A stretch of 64,000 bases of DNA, from the NCBI RefSeq assembly GCF_017355885.1, contig NZ_JAFEUU010000006.1:248001-312000 (forward strand), given 5' to 3'. Every line of letters begins with the position of its first letter. Position 1 is the first letter of the stretch. The notes under the pieces are model-generated. The model saw only the letters and a program-made list of their open reading frames with translations. It ran no database searches and was not told the DNA's origin. The stretch is from Sabulicella rubraurantiaca (GTDB lineage: Bacteria; Pseudomonadota; Alphaproteobacteria; Acetobacterales; Acetobacteraceae). Positions 1 to 64,000 of this stretch are shown here, one piece after another. Made by a program: the position numbers and the translations under genes.

Positions 1-668
1 ACCAGCGCCGGCAGCGCCTCATCCGCCAAGTCGGGGGCCAGCTTCACCAGTACGGGCTTGCTGAGCGTGCGGGGGTTCACGGCGCGTAGGATGGCGCGCA
101 GCCGCTCCTCGCCCTGGAGGTCGCGCAGGCCAGGCGTATTGGGGGAGGAGATGTTGATCGTCACGTAGTCGGCGAGCGGCGCGGCGGCGCGGCACAGGGC
201 AGGGTAGTCGCGCTCCGGATCGGCGCCTTCCTTGTTCACGCCCACATTGGCGCCGACGATGCCGGGCAGCGGGCGCGGGAGGTCGCGCAGCCGCGCCAGA
301 AAGGAATCGAGCCCCGCATTGTTGAAGCCCATGCGGTTGATGACCGCCGAGTCCTCCTCCAGCCGGAACAGGCGCGGACGCGGATTGCCCGACTGCGGGC
401 GCGGCGTCACCGTCCCGGCCTCCACGAAGCCGAAGCCGAGGCGCAGCAGCGGCAGCACCGCCGCCGCATCCTTGTCGAAGCCGGCGGCGAGGCCGATCGG
501 GCTCGCGAAGCGCAGCCCGATCGCCTCCACTGCCAGTTCCGGTGTGTCGGGGGTCGCGTCCTTCCCGGCCAGCCCCGCGCGCAGCGCCGCGATGGCCCAG
601 CCATGCGCCGTCTCCGCATCGAAGCGGCGCATCAGCGGCAGGAGGGCGGAGGCCAGGGTGGGCGTCAT
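1..668 (-). CDS. pyrD: Quinone-dependent dihydroorotate dehydrogenase (class 2), C-terminus outside window
   Basis: Oxidises dihydroorotate to orotate with electrons passed to quinone at the inner membrane, the fourth step of pyrimidine synthesis. The visible part, about 222 residues, carries the class 2 N-terminal helices, the flavin-barrel segments FGFVEAGTVTPRPQ and NRMGFNNAG, and NISSPNTPGLR, which holds the catalytic serine that separates class 2 from class 1 enzymes. The ATG is the first in frame and is followed directly by the amphipathic helix expected at this terminus. The gene is divergent from the DMT transporter. The last third lies beyond base 1. Confidence 0.95.
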   Translation of the reverse strand, partial: MTPTLASALLPLMRRFDAETAHGWAIAALRAGLAGKDATPDTPELAVEAIGLRFASPIGLAAGFDKDAAAVLPLLRLGFGFVEAGTVTPRPQSGNPRPRLFRLEEDSAVINRMGFNNAGLDSFLARLRDLPRPLPGIVGANVGVNKEGADPERDYPALCRAAAPLADYVTINISSPNTPGLRDLQGEERLRAILRAVNPRTLSKPVLVKLAPDLADEALPAL

Positions 669-756
669 GCCGCGTCTCCTATCCCGGTTCCCCCGAGTGG
701 GAAACCGGGGCGGGCGCGATTGACAAGCGGCGCCGCGCCGCCCGAAATCCACCGCC

Positions 757-1623
757 ATGAAGGGGCCGGTGCTGCTGATGCTCGGCATCGGCCTGTTTGG
801 CGTGCTGGACGCGAACAGTAAATTCCTGTCGCAGGATTTCAGCGCCGCCCAGGCGCTGTTCCTCCGCCACGCGACGCTGCTCCTGCTGCTCTTCCTCATC
901 CGCGCCGCTTGGCCAGGCGCCGGGGGCGATTTCCGGACCAGGCATCCAGGCCTCCATGCGCTGCGCGCCGTGGCGATGCTGTGCTCCGGCCTGCTGTTCT
1001 TTCTCGCCTTCCGTCACCTGCCGCTGGCCGATGGGTACCTCGTCTTCTTCACCGCGCCCTTCATGACGCTGGTGCTGGCGCGGCTGGCGCTGCACGAGAC
1101 GGTGCCGCGCGCCGCCTGGATCTGGTCGGGCGTGGGCTTTGCGGGCGTGCTGCTGGCACTGGCGCCGTCGCTTTCCGGCGGTGGCAGCGTCTTAGGCTTT
1201 CTCTGCGCCGCGCTCGGCACGGTGACCTATGCGGTGAACATCACGGTGAATCGCAGCCTTAAGGCGGAAAGCGGCATCGCACGGCTGATCCTGTTCCCTT
1301 CCACTCTTGGGCTGCTGGCCACCGCGCCCTTCGCCGGGATCCATTGGGAAACGCCGGATGCGCCGCAGGCCCTGGCGCTGATGGCGAATGGCATCCTGGC
1401 CGGCACAGCCACGGTGCTGCTGGCCCTGGCCTTCCGCCACGCCACCCCGGCGCGCCTCGCCCCCTTCGAGTTCATCGCCCTGCCATGGAGCGTCACGCTG
1501 GATTGGCTGGTCTTCGGCAATGCACCCGCCGGGCCGACCATCGCGGGCGGGGTGGTGGTGGCGCTCGCCTGCCTGATGAGCGAGCGCGCGGTGCTTCAGG
1601 GAATGTCGTCCGGGAAGCGGTGA
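757..1623 (+). CDS. EamA/DMT-superfamily transporter
   Basis: A 288-residue integral membrane protein with about ten hydrophobic segments arranged as two EamA halves, the usual length for the drug/metabolite transporter family. Motifs include the first-helix stretch GIGLFGVLDANSKFL and the start of the second repeat near FLCAALGTVTYAVN. Substrate cannot be read from sequence; members export amino acids, metabolites or drugs. Its 3' end overlaps the convergent DUF952 gene by 28 bases. A second DMT gene lies beyond the phage cassette, so two paralogues flank it. Confidence 0.88.
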   Translation: MKGPVLLMLGIGLFGVLDANSKFLSQDFSAAQALFLRHATLLLLLFLIRAAWPGAGGDFRTRHPGLHALRAVAMLCSGLLFFLAFRHLPLADGYLVFFTAPFMTLVLARLALHETVPRAAWIWSGVGFAGVLLALAPSLSGGGSVLGFLCAALGTVTYAVNITVNRSLKAESGIARLILFPSTLGLLATAPFAGIHWETPDAPQALALMANGILAGTATVLLALAFRHATPARLAPFEFIALPWSVTLDWLVFGNAPAGPTIAGGVVVALACLMSERAVLQGMSSGKR

Positions 1624-1952
1624 ACCCCATCCGGGCCGAGCGGCGCGGCGGCGGCGCGCGTCACCGCCGAAACCGGCAGCGCCGCATAGAGATGCGGAAA
1701 CAGCCCGGGGCGGGAGGAGCCGCTCGCCGCCTCCCAGCGCAGCGCCCCGCCGAGCGCTTCCGTGTCCGCTTCCAGCATCCAAAGGTCGGAGACGCCACGC
1801 CGGTGCTTCGCCGCCGTCGCGCGAAGCTGCGCCGCGGTGGAGAAATGCAGGAACCCGTCCCGCGCATCGTCGGCGCTGCCCCGATATTCGCCCAGGGCCT
1901 GCGCCACCTCCCAATCCGCCGCGCGGACCAGCGTGTAGATGAAGCGTTCCAT
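1596..1952 (-). CDS. DUF952 domain protein
   Basis: A 118-residue soluble protein matching DUF952 in length and signature: an N-terminal strand with W, then DGFLHFSTAAQL and a C-terminal segment ending PDDIP. No enzymatic role is established for the family. In many alphaproteobacteria a DUF952 gene sits beside pyrD on the same strand (recalled, not checked). Here a DMT gene on the opposite strand separates them, which would fit a later insertion. The start ATG is the first in frame, and the 3' end overlaps the convergent DMT gene. Confidence 0.8.
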   Translation of the reverse strand: MERFIYTLVRAADWEVAQALGEYRGSADDARDGFLHFSTAAQLRATAAKHRRGVSDLWMLEADTEALGGALRWEAASGSSRPGLFPHLYAALPVSAVTRAAAAPLGPDGVHRFPDDIP

Positions 1953-1964
1953 CGGCCGTCGCTA

Positions 1965-2435
1965 TCACGGCAGGCGATAGAAGATCAGGCCCCCCAGCTC
2001 GGTGCAGGGGATGCGCCCCACCGCCCAGGGTGGCAGGCGCAGCGCCTCGTGCCACAGCAGCGCCCCGCGCGACGCATCGGGCCGCGCGCCGGAGAGAGCC
2101 CGCCGCGCGACGCGCCGGCACATCGTCAGCGCCGCATCCCCCGCAGGCGGCGCGGCGAAGAGGGCGTGGCGCTTGTGATGCGGATGCCGCGTGGGGAACT
2201 GGAAGGGCGCGCGCAGCACGGCGATGAGGGCACGTGGGAGGCTCGCGGGGGCCTCGCCATTGGCGAAGCGCGTCCGCGCCTCCGCATCCTCCAGCACCAG
2301 CCGGGCGCGGTTCATGGCCAGGCCGGCCAGAGCCTCGATGCCGCGCACCGGCCAGGACCCGGCCTCGGCATAGAGCACCCGGGCGAGGAGTTCCGCGGCG
2401 GCCCCCGCGGCGGGAAGGGACGGGGCGGCGCTCAT
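1965..2435 (-). CDS. SleB-type cell wall hydrolase (probable phage endolysin)
   Basis: A 156-residue protein resembling the Hydrolase_2/SleB family of peptidoglycan lytic enzymes. It has the N-terminal signature VLYAEAGSWPVRGIEALA..AMNRA, whose Glu is the expected catalytic residue, then an aromatic PFQFPTRHPHH segment and a C-terminal CRRVARRALSG helix. No signal peptide is evident, as expected of an endolysin needing a holin or other export route. Its start overlaps the stop of the upstream one-helix protein (ATGA), so the two are translationally coupled. It is the last gene of the phage-derived cassette. Confidence 0.72.
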   Translation of the reverse strand: MSAAPSLPAAGAAAELLARVLYAEAGSWPVRGIEALAGLAMNRARLVLEDAEARTRFANGEAPASLPRALIAVLRAPFQFPTRHPHHKRHALFAAPPAGDAALTMCRRVARRALSGARPDASRGALLWHEALRLPPWAVGRIPCTELGGLIFYRLP

Positions 2436-2740
2436 CGGCGTCCCTCCGGCTCGCGCCGCATCTCCTCCAGCTTCTCCTCGATGCGGAGAAGCTGCTCGGT
2501 CATGCGGCGATCCACGTCGCGGATCAGCGAGAGCGGCACGTAGGTGCGCGCCACCTCCAGCTTGAAGGCCGCCAGCTCCTCCCGCGTGCGGGCAAGGCCG
2601 TCGGTCTGGCGCGTGTCCTTGGTTTCCAGCCGCGCATCCAGGTCCTTCCGCAGACCATGGATCATGTAGAACAGCGCGGCGACGATCGGCGCCTCCACGG
2701 CGTTGATCCACCACATCATGGTGGGCGTCATGGCTTCCAT
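2432..2740 (-). CDS. Small one-helix coiled-coil phage protein (holin/spanin-like)
   Basis: A 102-residue protein. Residues about 8-28 form one hydrophobic segment (MMWWINAVEAPIVAALFYMI). A charged, probably coiled-coil region follows, with two heptad-like blocks ending EEKLEEMRREPEGRR. A clear ribosome site (AAGGAGG) precedes the ATG by five bases. The topology and coupling to the downstream SleB-type hydrolase suggest a lysis role such as holin or Rz-like spanin. That is inference from position; I recognise no family signature. Confidence 0.6.
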   Translation of the reverse strand: MEAMTPTMMWWINAVEAPIVAALFYMIHGLRKDLDARLETKDTRQTDGLARTREELAAFKLEVARTYVPLSLIRDVDRRMTEQLLRIEEKLEEMRREPEGRR

Positions 2741-2803
2741 GCGGCCTCCTTGCAGCCTTGGGTGGTTGTCGCCACAAGAGCGGCGACGCGGGGGTGAGAA
2801 GCG

Positions 2804-3019
2804 ATGTGGAACGAGCCCTATCTCGAGACGTGCTGCCGCTCGGCCCTGCACCGGCTGACGCTGGTGGGACGGCACGGGCGGCCGCCTGGCCTCGCGGACC
2901 AGCCCTGCCTGCGCCGCCTGGAGGCCATGGGCCTCGCGGAGGAGCGGGGGGATGGGCGTTTCGCGATCACGGATGCGGGGCGCGAGCGCCACGCGGCGCT
3001 CGTGCTGAAGGCGGAATAG
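2804..3019 (+). CDS. Small winged-helix-like protein of unknown function
   Basis: A 71-residue reading frame on the strand opposite to the phage genes, filling the gap between the terminase remnant and the one-helix protein. Residues about 33-65 (CLRRLEAMGLAEERGDGRFAITDAG) look like the recognition helix and wing of a winged-helix fold. Only one helix precedes this, so it would be a minimal domain. A weak GGGGGTGAG precedes the ATG. It ends one base from the convergent terminase stop. Whether it is expressed is uncertain. Confidence 0.45.
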   Translation: MWNEPYLETCCRSALHRLTLVGRHGRPPGLADQPCLRRLEAMGLAEERGDGRFAITDAGRERHAALVLKAE

Positions 3020-3020
3020 T

Positions 3021-3910
3021 TCAGGCAACTCCGCGCCAGCGCGGCGCGATGCGGGGCGGCAGGCCGGGCAGGCGCGCCGGCTCGTGCAGCAGGGCGCCAG
3101 CGGCGGCGTCCAGCGCATCGTCGCGCGCCCCCTTCGCCTCCGGCCGCCATTCCGCCATCTCCCTCGCGAAGGGAGAGCGGAGGACATTGTCGTTGGCATA
3201 GAGGCGACGTGCCGCCAGCAGCGGGTCGAAGGCGGAGAGGATGCGTTGCGCCTTGGCGGCGCGGCTCGGCTCCTCCCGCACCTGGCAGGCCACCCCAGCC
3301 CGCGCCAGTTCCCGCCGCAGCATCGCGGGCAGGAAGCGACCGATGCCGTTGGTCTCGACGCGGATAACGGGCAGGTGCAGCGCCCGCGCCGCCTCCGCCA
3401 CCGCCCGGCATTGCTGCGTCGCCGGATCCTCTGGCGCATCCTCGCGCTGGGTGAGCCACAGGACGCGGTGCAGGTAGTGGTTGCCCTCGCCATCCGCATA
3501 GGTGGCGGCGAGACGGAGCCGTCGCCCTTGCCTTCGACGCGGCCGAAGGCAGGGTCCCAGAACCCGCCCCCCGCCACCATGCACCGCCCAAGCAGCCAGA
3601 GCTGCGCGCTTCCATTCGCCTCGCGGTATTCCGGCTCCTCGCCGTAGCTGATCAGCAGCGCGGGATCGAGCCGCGCCGCCGCTGCCGCGACGGGGCGCAG
3701 CAGCATCTGCCGCGTGAAGTGCAGCGGCCCGACCCGTGCCCGCAGCGCCTCGATGCCGGCCTCCGTGAAGCGCTCCGGCCAGGCGGATTCGCCGTTCCGC
3801 CCGAGCACCGGTACCTCCAGCCGGCCATAGCCGCGCAGGAAAGGCTCGCCGGGGCGGTAGAGGCTCTCCTCCGTGTGCGGCGTGCCGATAGCATGGAGCC
3901 GGACATGCGT
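3021..3910 (-). pseudogene. Phage terminase large subunit, C-terminal nuclease remnant (truncated and frameshifted)
   Basis: Encodes only the back half of a large terminase. It begins at the post-ATPase segment HAIGTPHTEESLYR, continues through a linker to FWDPAFGRVEGKGDGSV, and ends in the RNase H-like nuclease with IRVETNGIG and the closing acidic motif ARDDALDAAAG. The Walker A/B ATPase half is absent; the tail-tubular-like gene ends immediately upstream and no start codon fits this frame. Around 3511-3514 the frame breaks after GKGDGSV and resumes as AATYADGEGNHYL. Restoring one C would give the family pattern GDxSVLAA. The nuclease acidic residues survive, but the gene cannot encode a working terminase as read. 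Confidence 0.75.
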
Positions 3911-4478
3911 TCAGCCCCGAGCCGCGATGAGCGGGAAGCCGGACAGCGCCTGCACGGTGGCCTGCTGGCTGTCGGCGCGGCGCGCGGCCCGCAGCTCCGC
4001 CTCTGCCTGGCTGAAGAGCATCTGCGCGCGAGGTGTTCTCCGTCAGCGGGATGCAGAACTCGGCGGCGAGGCGCGCGACCAGCGCGGCGGCGAAATGCGG
4101 CGGGAACACCGCCTCATCGGGCCAGAAGACGTAGGTGAGCGTCACGGCAGGGGAGCCACAGTGCAGCCGGTTCTCCAGCAGCCGGTAGGCCAGGCCGCGG
4201 CCACGCGCACCGCCGCCCGCCGACAGGGCGCGCAGGAAGCCGGGCGGCAGCGCGAAGGCATGGGCAAAGTCGGCCACCGGCAGGGCGGCGAGACGCGGCA
4301 GCGTCTCCTGCCCCGTGGCGAAGCTCCAGGGATGCGAGGCGAGCAGCGCGTCGCGCGTGCCGGGATAGAGGGTGGAGGCGATCTCCGCCTCGGCGGTACC
4401 CTCGTCGAGCGAGGCGACGGCCTGGGCGCCGAGGCGCAACAGCGCGCGCGAGCAGAGTTCGAGGGCGGAGAGCGCCAT
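3911..4478 (-). pseudogene. Tail-tubular (gp11-like) phage protein, frameshifted
   Basis: The first part begins MALSALELCSRALLRLGA and continues TLYPGTRDALLASHPWSFATGQ, a pattern typical of T7 gp11-like tail tubular or head-to-tail adaptor proteins. After EFCIPLTENTSRA the frame is lost at a GC-dinucleotide run near 4023-4031. The next frame continues QMLFSQAEAELRAARRADSQQATVQALSGFP to a stop. Adding one GC unit restores a 189-residue protein, so the lesion is a two-base contraction or a one-base insertion. The second ATG is preferred because family members start MALxAL. An assembly error cannot be excluded. Confidence 0.65.
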
Positions 4479-4516
4479 CGGTGGAGGCTCCATGTTGGAA
4501 GGGTGCGGGAAGGGAA

Positions 4517-4545
4517 ACGCCCCCCGGCGTACGGCCGGGGGGCGT
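4517..4545 (-). terminator. Strong hairpin after the capsid gene
   Basis: A perfect 12-bp stem (ACGCCCCCCGGC with its complement) around a 5-base loop begins six bases past the capsid stop, and on the transcribed strand is followed by TTTCCCTT. It is probably an intrinsic or partial terminator. T7 also has a terminator just after its capsid gene. Confidence 0.6.
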
Positions 4546-4550
4546 GAGGG

Positions 4551-5384
4551 TCACTCCTTGCAGCGCATGCGGACGACGCCCGCATTGTCCACGAGCACCG
4601 CGCCCTGGCTCATCATCGAGTTGACGAAATGCGCCGCGCGATCGCCGTGCCAGGTGATGTCGGTGATCACCTCGCTCGCCGCCGCATGGCCCACGGCGGT
4701 GCGGTGGAAGAAGTAGCAGGAGCGGATCGTGCCCGCCGTGGTCAGGCCGGAATGCGCGATCCAGGTGGCGCCGAGCCAGCGCTTGGCTTGGCTGCCTTTC
4801 CAGGGCAGCTCGCTCTCGCCAACATACTGGGCGGAGGCGAACTCGGGCAGGGTCAGCAGCTCGCTCCACTGCTTCCAGCCGACCACGGCGAAGCGATTGC
4901 CGTCGTCGGGCACGTCCGCCTGGCCCAGCATCTCGAAGGCCAGCAGCACCTTGGCGCGGGTGAGGCCGTCATTGTCGGTCTGGCCGGATTGCGTGCCCAC
5001 CGCCTCGATGGTTGCGGTGTCGAGGGCGGCGATGATCAGCTCATCCGTCTTGCGGCCCAGCGCATAGGCGCCGGCGCTGGCCAGCACGTCCAGCTCGTTG
5101 GCGTTGGTCTTGAGGTCGTCGAAGCGGTCGATCCAGTCGCCCGCGTAGTGGTCCTGGAGGAAGCACTCGACGGCCGAGTACTCGATGTTCATCACCGGCA
5201 CGACCCCGTTGCGCGCCTTGGCGCCGGCGATGCCGCGGCCCACGCGCTTGAAGATCGTGCTGGCACCCTTCACGCCGGTCTTGGAGCGCACGGCAGGGCG
5301 CAGCTTGCTGCCTTGGCGCTGGTAGGCCTCATGCACCTCGGCCTGGTACTGCTTCACGAAAGCCTGATCGATCGTGCCGGACAA
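4551..5384 (-). CDS. Phage major capsid protein (podovirus type)
   Basis: A 277-residue protein with the hallmarks of the alphaproteobacterial podophage capsid family: an N-terminal helix VKQYQAEVHEAYQRQGSKLR, then VVPVMNIEYSAVECFLQDHYAGDWID, the AGAYALGRKTDELIIAAL segment, and a C-terminal THGDRA-like stretch ending VLVDNAGVVRMRC. It should form the icosahedral shell. The start is a TTG with AGGAGA seven bases upstream; no ATG fits better. It follows the scaffold gene after a 127-base gap and precedes a hairpin terminator. No lesion is visible. Confidence 0.82.
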   Translation of the reverse strand: MSGTIDQAFVKQYQAEVHEAYQRQGSKLRPAVRSKTGVKGASTIFKRVGRGIAGAKARNGVVPVMNIEYSAVECFLQDHYAGDWIDRFDDLKTNANELDVLASAGAYALGRKTDELIIAALDTATIEAVGTQSGQTDNDGLTRAKVLLAFEMLGQADVPDDGNRFAVVGWKQWSELLTLPEFASAQYVGESELPWKGSQAKRWLGATWIAHSGLTTAGTIRSCYFFHRTAVGHAAASEVITDITWHGDRAAHFVNSMMSQGAVLVDNAGVVRMRCKE

Positions 5385-5511
5385 AGCTGTTCTCCTGCTG
5401 GGGTTCGGAAGGCGCGCGCAGCGGTTGGTCGCGATGCCGCGGGCCGCGCGTGCGCCGGGACCCGCCGCGCCCGCGAAGGGGTTGCGCGGCGGGGAAAGGG
5501 CCGGGGGTGGC

Positions 5512-6237
5512 TCAGCCGCCGACGAGGCGGCGGAAGCCCTCGGAAACGCGGCGGACGAATTCCGGCTCGCGCGAGCGCCAGTAGCGCGGGTCGCGCATCA
5601 TGCGGCGCAGCTCCGCCTCGTCCGGCTGGGATTCGGCGGCGCTGTCGCGTCCGAGCGCCGGCTCCGAACCGCGCATCATGCGTTCCATCGCCATGACGCC
5701 TTCGGCCGTGGTGGACAGCGCCTCCATGACGCCGGGCGGCAGCTTCGCGGCGCCCCAGGCGCGGATCTGCCCCGCCACGCGGCAGAACCGCTCCTCGCCG
5801 CCGAAATGGTTCCGCAGCACTTCCAGCTGGCGGTCCGCCTCGAATTGCTGCGCCGCCTCGGCGATCAGGGGCAGCAGCCGCTCCGCCGCCAGGTCGTAGA
5901 CCAGCTGCACCTGCGAGGAGGTGAAGCCTGCCTCGTGCAGCATCCGGTTCACCTCGCGATCCGGCGAGACCAGCTCGTGCTTCGGCGTGATCTCGTAGGC
6001 GTCGGGACTCTCCGGGATGCCAAGCATGGCGCGCCAGCGCAGCCTTTCCTCCTCCGGCGCCTCGGGACCAGGCGGTGCGAGGCGGGAGGGGAGGCGCCGC
6101 TCCAGCTCGCGATAGGATTTGAGCAGCGCCTCCACGCGCAGCTGGCCCGCCTCGCTGTCCCAGAACTTCTCCGGGACGTCGTCTGGGCGGGTCTTGCCGG
6201 CGGGGGCGGTGGCGGCGTCGAGCAGGCTGTCGGACAT
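5512..6237 (-). CDS. Phage scaffold/capsid-assembly protein
   Basis: A 241-residue acidic, helix-rich protein between portal and capsid genes, the position of T7 gene 9. The N-terminus has the DDVPEKFWDSEAGQLRVEALLKSY motif common to podophage scaffolding proteins. The middle (about 75-145) is predicted helical, with LVYDLAAERLLPLIAEAAQQFEADRQ. The C-terminus is basic and arginine-rich, as expected of the capsid-binding tail of scaffolds. It starts four bases after the portal stop. Assignment rests on the N-terminal motif, composition and gene order. Confidence 0.78.
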   Translation of the reverse strand: MSDSLLDAATAPAGKTRPDDVPEKFWDSEAGQLRVEALLKSYRELERRLPSRLAPPGPEAPEEERLRWRAMLGIPESPDAYEITPKHELVSPDREVNRMLHEAGFTSSQVQLVYDLAAERLLPLIAEAAQQFEADRQLEVLRNHFGGEERFCRVAGQIRAWGAAKLPPGVMEALSTTAEGVMAMERMMRGSEPALGRDSAAESQPDEAELRRMMRDPRYWRSREPEFVRRVSEGFRRLVGG

Positions 6238-6241
6238 GGCG

Positions 6242-7657
6242 TCACTCCTGGAGAAGGGTGGGGACGAGGATCTCGGCGGGCGCGCCGAGGGTGCGGGCGA
6301 GCCAGCGCGCGGCCGCGGGCGCATCCACCTGCGAGGCGGCCGTGACGCCCATGCGCGACACCGCGTCGACGAAGAGCAGCGTGTTCGCTGCGTCGGCGCG
6401 GCCCTGCACACGGGCGAGCGGGCTTTCGTAGCGGAGCTGCACGCGCCCCTCGCGCAGCAACTCCGGCGGCACCTCGCCGCGCCGGGCGAGGATGGCGAGG
6501 GACCGCGCGATCAGCGGCGTGAGCAGTTCGGATTGCAGCCCTCCATAGGTGGCGCCGAGCAGCCGCGCCGCCTGGGCAGAGCGTTCCAACACCTCCGTCG
6601 CCGTCATCTGCGCCTGCTGCGGCAGGCCGAGCCGGTCCGCCAGCAGCGCCTGCCGGATGCGGGCGCGGAGATCGCCCAGCACGAGCTGCGACACGTCGAA
6701 GGAGCCAGGCGCGGCGAGCGGCGTCAGCCCCGAGGAGCCCGGCGCCTTGGGGATGATGGCCCCGGGGACGAGCTGCACCGTGGCCGGGTTCAGCACCCCG
6801 TCATCCTCCGCCTGCCAGATGCCGGTGACGGCGATGGAGGCGTTCTTCAGCACGAGCTCCACCACGCGGTTCGCGGTGCGGATGTCGGGCAGCGCCTTGG
6901 TGACCGGGCCGCGGCCATAGGTCTCGCCGGGCGCCTTCAGCCAGCGGAAGGCGATGAAGGGCGCCTCGGGGAAGCCGCCCTGCGCCAGGAAGCACGGAGC
7001 ATTGGCGCAGGCGCTGTCGAGGATGGCGGCGTAGCGATACCCGAAGCGGTCGGGCCACACCGCCTCCACCACGCGGTGTCGCGCCGGCTCGTCTTCATCC
7101 TCCTCGCGTAGCAAGGGAGCGGGAAGCTCGGCGAAAGGGAAACGACGCGCGATCTCGGCGCAGGTCAGCCGCGTCTCGCGGAACACGGCGTCGAGCCGGC
7201 CGGACGGGCCTTCCTCCAGCACCGCGCTCAGCACCGGCACGGCGGTGAAGCGCAGCGCCGAGGCGTCGCCGGGCGGCGCCTCCTCCACCAGCAGGATGCC
7301 GGTGCCGGTGATGACGAGGTCCAGGAAGGCCTGGTGCATCTCCTGCGCGAGGTTGGAGCGGTCGAGATGCGCCTGCAGCGTTTCGGCCACGCGCTCCAGC
7401 GCGGCGGGCTCCGCCTCGTTCTCGCCGGCGGCCGGGGCGAGGCCGAACCAGCGCGACCAGGGCGGGGTCAGCTCGGCGAGGAGCGAGGCCGCGAGCTGTT
7501 CCGCCGCGTCGGCGGCGGTGGCGTCGAAGAGCGCGGCGGCATCCTCGGCACGCGGCAGGACATGGGCGTAGGCGTCGCGCCAACCGGCTTCGAGCGGGCG
7601 GCGACGGGCGGCGGCGCGGGATTGGCGGGCCAGCAGGGCTTCGGGCGTCATGCTCAT
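6242..7657 (-). CDS. Phage portal (head-tail connector) protein
   Basis: A 471-residue protein matching the T7 gp8-like head-tail connector family in length and motifs: SRAAARRRPLEAGWRDAYAHVLPR at the start, LLAELTPPWSRWFGLAP, an FMAFRW-type segment (PFIAFRWLKAPGETYGRGPVTKALPDIRTANRVVEL) and a C-terminal helix block with MTATEVLERS. It would form the dodecameric channel through which DNA enters and leaves the capsid. The frame is intact. Its ATG overlaps the stop of the preceding small gene (ATGA). Confidence 0.85.
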   Translation of the reverse strand: MSMTPEALLARQSRAAARRRPLEAGWRDAYAHVLPRAEDAAALFDATAADAAEQLAASLLAELTPPWSRWFGLAPAAGENEAEPAALERVAETLQAHLDRSNLAQEMHQAFLDLVITGTGILLVEEAPPGDASALRFTAVPVLSAVLEEGPSGRLDAVFRETRLTCAEIARRFPFAELPAPLLREEDEDEPARHRVVEAVWPDRFGYRYAAILDSACANAPCFLAQGGFPEAPFIAFRWLKAPGETYGRGPVTKALPDIRTANRVVELVLKNASIAVTGIWQAEDDGVLNPATVQLVPGAIIPKAPGSSGLTPLAAPGSFDVSQLVLGDLRARIRQALLADRLGLPQQAQMTATEVLERSAQAARLLGATYGGLQSELLTPLIARSLAILARRGEVPPELLREGRVQLRYESPLARVQGRADAANTLLFVDAVSRMGVTAASQVDAPAAARWLARTLGAPAEILVPTLLQE

Positions 7658-7878
7658 TCGCCCAGCAGCGACTTGCGCGTGACGGAGAGGGGCAGCAGCA
7701 CCCCGCGCGAGGAGGTGGCGACCGTGCCGGCCATTCCGCCTGCGGCGCGGCTCCGCGCCGCCTTGCGCGCCTCTTCCGCCACCGCGTCAGGCGCTGGGGC
7801 GGCGGCGACGGAGACAGCGGAAAGCGGCAGGGATGCCTCGACCACGACGGGCTTCGGGGCGCGAAACAGGCCTCCCAT
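7654..7878 (-). CDS. Small conserved phage protein preceding portal
   Basis: A 74-residue protein beginning MGGLFRAPKPVVVE and ending SVTRKSLLGE, with an alanine-rich middle. From recall, short proteins with this MGGLFR start and a GxxGTxxTSxRGVL segment precede portal genes in alphaproteobacterial phages; their function is unknown. GAGGAGA lies nine bases before the ATG, and the stop overlaps the portal start. It is the first gene downstream of the second LexA-type box, so it heads the structural operon. Confidence 0.72.
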   Translation of the reverse strand: MGGLFRAPKPVVVEASLPLSAVSVAAAPAPDAVAEEARKAARSRAAGGMAGTVATSSRGVLLPLSVTRKSLLGE

Positions 7879-7925
7879 TCGGGCGTGTCTCCTCTCGATT
7901 GGGGATGGGGTCCTCGCTCTCTTCC

Positions 7926-7940
7926 GAACAAAAAGAGAAC
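7926..7940 (-). promoter_or_regulatory. LexA-type SOS box (second of two)
   Basis: Direct repeat GAACAAAAAGAGAAC, read GTTCTCTTTTTGTTC on the transcribed strand: an exact GTTC-N7-GTTC, the alphaproteobacterial LexA motif. It lies 48 bases upstream of the small gene heading the portal-scaffold-capsid operon, the same distance as the other box has to its gene. Its T-rich spacer also forms the tail of a hairpin terminator. Confidence 0.72.
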
Positions 7941-7968
7941 GCCCGGGACGTGCGAAACGGCCCGGGCG
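7940..7968 (-). terminator. Intrinsic terminator ending the two-gene unit
   Basis: Complementary CGCCCGGG and CCCGGGCG arms (8 bp) separated by 13 bases are followed, on the minus strand, by TTCTCTTTTTG. This is a classic hairpin plus T-tract about 70 bases past the stop of the upstream gene pair. The T-tract coincides with the SOS box of the next operon. Confidence 0.6.
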
Positions 7969-8037
7969 CTCAAAGTTGAAGATTGGGAGAGCAGGAATGG
8001 GCCAGCGGACGCAATTTGCCCGTTGACGAGGGAAGTC

Positions 8038-8484
8038 TTAACGCGGCGTTGCCGCCAGAGTCAAGTTTTCTTTCCTAGACACTCCGAGATTCTGCAACCC
8101 GCGATATAGGCCAAGGGGGGTCCATGCACGCGGTGCCGCCGGGCCCAGAATCGCGCGGCAGACCGAGACGCAGGAGAAGGGTGCGAGGAGAAGGCGGCTG
8201 CCGCGTCCCGGGGCCGTGGGCGCGAAGGGGCCGAGGACACGCATTCCGGCACGGCGGAAGAAGCGCGGCAGATCGAAATCCGGCGTGACCTCAGGCCGCG
8301 CGCAGGCCAGGCGGCCGGTGAGGGGGTCGAGCACCGTCCAGCCCGAGGAATCATGCAGCGCGGCGAAGCAGTGGCGGAAGCCGGGGCGCAGCAGCCTCAG
8401 CCAGCGATGATCGGCGCGCCCGGAGAAGACGATCCAGACGCACTGGGAGTCCGGCGCCGCGCCGCGCGCCGTGAGGCCGCTCAT
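8038..8484 (-). CDS. Unknown phage-associated protein, possible permuted papain-like fold
   Basis: A 148-residue soluble protein. Visible elements are an aromatic N-terminal part with WIVFSGRADHRWLRLL, then FRHCFAAL, DSSGWTVLDPLTGR, and a C-terminal SCVSVCRAILGPAAPRAWTPLGLYRGL. The order His (RHC), Asp (DP), Cys (SCV) recalls circularly permuted NlpC/papain-like proteins of phages, but this is a guess from motif spacing. The start overlaps the stop of the upstream gene (ATGA), so both are one unit. The likely terminator follows downstream. Confidence 0.65.
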   Translation of the reverse strand: MSGLTARGAAPDSQCVWIVFSGRADHRWLRLLRPGFRHCFAALHDSSGWTVLDPLTGRLACARPEVTPDFDLPRFFRRAGMRVLGPFAPTAPGRGSRLLLAPFSCVSVCRAILGPAAPRAWTPLGLYRGLQNLGVSRKENLTLAATPR

Positions 8485-8924
8485 CGCGCCTTCGGGAAGG
8501 GGATGATCTCGGCGCTGGCTACCGGCGACTCGGCTGTGGCGGCAGGGGCGATCATCACGATGCCCTTGACGCGCAGCGGCCATTCCAGGCGGTTCATGGC
8601 CTCGCGCCAAAGCCGGGCATCGCCGCGCTCCGAGGCGTGGCGCGGGTTGGGAGCGGTGCCGCGCTCGCCCCAGATCCGCATGATGCGAGCATGGGCGACC
8701 TCGATGCGGCGCTGGCGGTACAGGCGGTCGAGGCACTTCACCACGTCGTCCGGCTCGCAGGGGCGCGGCACCAACCCCTTGCCGGCGGAGACGCGCGCGC
8801 CGTCGCGCCGCGCGACCAGCGCGGACATGGTCCAAAACCACGCCTCCTCCGCCGAGGCGAAGGGGACGGTGCGGGCCAGGGTCGCGAGGACCGGGGAATG
8901 GCCGCTGCGGGGGGCGAGGGGCAT
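8481..8924 (-). CDS. Unknown phage-associated protein, first gene of an SOS-box unit
   Basis: A 147-residue protein without signal peptide or membrane segment. Distinctive stretches are EEAWFWTMSALVARRDGAR, a Cys-Glu-Pro-containing RPCEPDDVVKCLDRLYRQRRI, HARIMRIWGERG and LWREAMNRLEWPLRVKGIVM. These look like a conserved helical domain, but I cannot name a family. It lies 48 bases downstream of a perfect GAAC-N7-GAAC box and is coupled to the next gene by an ATGA overlap. Possible roles include a small terminase-like DNA-binding protein or an early phage regulator; neither is supported by a motif. Confidence 0.65.
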   Translation of the reverse strand: MPLAPRSGHSPVLATLARTVPFASAEEAWFWTMSALVARRDGARVSAGKGLVPRPCEPDDVVKCLDRLYRQRRIEVAHARIMRIWGERGTAPNPRHASERGDARLWREAMNRLEWPLRVKGIVMIAPAATAESPVASAEIIPFPKAR

Positions 8925-8971
8925 GGGAGAAAGGACCTTTCCAGCTTGGTTCCGGCCGAATCCGACCTTGA

Positions 8972-8986
8972 GAACATATTAAGAAC
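8972..8986 (-). promoter_or_regulatory. LexA-type SOS box (first of two)
   Basis: Direct repeat GAACATATTAAGAAC (GTTCTTAATATGTTC on the minus strand), an exact GTTC-N7-GTTC match to the alphaproteobacterial LexA motif. It is 48 bases upstream of the minus-strand unknown gene and about 88 bases upstream of the divergent S24 regulator, so it could act on either but is better placed for the former. Confidence 0.75.
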
Positions 8987-9073
8987 ATAACCTGCGGTTG
9001 TGGGGAGGAGCAAGCGGAAAGAAGCAACATTTTCCTATTGCCTGCTGACGATGGGCCTATAAAGGTGCCGCCC

Positions 9074-9730
9074 GTGAAACATGACGACATCTGGCGCGCG
9101 ATCGACTCGCTGGCGGCCGAGAATGGTCTCAGCGCGTCGGGGTTGGCGCGGCGCGCCGGGCTGGACCCGACCGCTTTCAACCCGTCGAAGCGTATCGGGC
9201 CGGACGGGCGCGCGCGCTGGCCCTCGACCGAAAGCATCTCAAAGATCCTGTCCGCCACCCAGGTCGGGATCGAGGGCTTCGCCGCGCTCGTCTCGGGCCA
9301 GCCGGCCCTGCCCTCAACTCAGCGCGGCCCGCGCCCTGGGGTGGGGCGGCGCGTGCCGCTGATCGGCTTCGCCCAGGCGGGCGGCGAGGGATTTTTCGAC
9401 GATGGCGGCTTCCCGGTCGGCGGCGCCTGGGACGAGATCTCCTTGCCCGAGATCCCCGACCCGCACGCCTATGCGCTGGAGATCTCCGGCGACTCGATGG
9501 AGCCGGTGTTCCGCGATGGCGACATGGTGATCGTCTCGCCCTCCTCGCCCATCCGGCGCGGCGACCGCGTCGTGGCCCGCACCCGCCTCGGTGAGGTGAT
9601 GGCGAAGGAGCTGAAGCGGCAGAGTGCCAAGCGGATCGAGTTGCGCTCCCTCAACCCGGCGCATCCCGACTACTCCTTTGAGATCGAGGACGTGCAGTGG
9701 ATCCATCGGATCCTCTGGGCCAGCCAGTAG
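9074..9730 (+). CDS. S24-family (CI/LexA-like) transcriptional regulator
   Basis: A repressor of about 218 residues with an N-terminal helix-turn-helix (LSASGLARRAGLDPTAFNPSKR) and a C-terminal S24 peptidase domain. The cleavage-site candidate is the Ala-Gly in FAQAGGEG, the catalytic Ser is in SGDSMEPVFRDGD, and the Lys is in EVMAKELKR, so RecA-stimulated self-cleavage is possible. The GTG start has AAAGGTG six bases upstream, and the protein then opens with the HTH. It is divergent from the phage cassette and shares its SOS-box intergenic region. It is not LexA itself: the HTH differs. It could be the cassette's repressor or a chromosomal regulator. Confidence 0.85.
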   Translation: MKHDDIWRAIDSLAAENGLSASGLARRAGLDPTAFNPSKRIGPDGRARWPSTESISKILSATQVGIEGFAALVSGQPALPSTQRGPRPGVGRRVPLIGFAQAGGEGFFDDGGFPVGGAWDEISLPEIPDPHAYALEISGDSMEPVFRDGDMVIVSPSSPIRRGDRVVARTRLGEVMAKELKRQSAKRIELRSLNPAHPDYSFEIEDVQWIHRILWASQ

Positions 9731-9754
9731 CGGCGGCGCGGGCGCCCGCCTTCC

Positions 9755-10636
9755 ATGATCCTGCGCGGCATCCTGCTCCAGCTGGGGGCGCTGCTGATTT
9801 TTGTGGCGATGGACACGTCGCTGAAGTGGCTGACGGCCGGGTTCAACCCGGCGCAGATCATCTGGGGGCGGTTCCTCTTCGCCTTCCTGTCCGTGTCGCT
9901 GTTCTTCGCCGCCACGCGCGGCCGCCTGCCCTGGCGTTCCCGCGCGCCGAGGCTGCAGGCGCTTCGCTCGCTGATCCTTCTCGGCTGCTCGCTGCTCTTC
10001 ACCACGGCGTTGGCGCGCATCCCGCTGGCCGATGCGACGGCGGTGGGCTTTGCCTCTCCGCTGCTCACCGTCGCGCTGGCGGCGCTGGTGCTGCGCGAAC
10101 GCGTCGGGGCGCGGCGCTGGCTCGGGGTGGCAATCGGATTCGCCGGGGTGCTGGTGGCGCTGCGCCCGCCCTTCCTGACGGGGACCGTGCCGGATTGGGG
10201 CTATCTCCTGCCGCTCGGCACCGCCTTCGGCTTTGCGTGGTACCAGATCCTCACGCGGCGACTCGCGGGGCTGGACAATGCCCGGGTGACGATCCTCCAC
10301 ACCAGCCTCGCCGCCACGCTGGGCGCCTCGCTGCTGCAGCCCTTCGTGTTCGTTCCGCCCTCGGCCGCGGAATGGGCGCTGCTGGTGGCGATCGGGGCGA
10401 TGGGCGCGCTGGGGCACGGGCTTCTGGTGCTGGCCCATGCGCGGGCGCCCGCCTCTATCCTCGCGCCGCTCTCCTACTCGCAGCTGATCTGGGCCACTTT
10501 GGCCGGCGTGCTGGTCTTTGGCGACCGGCCCGATGGCTGGACCTTGCTGGGGGCGGTGGTCATCGCCGCGGGCGGGCTGCTCGCCGCCGCACCGTCGCGC
10601 CCCGGGGGCGCCGGAGACAAAGCAGCGGGCGGGTGA
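9755..10636 (+). CDS. EamA/DMT-superfamily transporter
   Basis: A 293-residue membrane protein with two EamA repeats and about ten helices; the first helix carries LLIFVAMDTSLKWL and the fourth the RIPLADATAVGFASPLL pattern of the RhaT/S-adenosylmethionine-type subgroup. The second half has LAHARAPASILAPLSYSQLIWA. Substrate is unknown. It begins 24 bases after the S24 gene on the same strand and may be cotranscribed with it. It is related in architecture to the DMT protein on the far side of the phage cassette. Confidence 0.88.
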   Translation: MILRGILLQLGALLIFVAMDTSLKWLTAGFNPAQIIWGRFLFAFLSVSLFFAATRGRLPWRSRAPRLQALRSLILLGCSLLFTTALARIPLADATAVGFASPLLTVALAALVLRERVGARRWLGVAIGFAGVLVALRPPFLTGTVPDWGYLLPLGTAFGFAWYQILTRRLAGLDNARVTILHTSLAATLGASLLQPFVFVPPSAAEWALLVAIGAMGALGHGLLVLAHARAPASILAPLSYSQLIWATLAGVLVFGDRPDGWTLLGAVVIAAGGLLAAAPSRPGGAGDKAAGG

Positions 10637-10668
10637 AGCTTGCACCCCCGGTCGGCAGTTGGTAACGG

Positions 10669-11379
10669 GTGCCGCCCCGTTCGGAAGGGACCATCAACAT
10701 TTCCACCTTTGGCCTCTCTGAGAACGAACGCGCCCACCCACGTGCTGCGCTGGACGCGGATTCGGTGCGCGATGCCTATCGCCGCTGGGCGGGGGTCTAT
10801 GATCTGGTCTTCGGCGGCGTGTCCGGCTTCGGCCGCCGCGCCGCGGTGGATGCGGTGAACCGGCTGGGCCAGACGGCCGGCCGCCGCGTGCTGGAGGTGG
10901 GGGTCGGCACCGGCCTCGCCCTGCCGCATTACCGTCGCGACCTGGAAGTGGTGGGCATCGACCTGTCGCGCGAGATGCTCCTGAAGGCGCGCGAGCGCGT
11001 GGAGGCGGAGCGCCTCTCGGCGGTGAATGGCCTGCTGGAGATGGACGCGGAGAACATGGCCTTCGGCACCGCCTCCTTCGACATCGCGGTCGCCATGTTC
11101 ACCGCCTCGGTGGTGCCGGATGCGCGCAAGCTCTTCGCCGAGATGTCGCGCGTGGTGCGGCCGGGCGGGCACCTGCTCTTCGTCAACCATTTCGCCGCCG
11201 ATGACGGGCTGCGCTGGTGGGTCGAGCGGACGACCGCGCCGCTTGCGCGCGTGCTGGGCTGGCACCCGGATTTCCGGCTGGAGGATCTACTGGACAAGGG
11301 CACGACGCGGATCGAGCGGATGCAAAACTGCCCGCCCCTGTCGCTTTTCACCCTCGTCGAGGTGCGAAACGCAGGCTGA
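10669..11379 (+). CDS. pmtA: PmtA-type phosphatidylethanolamine N-methyltransferase
   Basis: A class I SAM-dependent methyltransferase resembling the Rhodobacter-type PmtA, which converts phosphatidylethanolamine to phosphatidylcholine at the inner membrane. Evidence: the leader DSVRDAYRRWAGVYDLVFGGVSGFGRR, motif I VLEVGVGTGLALPHY, the acidic VVGIDLS, and RVVRPGGHLLFVNHFA. The GTG start has a weak ribosome site, so the true start may be downstream. The 3' end overlaps the convergent permease gene by 32 bases. Other lipid or quinone methyltransferases share the fold, but the GVGTGLALPHY signature favours PmtA. Confidence 0.78.
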   Translation: MPPRSEGTINISTFGLSENERAHPRAALDADSVRDAYRRWAGVYDLVFGGVSGFGRRAAVDAVNRLGQTAGRRVLEVGVGTGLALPHYRRDLEVVGIDLSREMLLKARERVEAERLSAVNGLLEMDAENMAFGTASFDIAVAMFTASVVPDARKLFAEMSRVVRPGGHLLFVNHFAADDGLRWWVERTTAPLARVLGWHPDFRLEDLLDKGTTRIERMQNCPPLSLFTLVEVRNAG

Positions 11380-12247
11380 GGAAGACGGCCAGCCCCGCAA
11401 GGCTGCCGATCACCCCCGCCGCGTTCACCGAGTAAGCTAAGCCGAGCGCCGCCGGTAGCGGCCCGGCCAGCAGGACGCCGAGCGCCCCCAGCACGGCACC
11501 CAGCGCGGCCGCCCCCCAGACCTGCACCCGGTAGGTGTCGGTGAGGAAGCGCATCGCCACGGCCGGACAGGCGAGCAGCGCCACCACCAGCACCGTGCCC
11601 ACCGCCTCGAAGGCAGCCACGGCGGCCGCGGCGATCAGCAGATTCAGCCCCGTCTCCCACCAGGAGACGCGCAGGCCGAGGGCCCTGGCGTAGTCCGCGT
11701 CGAAGCAGACGAGGCGCAGCGGATGCCAAAAGGCCGCGACGGCCAGCACCGACACCGCCGCCACGCCGGCAAGCAGCCCCAGCTGCCGCGGCAGCCCCGC
11801 CAGCGCCGCGGGGTCGAGCAGGGAGGTCCAGCCCGTCGCCTCCAGCCAGACCAGCGTCTCGATCTGGCCGAATAGCACGCAGTCGAGGTCGACATCGGCC
11901 ATGCGGGCGCCCGTCACCTCCAGCCCGACGAGGCCGAAGGCGAAGAAGCCGGTGAAGACCAGCCCGGTCGCCGCCCCCGCCTCCAGCCGTGCGAGGCGGC
12001 GCACCAGCCCGATCGCGAAGGTGGCGAGCAGCGCCGCCGCGAGCGCGCCGAGCAGCATGGGCAGGGAGGCGCGCAGCCCGGTGAGGGCGAAGCCCGCGAC
12101 GATGCCGGGCAGGACCGCGTGGGACAGCGCATCGCCCAGAAGGCTTTCCCGCCGCAGCACTAGAAAGGATCCGAGCAGCCCGCATGTCCCGCCCGCCAGC
12201 GTGGCGGCGAGAAGGGCAGGGGCGTCGAGCTGGAGGAAGCTGCTCAT
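11348..12247 (-). CDS. Metal ABC transporter permease (second, TroD-like)
   Basis: A 299-residue inner-membrane permease of the ABC-3 (Znu/Tro/Mnt) family. About eight hydrophobic segments are visible, with the ATPase-coupling loop SLLGDALSHAVLPGIVAGF near residues 35-55 and FEAVGTVLVVALLACPAVAMRFL late in the chain. It is the last gene of the four-gene operon and is coupled to the preceding permease by ATGA. Two different permeases imply a heterodimeric channel, as in TroCD. Confidence 0.9.
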   Translation of the reverse strand: MSSFLQLDAPALLAATLAGGTCGLLGSFLVLRRESLLGDALSHAVLPGIVAGFALTGLRASLPMLLGALAAALLATFAIGLVRRLARLEAGAATGLVFTGFFAFGLVGLEVTGARMADVDLDCVLFGQIETLVWLEATGWTSLLDPAALAGLPRQLGLLAGVAAVSVLAVAAFWHPLRLVCFDADYARALGLRVSWWETGLNLLIAAAAVAAFEAVGTVLVVALLACPAVAMRFLTDTYRVQVWGAAALGAVLGALGVLLAGPLPAALGLAYSVNAAGVIGSLAGLAVFLSLRFAPRRG

Positions 12248-13077
12248 GACGGGCGACGCAGGAAAAGGGCGAAGGTGAAGAAGACCAGCCCGGCCAGCAC
12301 CACCGCCGCCCCGGTGGGCAGTTCCGGCAGGCGCTGCGAGGCCAGGGCCCCCGCCACCCCGGCCAGCGCACCCAGCCCGCCCGCCAGCGCCACCATCCCC
12401 GGCAGGCGGCGCGTCAGGAGGCGCGCGGCGGCGGCAGGAACGATCAGCAGCGCCACCACCAGGATCAGCCCGACCGCCGGCAGCCCCGCGATGGTCACCA
12501 ACAGGATCAGCGCCAGCAGCAGCGCGTCGAGCCGCCGCACCGGCAGGCCGAGCGCGGCGGCATGCGCCTCGTCGAAACACAGGGCGCGCAGCGGCTGGAA
12601 CAGTGCCAGCACCGCGCCCACCGCGCCGAGTGCCAGCGTTCCCGCGACCAGCGCATCCCCTGTGGTCAGCGTTGCCGCCTGGCCGAGGATGAAATGCGGC
12701 AGCCCGGCCTGGGCCGCGCCGGGAATCGCCTGGGCCACGGACAGCCCCACCGTGCCGAGCGCATAGAAGGCGGACAGCACCACGGCGATGCCGGCATCGG
12801 CGCGGATACGGCCGGAGGCGGTGAGCATCCGCAGCGCCCAGAGCCCCAGCAGCCCCGAAAGGGCGCCGCCCAGGAGCAGCGGCCCGAGCGCCCGGGCCTC
12901 GCCGCCCAGCGCGGCCGCCAGCAAGGCGGCGGCGACCACGCCGGGTAGGGCGGCATGGCCGATGGCGTCGGCCAGCAGGGCGCGGCCGCGCAGCAAGGCA
13001 AAGGAACCGACCACCCCGGCGGCAAGGCCCAGCGCGGCGCAGCCCAGCAGGACGACGAAGGTGTTGTGCCCGATCAC
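12244..13077 (-). CDS. Metal ABC transporter permease (first, TroC-like)
   Basis: A 277-residue ABC-3 family permease with the coupling loop ALLADAIGHAALPGVVAAAL and the late helix AGLPAVGLILVVALLIVPAAAARLL. It pairs with the downstream homologue to form the transmembrane channel for Zn2+ or Mn2+ import. A GTG start overlaps the ATPase stop (GTGA), the pattern repeated at three of this operon's junctions. No anomalies. Confidence 0.9.
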   Translation of the reverse strand: MIGHNTFVVLLGCAALGLAAGVVGSFALLRGRALLADAIGHAALPGVVAAALLAAALGGEARALGPLLLGGALSGLLGLWALRMLTASGRIRADAGIAVVLSAFYALGTVGLSVAQAIPGAAQAGLPHFILGQAATLTTGDALVAGTLALGAVGAVLALFQPLRALCFDEAHAAALGLPVRRLDALLLALILLVTIAGLPAVGLILVVALLIVPAAAARLLTRRLPGMVALAGGLGALAGVAGALASQRLPELPTGAAVVLAGLVFFTFALFLRRPS

Positions 13078-13799
13078 GCCACCATCATCCGTGGCAGGCC
13101 GCCAAAGGCGCGGGCCACGCTGTCCTCGGTGAAGGCCTCGCGCACCGGGCCGGCGGCGATGACGCGCCCGGCCAGCAGGAGCACGTCGGTGAAGTGCTCC
13201 GACACCAGGGAAAGGTCGTGATGGACCATCAGCACGGTCTTGCCGTCATCCACCAGGCGATGGAGCACTGCGATGATGGCGCGCTCCGTCACCGCATCCA
13301 CCGCGGCCAGGGGCTCGTCCATCAGAAAGAGGTCGGCCTGCTGCGCCAGGGCGCGGGCCAGGAAGACGCGCTGCTGCTGCCCGCCGGACAGCCTGCCGAT
13401 CTGCCGCGCGGCGAAATCCGCCATTCCCACCGCGTCCAGTGCCGCCAGGGCAGCGTCGCGGTCGGCGCGCGGCAGCCTGCCCCACCAACGGCGCAGCCGC
13501 GGCAGGCGGGCCATCCCCACCACGTCCAGCGCCGTCGCCGGGAAGTCCCAATCCACCGAGGCGCGCTGCGGCAGGAAGGCGACGCGATTCCGGACCTCCG
13601 CCAGAGTGCGGCCGAAGAACCGCACCTCGCCCGTTGCGGGGACCAAGCCGAGCGCGGCCCGCAGCAGCGTGGACTTGCCGGCGCCGTTGGGGCCGAGGAT
13701 GGCGGTGAGGCCGGGCACCGCGTCCCAGGTCACGTCCGAAAGCGCCGGGCGGTCCCCATAGCGGACCGAGACGCCGTGCAGGGAAAGCGGCGGCGTCAC
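13074..13799 (-). CDS. Metal ABC transporter ATP-binding protein (TroB/ZnuC-like)
   Basis: A 241-residue ABC ATPase energising the adjacent permeases. Walker A is LGPNGAGKSTL, the signature LSGGQQQRVFLARAL, Walker B DLFLMDEPLAAVD, and the H-loop MVHHDLS. The Q-loop reads FLPQRASVDWDFP; the RxxVDWDFP pattern is common in manganese/zinc Mnt/Tro ATPases. The GTG start overlaps the binding-protein stop by GTGA. Confidence 0.93.
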   Translation of the reverse strand: MTPPLSLHGVSVRYGDRPALSDVTWDAVPGLTAILGPNGAGKSTLLRAALGLVPATGEVRFFGRTLAEVRNRVAFLPQRASVDWDFPATALDVVGMARLPRLRRWWGRLPRADRDAALAALDAVGMADFAARQIGRLSGGQQQRVFLARALAQQADLFLMDEPLAAVDAVTERAIIAVLHRLVDDGKTVLMVHHDLSLVSEHFTDVLLLAGRVIAAGPVREAFTEDSVARAFGGLPRMMVA

Positions 13800-14749
13800 A
13801 GCTGGCCCCGCAGCCCACGCTCGGGGGCGTCGCCGCCCAGGGCGCGGGCGATGGTGGTGATGTTGTGGTCCAGCATCCCTTCATAAGTGCCGCGATAGGT
13901 TCCAGGCCGGCCGAGCGAGTCGGAAAAAAGCGCCCCGCCCAGGGCGACGCGGTGGCCGCGCGCGCCGGCGCCCTCGATCAGGGCGCGCACTGCGCGGTCG
14001 GGCACGGAGGTCTCGGGGAAGACGGCGGGCACGCGACGCTCCACCAGCAGCGCCACCAGGGATTCGATGCGGGCGAGCGAGGCCTCCGCCTCGGTGGACA
14101 GGCCCTGGATGGAGGCCAGCTCCATGCCGAAGCGCTGGCCGAAATAGCCGAAGGCGTCATGCGCGGTGACCAGGAGTCGGCGTTCGGCCGGCAGCGGTTC
14201 GAAGGCACGGCGCGCATAGGCGGCGAACTCCTCGAGCCGCCCGCGCAGCGCAGCGAGGCCGGGCGCGGTGTCGAAGCCCGGCCGCAGCCGCGCAAGTGCG
14301 GCGGCGACCGGCGCGGCGCATTCGGCCCAGAGCAGCGGGTCCATCCAGAGATGCGGGTCGGGCGCGTCGGGGTACTCGGGATGGGCGCGGCGGCGCGCGG
14401 GGGGAATGATTTCGGCCACCGCGATGACGGGGCGGGTGGCCGCCGCGCGCTCCAGCACATCGCCCATCCGGCCTTCCAGGCGCAGCCCGTTGCACAGGAT
14501 AAGGTCAGCCCGCAGCAGCCGGGCGAGGTCGGCGCGGGTGGGACGATAGAGATGAGGGTCAACGCCTTCGCCCATCAGCGTCTCGACCGCGAACTCCTCG
14601 CCGCCGATGCCGCGCGCCAGCTCGGCCACCATGGCGGTGGTGGCCACGACGAGGGGGCGCGGCGGCCAGCCCTGGGCGCGTGCGAGGGCAGGCAGGCCGA
14701 GGATAAGCGCCGGGATGGCGCGCCGGGCGACGCCTGAACAGGTGTTCAC
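13796..14749 (-). CDS. Periplasmic metal-binding protein (TroA/MntC/ZnuA cluster A-I)
   Basis: A 317-residue solute-binding protein for zinc or manganese import. An N-terminal signal peptide ends near ALARA-QG. Metal ligands are visible in order: VDPHLYRPT, PDPHLWMD, the Glu of TEAEAS or nearby, and a late Asp in FSDSLG. LLVTAHDAFGYFGQRFG is the usual central motif. There is no long His/Asp-rich loop, which argues slightly for a TroA/Mn-type over a ZnuA-type protein. The GTG start lies inside an SmtB-type operator. It heads the four-gene uptake operon and is divergent from an ArsR regulator. Confidence 0.9.
   Translation of the reverse strand: MNTCSGVARRAIPALILGLPALARAQGWPPRPLVVATTAMVAELARGIGGEEFAVETLMGEGVDPHLYRPTRADLARLLRADLILCNGLRLEGRMGDVLERAAATRPVIAVAEIIPPARRRAHPEYPDAPDPHLWMDPLLWAECAAPVAAALARLRPGFDTAPGLAALRGRLEEFAAYARRAFEPLPAERRLLVTAHDAFGYFGQRFGMELASIQGLSTEAEASLARIESLVALLVERRVPAVFPETSVPDRAVRALIEGAGARGHRVALGGALFSDSLGRPGTYRGTYEGMLDHNITTIARALGGDAPERGLRGQL
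14735..14748. promoter_or_regulatory. ArsR/SmtB-type operator
   Basis: Perfect inverted repeat TGAACA-GG-TGTTCA (6-2-6), the classical core bound by SmtB/ZiaR-type zinc sensors. It overlaps the GTG start of the metal-binding protein gene and lies 97 bases from the divergent ArsR-family gene, the obvious candidate ligand. Confidence 0.7.
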
Positions 14750-14844
14750 GTCTTCATTCGTCCAATGTTTTCAGATACTTGTGGGGAAAAAGGTTGCCTT
14801 GCTGCGCCATTGCGTCAAGGGGAATGCGCTGCGAAGCTGTGCGC

Positions 14845-15171
14845 ATGACGCTGCGAATCAACGATGACGAGGTGGTCGAACTGGCGGAGATGTTCCGCCT
14901 GATGAGCGACCCGACGCGGCTCAAGATCATCCTGGCCTGCCTGGACTCACCTGCCTCCGTGGGAGCCATGGCGGACCGGCTTTCCATCTCTGCCAGCCTC
15001 GTCTCGCACCATCTGCGCCTGCTGCGCGCGGCGCGGCTGCTGCAGGCCGACCGGCGCGGGCGCATGGTGTTCTACGTGGTGGGCGACCCGCATATCCGCT
15101 CGATGCTGACTGACATGGCGGACCACGTTGCAGAGGACGTTGCCGAAGCGGAGATCGAGCCCGGCTCCTGA
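14845..15171 (+). CDS. ArsR/SmtB-family metal-sensing repressor with alpha-5 site
   Basis: A winged-helix repressor of about 108 residues from the chosen ATG (MTLRINDDEVVEL). The DNA-recognition helix is SISASLVSHHLRLLRAARLL. The C-terminal helix shows D-x-H-x10-H-x2-E (DPHIRS...DHVAED), exactly the alpha-5 Zn(II) ligand spacing of SmtB and CzrA. The alpha-3 CxC site of arsenic sensors is missing. Its divergent neighbour is a metal uptake operon, whereas metal binding normally releases such repressors from DNA, a logic suited to efflux. Another in-frame ATG lies seven codons upstream. Confidence 0.85.
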   Translation: MTLRINDDEVVELAEMFRLMSDPTRLKIILACLDSPASVGAMADRLSISASLVSHHLRLLRAARLLQADRRGRMVFYVVGDPHIRSMLTDMADHVAEDVAEAEIEPGS

Positions 15172-15311
15172 CGCGGCTTCACCCTGGCCGGCTTGTTCGC
15201 GGGTGCATCACGGACTATGGTCGCGCCGCTGCGCCGGGCCCGTAAAATCGGTCACGCGCGCGCGGGCGACGGCCACTGGGGCCGCCGCGCGGTCTTCCAG
15301 GGGTGGATGGC

Positions 15312-17820
<2,509 letters not shown>

Positions 17821-17840
17821 GGGCAGCACCGGGACACGCG

Positions 17841-18797
17841 ATGAGCGACATCACGGTTCATGGTTCGGGGGGGGCGCAAGCCCCCTTCGACGCTTCCACA
17901 CTCCACGGCGCCTCCGAGGTGGGTGACTGGATCGCGCTGCTGAAGCCGCGCGTCCTCTCGCTAGTGGTGTACTCCGGGCTGATCGGCCTGCTGATCGCGC
18001 CCGGAAGCCTGCACCCGGTCCTGGCTGTCTCGGCCATCCTGTGCATCACCCTCGCGGCCGGCGCCGCCGGGGCGATCAACATGTGGTATGACCGCGACAT
18101 CGACGCGGTGATGAAGCGCACCCGCGCCCGCCCCATCCCTGCCGGTCGCATCGAGGCGGGCGCCGCGCTGGGTTATGGCGTGGTGCTGGCCGTGGGCTCC
18201 GTGGGGCTGATGGGACTGGCGACCAACTGGCTCGCCGCCGCCGTGCTGGCCGGGTCCATCCTGTTCTACGTCGTCATCTACACCATGTGGCTGAAGCGCC
18301 GGACGCCGCAGAACATCGTCATCGGCGGCGCGGCCGGCGCCTTCCCGCCGCTGATCGGCTGGGTCGCGGTGACGGGCTCGGTGGATGTGCTGCCGCTGGT
18401 GCTCTTCGCGATCGTCTTCATGTGGACGCCGCCGCATTTCTGGGCGCTCTCGCTCTGGGCGCATGAGGACTACAAGCGCGCGGGCGTTCCCATGCTGCCC
18501 GTCGTGTCCGGCGCGCGGGAAACCCGACGCCAAGTCGTGCTCTATACGGTGCTGCTGGTGCCGCTGACCCTGGTGCCCTGGATCATCGGCTTCTCCGGCC
18601 CCGCCTATGGCGTCGTCGCCGTGTTGCTCGGCGCGAATTTCCTGCGCCACGCCTGGGCGGTCTGGACCGACGAGCAGGACGCGGCGGGCGTCTCCCTCAC
18701 CGGCGACCGTCCGGCCAAGGCCTGCTTCCGCTTCAGCATCACCTACCTCTTCGCGCTGCTCGGCGCGCTGGCACTGGACCGGCTACTCCTCGCATGA
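17841..18797 (+). CDS. ctaB: Protohaem IX farnesyltransferase (haem O synthase)
   Basis: A 318-residue UbiA-superfamily membrane enzyme that adds a farnesyl group to haem b for haem a synthesis. The prenyl-diphosphate motifs NMWYDRDIDAVMKRT and WTPPHFWALSLWAHEDYKRA are present, within about nine hydrophobic helices. It starts 20 bases after coxA. Its stop overlaps the next tiny ORF (ATGA). Confidence 0.95.
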   Translation: MSDITVHGSGGAQAPFDASTLHGASEVGDWIALLKPRVLSLVVYSGLIGLLIAPGSLHPVLAVSAILCITLAAGAAGAINMWYDRDIDAVMKRTRARPIPAGRIEAGAALGYGVVLAVGSVGLMGLATNWLAAAVLAGSILFYVVIYTMWLKRRTPQNIVIGGAAGAFPPLIGWVAVTGSVDVLPLVLFAIVFMWTPPHFWALSLWAHEDYKRAGVPMLPVVSGARETRRQVVLYTVLLVPLTLVPWIIGFSGPAYGVVAVLLGANFLRHAWAVWTDEQDAAGVSLTGDRPAKACFRFSITYLFALLGALALDRLLLA

Positions 18798-18922
18798 CGC
18801 CGGAGGAGCAGCGGGAGTTCGACCGCCGTCGCCGGGCGCGGAACTGGGCCATCCTCGCCGCGTTGGCAGGGCTGGTGGTGCTATTTTACCTGATCGCCGT
18901 CGCGCGGCTGCTGCGCGACTGA
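18794..18922 (+). CDS. Small single-helix cytochrome oxidase cluster protein (CoxF-like)
   Basis: A 42-residue protein: a charged N-terminus (MTPEEQREFDRRRRARNW), then one transmembrane helix (AILAALAGLVVLFYLIAVARLL). The ATG overlaps the ctaB stop and the frame ends 11 bases before ctaG, so it is tightly coupled. Short one-helix proteins at this spot occur in many alphaproteobacterial oxidase operons and are annotated CoxF-like or as small oxidase proteins. Function is probably in assembly, inferred from position. It is easily missed by gene callers. Confidence 0.75.
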   Translation: MTPEEQREFDRRRRARNWAILAALAGLVVLFYLIAVARLLRD

Positions 18923-18933
18923 GGAGATGCGGC

Positions 18934-19545
18934 ATGCCGCAGCGTCTTGATCGCCAGGCCCTCGCCAAGCGGAACCGCCGCATGCTCGGCGGCGCCTTCG
19001 GCGTCGTCTTCGGTATGGTCGGGCTCGCCTATGCCTCGGTGCCGCTCTACGACCTGTTCTGCAAGGTCACGGGCTATGGCGGCACCCCGATGCTTGGCCA
19101 GGCAGCGCCCGGCGCCGCCAGCGAGGCCGAGGTGACCGTGCGCTTCAACGCCGCCACCCAGCCCGGCCTGCCCTGGCGCTTCGCCGCGCAGCAGCCCGCC
19201 ATCCGGGTCCGACTGGGAGAGGAGGCACTCGCTTTCTACACCGCGCGCAACACCGCCGAAGCCCCGGCCACGGGCATCAGCACCTACAACGTGACGCCCG
19301 AGGTGGTGGGCCGCTACTTCCACAAGGTCGCCTGCTTCTGCTTCGAGGAGCAGACCCTGACCCCCGGCCAGTCGGTGGACATGCCCATCGCCTTCTGGGT
19401 GGACCCCCGCATCGCGGAGGATCCGGTGACGCGCGACATCCGCACCATCACCGTGTCCTACACCTTCTTCCGCTCGCTGAACGACGCGGAGCGGAGCGGC
19501 GCCCTGGCCAACGCGGGCGCGCATGTGGGGCGCGCGACGCGGTAG
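18934..19545 (+). CDS. ctaG: Cytochrome c oxidase assembly protein CtaG (Cox11)
   Basis: A 203-residue copper chaperone that delivers copper to CuB of subunit I. One N-terminal helix (MLGGAFGVVFGMVGLAYASVPLY) anchors a periplasmic immunoglobulin-like domain. The copper motif KVACFCFEEQTL is intact, as is the conserved VPLYDLFCKVTGYGG Cys. GAGGAG lies seven bases before the ATG. It ends just six bases from the convergent carboxypeptidase stop. Confidence 0.95.
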   Translation: MPQRLDRQALAKRNRRMLGGAFGVVFGMVGLAYASVPLYDLFCKVTGYGGTPMLGQAAPGAASEAEVTVRFNAATQPGLPWRFAAQQPAIRVRLGEEALAFYTARNTAEAPATGISTYNVTPEVVGRYFHKVACFCFEEQTLTPGQSVDMPIAFWVDPRIAEDPVTRDIRTITVSYTFFRSLNDAERSGALANAGAHVGRATR

Positions 19546-19551
19546 CTTGCC

Positions 19552-21030
19552 CTACTCCGCCAAGTAGCGGGCAGAGAGATGCGCGGTGAAGTCCGACGTG
19601 TCCAGCGGCTTGCCCGTCGCGGCGCGCAGGAGGTCCTGGAAGCCGAGCAGCGAGGCGCGTCCATGGACCTCGCGCCGCAGCCAGCTCAGCAGCGGCGAAA
19701 GGTCGCCCCGCTCCATCGCGGCGTCGAGTTCCGGCTCGGCCTGCCGCGCCGCCTTCATGAGCTGCGCCGCCGCCATCGCACCCAGCGTGTAGGAGGGGAA
19801 ATAGCCGAAGGCGCCGTCATGCCAGTGGATGTCCTGCAGGCAGCCGCGTGCGTCGTCCGGCGGTGTGATGCCCAGGAGACCGCGCAGCCCTTCGGACCAT
19901 GCGCCGGGAAGGTCGGCCGCCTCCAGCCGCCCCTCGATCATCGCGCGCTCGAGGCGGAAGCGCAGGATGACGTGGGCGGGGTAGGTCATCTCGTCCGCAT
20001 CCACGCGGATGAAGCCGCGCTCGACCCGCCGCCAGTTCCGCGCAAGGTTGCCCGCCTCCAGCGAGGGGTCGTCGCCGAAGGCTGCGCGCATCTCGCCGGA
20101 CAGGAAGCGCAGGAAGGGATCGGAGCGGCAGGCTTGCATTTCCACGATCAGCGACTGCGACTCATGCGCCGCCATGCCCGCCGCCTCGCCTACGGGCTGG
20201 CGCGCGAAGCTGGCGGGCAGGCCGCGCTCATACAGGGCATGGCCCGTCTCATGCAGGACGCCGAGGATCGCCTTGGCCGGATCCACCTCGCTGTAGAAGG
20301 TGGTGATGCGGACATCGGTGGGGGTGCCGCCGCAGAACGGGTGCAGGCTTTCGTCGAGGCGGGAATGGGCTTCCTCCAGCCCCAGACGGAGGGACAAGCT
20401 GCGGCAAAGCTCGCGCTGCGCCGCTGTCGGGAAGGGGCCCCGCAGCGGCAGGGGATCGCCATGCCGCGCCTGGATGGCTTCCGCGCGCGGAAGAGCCTCG
20501 ACCAGCCAAGCCGCATAGGCCTCGAAGACCGGCTCGACCTCCGCTGCGGTCACGCCGCGCTGGAAGGAATCCATCAGCGCGTCATAGGGCGACAAGCCGG
20601 TGCGGACCGCCAGTGCCTGCGCCGTCTCGCGCTGGAGGCGCAGCACCTCTTCCAGGAAGGGGCGGACGGCGGAGAAGTCGCTGCGCGCCTTGGCCTCGCG
20701 CCACACCTTCTCGCAGGCGGAATTGGCGCGGGCCGTCGCCTCCACCAGCTCGACCGGCAGGGCGGTGGCGCGAAGATGGGTCCGGCGCATCAGCGCAAGG
20801 TTGGCCTCGTGCCACTCGCCCTCTGCCGTGGCCTCGGCAAGGTCGTCCTCCACGCGCCGGTCGGTCAGCATCTCGTGCGACAGCCCGGCCAGGGTGGCGA
20901 GCTGCTCGCCCCGCGCCGCGCCGCCGCCGAGCGGCATCACCGCACTGGCATCCCAATGGAGCATGGAAGCGGCCTCGCCCAGCGCGGCGATGCGGGAGAA
21001 ACGGGAGAGAAGGCGGTCATAGGCAGTCAT
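19552..21030 (-). CDS. M32-family metallocarboxypeptidase
   Basis: A 492-residue zinc carboxypeptidase of the Taq type, full length for family M32. The zinc site is HETGHALYERGL (HExxH), with the third ligand in the downstream MAAHESQSLIVEMQ. Other family motifs are DVRITTFY and YPAHVILRF. It is cytoplasmic, with no signal peptide. It removes C-terminal residues from peptides with broad specificity. The start overlaps the SURF1 stop, so it is probably cotranscribed with coxC and surf1, though no functional link is known. Confidence 0.93.
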   Translation of the reverse strand: MTAYDRLLSRFSRIAALGEAASMLHWDASAVMPLGGGAARGEQLATLAGLSHEMLTDRRVEDDLAEATAEGEWHEANLALMRRTHLRATALPVELVEATARANSACEKVWREAKARSDFSAVRPFLEEVLRLQRETAQALAVRTGLSPYDALMDSFQRGVTAAEVEPVFEAYAAWLVEALPRAEAIQARHGDPLPLRGPFPTAAQRELCRSLSLRLGLEEAHSRLDESLHPFCGGTPTDVRITTFYSEVDPAKAILGVLHETGHALYERGLPASFARQPVGEAAGMAAHESQSLIVEMQACRSDPFLRFLSGEMRAAFGDDPSLEAGNLARNWRRVERGFIRVDADEMTYPAHVILRFRLERAMIEGRLEAADLPGAWSEGLRGLLGITPPDDARGCLQDIHWHDGAFGYFPSYTLGAMAAAQLMKAARQAEPELDAAMERGDLSPLLSWLRREVHGRASLLGFQDLLRAATGKPLDTSDFTAHLSARYLAE

Positions 21031-21776
21031 GCGGGTTCCCGGAGGCGGCGATGGGCCCAGAGGCCGAAGATGACGACCCAGCCGATGGCGAGGCCGAACC
21101 AGGTGATGGCGTAGCCCAGATGCGGATTGCTCGGGCTGGGGAAGCCGGTGGCGGGGTCGGGCAGGGTGGCCCGGGCCGGGGCCGGCGCCGCGCCGAAGCC
21201 TGATGGCGCTGTCGCCGGGCCCGGCTCCACCACCACGAGCGCATAAGCCGGCGCATCGGGGGCGCCGAGCGCCCCGGCGATGGCAACGGGGCCGAAATGG
21301 AGAAAGCGTCGCTCACCCGGGTCGTCGCGCGGCGTGAACAAGCCGCGCCGCTCGCCGAAGCGGGCATAGCCGCTGACCGTCACGACACCCTCGGGCCGCT
21401 CAACCCGCCCGCCCTCGAAGGGCGCCCAGCCACGATTGACCAGCAGCGGCGGTGCGCCCTGGCGGTCGAGAATGGCGAGGAGTGAGCCGCCCAACAGGGA
21501 GCCACGCACCTCCAGCCCCAGGAAGGCCTCGGCGCCGGGGCGGAAGCGCCCGGTGGCCCTGATGTGGGCGAAGGGCTCGGGCCGGGCGGGCGCCTCGATG
21601 GGCGGGCGAGACTGGCGCTCCGCCAGCTCCTCCAACAGTGCCGTTTTCCAGCCCAGGCGCTGCATCTGCCACGTGCCGAGACCCAGCAGCAGGGCCAGCA
21701 CCGGAATGGCGAAGAAGGAAGGGAGGATCAGCGCCCGCCACGGGCGGCCCCCGCGCGCGGGACCGTGTTGGCTCAT
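21027..21776 (-). CDS. SURF1-family cytochrome oxidase assembly protein
   Basis: A 249-residue protein with two transmembrane helices, one at about 15-35 (ILPSFFAIPVLALLLGLGTWQMQRLGWK) and one near the C-terminus (YAITWFGLAIGWVVIFGLWAHRR), flanking a periplasmic domain. LVNRGWAPFEG, the GTWQ start and the PNPHLGYAITWFGLA pattern are SURF1 signatures. It assists insertion of haem a into subunit I. It lies between coxC and the M32 gene on the minus strand. Confidence 0.92.
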   Translation of the reverse strand: MSQHGPARGGRPWRALILPSFFAIPVLALLLGLGTWQMQRLGWKTALLEELAERQSRPPIEAPARPEPFAHIRATGRFRPGAEAFLGLEVRGSLLGGSLLAILDRQGAPPLLVNRGWAPFEGGRVERPEGVVTVSGYARFGERRGLFTPRDDPGERRFLHFGPVAIAGALGAPDAPAYALVVVEPGPATAPSGFGAAPAPARATLPDPATGFPSPSNPHLGYAITWFGLAIGWVVIFGLWAHRRLREPA

Positions 21777-21815
21777 CGGCCTGACCTTATCGAAAACGGG
21801 CCGCTTGGCGGCCGG

Positions 21816-21846
21816 CGCGCGGCCTGGAAGCTTTCCAAGCCGCGCG
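21816..21846 (-). terminator. Hairpin between coxC and SURF1 genes
   Basis: Inverted arms CGCGCGGCCTGGAA and TTCCAAGCCGCGCG (14 bp, one mismatch) around a 3-base loop lie in the 130-base gap after coxC. There is no T-run, so it may instead be a processing or stability element that lowers SURF1 expression. Confidence 0.4.
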
Positions 21847-21906
21847 ACATGTCTGAGGCGCGAAAGCCAAGGCGGCGGAGCCGCCGCCCGGCGCCTGCGG
21901 GCAAGA

Positions 21907-22746
21907 TCAGTGGTGAGCGATCTCGCCCACGCCCCACCAGTAGATGGCGACGAAGAGGAAGAGCCACACCACGTCCACGAAGTGCCAGTACCAAGCCGCC
22001 GCCTCGAAGCCGAAATGGCGCTCCGCCGAGAAGCCGCCGCGGATGGCGCGAATCAGGCAGACCGTCAGGAAGATGGTGCCGACGATCACGTGGAAGCCGT
22101 GGAAGCCGGTGGCAAGGAAGAAGGTCGAGGGATAGACGCCGCCGCCGCTGAAGGCGAAGGGCGCAGACGCGTATTCCCAGGCCTGGAGCAGGGTGAAGGT
22201 GACGCCCAGCACGACGGTGAGCGCCAGACCCGTAACCAGCCCCTTGCGGTCATTGTGCAGCAGCGCGTGGTGCGCCCAGGTGACCGTGCAGCCCGAGAGC
22301 AGCAGGATCATCGTGTTGAGGAAGGGCAGGTGGAACGGGTCGAAGGTGTGGATGCCCTGGGGCGGCCAGATCGCCGTCGCCGCACCCGAGACGTGCTCCG
22401 GATACAGGGCGAAGTGGAAATAGGCCCAGAAGAACGCCACGAAGAACATCACCTCGGAGGCGATGAATAGGATCATGCCGTAGCGCAGGCCGATGCGGAC
22501 CACCGGGGTGTGCAGCCCGGGGGTGCGGCTTTCCCGCAGCACGTCGCGCCACCAGGCGGCCATGCAGCTCAGCACCGCCAGCGCGCCGAGGATGACGAGC
22601 CACAGCCCGCCGCCATGCGCCCAGACGATCAGGCCGGAAACCAGCGCGCCGCCCGCGAAGGCGGAGAGCAGCGGCCAGGGCGAGGGGTCCACCAGATGGT
22701 AGGGGTGCTTGTAGGGAGTGGGTCCCTCAGAGGCGGTGTTGGCCAT
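21907..22746 (-). CDS. coxC: Cytochrome c oxidase subunit III
   Basis: A 279-residue, seven-helix subunit. Motifs: KHPYHLVDPSPWPLL at the N-terminus, FIASEVMFFVAFFWAYFH with the conserved Glu, GFHGFHVIVGTIFL and FEAAAWYWHFVDVVWLFLF. It stabilises the proton-uptake path of subunit I. It lies on the strand opposite coxBA-ctaB-ctaG, facing them across the M32 and SURF1 genes. It is 90 bases downstream of the sensor kinase gene. Confidence 0.97.
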   Translation of the reverse strand: MANTASEGPTPYKHPYHLVDPSPWPLLSAFAGGALVSGLIVWAHGGGLWLVILGALAVLSCMAAWWRDVLRESRTPGLHTPVVRIGLRYGMILFIASEVMFFVAFFWAYFHFALYPEHVSGAATAIWPPQGIHTFDPFHLPFLNTMILLLSGCTVTWAHHALLHNDRKGLVTGLALTVVLGVTFTLLQAWEYASAPFAFSGGGVYPSTFFLATGFHGFHVIVGTIFLTVCLIRAIRGGFSAERHFGFEAAAWYWHFVDVVWLFLFVAIYWWGVGEIAHH

Positions 22747-22836
22747 CACGCGTCCTGGTCGTTGTGAATCAGGCGCGACGAAAGGCGCCCGGAGATGGGC
22801 GCACAATCGCCGCGAACGGGCGGAAGATCAAGGTGC

Positions 22837-24192
22837 TCAGACCGGCAGGCGGATGCGGGCCCGCAGGCCGCGCATCGGGCTTTCCTCCAGCAGGATCTCG
22901 CCGCCATGCGCCCGGACGATGTCGCGCGCGATGGCGAGGCCAAGCCCGGTTCCGGTGGCGGAGCCCGAGGCGAAGGGGCGGAAGGCCTCGTTGCGCTGGG
23001 CGGCAGGGATGCCGGGGCCGTCATCGTCCACCGTGATCTCGGCCCAGGCGCGCCCGGCCTCCCGCGCCTCGGACACGGCGACGGCGATCCGTTCGGCGTG
23101 ACGGCGCGCATTGTCGAGGAGATTGCCCAGGGCACGCTTCAGCGCGTCGCCCCGCAGGCGCAGCGACAGGTGCTCCGGCGCCTGGACCTCCACCTGGGCG
23201 CCGGCGCGACGGGCCTTCTCCGCCACCTCGGCCACCAATGTGGACAGGTTGGTGTCGCGCGCCTGCTCCGTTCCCTCGCCGCGGGCGAAGGCGAGGTAGG
23301 TTTCCACCAGCCTCTCCATCTCCTCCACGTCCTCGGATAGAGCCGCGAGGTCCTCCTCAGTCTGCGGATCGGGGGGCAGCATGGCCAGGGTCAGCCGCAT
23401 GCGGGTCAGGGGCGTGCGGAGGTCGTGCGAGATGCCGGCCAGCATCTCCGTTCGCTGGGACACGAAGCGCAGGATGCGTTCCTGCATGTGGTTGAAGGCC
23501 AGCGCCGCTTGCCGCACCTCGCGCGCGCCCTCCGGCTTGATCGGTCCGCTTTCCCGCCCCAGGCCGAAATCCTCGGCGGCGGTGGCGAGACGGCGGATGG
23601 CGCGCACCTGGTTCTTCAGGAACAGCACCGCCACCGCCCCGGCGAGCAGGGCGGAGCCGACGAGCCAGATCACGAAGACGTAGAGGGTGGTGGAAAGGAG
23701 GCGCTTGCGCGGCGCTTCCACCGACAGCAGCCCCGTGGGCAGGCCGACGCGGATGACGATGCTCTGCGGGTCGCTGTGCCAATCGGCGTCGAAGGGATGG
23801 GGCATCTGCTCGCGCAGCGCCTGGTCCAGGTCGCGCTCCAGGGGCAGGAAGGACATCCAGGGGGCGCGCTGGGCCGGGCCAGCGAATTCGCGCCCCGGCT
23901 CCCAGGACAGGGCAAGGCCGAGGCGGAAATTCCCCTCGCGCAGGATCAGCGGGTGCGACTCATCCGGCATCTGGGTCAGCAGCTCCGCCACATAGGACAC
24001 GTCGCCCGCCAGGGCGCCGGCGAGGCGGCGGGAGATGACGTCGAGATGCCCGCCGTAGAAGAGCTGCAACGCCACGCCTTGCAGGATCACCATGGGCAGC
24101 AGCAGGATCAGCAGGGTGCGCGCAAAGAGGCCGCGCGGCAGCAGGGCGCCGAGCGGGCGCAGCACGCGCTTGTCCGGGCGGAGCGGCGTCAC
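22837..24192 (-). CDS. EnvZ-type sensor histidine kinase
   Basis: A 451-residue inner-membrane kinase. Two transmembrane helices (about 27-47 and 165-190) enclose a periplasmic domain of about 115 residues. HAMP, HisKA and ATPase domains follow: phospho-acceptor GISHDLRTPLTRMRL, N-box LGNLLDNARRHAE, G1 VDDDGPGIP and G2 GTGLGLAIARDIV. The GTG start overlaps the response-regulator stop, so it pairs with that protein. The signal is unknown; the neighbouring oxidase genes suggest, but do not show, a respiratory role. Confidence 0.92.
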   Translation of the reverse strand: MTPLRPDKRVLRPLGALLPRGLFARTLLILLLPMVILQGVALQLFYGGHLDVISRRLAGALAGDVSYVAELLTQMPDESHPLILREGNFRLGLALSWEPGREFAGPAQRAPWMSFLPLERDLDQALREQMPHPFDADWHSDPQSIVIRVGLPTGLLSVEAPRKRLLSTTLYVFVIWLVGSALLAGAVAVLFLKNQVRAIRRLATAAEDFGLGRESGPIKPEGAREVRQAALAFNHMQERILRFVSQRTEMLAGISHDLRTPLTRMRLTLAMLPPDPQTEEDLAALSEDVEEMERLVETYLAFARGEGTEQARDTNLSTLVAEVAEKARRAGAQVEVQAPEHLSLRLRGDALKRALGNLLDNARRHAERIAVAVSEAREAGRAWAEITVDDDGPGIPAAQRNEAFRPFASGSATGTGLGLAIARDIVRAHGGEILLEESPMRGLRARIRLPV

Positions 24193-24893
24193 GGTCCCGG
24201 GCGCAGCACGTAGCCGCGGTGGCGGATGGTGTGGAGGAAGCGCGGCTCGCGCGGGTCGGCCTCGATCTTGCGGCGCAGCCGCGTCACCTGCACGTCCACC
24301 GAGCGTTCGCCCGCATCCGGCGTGCCGATAGCGGCGGCAATCTCCTCGCGCGACAGCACCTCCCCGGCACGGGCGGCGAGGGCGGCGAGCAGGGCAGCCT
24401 CGCCGCCGGTCAGGCGCGACGTCCCCTCCGGCCCGCGCAGCTCGGAGCGGTCTGGGTCGAACCAGCGCTCGCCGAGCTGGATCGGGCCGGACGGGGCGGG
24501 GGGCGGCGGGGCGTGGGGGGCCGAGCGGCGCAGGATGGTGCGGATGCGCAGCGCCAGCTCGCGCGGATCAAAGGGTTTCGCGAGGTAGTCGTCGGCGCCG
24601 TGCTCGAACCCCGCGACGCGGTCATCCGGGTCGCCGCGGGCGGTGAGCATGAGGATGGGTGTCTCCATCCCCTGGCGGCGCAGCGCCTCCGCCAATTCCA
24701 GGCCGGACTCGCCGGGCATCATCACGTCGAGGACCAGGAGGTCGAAGGCCATGGCAGCCAGCGCCGCGCGCGCTTCCGCCGCGTCGGCCGCGACGGCGAC
24801 GTTGTGCCCCTGCTCGGCCAGGAAGCGCTGGAGCAAGGAGCGCAGCCGTGCGTCGTCATCGACTACGAGGAGGTCGGCACCGGAATCGGGCAT
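24189..24893 (-). CDS. OmpR/PetR-like response regulator
   Basis: A 234-residue regulator. The receiver domain has acidic VDDDAR, the phospho-Asp in LLVLDVMMPGESG and the Lys of DDYLAKPFDPREL. The winged-helix effector has VDVQVTRLRRKIEADPREPRFLHTIRHRGYVL. A proline-rich linker joins them. It is preceded by a MarR-family gene three bases away, the arrangement of Rhodobacter petPR. Here a kinase follows directly, giving a three-gene regulatory operon. Confidence 0.92.
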   Translation of the reverse strand: MPDSGADLLVVDDDARLRSLLQRFLAEQGHNVAVAADAAEARAALAAMAFDLLVLDVMMPGESGLELAEALRRQGMETPILMLTARGDPDDRVAGFEHGADDYLAKPFDPRELALRIRTILRRSAPHAPPPPAPSGPIQLGERWFDPDRSELRGPEGTSRLTGGEAALLAALAARAGEVLSREEIAAAIGTPDAGERSVDVQVTRLRRKIEADPREPRFLHTIRHRGYVLRPGP

Positions 24894-24896
24894 GGC

Positions 24897-25448
24897 TCAG
24901 GCGCTCCGGAGGAAGGCGGGGCGGGCGCGGCCCGATTGCCGCTCCAGCCCCTCGAACTGGGCCCGGGCCTCGGGGCCCATCAGGCCGCGCATCACCTGAC
25001 GGAAGCCTTCCACCGCCTGCGGCCCGGCCTCGCGATAGGCGCGCAGCACCCATTCGCGCTGTGCCTCGAATAATTGCCGTTCCAGCGCCTCGCCGGTGGC
25101 AGTGAGGTGGAGCAGGCGCTGGCGCTTATCCGTCAGCCCAGGGGACTGCCGCACATAGCCCTGCTCGATCAGGGGCTGGAGCACGCGGCCCAGCGACTGC
25201 TTGGTGATGGCGAGGATGGCGAGCAAATCGCCCACCTTGATGCCAGGGGCGCGGCCGACGAAGTGGATCACGCGGTGATGCGCCCGGCCCATGCCCAGCC
25301 CGTCCAGGATCCGGTCCGCCCCGGCGGTGAAGTCGCGATAGCCGAAATACAGCAGGTCCTGGGCGAGGCGCAGCTCCTCCTCGCGTAGGAAAAGGAGGTT
25401 CCGGCCGGCGGGCGGCGGGCTGGCGGGGCGTTCCGGCATGGCTGGCAT
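24897..25448 (-). CDS. MarR-family regulator (PetP-like)
   Basis: A MarR-type winged-helix protein of about 183 residues: the helix RDFTAGADRILDGLGMGRAHHRVIHFVGR, the recognition region AITKQSLGRVLQPLIEQGYVRQ and the wing TDKRQRLLHLTATG. It resembles PetP, whose gene precedes the response-regulator gene petR in Rhodobacter. The ATG used follows AAAGGA. An ATG 30 bases upstream gives a longer form with a weaker site. A 10-bp palindrome CTTCTAGAAG (25492-25501) upstream is a candidate operator. Confidence 0.82.
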   Translation of the reverse strand: MPAMPERPASPPPAGRNLLFLREEELRLAQDLLYFGYRDFTAGADRILDGLGMGRAHHRVIHFVGRAPGIKVGDLLAILAITKQSLGRVLQPLIEQGYVRQSPGLTDKRQRLLHLTATGEALERQLFEAQREWVLRAYREAGPQAVEGFRQVMRGLMGPEARAQFEGLERQSGRARPAFLRSA

Positions 25449-25590
25449 GCGTCCTTTTTCGGTCAGCAAGATTGACACATTTTTTGCGGACCTTCTAGAA
25501 GCGAAGCATAGAACGAACGATTGATGCGCGAAAGGCCCGGTTGGCGTTCTATTCGGGTCGGCACAGGGCCGGTCCGGGCAAGGAGGATGG

Positions 25591-26469
25591 ATGGTGGCCC
25601 TGGTTCCCTATGACGACCGTGATGGGTTCATTTGGTGGAATGGCGAGATGCGCCCGTGGCGCGACGCCAATCTGCATGTCCTGAGCCATGGTCTGCACTA
25701 TGCCTCGGCCGTGTTCGAGGGCGAGCGCTGCTACGATGGCCGCATCTTCAAGCTGCGCGAGCACACGGACCGGCTGCTCAACTCGGCCCGCATCCTGGGC
25801 TTCGAACTGCCCTATTCGGCCGACGAGATCGACGCCGCCTGCGACGCGACGCTCAAGGCCAACAACCTGACCAATGCCTATGTGCGCCCCATCGCCTGGC
25901 GCGGCTCGGGCGAGATGGGGGTGGCGGCGCAGCAGGCGGGGGTGAACGTCGCCATCGCCGTGTGGGAATGGGGCGCGTATTTCGGCGTCGAGCAGCGCAT
26001 GAAGGGGATCAACCTGGCCTGGGCGAAGTGGCGCCGGCCGGACCCCGCCACCGCCCCCACCGCCAGCAAGGCGGCCGGCCTCTACATGATCGGCACGCTG
26101 AGCAAGCACGCCGCGATGGATGAAGGCGCGGACGACGCGATGATGCTGGACTACAAGGGCGACGTGGCCGAGGCGACGGGCGCCAACGCCTTCTTCGTCT
26201 TCGACGGCGAGCTGCACACTCCGACCCCCACCTGCTTCCTGGACGGCATCACCCGCCGCACGGTGATGGGGCTGGCGAAGAAGCGCCAGATGAAGGTGGT
26301 GGAGCGGGTGATCAAGCCCGAGGAACTGCCCCGTGCCACCGAGGCCTTCGTGGCCGGCACGGCGGCGGAGGTGACGCCGATCCGCCGCATCGGCGAGCAG
26401 GACTTCACCCCCGGCCAGATCACCGAAACGCTGATGCGCGACTACGAGGCCGCCACCCGCGCCAAGTAA
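25591..26469 (+). CDS. ilvE: Branched-chain amino acid aminotransferase
   Basis: A 292-residue class IV PLP aminotransferase interconverting leucine, isoleucine and valine with their keto acids. Motifs: LSHGLHYASAVFEGERCY, YVRPIAWRG, the Schiff-base Lys in TASKAAGLYMIGTLSKHAA, and the C-terminal DGITRRTVMGLA with TEAFVAGTAAEVTPIRRI. AGGAGG precedes the ATG by four bases. It is divergent from the MarR gene and convergent with fabG, with a long hairpin between. Confidence 0.95.
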   Translation: MVALVPYDDRDGFIWWNGEMRPWRDANLHVLSHGLHYASAVFEGERCYDGRIFKLREHTDRLLNSARILGFELPYSADEIDAACDATLKANNLTNAYVRPIAWRGSGEMGVAAQQAGVNVAIAVWEWGAYFGVEQRMKGINLAWAKWRRPDPATAPTASKAAGLYMIGTLSKHAAMDEGADDAMMLDYKGDVAEATGANAFFVFDGELHTPTPTCFLDGITRRTVMGLAKKRQMKVVERVIKPEELPRATEAFVAGTAAEVTPIRRIGEQDFTPGQITETLMRDYEAATRAK

Positions 26470-26592
26470 GCGCAAAGGAGGCGCGCCCCGCCGAATCAGG
26501 GATGCGCTCCCAACCCGAAAGCCCCGATCGGCCTCGCGGCTTTGCCGCGGCAACGGGGAAGAACTTGAAGAACTGGTGCCCCTTCAACGGGG

Positions 26593-26645
26593 CCCCGCCG
26601 AGGTTTTCCGCTGCAGCAAAGCGAAGGCGGAAAACTTCGGCGGGG
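26593..26645. terminator. Long bidirectional hairpin between ilvE and fabG
   Basis: Arms CCCCGCCGAGGTTTTCCGC and GCGGAAAACTTCGGCGGGG pair over 19 bp with one mismatch around a 15-base loop, ending one base before the fabG stop. Another hairpin (about 26535-26552, CGCGGC-TTT-GCCGCG) lies upstream. Placement between convergent genes suggests a two-way terminator. A dispersed REP-like repeat is the alternative. Confidence 0.6.
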
Positions 26646-26646
26646 A

Positions 26647-27387
26647 TCACACCATGAGCATTCCGCCATTGACGTGCAGCGTGGTGCCGGTGACCCAGGC
26701 CGCCTCGTCGCTCGCCAGATAGGCGACGGCCGCGGCGACATCCTTCGGCTCGCCCATCTTGCCGAGGGGGATGCGGCCCAGCAGCCCCGCCTTCTGCTGC
26801 TCGTTCAGCTTGTCGGTCATCGGCGTGGCGATGAAGCCCGGCGCGACCACGTTCACCGTCACGCCACGCGGGGCGACTTCCTGCGCCAGCGCCTTGCTCA
26901 TGCCGATCAGTCCGGCCTTGGCGGCAGCATAGTTCGCCTGCCCTGCATTGCCGGTGACACCGACGATGGAGGCGATGGAGACGATGCGCCCGGAGCGGCG
27001 CTTCATCATGCCGCGCAGCGCGGCGCGGGCGAGGCGGAAGGGGGCGTTCAGATCCACCTCCAGCACGGCGTTCCAGTCCTCGTCGCCCATCCGGAGCGCC
27101 AGCATGTCGCGGGTGAAGCCCGCATTGTTTACCAGGATGTCCAGCTTGCCGTGCGCGGTCTCCACCGCCTCCACCAGCGCAGCGGGGGCGGCGGGGTCGT
27201 TGAGGTCGGCCACCTGGATGGAGGCGCGCTCGCCCAGGCCGTCCGCGACAGCCTTGAGTTCAGCCTCGCGCCGGCCCGTCAGCACCACCGTGGCGCCGCG
27301 CCCGTGCAGCGCCTCGGCGATGCTGACGCCAATGCCAGAGGAGGCGCCGGTGACGAGGGCGATCTTGCCGGAAAGGTCGAACATCAT
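26647..27387 (-). CDS. fabG: 3-oxoacyl-[acyl-carrier-protein] reductase
   Basis: A 246-residue short-chain dehydrogenase reducing 3-oxoacyl-ACP with NADPH in fatty acid elongation. It has TGASSGIG (cofactor), LVNNAGFTRD, the catalytic Ser in SIASIVGVTGN, the Tyr-Lys pair in YAAAKAGLIG, and VAPGFIATPM. The ATG overlaps the GNAT stop, with AGGAG upstream. It is the third gene of the fabD-GNAT-fabG unit; acpP is not seen downstream, where the strand switches. Confidence 0.95.
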   Translation of the reverse strand: MMFDLSGKIALVTGASSGIGVSIAEALHGRGATVVLTGRREAELKAVADGLGERASIQVADLNDPAAPAALVEAVETAHGKLDILVNNAGFTRDMLALRMGDEDWNAVLEVDLNAPFRLARAALRGMMKRRSGRIVSIASIVGVTGNAGQANYAAAKAGLIGMSKALAQEVAPRGVTVNVVAPGFIATPMTDKLNEQQKAGLLGRIPLGKMGEPKDVAAAVAYLASDEAAWVTGTTLHVNGGMLMV

Positions 27388-27845
27388 GCGTCTCCTGAGT
27401 GCTGCTTGGCCTCGCTGGATCGAGCATCAGCGGCGAAGCGTTTGGCGTACCAGTGGATGGCATGGCCGGGCGGGTGGTCCCGCAGCGAGCCCATGCGCGC
27501 GAAGCCCAGCCGCTCATAGAAGCCCGGCGCCTGGAAGGAAAACGTGTCGAGATGGATGCCGAGCAGGCCGCGACGCCGCGCTTCCGCCTCCGCGGCCTCG
27601 ATGATGCGCGTACCGATGCCCTGGCGACGCATCGCCTCGGGGATGTGCAGGAGTTCGATATAGAGCCAGCCGTGGCGCGAATAGCCGATCGCGCCGCCCA
27701 GCGTGCGCCCTGCCTCGTCCTTCACCAGCGCGGCGAAGGGCATCGTCTCGGCCTTCACGCCGGTCGCCGCATCGTTGAAGGCGACGATGCCGTCGAGCAC
27801 CGCCTGGCGCTCCTCCGGCGTCGGGCTGTCGGAAAGCTGGATCAC
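27384..27845 (-). CDS. GNAT-family N-acetyltransferase inside the fab operon
   Basis: A 153-residue acetyltransferase. The acetyl-CoA-binding motif A is LHIPEAMRRQGIGTRIIEAAEAEARRRG, and motif B is FSFQAPGFYERLGF. The N-terminal part (VAFNDAATG... PFAALVKDE) resembles GNATs that act on small amines or antibiotics. The GTG start overlaps the fabD stop (GTGA), and its stop overlaps the fabG start. It is thus translationally locked between two lipid-synthesis genes. Substrate is unknown. Confidence 0.85.
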   Translation of the reverse strand: MIQLSDSPTPEERQAVLDGIVAFNDAATGVKAETMPFAALVKDEAGRTLGGAIGYSRHGWLYIELLHIPEAMRRQGIGTRIIEAAEAEARRRGLLGIHLDTFSFQAPGFYERLGFARMGSLRDHPPGHAIHWYAKRFAADARSSEAKQHSGDA

Positions 27846-28795
27846 AGCGACTTCAGGAAAGCCTCGACCTCGGCCGGCGTGCCCACCGTCATGGCGGCCG
27901 CCTCCGGGGCGTTGCGCTTCATCAGCCCGGTCAGCACCTTGCCGGCACCGATCTCGACGAAGCGGGTGCAGCCGGCGGCGGCCATGGCGGCGACGCATTC
28001 GCGCCAGCGCACCGTGCCCGTCACCTGCTTCACGAGCAGGTCGCGGATGGTGGCCACATCGCTGACCGGCGCGGCGGTGACATTGGCGACCACCGGCACG
28101 GCGGGCACCTGCATCGTGGCCTTGGCCAGCGCCTCCTCCATCGCGCGCGCCGCGGGTTCCATCAGGGAACAGTGGAAGGGCGCGGAAACGGGCAGCAGCA
28201 TGGCGCGCTTGATGCCGGCTTCCTTGGCCTTCTCGATGGCGCGCTCGACTGCCGCGCGGCCACCGGAGACGACGACCTGCCCGCCGCCATTGTCATTGGC
28301 GACCTCGACAACCTCGCGGCCTTCGGGTCCTTCGGCGGCGTCGGCGCAGACGGCGCGGGCCTGTTCGGCTTCCGCGCCCAGCAGGGCTGCCATCGCACCC
28401 TCGCCGGCCGGGACGGCCTTCTGCATGGAATCACCGCGCAGCCGCAGCAGGCGCGCGGCGGTGGCGAGGTCGAAGGTGCCGGCGGCGGTCAGCGCGCTGT
28501 ACTCGCCAAGGGAGTGACCGGCGACGAGCGAAACCTGCCGCGACAGGTCGAAGCCGCCTTCCTTCGCCAGCACCCGCGCCACAGCAACGGAAACCGCCAT
28601 CAGCGCCGGCTGCGCATTGGCGGTGAGCGTCAGCTCCTCGGCCGGGCCTTCGAACATCAGCCGCGACAGCTTCTGCTTCAGCGCGTCGTCCACCTCCTCG
28701 AAGGTTTCGCGCGCGACCGGGAAGGCCTCGGCGAGGTCGCGGCCCATGCCGGGCGCCTGGGAGCCTTGGCCGGGGAAGACGAAAGCGAGCGACAT
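27842..28795 (-). CDS. fabD: Malonyl-CoA:ACP transacylase
   Basis: A 317-residue enzyme loading malonate from CoA onto acyl carrier protein. Motifs: FVFPGQGSQAPGMG, the active-site GHSLGEYSAL serine, and the PVSAPFHCSLM histidine. Full family length. It is the first gene of a three-gene unit on the minus strand and divergent from the TPR-methyltransferase gene, with 93 bases between starts. Confidence 0.96.
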   Translation of the reverse strand: MSLAFVFPGQGSQAPGMGRDLAEAFPVARETFEEVDDALKQKLSRLMFEGPAEELTLTANAQPALMAVSVAVARVLAKEGGFDLSRQVSLVAGHSLGEYSALTAAGTFDLATAARLLRLRGDSMQKAVPAGEGAMAALLGAEAEQARAVCADAAEGPEGREVVEVANDNGGGQVVVSGGRAAVERAIEKAKEAGIKRAMLLPVSAPFHCSLMEPAARAMEEALAKATMQVPAVPVVANVTAAPVSDVATIRDLLVKQVTGTVRWRECVAAMAAAGCTRFVEIGAGKVLTGLMKRNAPEAAAMTVGTPAEVEAFLKSL

Positions 28796-28888
28796 GGCGG
28801 TTCCGTGAATGTCTTGTGGCGTCCGCGGCGGCTTTCGCCCCTCGGACCCCCCGTGTCAACTTCGTGGGGAGCCTGTAACCCGGATGGC

Positions 28889-30052
28889 ATGAGGATCACC
28901 GCCGAAGACCTGCTCCGCCGCGGTGCGGAGCGCCACCGCGCCGGCGACATCGCGGGGGCGGAAGGGTTCTACCGCCGCGCCATGCGCCTCGCCCCCGGAC
29001 ATCCGGATGCGGAGAACCTGCTGGGCGTGGCGGCGCGGCAGCGCGGGGACCTGCGGGTGGCGCTGGACCACGCGGCGCGGGCTGTGGCGGCGATGCCGGA
29101 CTCCCCCCTGTTCCTCAGCAACCAGGGCGCGGCGTTGGCCGAAGCGGGGCAGCTTGGCCCTGCCATCGCGGTGATGCAGCGCGTGCTGGAGATGCGCCCG
29201 GATGACGCGGTGACGCTGCGGAACCTCGGCCAGGCGCTGACGGCGGCGGGGGAGGCCCAGGCAGCGTTGGCTCCGCTTCGCGAGGCGGTGCGGCTGGCTC
29301 CCTTGCCGGAAGTTTGGCTGGCTCTCGCCCATGCGCTGAAGGAGGCGGGCGAGCGGGACGAGGCGCGGGAGGCGGCACGGCGCGTCTCCGGCCCGCTTTC
29401 CGCCCAGGCCGGGTTCCTGCTGGCCGCGTTGGGCGAGGGCGAAGCACCGCCCCGCGCCCCCGCCGCCTATGTGCGGGAGCTGTTCGACGCCTTCGCTCCG
29501 CGCTTCGACGCGGAGCTGGAAGGGGCGCTGGGCTACCGGACGCCCGCCCTGCTGGCGGCGATGCTGGAGGGGCGCAAACCCGGCCGTGTGCTGGATCTGG
29601 GATGCGGCACGGGCCTGTCTGGCCTGGCGCTGAAGCCTTTCGCCACGCGGCTGGAAGGGCTGGACCTGTCGCCCCGCATGCTGGCCGAGGCGCGGGGGCG
29701 TGGGATCTACGACGCGCTGCACGAGGCCGACCTGCTCGAGTTCCTGCCGAAGCGACCGGCCGCGTGGGATGTGGTGGCGGCGGCGGACGTGCTGAATTAC
29801 CTGGGCGACCTCGCCCCCGCCTTCTGCGCCATCCGCAAGGCGTTGCGGCCGGGTGGCACGGCGGTGTTCAGCTTGGAGCGCGGCGAGGCCCCGGTGGCGC
29901 TGCACGAGGGGATGCGCTTCCGCCACAACCCGGATCACGCGGCGCGGCTCGCGGAGAAGGCAGGTCTGCGCGTGGAGGAGCGGCGCGATGCCGCGCTGCG
30001 CCAGGAGAAGGGCGTGGAGGTAGCAGGGGTGCTGTTCAGGATGAGGCGATAG
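28889..30052 (+). CDS. TPR-repeat protein fused to a class I methyltransferase
   Basis: A protein of about 387 residues. Residues about 1-185 form four or five tetratricopeptide units (RAGDIAGAEGFYRRAMRLAPGHPDAENLLG and similar). Then comes a SAM-dependent methyltransferase: motif I VLDLGCGTGLSGLAL, GLDLSPRMLAEA, DVVAAADVLNYLGD and ALRPGGTAVFSLE. Similar TPR-methyltransferase fusions occur in Rhodospirillales; substrate is unknown, and the TPR part may dock a protein or glycan target. The bracket YVRELFDAFAPRFDAEL precedes motif I, as in that group. Confidence 0.85.
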   Translation: MRITAEDLLRRGAERHRAGDIAGAEGFYRRAMRLAPGHPDAENLLGVAARQRGDLRVALDHAARAVAAMPDSPLFLSNQGAALAEAGQLGPAIAVMQRVLEMRPDDAVTLRNLGQALTAAGEAQAALAPLREAVRLAPLPEVWLALAHALKEAGERDEAREAARRVSGPLSAQAGFLLAALGEGEAPPRAPAAYVRELFDAFAPRFDAELEGALGYRTPALLAAMLEGRKPGRVLDLGCGTGLSGLALKPFATRLEGLDLSPRMLAEARGRGIYDALHEADLLEFLPKRPAAWDVVAAADVLNYLGDLAPAFCAIRKALRPGGTAVFSLERGEAPVALHEGMRFRHNPDHAARLAEKAGLRVEERRDAALRQEKGVEVAGVLFRMRR

Positions 30053-30084
30053 GCGACCTGCCGGCCCTGGCCTGCGAATTTCCC

Positions 30085-30103
30085 TTGTCAACGAATTTGA
30101 CAA
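30085..30103. promoter_or_regulatory. Inverted repeat TTGTCAA-N5-TTGACAA upstream of the PEP-CTERM gene
   Basis: A perfect 7-5-7 inverted repeat (TTGTCAACGAATTTGACAA) stands in an AT-rich stretch between the TPR-methyltransferase stop and the PEP-CTERM gene. The right arm contains TTGACA, a consensus -35 element, though no well-spaced -10 is obvious. The shape fits a dimeric repressor operator. The rest of this roughly 175-base gap holds no gene I can support. Confidence 0.4.
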
Positions 30104-30228
30104 AATGAAAGCCGCGTGCGGTGAAGTCAGAATACGACTTTGATCTAAATAAGAAAATGTAGCGGCATAAAAAATGCTAGTTCCTTGGGGCCGGGGGCAA
30201 CCTTTTGAGATTCCTGAAGAGGATCCCT

Positions 30229-31563
30229 ATGGACTCCAGATCTTTGTTTCGCGGTTGCCGACGTCCCCACGCGGCGTTCGGCGTCCTATCCACATTGCTG
30301 TGCAGCGCAGCGCTCTTGGCGCCGCAGTCCGTTCGCGCAGCCCCTACCGTCAGTTCACCCTTCGAGCAGCTCTATAACCTCGGCACGAATACGATCGGCT
30401 TCAATCCGGGGCAGTACATCCGGCTTGGCGCGACCGTCACTTCGGTCACGGGTCCGAACGGTACCAGCAATAATCTGGATGTGATCCGCACCGAACTCCT
30501 GCCGGCCAACGGCGGCTTCGCCCAAGCGAGCACCACGAATCTCGTGACGGGCAATCCAGTTCTGCGAACCATGAACTATGCCGGTTCGCCGGCGATTGGC
30601 GCGCTCTACACGGCCTTTGCCGCGGACAACCCGGCCCTACGAGGCCCATGGACGCTGAGCTTTAGTGACGGATCAGGCACTACCAGCCGGACGACCCAAG
30701 CCATCCCGCAGGGTGCGACCCAGACGCCCTTCGTGCAAAGCGTCGCCGTAACTGGGGCCGGAAACAACCCGACCTTTTCCTGGGCTCCGCCCCCCGGGAC
30801 CACCGTAAACGGATATCGCATCAACATTTACGACCAGGGCCAGATTAGCCCAACCAGCCCAAACGGGTTGGTCCTCTCGCAGAACTTTGCACCCAACGTG
30901 ACGTCCTTGAGTCTATCGAGCTTCGCAAACCAACTGCCAGCTGGTTACAACATCGACGGCTCCAGCAAGAAGACGATCGAGATCAACCTGCTGCAGACGC
31001 GTGACGGCGGCAGTTCGAACCTGAGCAACCCCAATGTCCTTGCCCTGTCGCGCGTCTTTGCCGACTTCACGACGACGAACACAGGCAACGTGCAGGTCTA
31101 CCTGCCCACGGCTTACGTGAATGGCGCAAAGGTCTTTGATTTTGCGGTCCAGCCGGGCGTGACCTACCATATCGACCCGATCCCGGCGACGGGCTACGTC
31201 TACGAGATCGGCGCGGGCGATCCCAACTTCGCCTCAGTCACCCTGCCCGACGAGCAGAGCGATCCTTACCAGCTGTCCTTCATGTGGGGCGGGCTGAGCT
31301 TCCTGGAGACGGTGCTGGGCGGAGTGGAGTATTTCTTCCCCGCCGGCGGCGTGTCGCAGTTCACCGTGACGGGCATCGACTCCAGTCTCTTCACCGCCTT
31401 CATTACGGGGCTCAGCTTCACCGGTGCTGGGCAGTTTACGGGCACGCAAACACCCATTCTCCCGGACGGGCCAACGCCCGTACCCGAGCCAGGAATGCTG
31501 TGGCTGCTCGTCCTGGCCTCCCTGGGACTTTGGGGCGTTTCGCGTCGCACCGCCGGCGCGTGA
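30229..31563 (+). CDS. Secreted PEP-CTERM sorting-signal protein
   Basis: A 444-residue exported protein. It has a signal peptide (CSAALLAPQSVRAA), a Ser/Thr/Asn-rich beta-type body with a possible fibronectin-like segment (about 165-225, NPTFSWAPPPGTTVNGYRI), and a C-terminal PEP-CTERM tag: VPEPGMLWLLVLASLGLWG followed by RR. Exosortase cleaves such tags during export to the outer surface, often with exopolysaccharide. No exosortase gene is in the window. AAGAGGA precedes the ATG. Codon use and base composition are less G+C-rich than neighbours, suggesting transfer. Confidence 0.8.
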   Translation: MDSRSLFRGCRRPHAAFGVLSTLLCSAALLAPQSVRAAPTVSSPFEQLYNLGTNTIGFNPGQYIRLGATVTSVTGPNGTSNNLDVIRTELLPANGGFAQASTTNLVTGNPVLRTMNYAGSPAIGALYTAFAADNPALRGPWTLSFSDGSGTTSRTTQAIPQGATQTPFVQSVAVTGAGNNPTFSWAPPPGTTVNGYRINIYDQGQISPTSPNGLVLSQNFAPNVTSLSLSSFANQLPAGYNIDGSSKKTIEINLLQTRDGGSSNLSNPNVLALSRVFADFTTTNTGNVQVYLPTAYVNGAKVFDFAVQPGVTYHIDPIPATGYVYEIGAGDPNFASVTLPDEQSDPYQLSFMWGGLSFLETVLGGVEYFFPAGGVSQFTVTGIDSSLFTAFITGLSFTGAGQFTGTQTPILPDGPTPVPEPGMLWLLVLASLGLWGVSRRTAGA

Positions 31564-31570
31564 GAGGAGA

Positions 31571-31598
31571 GGGGCGGCGCAGGAGGTGGCGTCGCCCC
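31571..31598. terminator. Hairpin between convergent genes
   Basis: GGGGCGGCGC and GCGTCGCCCC pair over 10 bp with one mismatch around an 8-base loop, between the PEP-CTERM stop and the convergent MFS stop. It probably terminates transcription from one or both sides. Confidence 0.4.
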
Positions 31599-31607
31599 GC
31601 GAGTTCT

Positions 31608-33065
31608 TCAGATCCGCCGCAACGGCACGCGCCAAGCCAGCACCGTGGCGATGCCGCCCATCACCGCCGCTCCGGCGAAGAGCGAGCGGAACCCCTCCGC
31701 CAGCGCTGCTGCGAGGACGGCGCGCTCCGCCTCCGGCATCGCGCCGAGGGCGGCGCGCCCGCCCTGGATGGCGGCGCGCACCCGCTCGGCGAGACCAGCC
31801 TCGCCCAGCGCCAGCGTGCCGAAGAGCAGTGCGCCCAGCAGCGCGGTGCCGGCGGCGGCGCCTAGATTGCGCATGAACTGCACGCTGGCCGTGGCGGTGC
31901 CGAGCCGCCCCGGGCCCGCCGCCACCTGCACCGTGGTCTGCACGGCAGGGAAGGAGGTGCCGAAGCCGACGGAAACGAGGCCGAGCAGCCAGGGCAGCAC
32001 CGAAAGCGGCACGCGCCCGGCGCCAAAGGACAGGAAGCAGAGGATCAGCGTGGAGACGGTCAGCCCCACCGAAGGCAGCAGCATGTTGCGCCCGGTGCGC
32101 GCCATGAACAGGCCGGAGCCCAGCGCCCCGAGCCCGCCCCCCATGCTCATCGGCAGCAGCATCAGCCCGACCGTGGCGATGGGCACGTTCCGCACCACGG
32201 AAAGATAGAGCGGCAGGAAGGAAATCATCGCCACGAGGGTCGCGGCGATGAAGGAGGAGAGAGTGTTGGTGCGCCACACCGTCGCCTCGCCCAGCACGGA
32301 AAGCGGCAGGAGCGGGTCCCGCGCCCGGCGCTCGGCGCGCAGCAGCAGCAGCAGGGCGAGGATGGCGAAGGCCACGCCGAGCGCGGCCAGCACCCAGTCC
32401 AGCCGCTGCACCCGGTCCAGCATCGCGACCAGCGCCACCACGAACAGCGTGAACAGCGCCACGCCCGGCGCGTCGAAGGAGAAGCCGCCCCCGCCGGGCC
32501 GACGCGGCAGGCGCGTGGTGGCGAGCAGGCCGAGCAGCGCCAGCGGCAGGCCGAGCAGGAACACCGCCTGCCAGCCGTAATGTTCCGTCAGCCAGCCGCC
32601 CACCGTGGGGCCGAGGGCGGAGGCGGACATGAAGCAGGCCACGAGATAGGCCTGGTACTGCCCGCGCTCGCGCGGGGGCAGGCTTTCCCCCACCACCGCC
32701 ATGGCGAGGGTGAGCAGCGCCCCGCCGCCGATGCCGTGAACGAGGCGCGCCAGCAGCAGAAGCTCGAAATTGGGGGCGAAGGCGGCGGCCAGCGCGCCGG
32801 AACCTTGCAGCAGGAAGCCCAGCACCGTCATGCGCCTGCGGCCGAAGGCATCGCCCAGCCGGCCGAAGACCGGCGCGGCGACCGTGGCGGCGATCAGGTA
32901 GGCGACCACGACCCAGGAGATGCGCTCCACCTCGCCGAAGCGGGCGGCCATGGCGGGCAGGGCGGTGGCGGTGATGGTCTGGTCGATGGCGGCGGTGAAA
33001 ATCGCCAGCGCCACCGCCGGGAAGGCGCGCAGGAAGGCGCGGTGGCTTTCCGCCTTCACCGCCAT
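31608..33065 (-). CDS. MFS multidrug exporter, DHA2 (14-helix) type
   Basis: A 485-residue drug:proton antiporter with about 14 hydrophobic helices. Motif D1 region AAIDQTITATALPAM, motif A GRLGDAFGRRRM, and motif C SASALGPTVGGWL identify the EmrB/QacA group. Substrates are unknown. There is no adjacent membrane-fusion gene, so it may act alone. The ATG is followed by a short basic leader. It is separated by 25 bases from the next minus-strand gene, accA, whose transcript runs toward it. Confidence 0.92.
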   Translation of the reverse strand: MAVKAESHRAFLRAFPAVALAIFTAAIDQTITATALPAMAARFGEVERISWVVVAYLIAATVAAPVFGRLGDAFGRRRMTVLGFLLQGSGALAAAFAPNFELLLLARLVHGIGGGALLTLAMAVVGESLPPRERGQYQAYLVACFMSASALGPTVGGWLTEHYGWQAVFLLGLPLALLGLLATTRLPRRPGGGGFSFDAPGVALFTLFVVALVAMLDRVQRLDWVLAALGVAFAILALLLLLRAERRARDPLLPLSVLGEATVWRTNTLSSFIAATLVAMISFLPLYLSVVRNVPIATVGLMLLPMSMGGGLGALGSGLFMARTGRNMLLPSVGLTVSTLILCFLSFGAGRVPLSVLPWLLGLVSVGFGTSFPAVQTTVQVAAGPGRLGTATASVQFMRNLGAAAGTALLGALLFGTLALGEAGLAERVRAAIQGGRAALGAMPEAERAVLAAALAEGFRSLFAGAAVMGGIATVLAWRVPLRRI

Positions 33066-33090
33066 GGCGCGGTTCCTTCCGCGCCCGTCT

Positions 33091-34047
33091 TCACGCGACG
33101 GCGCTTCGGCCCATGTCCAGGAATTTCTCGCGCCGCCTTGCCTTCAGCGTCGGCCCGTCCAGCGCCAGAAGGGGCTCCAGCGCGTTCGCCACCGCGTCGC
33201 CCACCGCGGCGATCGTCGCGGCGCCATCGCGATGTGCGCCGCCCACCGGCTCCTCAATGATCTCGTCGATCAGGGCGAGGCGCTTGAGGTCCTCGGCGGT
33301 CAGGCGCAGCGCCTCGGCCGCCTGAGGGGCGAGGGCGGCATCGCGCCACAGGATGGAGGCGCAGCCCTCGGGCGAGATCACGGAATAGATGGCGTGCTGC
33401 AGCATCAGCACCCGGTCGGCGGCGGCCAGCGCGATGGCGCCGCCCGAACCGCCCTCGCCGATCACCGTCGCGACGAAGGGCACGGGGGCATCGAGTCCCG
33501 CCTCGATGGAGCGGGCGATGGCCTCGGCCTGTCCGCGCGCCTCGGCCTCGATGCCCGGGAATGCGCCGGAGGTGTCCACGAAGCTCAGGATGGGCAGGCC
33601 GAAGCGGCCCGCCAGCTCCATGATGCGGCGGGCCTTGCGGTAGCCCTCGGGCTTGGCCATGCCGAAATTGTGCTTCACGCGGGTGTCGGTGTCGCGGCCC
33701 TTCTCCGTGCCCAGCACGGCCACGGCGCGGCCGCGGAACCGGCCCAGCCCGCCGATCACGGCGGCGTCGTCGGCGAAGGCGCGGTCGCCGGCCAGCGGCG
33801 TCCATTCCTCGATCAGCCCGGCCACGTAGTCGAGGCATTTCGGCCGCTCGGGATGGCGGGCCACCTGGGCCTTCTGCCAGGGCGTCAGCTTGGCGTAAGT
33901 GGCGGCGAGCAGCTTCTCCGCCTTGTCGCGCAGCTTCGCCACCTCCTCCGCCACGTCGATGCCGCCGGCATCGGTGGTGCGGCGAAGCTCCTCCACCTTG
34001 CCTTCCAGCTCGGCGATCGGTTTCTCGAAATCCAGGAAGTGGCGCAT
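33091..34047 (-). CDS. accA: Acetyl-CoA carboxylase carboxyltransferase subunit alpha
   Basis: A 318-residue subunit that, with AccD, transfers CO2 from biotin to acetyl-CoA, the first committed step of fatty acid synthesis. The N-terminus MRHFLDFEKPIAELEGKVEELR, the oxyanion-hole region FGMAKPEGYRKARRIMELA, DTSGAFPGIEAEARGQ and IGEGGSGGAIALAAADRVLMLQ are all present. Full length. It is divergent from the aminotransferase gene. Confidence 0.97.
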   Translation of the reverse strand: MRHFLDFEKPIAELEGKVEELRRTTDAGGIDVAEEVAKLRDKAEKLLAATYAKLTPWQKAQVARHPERPKCLDYVAGLIEEWTPLAGDRAFADDAAVIGGLGRFRGRAVAVLGTEKGRDTDTRVKHNFGMAKPEGYRKARRIMELAGRFGLPILSFVDTSGAFPGIEAEARGQAEAIARSIEAGLDAPVPFVATVIGEGGSGGAIALAAADRVLMLQHAIYSVISPEGCASILWRDAALAPQAAEALRLTAEDLKRLALIDEIIEEPVGGAHRDGAATIAAVGDAVANALEPLLALDGPTLKARRREKFLDMGRSAVA

Positions 34048-34120
34048 GGCGCGGCGTGATAGCGCAGCCCCGCCCATCTGGCGACAGGGGCGGGCGCGGC
34101 CTATCCTCTCCGGCCTTTCC

Positions 34121-35341
34121 ATGACGCAGGATTCATCCATGCCCGCCCTCGCCTCTCGCCTCGCCGATGTCCAGGTTTCCGCCTCCGTCCTGATGGGGAT
34201 GAAGGCGCGCGAACTGGCGGCGAAGGGGATTAAGGTGATCTCGCTCACCTCCGGCGAGCCGGATTTCGCCACCCCCGCCCATGCCATCGAGGCGGCGCAC
34301 CAGGCGGCGCTGAATGGCGATACGAAGTACCCGCCCCAGGGCGGCACGCCGGCGCTGAAGGCCGCGATCCGCCGCAAGTTCAAGCGCGACAACGGCCTGG
34401 ACTACGCGGATGACGAGATCCTGGTCACCAACGGCGGCAAGCAGAGCATCTACAACGCCTTCATGGCGACGCTCGATCCGGGCGACGAGGTGGTGATCCC
34501 CGCGCCCTACTGGGTGTCCTATGCCGACATGGCGAAGGTGGCGGGAGGCGTGCCGGTCACCGTGTCCTGCCCACAGAACAACGGCTTCAAGCTGCGCCCG
34601 GAGGATCTGGAGGCTGCGATCACCCCCAAGACCAAGTGGGTGATGCTGAACTTTCCCAACAATCCGACCGGCGCCGCGTGCTCCCGCGCCGAGATGAAGG
34701 CGCTGGCCGAGGTGCTGCTGCGCCACCGCCATGTCTGGGTGATGACGGACGACATGTACGAGCACCTCGTCTATGACGGCTTCGAGTTCTGCACGATCGC
34801 CGAGGTGGAGCCGCGGCTGAAGGACCGCACGCTGACGATCAACGGCGCCTCCAAGACCTATGCGATGACCGGCTGGCGCATCGGCTTCTGCGGAGGGCCG
34901 AAGGAGTTGATCAAGGGCATGTTCAACATGCAGGGCCAGGCCACCTCCGGCGTGTCCACGGTCGGGCAGGCGGCGGCGGCGGCGGCGCTGGACGGGCCGC
35001 AGGATCTGGTGGCCGAGCGCGCGGCCGAGTACCGCGAGCGCCGCGACTTCGTGGTGGATGCGCTGAACCAGGCCCCCGGCATTGCCTGCCACAAGCCCGA
35101 GGGCGCCTTCTACGTCTTCCCGAACATCGCCGCCTGCCTCGGCAAGACCACCAAGGGCGGCAAGCGCATCGAGAACGACACCGACTTCGCCCTCGCCCTG
35201 CTGGAGGAGGCGCATGTCGGCGTGGTGCAGGGCGCGGCCTATGGCATGTCGCCCTATGTCCGCATCTCCTACGCCACGGGCATGGAGGAGCTGCGCGAGG
35301 CCATGGTGCGCATCCAGGAATTCTGCCGGGGTCTTTCGTGA
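34121..35341 (+). CDS. Aspartate/prephenate-type class I aminotransferase
   Basis: A 406-residue PLP enzyme of the aspartate aminotransferase Ib group. SLTSGEPDFATPAHAIEAA, KYPPQGGTPALKAAI, LNFPNNPTGAACS, the Schiff-base Lys in NGASKTYAMTGWRIGF, and the substrate Arg in SPYVRISYA are visible. It transfers amino groups between aspartate and 2-oxoglutarate. Some members also act on prephenate, which sequence alone does not settle. A later ATG (MPALASRL) is an alternative start. The stop overlaps the next gene. Confidence 0.93.
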   Translation: MTQDSSMPALASRLADVQVSASVLMGMKARELAAKGIKVISLTSGEPDFATPAHAIEAAHQAALNGDTKYPPQGGTPALKAAIRRKFKRDNGLDYADDEILVTNGGKQSIYNAFMATLDPGDEVVIPAPYWVSYADMAKVAGGVPVTVSCPQNNGFKLRPEDLEAAITPKTKWVMLNFPNNPTGAACSRAEMKALAEVLLRHRHVWVMTDDMYEHLVYDGFEFCTIAEVEPRLKDRTLTINGASKTYAMTGWRIGFCGGPKELIKGMFNMQGQATSGVSTVGQAAAAAALDGPQDLVAERAAEYRERRDFVVDALNQAPGIACHKPEGAFYVFPNIAACLGKTTKGGKRIENDTDFALALLEEAHVGVVQGAAYGMSPYVRISYATGMEELREAMVRIQEFCRGLS

Positions 35342-36342
35342 GCGAGGCGGCGCTGCTGCCCGCGCTGCGCGACGGCACGGACGCGGACGCGCCGCACTAC
35401 ATCCGCCTCGTGGGCGAGGCCTGGGCCGAGTACCCGTCCATCGTCTTCGACGTGGACGGGGAACTGCCCGAGCTGCGCGCCCTGGCCAGCCACTTCGCCG
35501 CGCGCGGCGGCAAGGTCTGGCTGAGCGAGGACCGGCATGGGATGATCGCCGCGCGCCCGCTGCGCGACGATGGCGCCTGGGAGATCTGCCGCCTCTATGT
35601 GGACAAGGCGGCGCGCGGCACCGGCCTTGCGCATCGCCTGCTGGCCGCCGCCGAGGCGCATGCGCGCGCCGAAGGGGCGGAGCGCATGGTGCTGTGGACC
35701 GATACGCGCTTCGCCGCCGCGCATTCCTTCTACGAGAAGCGCGGCTATGTGCGGCAGGGCGCGATCCGCATCCTCGACGACCTCTCGAAATCGCTCGAGT
35801 TCCGCTACGGCAAGCCGGCGAAGGGCCTCGTGGTCGAGGCACTGGACGCGGCGGCGGCAGCGAGCGCGGAGCGGCGGCTAGCGGAGATCCTGGTGGATTG
35901 CGTGGCCCAGGGGGCGAGCGTCTCCTTTCTCGCGCCGCTTTCCCTCGAGAAGTCGCGCCAGTTCTGGAAGCGCGTCTCCACCGAGGTGGCGCAGGGGCAG
36001 CGCGTGCTGCTCGTGGCCTGGCTGGACGGGGCGCTGGCGGGGACGGTGCAGATCGACCTCGCCATGCCGGAGAACCAGCCGCACCGCGCCGATGTGGGGA
36101 AGCTGCTGGTGGACCCGGCGCATCGGCGGCGCGGCATCGGCACGGCGTTGATGCGGCGCGCCGAACAGGCGGCGGAGCGGCTGGGCCGGCGCCTGCTCGT
36201 TCTCGACACGCGCGAGGGCGATTTGGCGGAGCCGCTGTATCGCGAGCTGGGCTGGCAGGAGGCGGGGCGTATTCCGGGCTTTTCCCTGGACGAGCAGGGA
36301 CGCGACTATGCCACCATCTTCTTCTGGAAGCGCATCGGATGA
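35338..36342 (+). CDS. Tandem double-GNAT acetyltransferase
   Basis: A 334-residue protein with two GNAT domains. The first (about 8-165) has ICRLYVDKAARGTGLAHRLLAAAEAHARAEG and SFYEKRGYVRQGAIR. The second (about 180-334) has VGKLLVDPAHRRRGIGTALMRRAEQAAERLG and LYRELGWQEAGRIPGFSL. Each has the acetyl-CoA motif intact, so both may be active. The substrate is unknown. The GTG start overlaps the aminotransferase stop, and its stop overlaps the DinB gene, so the three form one unit. Confidence 0.88.
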   Translation: MSEAALLPALRDGTDADAPHYIRLVGEAWAEYPSIVFDVDGELPELRALASHFAARGGKVWLSEDRHGMIAARPLRDDGAWEICRLYVDKAARGTGLAHRLLAAAEAHARAEGAERMVLWTDTRFAAAHSFYEKRGYVRQGAIRILDDLSKSLEFRYGKPAKGLVVEALDAAAAASAERRLAEILVDCVAQGASVSFLAPLSLEKSRQFWKRVSTEVAQGQRVLLVAWLDGALAGTVQIDLAMPENQPHRADVGKLLVDPAHRRRGIGTALMRRAEQAAERLGRRLLVLDTREGDLAEPLYRELGWQEAGRIPGFSLDEQGRDYATIFFWKRIG

Positions 36343-36839
36343 TCACGCCGCGATACGTCCAGACCATGGCCGCCTACAACAGCGAGATGAACCGCCGCAC
36401 CTTCGCCGCGGCCGACACGCTGGATGAGGCGCAGCGCCGCGCGGAGGACGGGGCCTTCTTCGGATCCATCCACGGCACGCTGTCCCACCTGCTCTGGGCC
36501 GACGCGATCTGGATGCATCGCTTCGCGGGGTGGGAGGCCCCGGAGGGCGGCATTCCGGGCAGCGCGAGCCTGCACCCCAACTGGGACGCGATGCGCGCGG
36601 CGCGCTTCGCCCTCGATGCGCGCATCGAGGGATGGGCGGCGGACATCGCACAGCCCTGGCTGGACGCCGATTTCACTTGGACCAACAGCAGGGGCAAGGT
36701 GCGGACCTCCTACGCGGCCCTGCTGGTCATGCACGTCTTCAACCACCAGACGCATCATCGCGGGCAGGTCCATGCGTTGCTGACGCGGCACGGCGCCCAG
36801 ACCGCCGACACCGACCTTCCCTGGGTGGTGTCCGGTTGA
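36339..36839 (+). CDS. DinB-family metalloprotein
   Basis: A 166-residue four-helix-bundle protein of the DinB/YfiT type. The His triad is visible in GTLSHLLWADAIWMHRF and the C-terminal MHVFNHQTHHRGQVHALL. Such proteins bind a divalent metal, and some act as thiol transferases in detoxification. It overlaps the double-GNAT stop (ATGA) and ends the small operon. Confidence 0.9.
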   Translation: MITPRYVQTMAAYNSEMNRRTFAAADTLDEAQRRAEDGAFFGSIHGTLSHLLWADAIWMHRFAGWEAPEGGIPGSASLHPNWDAMRAARFALDARIEGWAADIAQPWLDADFTWTNSRGKVRTSYAALLVMHVFNHQTHHRGQVHALLTRHGAQTADTDLPWVVSG

Positions 36840-36905
36840 AGCAAGGGCAACTGTTCGGAGGCTGAAGTATTCCCCGGCATTCAAATGCGGCCGGAGGAAG
36901 GCACG

Positions 36906-37724
36906 ATGTTCTATCAGGATGGCAAGCTTCAGTACCGGGTTCGCGTCGAGCGCCCGAACCCGATCTTCGCCCGCGCGCTGCAGCAGGCGATCGGCGGGGT
37001 CGAGGGCGAGATCCGCGTGATGATGCAGTACCTGTTCCAGGGCTGGGGTGCGCGCGGCCCCAAGAAGTACCGGGACATGCTGATCAACACCGGCACGGAG
37101 GAGATCGGGCATATCGAGATGCTCGCCACGGCCGTGGCGCTGAATCTGGAGGGCGCGCCGCTCTCCATGCAGGAGGACGTGGCGAATGACGGCGTCGCCG
37201 GCGCCGTGCTGGGCGGGATGAACCTGCGCCACATCCTGTCCACTGGCCTCGCCGCCACGCCCGAGAACTGCAACGGCGTGCCGTTCAACGCCAGCCACGT
37301 CTATGCCAGCGGCAACCTCATGGCGGACATGTATGCCAATGTCACCGCCGAAGCGACGGGGCGCGTCCTGGCCACACGGCTCTATGGTATGACGGATGAT
37401 CCGGGAATGAAGGACATGCTGTCCTTCCTGATCGCGCGCGACACCATGCACCAGCAGCAATGGCTCGCGGTGATCGACGAGCTGGGTGGGTCGGCTGGCC
37501 TGCCCATCCCCAATTCCTTCCCGCAATCGAGCGAGACGACCCAGTTCTCCTACGCCTATCTCGGGCACCACAAGGACGGGGTCATCCCCGAGGGGCGCTG
37601 GAGCCAGGGTCCATCCATCGACGGCAAGGGCCAGTTCGAGCCTATGATCTCCGAGCCGCTGGGCGGCGAGCCGGAGTTGGCGCGGCCGCGCCCGGACTCC
37701 GGGGCGCAGTCCGAGCAGATGTGA
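36906..37724 (+). CDS. Manganese catalase
   Basis: A 272-residue non-haem catalase that destroys hydrogen peroxide at a dimanganese centre. Ligands appear as the Glu of GGVEGEIRVMMQYLFQ, the EEIGHIEML pair, and the Glu/His of TAEATGRVLATRL with RDTMHQQQWL. The C-terminal tail is shorter and polar, as usual. AGGAAGG precedes the ATG. It stands alone between the DinB gene and a convergent SRPBCC gene. The same window encodes a possible Mn/Zn importer. Confidence 0.93.
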   Translation: MFYQDGKLQYRVRVERPNPIFARALQQAIGGVEGEIRVMMQYLFQGWGARGPKKYRDMLINTGTEEIGHIEMLATAVALNLEGAPLSMQEDVANDGVAGAVLGGMNLRHILSTGLAATPENCNGVPFNASHVYASGNLMADMYANVTAEATGRVLATRLYGMTDDPGMKDMLSFLIARDTMHQQQWLAVIDELGGSAGLPIPNSFPQSSETTQFSYAYLGHHKDGVIPEGRWSQGPSIDGKGQFEPMISEPLGGEPELARPRPDSGAQSEQM

Positions 37725-37747
37725 CGGGGCGCCGCGCCCGCGTCGCC

Positions 37748-38236
37748 TCAGCCGGCGATGCGGGCGTAGCGCGCCAGCAGCAGCGGCCAGCCGAGTTGGC
37801 TGGACATTTCCTCGCGATAGGCGGGGCCGGCCTCGCCATGGTTGCGGAACCCGGCATGGGTGAGCTCCACCCGCGTCCGCGCCCCTTCCGGCCGGAAGGC
37901 CACCGAGACGAAGGAGGCGCGGGCCGGGTCGGGCTGCGGGGTGCGGTCGGGGCCGATCTGCCAGGTGAAGGCCAGGAAGCGCGGCGGCTCCCACACGGTC
38001 ACGCGGCCCCAGTCGCAGCGGAACTCGTGGGGGCCGATCTCGAAGCAGGCGCCGCCTTCGGCCGGCTCCATGCCGATCCGCACCAGCCCGTCCCCGGACC
38101 AGGAATACTCTGGTGGCCACCACCGGCCGAACCCATCGGTGAAAAGGCGGAAGGCCGCGGCGGGCGGCAGGCCGACGGTCACTTCGTGGCGCGTCTCGTC
38201 CTCCAGGCCCTGCGGTGCGGATCCACCCCTGGTCAT
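37748..38236 (-). CDS. SRPBCC/AHSA1-domain protein
   Basis: A 162-residue helix-grip protein of the START/AHSA1-like group. It shows [25 protein letters not shown] at the start, GGACFEIGP, the [19 protein letters not shown] strand and a long C-terminal helix with [15 protein letters not shown]. Such proteins bind a hydrophobic ligand or a chaperone; no specific role is assignable. It is divergent from rph and convergent with the catalase gene. Confidence 0.88.
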
Positions 38237-38289
38237 GCCAGCCTCATTGCCGTTTAAAGCGCCCCATCCATTACGAAGGTCATCATAGC

Positions 38290-39006
38290 ATGCGCCCTTC
38301 CGGCCGCACCCCCGAGGTCCTCCGCCCCGTTTCCATCGAAACCGGCATCGCGAAGCACGCCGAGGGCTCCTGCCTGATCCGCGTCGGCAATACCGAAGTT
38401 CTCTGCGCCGCCAGCGTCGAAGGGCGGGTGCCGCCCTTCATGCGGAACCAGGGCCTGGGCTGGGTGACGGCGGAATACGGCATGCTGCCCCGCGCCACCC
38501 ACACGCGCGGCGACCGCGAGGCGGCGCGCGGCAAGCAGAGCGGCCGCACCCAGGAGATCCAGCGCCTGATCGGCCGTTCGCTGCGCGCCGTGACCGACCG
38601 CAAGGCGATGGGCGAGATGACCATCACCCTGGATTGCGACGTCATCAACGCCGATGCCGGCACGCGCTGCGCCGCGATCACCGGTGCCTGGGTGGCGCTG
38701 CACCTGGCCTTCCAGCATTGTGTGCGCACCAACATCATGTCGGCCATCCCGTTGCGCGACCACGTCGCCGCCGTGTCCTGTGGCGTCGCGAACGGCGAGG
38801 CGATCCTCGACCTCGACTATGCCGAGGACAGCACGGCCGAGGCCGACGCCAACTTCGTGCTCACCGGGTCTGGCAACCTGGTGGAGGTGCAGGCCACGGC
38901 CGAGGGTGCGCCCTTCAGCGAGGCGCAGTTCCTGGCCATGCTGGACCTGGCGCGGGACGGTGTCGCCGCGCTGGTGGCGAAGCAGCGCGAGGCCGTAGGG
39001 GGATGA
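38290..39006 (+). CDS. rph: Ribonuclease PH
   Basis: A 238-residue phosphorolytic 3'-exoribonuclease that trims tRNA precursors. [18 protein letters not shown], the phosphate-binding [40 protein letters not shown] and the C-terminal [14 protein letters not shown] are all typical. Full length and intact. Its stop overlaps the rdgB ATG, the usual rph-rdgB pairing. Confidence 0.97.
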
Positions 39007-39605
39007 GGTGCCTCGCCCCCGGCAGGCTGGTGCTGGCGACGCATAATGTGGGCAAGCGGCGGGAATTTGCCGCCCTGCTCGCCCCGCACGGGCTGGAGGT
39101 CGTTTCCGCGGGGGAACTCGGCCTGCCTGAGCCAGCGGAAACCGGCAACAGCTTCCGGGAGAATGCGGCGATCAAGGCGCTGGCGGCCGCGCGCGCCACC
39201 GGCTTGCCTGCCCTGGCGGATGATAGCGGGCTTGCGGTCGAAGGCCTGGGCGGCGCGCCCGGCGTCTGGACCGCCGACTGGGCGCAGCGCCCGGATGGCA
39301 CGCGCGACTACGCCTCCGCCATGGCCCGCATCGCCGCGGAGGATCGCTCGCAGGAACGGCGCTGCGCCTTTGTCGCCGTGTTGGTCCTGGCTTGGCCGGA
39401 CGGGCACACGGAAAGCTTCGAGGGGCGCTGCGAAGGACGCTGGATCGACCCGCCGCGCGGCGGGAACGGCTTCGGCTATGACCCGCTCTTCGTGCCGGAG
39501 GGCGAGACGCGCTCCTTCGGCGAGATGACGCAGGAGGAGAAGTCACGCTTCTCCCACCGCGCCCGCGCCTTCGCCGCGCTGGAAGCGGCCTGCCTCGCAG
39601 GCTGA
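39003..39605 (+). CDS. rdgB: XTP/dITP diphosphatase (RdgB/HAM1)
   Basis: A 200-residue nucleotide-sanitising enzyme that hydrolyses dITP, dXTP and their ribo forms. [54 protein letters not shown] and [17 protein letters not shown] are the family motifs. It is translationally coupled to rph. The TGA is followed at once by the ATG of a small membrane gene. Confidence 0.97.
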
Positions 39606-39794
39606 ATGGATCCGCTGCTGCGCCTGACGGTCGAGATGGCGCGGTGGCTGCGGTGCCCGCCTTCGCGGCCGCACCTCATCGCCATGGCGGCTGCCGCGAT
39701 CCTCATCGTGGTGGTGGTGGCGGCCGAGCGGATCTGGGGCTGGCCCGAGGCGCTGACGGTGGACCGCGTGGGGCGCATCCAGCGGGCGCCGTGA
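39606..39794 (+). CDS. Small single-pass membrane protein after rdgB
   Basis: A 62-residue protein with one transmembrane segment (about 26-42, AMAAAAILIVVVVAAERIWGW) and a basic N-terminal part. It begins at the base after the rdgB stop, so translation is probably coupled. No family is recognised. A strong hairpin terminator follows, which supports it as the last gene of the rph unit. Confidence 0.6.
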   Translation: MDPLLRLTVEMARWLRCPPSRPHLIAMAAAAILIVVVVAAERIWGWPEALTVDRVGRIQRAP

Positions 39795-39795
39795 T

Positions 39796-39835
39796 CCCCG
39801 GCCCGCGCGGTGGGGAAGTCTTGCGCGGGCCGGGG
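39796..39835. terminator. Hairpin terminator between convergent genes
   Basis: Perfect 13-bp arms CCCCGGCCCGCGC and GCGCGGGCCGGGG around a 14-base loop lie between the small rdgB-linked gene and the convergent tonB gene. No T-run is seen on either side, so efficiency is unsure. Position between convergent units fits a shared terminator. Confidence 0.55.
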
Positions 39836-39876
39836 CGGGGAACGCGGCATGAGGCAAGCCGCGCGCCAGGGGACGG

Positions 39877-40695
39877 TCAGCGCAGGTGGAAACGGATCGG
39901 CACGGTGAGGGTGAGCGGGTCGCCCGGAAGCTCGGGCGGCGGCGCGGGGAGCGGCGAGGCACGCAGCGGCACCGCCGTCGCCTCGCTGTCGAGCTCGGGT
40001 GAGCCGGAGGAGCGGGCGAGGCGGGTCCCCTGCACCCGGCCCGAGCGGTCCATGGTGAAGGTCACCAGGGCGACGCCCTGTTCCCGCCGGTAGCGCGACG
40101 TCTCCGGATAGCGCAGCGCGCGCTGCAGCCGGCCCATCAGCTCGCCCTGCCAGCTGGGCACTGCGTTCGGGCGGCCGGCGGGCGCTGCCACCGGGCCGGG
40201 CGGCGCGGCGGGCGCTGGCACCGGTGCCGGAGCGGGCGCGGCGACAGGCGCCGGGACCGGCGCAGGGGCTGGGCGCGGACGCGGTGCGGGGCGCGGCGGC
40301 GGGTTGGGACGAGGCGGCGGCGGAGGGCGCACCGGCTCGGCCGGGACCGGCGCGGGGGGCGGCGGCTCGGGCAGAAGCGGCTCCGGCTCCGGGATGGGCT
40401 CGGGCGGGGGCGGTTCCGGCGGAGACGGCTCAGGCTCCGGCGGCGGGGGTTCTGGCTCCGGCGGTGGTGGCTCTGGCGGAGGCGGCTCCGGCGTCGGCAG
40501 GGCCGGGGTGGGCTCCGGTGCAGCGGCAGCCTGGTTGAGGGCTTCCTCCTCGGCGGGCAGCGGCTCCAGGTCCAGCAGGATGGGTTCGGCCGCCGGCTGT
40601 TCCGGCGCGGTGGGGGAGAGGGTCGCGAGGCCGGCCAGCGCCGCGCCATGCAGCGCCAGCACCAGGACGAAGCTGCCCGCCCAGCGCCCGTTCAC
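39877..40695 (-). CDS. tonB: TonB-family energy transducer
   Basis: A 272-residue protein linking the ExbBD proton motor to outer-membrane receptors. One N-terminal helix (FVLVLALHGAALAGLATL) is followed by about 120 residues of Pro-Glu then Pro-Ala/Arg repeats spanning the periplasm. A compact C-terminal domain has GRLQRALRYPETSRYRREQGVALVTFTMDRSGRV. The GTG start overlaps the exbD stop (GTGA). It is last in an iron-uptake operon. Confidence 0.92.
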   Translation of the reverse strand: MNGRWAGSFVLVLALHGAALAGLATLSPTAPEQPAAEPILLDLEPLPAEEEALNQAAAAPEPTPALPTPEPPPPEPPPPEPEPPPPEPEPSPPEPPPPEPIPEPEPLLPEPPPPAPVPAEPVRPPPPPRPNPPPRPAPRPRPAPAPVPAPVAAPAPAPVPAPAAPPGPVAAPAGRPNAVPSWQGELMGRLQRALRYPETSRYRREQGVALVTFTMDRSGRVQGTRLARSSGSPELDSEATAVPLRASPLPAPPPELPGDPLTLTVPIRFHLR

Positions 40696-41108
40696 CGCTG
40701 CTCCAGACCCACGAGGGCCACGCGGGTCCATCCGGCGCCGCGCAGCAGATTCAGCACCTCCATCACCTCGGAATAGGGGACGGTGCCGTCGGCGCGGACG
40801 AAGACGCGGCCCTCGCGGTCGCCCTCGAAGGCGGATTCCAGGGCGGTGGCCAGCGCCTCGCGCTCCACCGGCGCCTCACCGAGATGCAGGGCGCGGTCGG
40901 CGCGCAGCGTCAGGAAGACCGGCTTGTCCGGGCGCGGCTGCGGCACGGCGGCGGCGGAAGGCAGGTTCACCGGCACGTCCACCGTGGCCAGCGGCGCCGC
41001 CACCATGAAGATGATGAGCAGCACGAGCATCACGTCGATGAAGGGCGTGACGTTGATCTCGTGCGCCTCGGCGAGGTCGTCATCCTCGCCGCCCAGCTGC
41101 ATGGCCAT
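40692..41108 (-). CDS. exbD: ExbD/TolR-family proton-channel protein
   Basis: A 138-residue protein with one helix (INVTPFIDVMLVLLIIFMVAAPL) carrying the essential Asp, and a periplasmic domain with VFVRADGTVPYSEVMEVLNLLRGAGWTRVALV. It works with ExbB as the proton-driven motor. It starts four bases after the exbB stop, with GGAG in the gap region. ExbD rather than TolR is inferred from the adjacent TonB and receptor genes. Confidence 0.93.
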   Translation of the reverse strand: MAMQLGGEDDDLAEAHEINVTPFIDVMLVLLIIFMVAAPLATVDVPVNLPSAAAVPQPRPDKPVFLTLRADRALHLGEAPVEREALATALESAFEGDREGRVFVRADGTVPYSEVMEVLNLLRGAGWTRVALVGLEQR

Positions 41109-41112
41109 GAGG

Positions 41113-41787
41113 CTACTCCGCCACCACGCGCAGCGGGCGGGCCGGACGCCCACCCTGATCCAGCGTGCGCGACAGCAGGCGCATCACCTCCGTCTCGGCA
41201 TCGGCCATCAGCGCCTTGCGGCCGGCGATGGCGCGGGCGAAGGCGTTGTAGAGCACCACGGCCGGGATGGCGGCGACGAGGCCGATGGCCGTGGCGAGCA
41301 GCGCCTCGGCGATGCCCGGCGCGACGACGGCGAGGTTGGTGGTCTGCGACTGCGCGATGCCGATGAAGCTGTTCATGATGCCCCACACCGTGCCGAACAG
41401 CCCCACGAAGGGGGCGGTGGAGCCGATGGTGGCGAGCATGCCGGTGCCGCGCGACAGGCTGCGGGCATTGTTGGCGATGATGCGCTGGAGGCGCCACGCC
41501 GTGCGTTCCTTGACGCCCTCGGGGCCGCCGGGGGCCGTCATCACCTCGTCGCGCGCGGCGGCAAGCAGAGGGGCGCAGGGCCCGGAAAGCGTGGCATCCA
41601 GCCCCTTGGAGGCGCGCAATGCCACAAGGTCCATCCGCGCGCGGCGCGTGAAGCCCGACAGCTCCAGCCACTTGGCGAGCGCCACGGTCCAGCACAGCAC
41701 GGAGGCGAGGACGAGGCCGCCCATCACCGCCTTCACCACGAGGTCGGCCTGGACGACCATGTCCCAGGGGGAAAGGTGCATTTCCAT
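41113..41787 (-). CDS. exbB: ExbB/TolQ-family proton-channel protein
   Basis: A 224-residue inner-membrane protein with three helices: one at about 16-36 and two near the C-terminal half (TIGSTAPFVGLFGTVWGIMNSF and PGIAEALLATAIGLVAAIPAVVLYN). These hold the Thr and small-residue patterns of the family. ATG is preferred over an upstream TTG. It overlaps the PiuC-like stop as TGATG. Confidence 0.94.
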   Translation of the reverse strand: MEMHLSPWDMVVQADLVVKAVMGGLVLASVLCWTVALAKWLELSGFTRRARMDLVALRASKGLDATLSGPCAPLLAAARDEVMTAPGGPEGVKERTAWRLQRIIANNARSLSRGTGMLATIGSTAPFVGLFGTVWGIMNSFIGIAQSQTTNLAVVAPGIAEALLATAIGLVAAIPAVVLYNAFARAIAGRKALMADAETEVMRLLSRTLDQGGRPARPLRVVAE

Positions 41788-42470
41788 CAGCAATCCGCCC
41801 AGCGTCGCAGGAGGTTGTGGTAGGTGGCGGTCAGCTGCACCGGACCCGGATGGCCGGGCGGCAGGTCGCCGCGGATGCGCTGGATCGCCATGTCGAGGTC
41901 GAAGAGCAGCGTGCGCTGCCCGTCGTCGCGGATCATGCTCTGGATCCAGAAGAAGGAGGCGACGCGCGCGCCGCGCGTTACCGGCTCCACCTTGTGCAGG
42001 CTGGTGGAGGGATAGATCACCGCGTGTCCGGCGGGCAGCTTCACCCGGTGCTCGCCGTAGGTGTCCTCCACCACGAGTTCCCCGCCGTCATATTCCTCCG
42101 GCGCGGCAAGGAAGAGGGTGCAGGACACGTCGGTGCGGATGCGCGACGCCGTGCCGGTGATGCCGCGGATCGCGTTGTCCACATGGGCCCCGAATTCCAT
42201 TCCCACGCCGTAGCGGTTGAAGAGCGGCGGGAAGACCCGCGCCGGCAACACGGCCGAGATGAAGAGCGGGTTGCGCTCCAGCGCCTGCAGGATCATGTCG
42301 CCCAGCGCCCGCGCCTCGGCGGAGTTCTCGGGCAATTGCTCGTTGTTCTTGACCTGTGCGGATTGGTGGCCGGCCGTGGCGCGGCCATCCACCCAATTGG
42401 CGCGGTCCATGACGGACCGCGCCTGTGCCACCTGCTCGGGGCTGAGCAGATCGGGGATCTGCAGAAGCAT
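41787..42470 (-). CDS. PiuC-like Fe(II)/2-oxoglutarate dioxygenase (PKHD type)
   Basis: A 227-residue oxygenase of the PKHD-type hydroxylase family, often encoded beside siderophore receptors. Iron ligands are the HVD of [12 protein letters not shown] and the distal His of [17 protein letters not shown], whose Arg would bind 2-oxoglutarate. The C-terminal [11 protein letters not shown] is also typical. Its substrate is unknown; a role in siderophore processing is inferred from linkage. It sits between receptor and exbB with one-base TGATG overlaps at both junctions. Confidence 0.92.
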
Positions 42471-44632
42471 CAGAACCGCGCGCCGAGGGTGAAGACGAAG
42501 GTCCTCCCCGTGCCGGGGATGGTGTGGGCGGTGTAGACCGTGTCGTAGGTGGTCGCGTTGGCGAGGTTCAACGCGTTCACCTGCATGCGGATCCCACGCA
42601 GCGGCCCTTCCGTCGGTGCCCAGGCGAGGGCGGCGTCGTAGCGGATATAGGAAGGCACGCGCACCGTGTTGGTGTTGTTGCCGTAGCGGTAATCCACGAA
42701 GGAAAGGCCGCCGCCGATCTGGAACCCGTACGGCAGGTCATAGGTGGTCCAGAGGCTCGCCGTGTTGGGCGCGGCATTGGTGAACTCCTTGCCGACCTCC
42801 GCCGGGACGCGGGAACGGGTGATCTCCGAGCGCAGATGGGTGAAGCCGGCCAGCACGTTCCAGTTGGGCGTGATACGGCCCGCGGCCTGGATCTCGAACC
42901 CGTCCACCCGCGCCGTGCCGTCCAGCGTCGTCAGGTTGCCGGCGGGGTCGGAGGTGCGGGCGTTGGTCTTCTCGATGCGGAAGATCGAGCCGGACAGGCG
43001 CAGCCCGCTCGTCACCTCCCACGAGCCGCCTAGCTCGTAGGTGACGTTCTCCTCCGGCGGCAGGGCGGCGTTGTTGGCGGCCAGCGTCAGGCTCTCTGCC
43101 GACGGGTTGAAGGACGTGCCGTAGGAGAAGTAGGTGCGGACTGAAGGGATGGGCTTGAAGATCGCCGCCGCCCGCCAGGAGAAGGCCTCGTCCAGGCGGG
43201 AGAACTGGCGCTGCGCCGGATTGGTGGCGGAGCGGTTGTTGTAGGTCGCGTCGAACCGGTCCCAGCGCCCGCCCAGCATCAGCTCGAACATCTCGCCGAA
43301 CTTCATCTGGTTCACCGCATAGGCGGCGAAGGTGTTGGCGACCGTCTTCACGTCGGAGCCGATGCCGTAGGTGATCGGCGCGGTCGCGTAGAAATTGGGA
43401 TCGAGCAGCGACGCGTTGGGGCGGCCATTGGTGGCGGCGGCAAAGGCGTAGCGCGTCGCCTCGGAGGATTCGCGCGCGATCTCCACCCCGGCGAGGAGGT
43501 TGTGCTGCACGAAGCCGGTGCGGAAGCGGGCCACCACCTCGGTCTGGTTCAGCAGCAGGGAGTCGTAACCGCGCCGCACCTGCGGCTCACGCCGCACCAG
43601 GACCTGGTCCAGCGGCGTGGTGAAGGCGTTGAAGGCCGCGCCGGTCGTGGTGGTGGCGTTGATGCGCGGCGCGGTGGCGTTCAGGTAGCGCGACCAGGCG
43701 CCGTAGCGCGTGAGGTTGCGCACCGTCACCGCGTCATTGATCTGGTGCGACAGGCGCAGCGTGACGACATCCGTCTGCGTCCTCTCGCGATCCTGGTTGT
43801 TCAGCCCGTAGAAGGTGGAGCGGCGCACGGGTGCCGGGCGCCCATTGATGAAGGGGATGCCCAGGTCGGGGACATTCTCCTCTTCCTGGTGCAGCCAGGA
43901 GATCGTGGCCTGGGTCGGCCCGCCGAGACCCCAGGTGACGGAGGGCGCGACGCCCCAGCGCGACTGGTAGACGTGGTCACGGCCGGCGGCGTTGATGTGC
44001 GACCCCATCATCTGCACGCGCGCGGCGACGTTGCCCGCGTGCAGGTTCACGTCCGACGTCGCGCGGAACCCGCCCGGCGTATAGGCGGAGAGGTTCAGCT
44101 CCCCGAAATTGCCGGCGCGCGGCAGGCGAGAGGTCTGGTTGATGATGCCGCCCGTCGAGCCGCGCCCGAAGGCGACGGAGGAGGGGCCCTTCAGCACCTC
44201 GATCGAGTCCATGAAGAACGGGTCGCGCGAATACTGGCCGAGGTCGCGCACGCCATCGATGAAGAAGTCGCCGCGCGCGGAGAAGCCGCGCAGCGTAAGC
44301 GCGTCGCCGGAGAACCCGCCCTCGCCGGCGGAGAGCGAGATGCCAGTGACGTTGCGCAGCGCCTCGCGGACGGAGGAGGCGGCGCGTTCATCCATGATCT
44401 CGCGCGGGACGACGGTGATGCTCTGCGGCGTCTCGGCGACAGTGGTGGGCAGGCGGACGACGGGCTGCGCGTCGCGGCGATAGGGCGAGGGGGCCTGGGT
44501 GGAGACGTCCAGTTCCGGCAGGGCCAGCGAGGTCGAATCCCCCTGCGCCAGCGCAGCCGGCCCGGCCGCCAGCCCCAGCATGGCGAGGCCCAGCGTCGGC
44601 TGCAGGGCAGGAAGTTCGGGGCGAAGGCTCAT
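42470..44632 (-). CDS. TonB-dependent siderophore receptor (Fiu-like)
   Basis: A 720-residue outer-membrane receptor. A signal peptide ends near AALAQ. A plug domain has [38 protein letters not shown] and [22 protein letters not shown] 22-strand barrel follows, ending in the aromatic FVFTLGARF. The plug and adjacent PiuC-like gene place it with catecholate siderophore receptors such as Fiu. AGGA lies eight bases before the ATG. A Fur-like box is 50 bases upstream. Confidence 0.94.
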
Positions 44633-44646
44633 CGAGCAGGTCCTCG

Positions 44647-45417
44647 TCAGGCGCGAAAGGTTGCGCAGTTGATAACGCGAGTGAGAATCATTCGCAAGAA
44701 GGGGGCGTCCTGCTCCGGCGTCTGCTCGCTCCCGGCGTCCAGCCGCGCCTCGACCTGTACGGCCAGGGCGCGCAACTCAGCCTCCGGTGCCTCGCGCAGC
44801 CCGGCGGCGAGGGAGCGGAGGAAGCCCGGCGTGCCGGAGGCGGCGGCGCGGGTGAACCAATGCGCTGCCTCTGCCCGCCGGCCTTCGTCGCGCAGCGCCT
44901 GGGCGTGGTTGCACATGCCGCGGAAGTCGCCGCCCTCGGCGGCGCGGCGGTAATGCGCGCGCGCCGCGACGGGATCGCGCGGCGTCGCCCACCCTTCCTC
45001 CAGGAAGCGGCCGACGAGGTTGATCGCCTTGGCATGCCCCTGGGCGGCGGCCGCGCGGTACCAGCGCAGCGCCTCCGCCATGTCGCGCTCGCACCCCGCG
45101 CCGCGGGTGAGGAGGTTGGCGAGGTTGTACTGGCCCCAATCCAGCCCGGCCTCGGCGGCGCGGCGGTAAAGGGGGAAGGCGACAGCCGGGTCGGCATCCG
45201 TGCCCCAGCCATTCTCGTGGCACCGGCCCAGCATGTTCAAGGCCGCCGGGTCCCCGGTGGTCGCGGCGACCAGGAACCAGCGGAAGGCGGCCTGCGGATC
45301 GCGCGCGACGCCATGCCCGTCCAGCAGGGCTTGGCCGAAAAGAAGCTGCGCCTCGACATGGCCTCGTCGTGCGAGGGTGGCGAGGTGTTGGGCTTGTTCC
45401 GATTCGGAAGCGGACAT
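44647..45417 (-). CDS. Sel1-like repeat protein of the iron-uptake operon
   Basis: A 256-residue protein of about five Sel1/TPR-like repeats, e.g. AQLLFGQALLDGHGVARDPQAAFRWFLVAA and QYNLANLLTRGAGCERDMAEALRWYRAAA. No signal peptide is seen, so it should be cytoplasmic and act as a protein-binding scaffold. Sel1 genes next to PiuC-like and receptor genes are known in other proteobacteria (recalled). Its 3' end contains the Fur-like box serving the receptor gene. A TTG 18 bases upstream is an alternative start. Confidence 0.88.
   Translation of the reverse strand: MSASESEQAQHLATLARRGHVEAQLLFGQALLDGHGVARDPQAAFRWFLVAATTGDPAALNMLGRCHENGWGTDADPAVAFPLYRRAAEAGLDWGQYNLANLLTRGAGCERDMAEALRWYRAAAAQGHAKAINLVGRFLEEGWATPRDPVAARAHYRRAAEGGDFRGMCNHAQALRDEGRRAEAAHWFTRAAASGTPGFLRSLAAGLREAPEAELRALAVQVEARLDAGSEQTPEQDAPFLRMILTRVINCATFRA
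44682..44696 (-). promoter_or_regulatory. Fur-like box upstream of the siderophore receptor
   Basis: TGAGAATCATTCGCA matches the 7-1-7 inverted-repeat core of Fur boxes, with one arm imperfect. It is 50 bases before the receptor ATG and inside the end of the Sel1 gene. It suggests a second, iron-repressed promoter for the receptor-PiuC-exb-tonB genes. Confidence 0.65.
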
Positions 45418-45436
45418 GCCGCGCTTAGAGTGCAAA

Positions 45437-45451
45437 TGCGAATAATTCGCA
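45437..45451. promoter_or_regulatory. Fur-like box between the Sel1 and MDR genes
   Basis: TGCGAATAATTCGCA is a perfect 7-1-7 palindrome of Fur-box type, 20 bases before the Sel1 ATG and 50 bases before the divergent MDR gene. It could repress either or both when iron is plentiful. Confidence 0.7.
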
Positions 45452-45500
45452 AGATGGCCCCGGGGTGCCGATCCGCGCGCTTCCTGCTATCGCCCCCGCC

Positions 45501-46526
45501 ATGCGCGCCCTCCAGCTTTTCGCCGATCGCGACCTCCGCCTCCGCGACGATGCCCCGCCCCCGCCTGCCCCCGGGCCCGGCGAGGTGCGGCTGGCCATGC
45601 GGGCGGTGGCGCTGAACCACATCGACGTGTGGGGCTGGCGCGGCATGGCCTTCGCGAAACGCACCCTGCCCATCTCCGTCGGCGCCGAGGGTGTTGGGGT
45701 GGTGGAATCGGTGGGCGAGGGCGTCGCGGCACTGCGCCCGGGCCAGCGCGTCGTCCCCTATGGCGGCATGGTCTGCGGCACCTGCCACGCCTGCCGCGAG
45801 GGGCGGGAAAACCTCTGCGAGAACGTGTCCGGCGTGCGCGGCTTCCATGTGGACGGCTTCGCCCAGGGCCTGGTTACCCTGCCGGCGCGGCTTTGCGTGC
45901 CCGTGCCCGACGGCGTGACCGACGAGGACGCTGCCTGCGCCGGCATCACCCTCGGCACGGTGCAGCACATGCTGTTCGACAATGCGCGGCTGGAACCCGG
46001 CGAGGTGGTGCTGGTCCATGCGGCTGGCAGCGGCATCGGCACCGCCGCCGTGCGCATGGCCAAGGCCATTGGCTGCACGGTGATCGGCACGGTGGGAGAC
46101 GAGTGGAAGGCGCGGAAGGCGCGCGAACTCGGCTGCGACCACGTGGTGAACTACAATGTAGACCGCTTCGAGAGCGTGGCGCGGCGCGTCACCGGCAAGC
46201 GCGGCGTGGACGTGGTGTTCGAGCACGTGGGCGCCTCCACCTGGCAGGGCTCGCTGCTGTCGCTCCGCATGGGTGGGCGGCTGGTCACCTGCGGCTCCAC
46301 CTCCGGCGTCTCGGCCGAGACCAACCTGATGATGCTGTTCCAGCGCCAGCTTCGTCTCATTGGTTCCTTTGGCTGCAACCTCCGCAACGTGGGCGAGGGG
46401 CTGGCGAAGATGGCGGAGGGCATCCGCCCGGTGCTGGACACGGTGCTGCCGCTGGAGCGCTTCGGGGAAGGACTGGCGCGGCTCGAGTCGCGCAACGTCT
46501 TCGGCAAGATCATCGTCACGCTGTGA
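45501..46526 (+). CDS. Zinc-lobe MDR-family dehydrogenase/quinone oxidoreductase
   Basis: A 341-residue medium-chain dehydrogenase/reductase. GAEGVGVVESVG, the structural-zinc lobe CGTCHACREGRENLC with four cysteines, the cofactor motif VHAAGSGIGTAAVRMAKAIG and the C-terminal [12 protein letters not shown] are clear. The catalytic-zinc Cys position (NHIDVWGWRG) lacks Cys, which argues for a quinone-oxidoreductase-like rather than an alcohol dehydrogenase reaction. It is divergent from the Sel1 gene across a Fur-like box. Confidence 0.88.
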   Translation: MRALQLFADRDLRLRDDAPPPPAPGPGEVRLAMRAVALNHIDVWGWRGMAFAKRTLPISVGAEGVGVVESVGEGVAALRPGQRVVPYGGMVCGTCHACREGRENLCENVSGVRGFHVDGFAQGLVTLPARLCVPVPDGVTDEDAACAGITLGTVQHMLFDNARLEPGEVVLVHAAGSGIGTAAVRMAKAIGCTVIGTVGDEWKARKARELGCDHVVNYNVDRFESVARRVTGKRGVDVVFEHVGASTWQGSLLSLRMGGRLVTCGSTSGVSAETNLMMLFQRQLRLIGSFGCNLRNVGEGLAKMAEGIRPVLDTVLPLERFGEGLARLESRNVFGKIIVTL

Positions 46527-47395
46527 GGGATTTCGCGGAACGCCTGCTGGCCTGGCTAATCCGGCTGGCCTTCGCCGCGCTGCGCGCGCTGGGGCCGGAT
46601 CATGCCTCGGCGCTGGGCGGCTTCGTGACGCCGCGCATCGGCCCCCTCACCCGCAACCACCGCCACGCGATGGAGAATCTCCGCCTCGCCTTCCCGGAGC
46701 GCAGCGAGGCGGAGCGGGCGGCGATCGCACGCGAGGCCTGGGAAAACCTGGGCCGCACCACCTGCGAATACGTTCACCTCGCCGCGCTGTTCGACGTGGA
46801 GGGCGGACGCGTGGAGGCGGATGAGGCGACCTTCGCCCGCTTCGCCGCGCTGAAGGCGAGCGGCAGGCCGGCCTTGGTCTTCGCAGCGCATCTCGCGAAC
46901 TGGGAATTGCCGGCGGTCGCGGCGCACCGCATGGGCCAGCCCGCCGCCATCCTCTACCGCACGCCCAACAACCGTCATGTCGCCGCCGACATCATTGCCC
47001 TGCGAGCGCCCATCATGGGGCAGCTGATCCCCGCCGGCCTCGCTGCGCCGATCCGCATGGCCGAGGCGCTGGACCAGGGGCTGACGCTGGGCATGCTGGT
47101 GGACCAGCGCTTCGGACGCGGGCCGCGCGTGCCCTTCTTCGGTGTCCCCGCCGCTTCCAACCCCTTCCTGGCGCGGCTGGCACGGCGCTTCGAGGCGCCG
47201 GTGCATGGGCTTCGCGCCATCCGCCTGCCCGGCAACCGCTTTCGCCTGGAACTGACCGAGGCGCTGGACCTGCCGCGCGACGCGGGAGGCAAGGTGGATG
47301 TGGAGGCGACGACGGCGCTGGTGAACCGCATCATCGAGGGCTGGATTCGCGAGCATCCAGGGCAGTGGCTCTGGATGCACCGGCGCTGGCGATGA
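46523..47395 (+). CDS. LpxL/HtrB-family lauroyl-type acyltransferase
   Basis: A 290-residue lipid A late acyltransferase. It has an N-terminal membrane helix ([17 protein letters not shown]), [20 protein letters not shown], the catalytic HLANWE (HX4E), [16 protein letters not shown] and the terminal [16 protein letters not shown]. It transfers a secondary acyl chain to lipid A precursor at the inner membrane. The GTG start overlaps the MDR gene's stop (GTGA). Confidence 0.93.
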
Positions 47396-47483
47396 AAACG
47401 GCGCTTGCACCATGCCCCAAGCCCCCCAATCTGGGTGCGGACCGGGGCCGGATGGTTCCGCAGACAAGGAACACGACGACGCC

Positions 47484-48089
47484 ATGACCGAGTCCAGCTC
47501 CGAACGCCCGAGCCGCGAGGAAGCGGAACGCGCGGTGCGGACCCTGCTGCTCTGGGCCGGGGACGACCCGGACCGCGAGGGGCTGCGCGAAACCCCTGCC
47601 CGCGTCGTCCGCTCCTACGAGGAATTCTTCGCCGGCTATGACGTGGATCCGGTGGAACTGCTCGCCCGCTCCTTCGAGGAGACGGAGGGCTACGACGAGA
47701 TGGTCGTGCTGCGCGACATCCGGCTGGAAAGCTATTGCGAGCACCACATGGTGCCCATCATCGGCCGCGCCCACGTTGCCTACCTGCCGCGCGGCCGCGT
47801 GGTCGGCATCTCCAAGCTGGCGCGGGTGATCGAGATCTATGCGAAGCGCCTGCAGATCCAGGAGAAGCTGACGGCGCAGATCGCCAATACGATCGAGGAT
47901 GTGCTGAAGCCGCTGGGCGTCGCCGTGGTGCTGGAGGCGTCGCACCAGTGCATGACGACGCGCGGGGTGCACATGCCGGGCGTGTCCATGGTCACCAGCC
48001 GGATGCTGGGCGCCTTCCGCGACAATGACAGCACGCGGCGCGAGTTCCTCGCGATGATCCAGGCGCCCCGCGCCCCGTTCGAGGGCTGA
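47484..48089 (+). CDS. folE: GTP cyclohydrolase I
   Basis: A 201-residue enzyme converting GTP to dihydroneopterin triphosphate, the entry to folate and pterin synthesis. The zinc ligands lie in [21 protein letters not shown] and [37 protein letters not shown] is the conserved core. Type IA by its zinc cysteines. AAGGA is about 14 bases upstream of the ATG. It ends convergent with the hydrolase gene. Confidence 0.97.
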
Positions 48090-48101
48090 CGCGACGAAAG
48101 G

Positions 48102-48914
48102 TCAGGCGGCGGGCAGGAGGGCGCGGCGCGCGGCCGGGCCGCAAGTCTCGCGGATAATTTCAGCGACCTCCTCCGGCTGGTCCCAGTGGATGTAGTGGCC
48201 GGCTTGCGCCACCCAGCGCAGCCGCGCGCCGGGAAAGGCGGCCTGGGCGCGCTCTGCCTGGCGCGGCAGCATCACTCGGTCCTCCCGGCCCCAGAGGATG
48301 GTGAGCGGCGCAGGCAGGGCCTGGCCGGGGGCGAGACCTTTCTGCATCGGCCCCACCAGCGTCTCGCGCAGCAGCGGGTCGGTGCCCGGCGAGGTCGCCT
48401 CGCTCCGGGCCTCGTCCAGCGCGACATCGGCGGGCACGGCCCAGGGCCGGGCACAGAATTGCGCGAAGAGCAGGGCACGCGTCGCCGGCAGGGCAGCGAT
48501 GGCCGGCAGGAGCGGGCGCACCAGCCGCAGATTGGCCAGCCCGGCGGACAGGTTGCCGGCGATCCAGCCGCGCTCCCACCCCATCCAGAACCCGCCGGGC
48601 GCCAGCGCCACGACCGGTCCCGTGGCGCCCCGGCGCAGCATGTCCAGCGCGATCTGCCCGCCCATGGAGATTCCGGCCACGGGCGCACCGCGCAGCCCTT
48701 CCTGCTCCATGAAGCGCAGCACGGCATCCACCAGCGCGGGGAGCGACATCCCGGCTTCCGGCGGCGGGGTCCGGCCGAAGCCCGGCAGATCGGGGATCAC
48801 GAGTTCGAAATCCTTGGCCAGCCGGGCCTGCACTGGCGCCCATGTCCGGTGGTTGCTTCCCAGCCCGTGCAGCAGGAGAAGCCGCGGGCCCTGGCCTGCG
48901 CGGATGTGGTGCAT
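48102..48914 (-). CDS. Alpha/beta-fold hydrolase
   Basis: A 270-residue hydrolase. The oxyanion-hole HGLGSNHRTW, the nucleophile elbow GISMGGQIAL (Ser), an acidic residue in ILWGREDRVM and the catalytic His in AGHYIHWDQPEEV make a full triad. A lid of about 60 residues lies in the middle. No signal peptide. The substrate is unknown; related proteins are esterases or C-C hydrolases. AGGAA lies four bases before the ATG. It is divergent from the methyltransferase gene. Confidence 0.9.
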   Translation of the reverse strand: MHHIRAGQGPRLLLLHGLGSNHRTWAPVQARLAKDFELVIPDLPGFGRTPPPEAGMSLPALVDAVLRFMEQEGLRGAPVAGISMGGQIALDMLRRGATGPVVALAPGGFWMGWERGWIAGNLSAGLANLRLVRPLLPAIAALPATRALLFAQFCARPWAVPADVALDEARSEATSPGTDPLLRETLVGPMQKGLAPGQALPAPLTILWGREDRVMLPRQAERAQAAFPGARLRWVAQAGHYIHWDQPEEVAEIIRETCGPAARRALLPAA

Positions 48915-49014
48915 GGCGTTCCTCGGCAATGGCCGCGGAACGCCCCCCTTCCAGGCCGGGTTGCCCAGTGCCGCCCTGCGCCCCCAAATGGCGGGATCAC
49001 CCCCGGAGCAGATC

Positions 49015-49881
49015 ATGGACCGACGCGCCTTCCTTCTCGATGGGCTCCGCCTCTCGCCGCCCCGCATCATCGAGATCGGCGCCTCCATCTCTCCCATCGC
49101 GCCCAAGCGGGAAGGCTGGCCGACAATCGTGGTGGATCACGCCCCGGCCCCGGAACTGCGCGAGAAGTATGCGCGCGAGAACGCGGCGGCGATCGAGGAG
49201 GTGGACGTGGTGTGGCAGGGCGGCCCGCTGCACGAGCGTTTCCCGCAAGACAGCCACGGCACCTTCGATGCCATCATCGCCTCGCACGTCATCGAGCATC
49301 TGCTGGACCCGGTGGGGCTGCTGCTCTCGGCGGACCGGCTGCTGAAGCCGGATGGGCGGCTGATCCTGGCCGTGCCGGACAAGCGCCTGTGCTTCGACGC
49401 CATGCGTCCCGTCTCCACCACCGGGCAGATGCTGGCCGCGCATCTCGCGCCCCGACGCAAGCACGGCATCGGCGCGGTGTTCGACAGCACCGCCTATTCG
49501 TCGCGCCGCACGGATGGCGAGGCGAAGCCCTGGCTGAAGGGCGAGGCCGTGCCCTTCGAGCTGATCTCCGCCCCCTTCGAGGTCCATGCGCTCTGCGCCG
49601 GCTACAGCGAGGCGGAGGGCGCGTATCACGACGTCCACGCCTGGACCTTCACCCCTGCGAGCTTCGCCCTGGCGGTGCTGGAATTGCGCGCGATGGGGCT
49701 GAGCCCCTGGCGCATCAAGGACACGCACGAGCCCGGCGGGGTGGAATTTCTCGCTGTGCTGGAGCGCGCCATCACCCCCATCCCGCCGCGCGAGGAGATC
49801 CAGCGGAAGCGGAAGGCGCTGATGCTGCGGATGCTGGCGGAGATCCGCGACCAGGCGAACTGGCTGCTCGGCCCCGCCTAG
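49015..49881 (+). CDS. SAM-dependent methyltransferase-like protein
   Basis: A 288-residue class I methyltransferase-like protein. The first motif is IIEIGASISPIAPKREGW, shorter in glycines than usual, so cofactor binding is less certain. TFDAIIASHVIEHLLDPVGLL and RLLKPDGRLILAVPDKRLCFD are typical of sugar- or glycolipid-modifying methyltransferases. A polar C-terminal region ends in a helix. GGAG lies nine bases before the ATG. A hairpin follows downstream. Confidence 0.82.
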   Translation: MDRRAFLLDGLRLSPPRIIEIGASISPIAPKREGWPTIVVDHAPAPELREKYARENAAAIEEVDVVWQGGPLHERFPQDSHGTFDAIIASHVIEHLLDPVGLLLSADRLLKPDGRLILAVPDKRLCFDAMRPVSTTGQMLAAHLAPRRKHGIGAVFDSTAYSSRRTDGEAKPWLKGEAVPFELISAPFEVHALCAGYSEAEGAYHDVHAWTFTPASFALAVLELRAMGLSPWRIKDTHEPGGVEFLAVLERAITPIPPREEIQRKRKALMLRMLAEIRDQANWLLGPA

Positions 49882-49940
49882 GCTGCACAGCAAGGCCGGC
49901 AGCCGAGAACAGGCAGCTTCTTTCGCGTCGCCCTGGCGGG

Positions 49941-49960
49941 GCGTGGCTGAAGGGCCACGC
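49941..49960 (+). terminator. Hairpin after the methyltransferase gene
   Basis: GCGTGGC and GCCACGC pair over 7 bp around a 6-base loop, 60 bases past the methyltransferase stop, followed by GTCCTTCCCGTTTCG. A modest terminator candidate in the roughly 190-base gap; nothing else in the gap is supported. Confidence 0.4.
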
Positions 49961-50072
49961 GTCCTTCCCGTTTCGTGGCCGCGCCGACACGTTCGGCGCA
50001 ATCGGGCGTTCCCTCGATTGGCAGGAGCACTCCCGCCACCCCCTCACAGCGCCCCTAGCGAAGGAGGTTGCG

Positions 50073-50171
50073 ATGCGCTTCTTGCGGCGGTTCTGGTCCT
50101 GGCTGACGAATGATGGCTACCGGCCCGAGCGCCGGTACATGCGAAGCGGGCGGGCCCGACCGGCCGAATGA
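50073..50171 (+). CDS. 32-residue arginine-rich peptide
   Basis: Begins MRFLRRFWSWLTNDGYRPERRY and ends ARPAE: an amphipathic basic/aromatic N-terminus, a polar tail, and nine arginines in 32 residues. A near-perfect ribosome site AAGGAGG stands six bases before the ATG, and the TGA overlaps the ATG of the next gene. Both features argue it is translated. I recognise no family. It could be a leader for the outer-membrane-type gene or a small membrane-associated peptide. Confidence 0.5.
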   Translation: MRFLRRFWSWLTNDGYRPERRYMRSGRARPAE

Positions 50172-50926
50172 GGCGCTTCCTTCCCCACGTCACGCTGCTT
50201 GCCCTGCTGATGCCGATGGCGCCCGCCCTGGCACAGGAGGACGGGCTGCGCCCCACCGCGGACACGCCCTTCTCCGTCCGCTCGGCCTATCCGCAGGAGC
50301 GGGGCCGCATGGCGCTGCAGGGCTTCTACGGCTATGCCCGCGTGCCCAGCACGCGCGCGCATGAGGTGCTGCCCAGCCTGCGCCTGGGCGTCGCCGAGGG
50401 GTTCGAGTTCCGGCTCGACGCCAGCCACAGCTTCCGCGACGACCGCGACCAGACGACGATCACGCCCGGCTTCCGCTGGCGGGCGCTGGAGCAGCAAGGC
50501 TGGCGCCCGGCGGTGGCGATCCTGGGCCAGGTTTCGGCCCCGCTCACCAGCCGCCCCGGCACGGAGACCGAGCTTTCGGTCATCACCAGCCATGTCACAG
50601 GGCGCGGGCCGGGGAATTGGGGTCTGCACCTCAATGCCGGCTGGGTGGCGCGGCCCGATCCGGCGGGCAATGAGCGGCGGCACGGGCACAGGCTGGGCGC
50701 GGCGGTGAGCCACGTGCTGAACCGCGACACGCTGCTGGTCGCGACCATGCTGCACGAGACGGGGGAGCGCGGGCAACGCGACCTCCATCTGGTGGAGGCC
50801 GGGTTCTCCCGCCGACTCAGCGAAGGGCTCGACCTCGCTTTCCTGGCCGGAACCGGGCTGAACCGGGACTCGCCGCGGCTGCGGCTGCGGATCGGGCTGA
50901 AATACAGCTTCTCCCTCGGCTGGTAG
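50168..50926 (+). CDS. Outer-membrane beta-barrel-type protein
   Basis: A 252-residue exported protein with a signal peptide (TLLALLMPMAPALA-QE) and then alternating amphipathic strands such as GFEFRLDASHSF, WGLHLNAGWVA and a C-terminal LRLRIGLKYSFSLGW ending in an aromatic residue, as outer-membrane barrels do. It resembles the 'transporter' proteins related to phenol-degradation MetA. Substrate is unknown. It is coupled to the preceding 32-residue peptide by ATGA. Confidence 0.75.
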   Translation: MRRFLPHVTLLALLMPMAPALAQEDGLRPTADTPFSVRSAYPQERGRMALQGFYGYARVPSTRAHEVLPSLRLGVAEGFEFRLDASHSFRDDRDQTTITPGFRWRALEQQGWRPAVAILGQVSAPLTSRPGTETELSVITSHVTGRGPGNWGLHLNAGWVARPDPAGNERRHGHRLGAAVSHVLNRDTLLVATMLHETGERGQRDLHLVEAGFSRRLSEGLDLAFLAGTGLNRDSPRLRLRIGLKYSFSLGW

Positions 50927-50954
50927 CGCGGCGCGGAGGCGGCCCGGCGGCCGC

Positions 50955-51548
50955 TCAGCTTCCGATCAGCTGCTGGGCGGCGAGGAAGCCCAGGAAGCGC
51001 CAATCCGTGCCGGAAGGCCGGAACAGCCCCATGGCGCCCTCAGGGAATTCCGCCTGCGACAGGGAGCGGCCAAGGATCATCCCCATCGGAACGATATGCC
51101 CCACCAGCACGCGGTTGCCGCCCGGGACCGTCTGGCTGAGCAGGCGCGAAACCTCTGCTGCGTCGGCGCGCGCATCGCCCGGCGTGTAGTCGTCGGCGAT
51201 CAGGGCCGGGATGACACGCGCCGCGCCGAAGGCGAGCTCCGCCGTGTCGCGGGCGCGGAACACCTCGCTAGACAGCACCTCCGTCACCGGGATGCGGTGG
51301 CGGCGGAAGGCCGCGCCCAGCGCGGCGGCCTGGGCGCGGCCTTCCGCACTCAGGTTGCGCTGCCCGGAGCGGTCCCCGCGCCGCCCGGTGTCGGATTGGC
51401 TGCGGTCGGTGATGGCGTGACGCAGGTAGAGATTCAGCCCGCCCCCACGCAGCAGCGCGACTCCTTCCTCCGTCGGGAGGAAGCCGGACTGGGCGCGGGC
51501 GGGTTGTGAAAGGAAGGCAGGCAGGGCGAGGAGGGCGCGGCGTCGCAT
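50955..51548 (-). CDS. Exported histidine-phosphatase-superfamily protein
   Basis: A 197-residue protein with a twin-arginine-like or Sec signal (MRRRALLALPAFLSQPARA). The phosphatase core reads LNLYLRHAITDR where family members have RHG/RHA. LSSEVFRARDTAELAFG and the second His in VLVGHIVPMGMI complete the site. It probably acts on a periplasmic phosphoester; the substrate is unknown. Convergent with the outer-membrane-type gene. Confidence 0.88.
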   Translation of the reverse strand: MRRRALLALPAFLSQPARAQSGFLPTEEGVALLRGGGLNLYLRHAITDRSQSDTGRRGDRSGQRNLSAEGRAQAAALGAAFRRHRIPVTEVLSSEVFRARDTAELAFGAARVIPALIADDYTPGDARADAAEVSRLLSQTVPGGNRVLVGHIVPMGMILGRSLSQAEFPEGAMGLFRPSGTDWRFLGFLAAQQLIGS

Positions 51549-51636
51549 CCTTCTTCCCTGCCGTCACGTGCCGGCGGTGGCAAGGCGGCTTCCGGGCTTG
51601 CCGCGACGCCGCACCAGCGCGATAGGAGCCGCAACC

Positions 51637-52620
51637 ATGCTTCAACGAGGAAATGCCGTGATCCCGCTTCGCCGCCGCGCCGCGCTGTCCTTGCCTTTCG
51701 CCGCACTGGCCGCGCCCGCCTATGCGCAGACCTTTCCCTCCCGCCCCATCCGCATGCTGGTGCCCTGGGCGCCGGGCGGCACCACCGACGTGCAGATGCG
51801 CGCCCTGTGCGAGCAGGCCTCGCGCCGTCTCGGCCAGCCCATCGTGGTGGAGAACCGCTCGGGCGCCGGCGGCGTGCTGGGCGCGCAGGCGCTGCTGACC
51901 GCGCAGCCCGACGGCTACACCCTGTCGCAGATGCCGATCAGCGTGTTCCGCCAGCCGCTGATGAACTCGCGCGCGCTCTTCGACCCGCTGAACGACTTCA
52001 CCTATGTCGTCCACGTCACGGGCTACCTGTTCGGCACGGTCGTGCATCCCGAATCGCCCTGGCAGACCATGACGCAGCTGGTGGAGCACGCGCGGGCCAA
52101 CCCAGGCCAGCTGAACTACGGCACGCCGGGCGTCGGCACCTCGCTGCACCTGACCATGGAGCAGATCGCGCGCAACCAGCGCATCGAGTGGACGCACGTG
52201 CCCTTCCGCGGCTTCGCCGAGAACATCCAGAGCCTGCTGGGCAAGCAGACGCAGGTGCTGGCCGACAGCTCGGGCTGGAGCCCGATGGCCGAGGAAGGCC
52301 GGGTGCGCGTGCTGGCGACCTGGGGCAACACCCGCGCCAAGCGCTTCCCCAACATCCCCACGCTGAAGGAGCAGGGGATCAACATCGCCTCCATCAGCCC
52401 CTATGGCCTCGCGGGCCCGAAGGGCATGGACCCGAACGTGGTGCGCCGGTTGCACGACGCCTTCCGCGAGGCGATCTTCGACCCCACCCATGTCGCCGTG
52501 CTGGATCGTTACGACATGATCCCGGACCACAAGGATCCGGCCGACTACGTCGCCTTCGTCCGCCAGACCATGGCGGAGGAGAAGGAGCTGATCGACGCGC
52601 TGGGCATCCGGCTGAGCTGA
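51637..52620 (+). CDS. Tripartite tricarboxylate transporter binding protein (Bug/TctC family)
   Basis: A 327-residue periplasmic binding protein. The signal peptide ends APAYA-QTFPSRP. Family motifs are RMLVPWAPGGTTDVQMRALCE, VVENRSGAGGVLGAQAL, QLNYGTPGVGTSLHLTMEQI and the C-terminal QTMAEEKELIDALGI. Bug proteins bind carboxylates or related solutes. TctA/TctB membrane genes are not adjacent, typical of the many orphan Bug proteins in these bacteria. AGGAG precedes the ATG; an internal GTG is another possible start. Confidence 0.92.
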   Translation: MLQRGNAVIPLRRRAALSLPFAALAAPAYAQTFPSRPIRMLVPWAPGGTTDVQMRALCEQASRRLGQPIVVENRSGAGGVLGAQALLTAQPDGYTLSQMPISVFRQPLMNSRALFDPLNDFTYVVHVTGYLFGTVVHPESPWQTMTQLVEHARANPGQLNYGTPGVGTSLHLTMEQIARNQRIEWTHVPFRGFAENIQSLLGKQTQVLADSSGWSPMAEEGRVRVLATWGNTRAKRFPNIPTLKEQGINIASISPYGLAGPKGMDPNVVRRLHDAFREAIFDPTHVAVLDRYDMIPDHKDPADYVAFVRQTMAEEKELIDALGIRLS

Positions 52621-52655
52621 AGCCCCGGCAACCGGCAGGGCGTTGAAGAGGGGCC

Positions 52656-53012
52656 ATGCGACGCCCCCTCCTCGCCCTGCTCCTCCTCGCCGGCTGCGCG
52701 GGACCGTCCTTCCAGGACACCCTCGCCGGGATGATCGGCCTGCCGGAGGCGGAGATGGTGGCACGGCTGGGCGTGCCGCAGCGCACGGCGGAGGTGCAGG
52801 GACGCCGCTTCGCCACCTACGAGACGACGCGCGACGAACTCGTCCCTGCCGGCCCCTATCTGTGGCGCTTCCCCGTGGATGCGGTGCGCCGCACGCACTG
52901 CGAGGTCACCTTCGAGGTTACGGGCGGCACGGTGCGCGCCGCCAGCCATCGCGGCGACGGGTGTTGGGGCGGGTTCGGACCGATGGGCCGCGTGGGTGCT
53001 ACACTTCCATGA
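52656..53012 (+). CDS. Small outer-membrane-type lipoprotein
   Basis: A 118-residue protein with a lipoprotein signal: RRPLLALLLLAGCAG gives a lipobox LAGC with the lipidated Cys near residue 14. The mature part has LPEAEMVARLGVPQRTAEVQGRRFATYE, a segment seen in SmpA/BamE-like small lipoproteins, and two further cysteines (THCEVTF, GDGCWGG) that could form a disulfide. Role unknown. Its 3' end overlaps the convergent gshA gene by 14 bases. Confidence 0.78.
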   Translation: MRRPLLALLLLAGCAGPSFQDTLAGMIGLPEAEMVARLGVPQRTAEVQGRRFATYETTRDELVPAGPYLWRFPVDAVRRTHCEVTFEVTGGTVRAASHRGDGCWGGFGPMGRVGATLP

Positions 53013-54333
53013 AGCGCAGCGCCTGGCCGGCATCGCCGCGCCAGGCGCCATCGAACAGCGCCAGCATCCGCTCCGCCTGCGTCTGCCCGCTCGCCACGAT
53101 CTCGTGCAGCGGGGCGAGATAGGCTTCCTCGCCCAGGCCGCGCGACTTCAGCCCCGACTCGCTGATCGCCAGCGCGTCGCGCGCCACGTCCTGGAGCGAC
53201 CGCCCGGCGATCTCGGCGTGCAGCGCCTTCGCCGGGACGGCCGCGCGAAGCTCGCGGATCTGCTCCACGCTCCAGGGGCGCACCAGCGAGGCCGCCGCCT
53301 TCTGCGCCGCGTCGTCGTAGAGCAGCCCGACCCAGAAGGCGGGCTTGGCCAGCAGCATGGGGGCGGAGCCGGAATCGCTGCCGCGCATCTCCAGGAACTT
53401 CTTCAGCCGCACATCGGTGAAGACGGTGGTGACGTGGTCGCAGGCATCGCCCATGGTCGCGCGCAGCCCGGGGATCTTGCCCGCCATCAGGTCGCGGAAG
53501 GAGGCGCCGGCCACGTCCCACAGCTTGCCCTCGCGCGCCACGAAATACATCGGCACGTCGAGGACGTATTCGGCGAAGCGCTCGAAGCCGAACCCCTCCT
53601 CGAAGACGCAATCGGGAATACCGGTGCGGTCCGGGTCGGTGTCGGTCCAGACGCGCCCACGCAGCGACAGGAAGCCCGAAGGCTTGCCCTCCAGGAAGGG
53701 CGAGGCGGCGAAGAGCGCGGTGGCAAGCGGCTGCAGCGCCAGCGAGACCCGCAGCTTCTCCGCCATGTCGGCCTCGGAGCCGAAATCCAGGTTCACCTGC
53801 ACCGTCGCGGTGCGCAGCATCATGTCGAGGCCGAAGGAGCCCTTGGTCGGCATGTAGCGCCGCATGATCGCGTAGCGGCTCTTGGGCATCCAGGGCATCG
53901 CCTCGCGCATGGCGACGGGGTGGAAGCCCATCCCGGCGAAGCCGAGGCCGAGGGGCTGCGCCACGGCATGCACGTCGCGCAGATGCGCCGCGAGTTCCAG
54001 GCGGGTCTCATGCAGCGTCTCGAGCGGCGCGCCGGAGAGCTCGAACTGCCCTCCCGGCTCCAGGCTCACCGATTCGGTGCCGCGCGACAGGCCGATGACG
54101 TTGTTGTTGTCGGTGATGGGCTCCCAGCCGAGCTTGCCGATCCCCTCCAGCATCGCGCCGATGCCGCGCGTCGCGTAGTCGGGGGGCGAGAGGTCGTCGC
54201 GGCGGAAGCCGATCTTCTCGTGCTCCGTGCCGATGCGCCAGGCCTCGCGCGGCTTGGCGCCGGAGGCGAACCACTCGGCCAACTGCCGCGCGGAGGTGAA
54301 CGGCGTCGGGTCGGCCTGGCCGGGATTGCTCAT
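52999..54333 (-). CDS. gshA: Glutamate-cysteine ligase (plant/alphaproteobacterial class)
   Basis: A 444-residue enzyme making gamma-glutamylcysteine, the first step of glutathione synthesis. Motifs: WRIGTEHEKIGF, GRGTE-like LSRGTESVSLEPGGQFELSGAPL, TATVQVNLDFGSEADM, and DVPMYFVAREGKLWDVAG. The sequence is of the class shared with plant GSH1, common in alphaproteobacteria, not the E. coli type. The ATG overlaps the rsmE stop, so the two are coupled. Confidence 0.95.
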   Translation of the reverse strand: MSNPGQADPTPFTSARQLAEWFASGAKPREAWRIGTEHEKIGFRRDDLSPPDYATRGIGAMLEGIGKLGWEPITDNNNVIGLSRGTESVSLEPGGQFELSGAPLETLHETRLELAAHLRDVHAVAQPLGLGFAGMGFHPVAMREAMPWMPKSRYAIMRRYMPTKGSFGLDMMLRTATVQVNLDFGSEADMAEKLRVSLALQPLATALFAASPFLEGKPSGFLSLRGRVWTDTDPDRTGIPDCVFEEGFGFERFAEYVLDVPMYFVAREGKLWDVAGASFRDLMAGKIPGLRATMGDACDHVTTVFTDVRLKKFLEMRGSDSGSAPMLLAKPAFWVGLLYDDAAQKAAASLVRPWSVEQIRELRAAVPAKALHAEIAGRSLQDVARDALAISESGLKSRGLGEEAYLAPLHEIVASGQTQAERMLALFDGAWRGDAGQALRFMEV

Positions 54334-55067
54334 TCGCTCGCTTTCGTCTCAGGAAGGCGGCCGCCGGCATCCCGCGCAAAGGCGAGGGCGCCCAGGCCGG
54401 CCACCGCCGCCGTCTCCGCGCGCAGGATGCGGGGGCCGAGCGAGGCCAGCGTAACAAAGGGTCGCCGGGCGAGGTCGTCAAGTTCGCCCCGTTCGAACCC
54501 CCCTTCCGGCCCCACCAGCAGCGCCTCGGCGGGCAGCAGCGTCCCGAGGGGCGGGGCCTCGCGCCGCTCGGCGGCGACGAGCAGCCGCCCGCCCTCCCAG
54601 GAATCGAGCACGGCGTGCAGCGGTCGGGCCTCGTCCACGGCGGGAACGGAAAGGCGCTCGCACTGCTCCGCCGCGGCGCGGGCGATGGCGGAGAGGCGCT
54701 CGGTGTTGCTGTGGGTGGCGACGCAGCGGCGTGTCAGAACCGGGGTGATGCGCGTCGCGCCCAGCTCCGTCGCCTTTTCCACTGCCCAGTCCATCGCCTC
54801 GCGCTTCAGCGCGGCCAGCACGAGGCGCAGCTTCGCCTCCGCCGCCTCCGGCGCGCGAAGCTGGGCTCCGAGGGCGATGGCGCCGCGATCCTTGCGCAGC
54901 GCCGTGAGCGTCGCCGCGAACTCGCCATCGCCGGGGTTGAAGACCCGAAGCTCCGCCCCGGCGGCGCGGCGCAGCACCGTGCCGAGGTGATGCGCCTGGG
55001 CCGGGGTGAGGGCGATCTCCGCCCCCTCGCGAAGGGCCGATTCCACGTGGAGGCGCGGGATGGACAT
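54330..55067 (-). CDS. rsmE: 16S rRNA (uracil(1498)-N3)-methyltransferase
   Basis: A 245-residue SPOUT-fold methyltransferase that modifies U1498 of 16S rRNA. It has an N-terminal PUA-like part (ITPAQAHHLGTVLRRAAG), WAVEKATELGATRITPVLTRRC, the knot segment LLVGPEGGFERGELDDL and VTLASLGPRILRAETAAVAGL. Full length. Its start is back-to-back with, and overlaps, the divergent ubiA start, leaving almost no room for promoters. Confidence 0.96.
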   Translation of the reverse strand: MSIPRLHVESALREGAEIALTPAQAHHLGTVLRRAAGAELRVFNPGDGEFAATLTALRKDRGAIALGAQLRAPEAAEAKLRLVLAALKREAMDWAVEKATELGATRITPVLTRRCVATHSNTERLSAIARAAAEQCERLSVPAVDEARPLHAVLDSWEGGRLLVAAERREAPPLGTLLPAEALLVGPEGGFERGELDDLARRPFVTLASLGPRILRAETAAVAGLGALAFARDAGGRLPETKASE

Positions 55068-55995
55068 GCGCCCATCTGCCGTGCTGCATGGCCCGGTGCA
55101 AGGCTACACCGACATCCGTCGCGAGGGCTGGGTGGCGCGGCTGCCGGAATCCTGGCGCCCCTATGCCCTGTTGATGCGGGCCGACCGGCCGATCGGCGCC
55201 TGGCTGCTCTTCCTGCCCGGGCTCTGGGCCATCGCGCTGCATGCGCGGGACGGGTGGCAGGGGCTGTGGCTCACTTCGCTGTTCTTCGTGGGCGCCTTCG
55301 TGATGCGCGGCGCGGGCTGCGTGGTGAATGACCTCTGGGACCGCGACATCGACAGGCAGGTCGAGCGCACGCGCGGCCGGCCCCTGGCGGCGGGGCTGGT
55401 CTCGCCGATGCAGGCGCTCTGGTTCCTGGCGGGGCTCTGCGTCGTTGGCCTTTTCATCCTGCTCACGCTGCCGCGCTTCGCCTGGATTGTCGGCGTCGTG
55501 TCGCTGGTGCCGGTGGTGCTCTACCCGCTGGCGAAGCGGGTGACGGATTATCCGCAATTCGTGCTGGGCCTCACCTTCGGCTGGGGCGCGCTTCTCGGGA
55601 CCGCGGCCTCGGTGGAGACCATCACCCCGGCAGGGTGGCTGCTCTACGCCGCGAGCATCGCCTGGATCCTCGGCTACGACACGATCTACGCCCATCAGGA
55701 CCGCGAGGATGATGCGCTGGTCGGCATCCGCTCCACGGCGCTGCGCTTCGGAGAGCGGACGCGGCCCTTCCTCCTGGCCTGCTACGGCGCGACGCTCGCG
55801 CTGCTGCTGCTGGCCGGATGGGTGGCGGGGCTGTCCCCGATCTTCGTCCTGGCGCTGCTGCCCGCCGCTGCCTTGCTGTGGCGGCAGACGCGGGCGCTGG
55901 ACATCCACGACCCGGCGCTCTGCCTCGTCCTGTTCAAGCAGAACCGCGAGGTCGGGCTGCTGGTCGCCCTGGCCCTGCTGATCGGCCGGTGGTGA
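55060..55995 (+). CDS. ubiA: 4-hydroxybenzoate polyprenyltransferase
   Basis: A 311-residue membrane prenyltransferase in ubiquinone synthesis. The two Asp-rich motifs are CVVNDLWDRDIDRQVERTRGRPL and GYDTIYAHQDREDDALVGIRST, within about eight hydrophobic helices. Ubiquinone is the electron carrier upstream of the oxidase genes in this window. A second ATG (MRPSAV) six bases later is also plausible and would reduce overlap with rsmE. The stop overlaps the next gene as GTGA. Confidence 0.94.
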   Translation: MDMRPSAVLHGPVQGYTDIRREGWVARLPESWRPYALLMRADRPIGAWLLFLPGLWAIALHARDGWQGLWLTSLFFVGAFVMRGAGCVVNDLWDRDIDRQVERTRGRPLAAGLVSPMQALWFLAGLCVVGLFILLTLPRFAWIVGVVSLVPVVLYPLAKRVTDYPQFVLGLTFGWGALLGTAASVETITPAGWLLYAASIAWILGYDTIYAHQDREDDALVGIRSTALRFGERTRPFLLACYGATLALLLLAGWVAGLSPIFVLALLPAAALLWRQTRALDIHDPALCLVLFKQNREVGLLVALALLIGRW

Positions 55996-56627
55996 ACGCG
56001 GGGGGCTTCATCGCGGCGCATACCACCATCGCCCGCGCGCCCCTGGTGCCCGAGATCGCCCTGCACCTCGCCACGGAAATCACGCCGATCTGGCGCGCGA
56101 CGGAGGATTTCCTGCGCGAGAACGGCATCGAGCCGCCTTTCTGGGCCTTCGCTTGGCCGGGCGGGCAGGCCCTGGCGCGCTCCGTGCTCGATGGGCCGGA
56201 CCTCCAGGGGATGCGCGTGCTGGACTTCGCCGCCGGCTGCGGCATCGCCGGAATCGCGGCGGCCCTGCGCGGCGCCGAGGTGGAATGCGCGGAGATCGAC
56301 GCGCTGGCGCTGGAAGCCTGCCGGCTGAACGCGACGCTGAACGGCGTGGCACTCGGCACGCCGGAGGGTGACGTGGTGGGCAGCCCGCGGCGCTGGGACA
56401 TCATCCTGGCCGGCGATGTCTGCTACGAGGCGCCGATGTCTGCGCATATCCTGCCCTGGCTGCGCGCCATGGCCGGGGCAGGTGCGGAGGTGCGTCTCGC
56501 CGACCCCGGCCGCGCCTACCTGCCGCGCGAGAGGCTCGAAGCGCTCTCTACCCACCGCGTCCCGACCTCCCTGGAACTGGAGGACCGGACGGAGCGTGTG
56601 GTGACGATTGCCCGATTGCTGCCCTGA
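55992..56627 (+). CDS. EtfB-type protein lysine methyltransferase
   Basis: A 211-residue class I methyltransferase resembling ETFB-KMT/PrmA-like protein methyltransferases. Characteristic are PPFWAFAWPGGQALARSVLD before motif I (VLDFAAGCGIAGIAAAL), AEIDALALEACRLNATLNG and DIILAGDVCYEAPM. Such enzymes methylate lysines on electron transfer flavoprotein beta; the exact target here is inferred. The GTG start is coupled to ubiA. Confidence 0.85.
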   Translation: MNAGGFIAAHTTIARAPLVPEIALHLATEITPIWRATEDFLRENGIEPPFWAFAWPGGQALARSVLDGPDLQGMRVLDFAAGCGIAGIAAALRGAEVECAEIDALALEACRLNATLNGVALGTPEGDVVGSPRRWDIILAGDVCYEAPMSAHILPWLRAMAGAGAEVRLADPGRAYLPRERLEALSTHRVPTSLELEDRTERVVTIARLLP

Positions 56628-56659
56628 AACCGCCACCCTGGGAGGGTCGCATCCTTCCC

Positions 56660-57073
56660 ATGTGGCCCGCCTTTCTCGCAGCCCTGCTGCTTTCCATCCC
56701 CGAAGCCCCGGCGCAGACCCGGCGTGAATACGACGCGCAGGGGCGCTTTGGGGGCCGCGCCGAGGATCGCGGGCAGAACAGCCGCGCTTATGACGCGCAG
56801 GGCCGTTTCACCGGCCGCTCCGAGTTCCGTGACGGCGAGCGGCGGGACTATGACCGGGAAGGCCGGTTCCAGGGCAGGGCCGAGACGCGTGGCGACGCGA
56901 CGCGGCTTTACGACGCGCAAGGTCGCTTCGAGGGGCGCAGCGAAACGCGCGGCGGTGAGACCCGTCACTACGATGCGCAGGGGAGGTTCCAGGGCCGCTC
57001 GGAAACCCGCAATGGCGAGACGCAGCACTACGATGCCCAGGGGCGATTCACCGGCCGCACCGAGCGGCGCTGA
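56660..57073 (+). CDS. Secreted protein of tandem 20-residue YDAQGRF repeats
   Basis: A 137-residue protein: a signal peptide (AFLAALLLSIPEAPAQ), then nearly six tandem copies of a 20-residue unit beginning YDAQGRFxGRxExR. The copies start near residues 24, 44, 64, 84, 104 and 124. The unit is charged and contains the YD dipeptide of RHS-like repeats, without the rest of an RHS protein. The regular beta-rich unit suggests a small solenoid or extended surface protein. Function is unknown. Confidence 0.8.
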   Translation: MWPAFLAALLLSIPEAPAQTRREYDAQGRFGGRAEDRGQNSRAYDAQGRFTGRSEFRDGERRDYDREGRFQGRAETRGDATRLYDAQGRFEGRSETRGGETRHYDAQGRFQGRSETRNGETQHYDAQGRFTGRTERR

Positions 57074-57118
57074 CGCCTGCCTTGCAACCCGGGGCGGGGC
57101 TGCGCACCTTTTCCGCCC

Positions 57119-58267
57119 ATGTGGGATCGTCTCAACAGGCTGTGGCGTGAGGTCGAGGACGTGCTTCTCGCCCGCCGGGTCGAGGACCGGGCGCGACAGG
57201 CAGCCGAGGCGGCGGCGCCCGTCATCTGGATGCTGGGCAAGACACAGGCCGGCAAGACCGCCATCGTCGCCGCCCTGACCGGCGACAGCCGCGCCGAGAT
57301 CGGCCAGGGCTTCGCTCCCTGCACCCGGGAATCCCGCCTCTACGACGTGCCGCCCGAGGCGCCGGTGGTGCGCTTCCTCGACACGCGCGGCCTGGGCGAG
57401 GCGCGCTACGACCCCGCCGAGGACATCGCCTTCTGCGAGTCGCAGGCCCATCTGCTGCTCGCGGTGATGCAGGCCTCCGACCCCGACCAGGGCGCGGTGC
57501 TGCGCGTGGTGCGCGAGGCGCGGCGCCGCCATCCCGAATGGCCGCTGGTGGTGGCGCAGACCGGCCTCCATCGCCTCTACCCGCCCGGCGCCACCCATGC
57601 CGAAACATGGGACGAGGCGGAAGCGCCCGAGGCGCTACGCCGGGCGCTGGAGACCCAGCGGCGCCTGTTCGACGGTCTGGGCGCGCGCTGCGTCCCGCTC
57701 GACTTCACCGAGGAGGAAATGGGCCTTTCCCCGCGCCTGTATCGCGTGGAGGCGCTGCGCGAGGCCTTAGAAACCGCCTCCGCCGAGGTGGCGGTGGCGC
57801 TGCGTCGGATCGACACGGATGAGGGCCAGGACCGGCTGGTCCGGCAGGCCCGGCGCACCGTCTATGCCTATGCGGCGCTGGCGGGCGGGGCAGGGGCGGT
57901 GCCGGTGCCGCTCGCCGGGCTGGGCGGCCTCGCCACGCTGCAGGCTCTGATGCTGCGCGCCCTGGCCGAGCGCTTCGGCGTAGCCTGGACCCGACGCGAC
58001 TGGGCGGAGTTCATCGGCTCGCTCGGCACCGGGTCGTTGCTGGGGGTGGGGCTGCGCTACGGTCTGGCCGAGATCTTCAAGCTGATCCCGGGCGTCGGTA
58101 CGGTGCTGGCCGGGGCCGCCAATGCCGCCGCCGCCGCCGCCCTCACCACCGCACTGGGCGAGGCCGCCATCGCCTATCTGTCCCGCCGCCGCCTGGGCCA
58201 GGCCGCCTCGGCCCGCGAGTTGCGGGAGGTCTTCGCGGCGACGCTGCGCGACGCCTGGGCACGATGA
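57119..58267 (+). CDS. GTPase with C-terminal DUF697-like membrane domain
   Basis: A 382-residue protein. A GTPase domain (about 30-215) has the P-loop LGKTQAGKTAIVAAL and switch II FLDTRGLGE (DxxG). The base-specificity position reads VVAQTGLHRL, not NKxD, so nucleotide preference is unclear. The C-terminal part (about 245-345) is hydrophobic and glycine-rich (GGAGAVPVPLAGLGGLATLQALML), like DUF697 proteins such as YcjF. The stop overlaps the next gene (ATGA), so the two form a pair. Role unknown; membrane or envelope stress is a possibility. Confidence 0.82.
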   Translation: MWDRLNRLWREVEDVLLARRVEDRARQAAEAAAPVIWMLGKTQAGKTAIVAALTGDSRAEIGQGFAPCTRESRLYDVPPEAPVVRFLDTRGLGEARYDPAEDIAFCESQAHLLLAVMQASDPDQGAVLRVVREARRRHPEWPLVVAQTGLHRLYPPGATHAETWDEAEAPEALRRALETQRRLFDGLGARCVPLDFTEEEMGLSPRLYRVEALREALETASAEVAVALRRIDTDEGQDRLVRQARRTVYAYAALAGGAGAVPVPLAGLGGLATLQALMLRALAERFGVAWTRRDWAEFIGSLGTGSLLGVGLRYGLAEIFKLIPGVGTVLAGAANAAAAAALTTALGEAAIAYLSRRRLGQAASARELREVFAATLRDAWAR

Positions 58268-59655
58268 GGGTCGGGCTGCGCCGCTACCTGCGCCGCTATT
58301 GGCGCGAGGCCCTGCTCGGCTTCTGCCTCGCCGCGCCCTGGCTGTCGCTGATGGTGCTGGGCGGGCTCTGGCTGTGGGAGGCGGGGCGTGTGGTCTGGTG
58401 GGCGATCGGCGCCGCACTTTTCGCCCTGGCGGCTTGGCCGCTGCGCGTCGCCGTGCGCCGCCGCGCCATCGCCCGCGTCACGGAGGCCGCGGCCACGCGG
58501 CGGGGCTTCGACCCCACGGAGGACACGGTGGAGGACATCGCGGCGCGGGAGCTGGTGAACCGCCGCGCCGCCGCAGCCGGACCCCTCGACCTGACCGACC
58601 GGGAGGCGGTGGAGCGGACGCTGCGGGAGACGGTGGAGGCGGTGGCTGCCCATTACCACCCCACCGCCAAGCGCCCCACCTTGCAGACCACCCCGCCCGA
58701 GCTGCTGCTTCTCATGGAGCGGCTGAGCAATCGGCTGCGTGGGCTGATCCGCGACTTTCCCCTGCTGCACCGCACCAAGCTGGAGCGGCTGGTCTCCGGC
58801 GCCGAGTTCTGGGACCGGCATGGTGGCACGCTGACCCGGCTCTACGAGGCCGCGGACGCGCTGTGGCGCGTGTCCCGCTTCGCCCGCAACCCTGCCTCTG
58901 CCGTGTTCCGGGAGGCGGCGCGCGTCGCCGACGTATCCACCTTCGGTCTCCTCACCGACACGGCGGGGCGGGAGGCGCATCGCTTCCTAATCCGCGAGGC
59001 GGGGGATGCCGCCATCGCCCTGTACTCCGGCCGGCTCCGCATGACGGAGGCGGAGATCAATGCCTTGACCGAGCCGGTGCCGGAGGCGGCGCCGCTGCGC
59101 CTTTCCATCACCGGGCGGCCCGGGGCGGGCGTCACCACCATGGCCGAGGCGCTGGAGGCGCTGGCCCGGGAGGCAGGCTTCGCCTTGCTGGAACGTGGTG
59201 CCTGGCGCGGGGCGGATGCCGTGCTGCTCGTCTCCCCTGCCATGCGGCCGGACCGGGCGGAGGATCTGGCCCTGCTGGAGGCGCTGCGGAAGGAAGCCGG
59301 GCTGGCACCGCCGCCCATCCTCGTCGCCATGACCGGGGCCGATCTCCTCCCGCCGCCCACCCAATGGCCGCCCGAGGACCATCCCGCCAAGCGCGCCACC
59401 GTGGACAAGGCGCGGGCGGCGGTGGCGGAGGCGCTGGACGTGGCCGATGTCCATCCCGTCGCCTTCCCACCCGGCGGGACACCCTGGGGGCTGGAGGCGC
59501 TGGCGGCGGCGCTCAAGGCCGCGAAGCCTGCCGCCCGCCGGGCGCGGGAGGCGCGGCTGCGGGCGGAGGATGCCCGCTTCTCGCCCCTTGCCGAGGCGGG
59601 GCGGGCCTTTCGGACGGGCCGTAACGTGCTGAGCGCCCTCACCAAGAAGAAATAG
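58264..59655 (+). CDS. Membrane-anchored degenerate GTPase-like partner
   Basis: A 463-residue protein. Two N-terminal helices (about 17-38 and 43-62) form a membrane hairpin. A helical region follows, then a P-loop-like C-terminal domain (about 279-430). The Walker A Lys is missing: SITGRPGAGVTTMAEAL has Val where GKT/S is required. No DxxG is seen. A late LVAMTGADLLPPP resembles a (N/T)KxD motif. It probably cannot hydrolyse GTP by itself and may regulate or anchor the preceding GTPase. Its 3' end lies about 100 bases before atpH. Confidence 0.78.
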   Translation: MRVGLRRYLRRYWREALLGFCLAAPWLSLMVLGGLWLWEAGRVVWWAIGAALFALAAWPLRVAVRRRAIARVTEAAATRRGFDPTEDTVEDIAARELVNRRAAAAGPLDLTDREAVERTLRETVEAVAAHYHPTAKRPTLQTTPPELLLLMERLSNRLRGLIRDFPLLHRTKLERLVSGAEFWDRHGGTLTRLYEAADALWRVSRFARNPASAVFREAARVADVSTFGLLTDTAGREAHRFLIREAGDAAIALYSGRLRMTEAEINALTEPVPEAAPLRLSITGRPGAGVTTMAEALEALAREAGFALLERGAWRGADAVLLVSPAMRPDRAEDLALLEALRKEAGLAPPPILVAMTGADLLPPPTQWPPEDHPAKRATVDKARAAVAEALDVADVHPVAFPPGGTPWGLEALAAALKAAKPAARRAREARLRAEDARFSPLAEAGRAFRTGRNVLSALTKKK

Positions 59656-59759
59656 ACGGTTCACGCTTGGTTGCCGTCCTGCAAGCCCTGTGTTAGAGCG
59701 CCCGCGCCTTTCGGGGGTCGTCCCTGAAGGCCTTCCAGGAACAGGACCGGGACCGCCAG

Positions 59760-61881
<2,122 letters not shown>

Positions 61882-61902
61882 CGCTCTGAACGGGGTCGCC
61901 CG

Positions 61903-64000
<2,098 letters not shown>

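Follow-up and report, generated by a model that had tools for sequence, protein, structure and literature searches.

The stretch of DNA analysed here (the window, 64,000 nucleotides of Sabulicella rubraurantiaca) contains a phage-derived cassette on its minus strand whose first gene, u147, is preceded by a LexA box at 8972-8986. Judging from its conservation in relatives, this site is very probably a LexA operator, and it is likely, with some reserve on the later steps, that it works as proposed below, controlling the gene that opens an element of podovirus type, domesticated long ago. The element is a candidate SOS-controlled podovirus-type gene transfer agent (GTA). A second site of the same form, at 7926-7940, had been taken for another LexA box, and turns out to be the tail of a conserved terminator.

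The exact motif GAAC-N7-GAAC occurs only twice in the window on either strand, as GAACAAAAAGAGAAC (7926-7940) and GAACATATTAAGAAC (8972-8986), the two places given in the original prediction. Both sites have T/A-rich cores and read GTTC-N7-GTTC on the minus strand, which is the coding strand of the cassette, and both lie, also as predicted, at the same offset of 48 bases from an ATG start (7878 and 8924). That a pair with equal geometry argues for function does not follow, given that at least two sites were found in 27 of 100 shuffles of the window (mean 0.86) and that the 7926 site is not conserved. In the whole genome the motif occurs 78 times versus 68 for the reversed control motif, so that the bare motif is near chance level and counting it was discarded as evidence for function; it is therefore the comparison with relatives, and not the number of sites, that separates the 8972 site from the 7926 site.

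The 8972-8986 box (GTTCTTAATATGTTC on the coding strand) is located between a divergent S24 regulator (9074-9730, plus strand) and u147 (8481-8924, minus strand). A -35 element (TTGCTC, 9008-9013, minus strand) was recognised by inspection 17 bases from a -10 element (TTATGT, computed position 8985-8990, minus strand) that overlaps the box, with a similar TTTATG/TTATG-GTTC overlap in relatives; this TTGCTC-N17-TTATGT promoter is not listed by a consensus promoter scan of the region. Of 41 loci compared (40 family relatives and the window), 30 have an exact box in the corresponding position. The 11 misses comprise L060, where the contig ends, five loci with one mismatch (L033, L045, L049, L067, L068) and five with at least two (L032, L048, L050, L057, L064). 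An exact box is also present in 46 of 66 named loci, a number that rises to 53 when one mismatch is allowed. The 66 are the usable S24-u147 intergenic regions from 80 named loci, L199 having been set aside because of an insertion and the rest left out because S24 or u147 is missing from the contig; the 41-locus and 66-locus sets share genomes and are not independent. Of 32 exact boxes on the coding strand across the 573 kb of the 41 loci, 30 fall at the u147 promoter; the opposite strand has 3, and two control motifs give 0 and 3. In loci of the class, the exact box is found in just 8 of 19.

The same motif is present at genes of the SOS response. In this genome it lies upstream of lexA, recA and an imuB-like gene (presumably imuB, with a weak Pfam match to impB/mucB/samB only), the three genes at which the original prediction had proposed looking for it, and also upstream of ssb and radA. 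Within the family, 21 of 24 genomes have it in front of lexA; for recA the count is 10 of 26 with an exact match and 22 of 26 with up to one mismatch. The recA box is missing from G045 and G154, which have lexA, and from G044 and G124, which do not. Two further SOS-box-like sites in the window's own genome (L385 and L387, contig C63) sit no more than about 0.6 kb from a pair of closely similar genes, which we take to be metallophosphatase-like and whose products begin M-R-L/V-H-V-L-S-D-L-H-C-E-F.

Species without lexA provide a natural control. The search for lexA gave no match in 2 of 26 genomes of one set (G044, G124) and in 4 of 29 of a second set (L191 lying outside that search). The lexA-less genomes of the second set are those of Rubritepida flocculans, Roseococcus sp. 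SKW89, Roseococcus thiosulfatophilus and a Rubritepida MAG, and the box is absent from all four of these named cassettes; in the same genus group and by the same search, the four lexA-bearing genomes all carry the box, as does the window. The GCAATAGGAA element (TAGGAA) that adjoins the box is kept in all four lexA-less cassettes. These four cases may represent one evolutionary event.

Eight cassettes of the named set (L167, L172, L173, L187, L193, L196, L201, L208) have no box within one mismatch in genomes that do bear lexA, and therefore LexA control is not universal; L170 has one mismatch. An inverted repeat like AGGTGTTGACACCT lies over the u147 -35 in L050, L057 and L064, and also in L053, which has the box; a replacement of LexA by another repressor is possible in such cases. 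In Roseicella frigidaeris (L049/L199), S24 is split from u147 by some 3.5 kb of inserted DNA that, on inspection, looks like a mobile element.

The element itself, as seen in complete copies, is a short-tailed-phage head, tail and terminase cluster of about 12-14 kb in Acetobacteraceae, with the order S24, u147, x148, p74, portal, scaffold, capsid, tail tube A, nozzle, internal protein, fibre, terminase, 102-aa protein and hydrolase. Portal, scaffold, nozzle and terminase have T7/podovirus family matches, the terminase large subunit of the complete copy L031 being of the T7 type and well over the family cut-off. A second complete copy, L038, lies in a 5.4 Mb contig, where its neighbours are a trypsin/PDZ protein and a lysylphosphatidylglycerol synthase. 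Among the proteins scanned in these two copies there was neither an integrase nor a replication gene, and a Pfam scan of ten predicted proteins in and around L038 gave no integrase. The gene content generally expected of a GTA, phage structural, terminase and lysis genes but none for replication or integration, is found in L031 and L038 as far as their proteins were scanned (with the lysis genes weakly assigned) and not in the broken window copy. Gene order is alike in the 40 relatives, to the extent of their contigs.

In the window, all cassette genes are on the minus strand, and profile matches (Pfam, PHROG) bear out the earlier description of a phage-derived cassette with capsid genes. u147 is followed by x148 (8038-8484), a cassette-linked protein present in 69 of 80 named loci and in 0 of 18 capsid-less loci, p74 (7654-7878; a small phage protein, phrog_831, 2.8e-06), the portal or head-to-tail connector (6242-7657; Head-tail_con, 2.3e-122), the scaffold (5512-6237; Phage_T7_Capsid assembly protein, 2.3e-16) and the major capsid protein (4551-5384; Phage_capsid_2, 4e-74). 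Beyond these lies a degenerate ORF (3021-4493), in which a remnant of tail tubular protein A and the distal terminase large subunit are joined, so that fragments of two genes are fused in one reading frame; the terminase is in two pieces in different frames, and residues 1-186 of its L031 counterpart are unmatched. A 102-aa phage protein (2432-2740; phrog_29007, 5.1e-25), for which a lysis accessory role is a guess, precedes a cell-wall-hydrolase-like protein (1965-2435), the proposed endolysin, whose Hydrolase_2 match is weak and under the cut-off (E 0.051) and which is present in 63 of 80 named loci. The frame at 1603-1953, tentatively labelled DUF952-like, has no Pfam match. About 6 kb common to all 40 relatives fetched is absent from the window copy as assembled, and its front part (box, u147, late leader, portal, scaffold and capsid) is open. 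As assembled, the window element appears broken and should give no working particle.

The capsid gene is found in 47 of 200 family genomes and is usually single-copy; a second, more distant match exists in G044, G047 and G059, and a distant match alone in G177. At a capsid profile score of at least 348 bits, 58 of 385 genomes of the class have a match, under 35 family labels by hand count; in two of the 58 the gene is interrupted by stops. Complete or near-complete gene order was found in other alphaproteobacterial families (L360, L364, L366, L367, L370) and a partial element in several other class loci. In G278, G401 and G332, the capsid gene is remote from the locus with S24, u147 and the portal or sits on a different contig, and the element may be split in them. 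Class genomes of 0.9-1.5 Mb (e.g. G295, G414, G584) keep a single open capsid relative, which suggests selection for it. The locus is shared by part of the relatives: pyrD (named from Pfam) is found within the fetched stretch in 16 of 40 relatives, across genera, and 7 of the 18 genomes without the capsid have it close to S24. This flank is not universal, as the different neighbours of L038 illustrate. The dN/dS ratios are 0.02-0.35 for portal and capsid in 12 pairs and 0.07-0.51 for u147, and the element is, by this measure, under purifying selection. Element distances correlate with those of RecA (r 0.75, 25 genomes, 0 of 5000 permutations), and of 17 supported element splits 9 are shared with RecA and 6 conflict with it, so some transfer is possible.

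These data bear on the reading of the cassette as an ordinary defective prophage, or as a circulating temperate podovirus group, with the box as its usual induction switch. It would account for structural phage genes next to a CI-like repressor, for the decay of the window copy and the damage in a few others (a capsid stop in G072, with a portal gap in L054, and capsid stops in G243 and G427), for the 12-13 kb segments entered in IMG/VR as viral contigs, for the distant capsid relatives in phages of Pelagibacter and Vibrio and for the six splits that conflict with RecA. Nevertheless, the close capsid clade spans the 58 class genomes mentioned, the pyrD flank is common to several genera and dN/dS is low; neither integrase nor replication genes were found in the copies examined, a search of 72,556 plasmids gave no capsid match at 1e-5, and the closest capsid of an annotated phage is only 43.5 percent identical, with an unannotated 5 kb fragment reaching 55 percent. 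We regard this reading as unlikely: the element of the relatives looks old and maintained, and the Acetobacteraceae cassette is probably not an ordinary prophage.

If particles are made from such a maintained element, they could serve something besides DNA transfer, for example the killing of competitors, and the upkeep of an element without replication genes, together with an unlinked tailspike locus, would fit such a use; yet the T7-type terminase large subunit kept in L031 points to DNA packaging, which leaves this alternative improbable.

The original prediction had two operons headed by the two boxes; what is seen instead looks like an early unit, preceded by the 8972 box, and a late operon behind a terminator. 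The late promoter (TTGACT-N17-TTAAGA, 8036-8064, minus strand) was recognised by inspection and is absent from the consensus scan listing. It is abutted at the -35 by a TAGGAAAGAAAA element (8066-8077, minus strand), a proposed S24 site that corresponds to a TAGGAAAAA-CTTGAC pattern in relatives, and it is followed by a conserved leader hairpin sequence, CAACGGGC..GCGTCC (8007-8025, minus strand), shared with the leaders of relatives. An intrinsic terminator comes next (about 7937-7971, minus strand), a GC-rich stem-loop with a fold z-score of -4.24 that runs into TTCTCTTTTTGTT on the cassette strand; it is one of 2 listed by a consensus terminator scan of the region, a number not above chance (shuffle mean 1.0). 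In relatives, the order is TAGGAAAAA-CTTGAC-N17-TANAAN, a hairpin sequence that is nearly invariant, a stretch rich in C and the terminator. A strict pattern picked out promoter and hairpin in 54 of 69 regions; a terminator starts 84-102 nt past the -35 in 34 of them, and in the other 20 it was not detected by the script or is placed elsewhere. The leader shows covariation: among 30 leaders, picked because both parts had been found in them, 16 of 23 pairs have changed in both partners (14 of the 16 belong to the terminator), with 0 of 500 shuffles as high and sliding partners giving 6-10; the short inner leader hairpin hardly varies. A promoter, a leader element and a terminator thus lie ahead of the late genes, the arrangement of processive antitermination of the Q/GafZ type, and from these features the structural genes seem normally cut off by the leader terminator, like late operons controlled by antitermination.

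The 7926-7940 site (GTTCTCTTTTTGTTC, minus strand) is the end of this terminator stem plus its T-tract. A terminator is present at this place in relatives, and the exact box between u147 and the portal gene is found in 0 of 39 relatives holding the region (the fortieth, L060, ends short) and, among named loci, in 1 of 67 (L184). The prediction of LexA boxes conserved upstream of homologous cassettes has therefore held for the 8972 site, which shares its motif with lexA and recA, and failed for the 7926 site, which was rejected as a second LexA operator; since the latter is an unconserved terminator tail, the equal 48-base spacing is a coincidence. That both sites are LexA operators for two operons is accordingly very improbable, although both are exact, with T/A-rich cores, and binding of LexA to GTTCTCTTTTTGTTC in this one genome is conceivable in principle. 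An exact motif with equal spacing can thus mislead, and relatives alone told the likely operator from the terminator tail.

The S24 protein is a repressor-like protein of the LexA/CI type (Peptidase_S24), with CI chains as the best matches in a PDB search (E 0.0003), and its residues Ala102, Gly103, Ser141 and Lys178 are conserved in 130-133 of the 139 loci aligned, a set in which some genomes count twice. It is distributed more widely than the cassette, in 92 of 120 family genomes, some copies being just 34-50 percent identical. Among 18 capsid-less genomes, u147 was found in 10, the exact box in 10 and both in 8; u147 adjoins S24 without any cassette in 10 of the 18, and another job for u147 is therefore possible. 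Several of these capsid-less Acetobacteraceae (L321-L338) keep S24, the SOS box and u147 without structural genes. That the 8972 box is the operator of its usual neighbour S24 rather than of LexA, as its position between S24 and u147 would allow, is hardly credible and was rejected, for S24 and TAGGAA are retained in genomes that lack lexA and the box alike, and the motif is common to the promoters of lexA, recA, the imuB-like gene and ssb.

The 147-aa protein u147 has no family match in Pfam, PHROG or NCBIfam, no significant sequence match in the PDB, no fold match at E 0.001 and no match at 0.01 in 50,697 phage records, so an assignment of function by homology was abandoned. It is present in 26 of 190 class genomes. 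It is nevertheless the foremost candidate for a regulator acting at the late terminator, and the role of late-gene antiterminator or activator is proposed for it.

The same leader also occurs away from the cassette. The hairpin sequence, with one mismatch allowed, is present in 9 of 16 genomes, with 1 hit for the reversed control, and in five genomes, including that of the window (G000:C47:342074), it stands with its own promoter of the same type at an unlinked place. Of ten stretches examined for extra leader copies, L409, L412, L414 and L415 have no such promoter, and these four were discarded as chance matches. In unlinked L406, L407 and L411, the leader heads an operon for a small protein and a tailspike of the pectin-lyase type; the L407 operon also encodes a podophage fibre protein. 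Matches to the small protein come from 31 of 36 genomes, among them G124 and all 25 genomes with the cassette; the match is weak in G038 (where it lies beside the capsid), G045, G154 and G197. The leader (up to three mismatches) is upstream of the small protein in 20 of 30 loci, and a LexA box was rejected as a rule there, being exact in 1 of these 20 and one mismatch away in 3. In the capsid-less L413, the leader copy adjoins S24/u147, with a small WHYK protein carrying the same leader directly after u147. The tailspike locus of the window genome (L408, at the position given above) looks interrupted, with a 466-aa frame versus 645-841 aa in relatives.

The preferred reading, that of a maintained element under LexA control, would work in intact relatives as follows. 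In the undamaged cell, LexA, and probably also the divergent S24 repressor, would hold u147 off, and transcription of the late operon would stop at the leader terminator. Upon DNA damage, active RecA would lead to the cleavage of LexA and probably also of S24, which has the same self-cleavage residues; u147 would then be made and RNA polymerase would pass the late terminator, allowing expression of the portal, scaffold, capsid, tail, terminase and lysis genes, while the unlinked tailspike operon with the same leader would be switched on alongside. The resulting particle would carry host DNA in the manner of a gene transfer agent, because a terminase is present and no replication or integration genes were found. 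We infer binding by LexA and S24, particle production, and DNA packaging and transfer from this organisation. A further-reaching reading, which we hold only tentatively, is that of a new podovirus-built GTA lineage spread over much of the Alphaproteobacteria, which LexA would place under SOS induction, which u147 would gate by antitermination and whose recipients an unlinked tailspike would choose; as part of the same tentative reading, such a lineage would be common in Acetobacteraceae, where RcGTA-like clusters are reported absent.

If true, DNA damage would directly trigger gene-exchange particles in a large bacterial group that, to our knowledge, is not known to make gene transfer agents, and repair and gene transfer would be linked via one LexA site. 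Complete copies exist in several named strains, which makes the question of DNA movement testable now.

No published description of the element was recognised in a literature coverage without most subscription papers and bioRxiv preprints, and the available parts of PMC11841831 and PMC10783043 hold nothing on it. RcGTA-like clusters were found in 0 of 62 Acetobacterales genomes, according to a table in PMC6821227, and PMC9662315 names Rhodogtaviriformidae, Bartogtaviriformidae and Brachygtaviriformidae. As described in PMC11150451, RcGTA and CcGTA resemble the element in being phage-derived clusters (about 14 kb in CcGTA), in having a repressor, RogA, over a short activator unit, and in having accessory genes at other promoters, and the late cluster of CcGTA (Caulobacter) is antiterminated by GafZ. 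The element differs from them in that its head and tail genes are of the podovirus/T7 type and, judged by these family matches, not the siphovirus-type genes of RcGTA-like agents (Rhodogtaviriformidae), and in that its control would be by LexA and probably S24. A LexA site has been predicted at the GTA cluster of Dinoroseobacter (PMC6473078), so the idea of a GTA controlled by LexA has a precedent. The FpGTA of Faecalibacterium is also alike, by description, being GTA-like, thought to be podovirus-like and encoded at two loci (PMC12946183), but it belongs to another host group. Phages of Pelagibacter of the HTVC010P / EXVC031P kind share the capsid family of the element, although their records are of 34-35 kb, capsid identity is 31.5 to 43.5 percent and u147 was found in none of the phage records searched. 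Phages of this kind are short-tailed. The early/late logic of lambda offers a last comparison: the succession of a late promoter, a leader terminator and structural genes would parallel, in architecture only, that of lambda pR'-tR' and Q, while u147 matches no solved structure significantly, by sequence or by fold.
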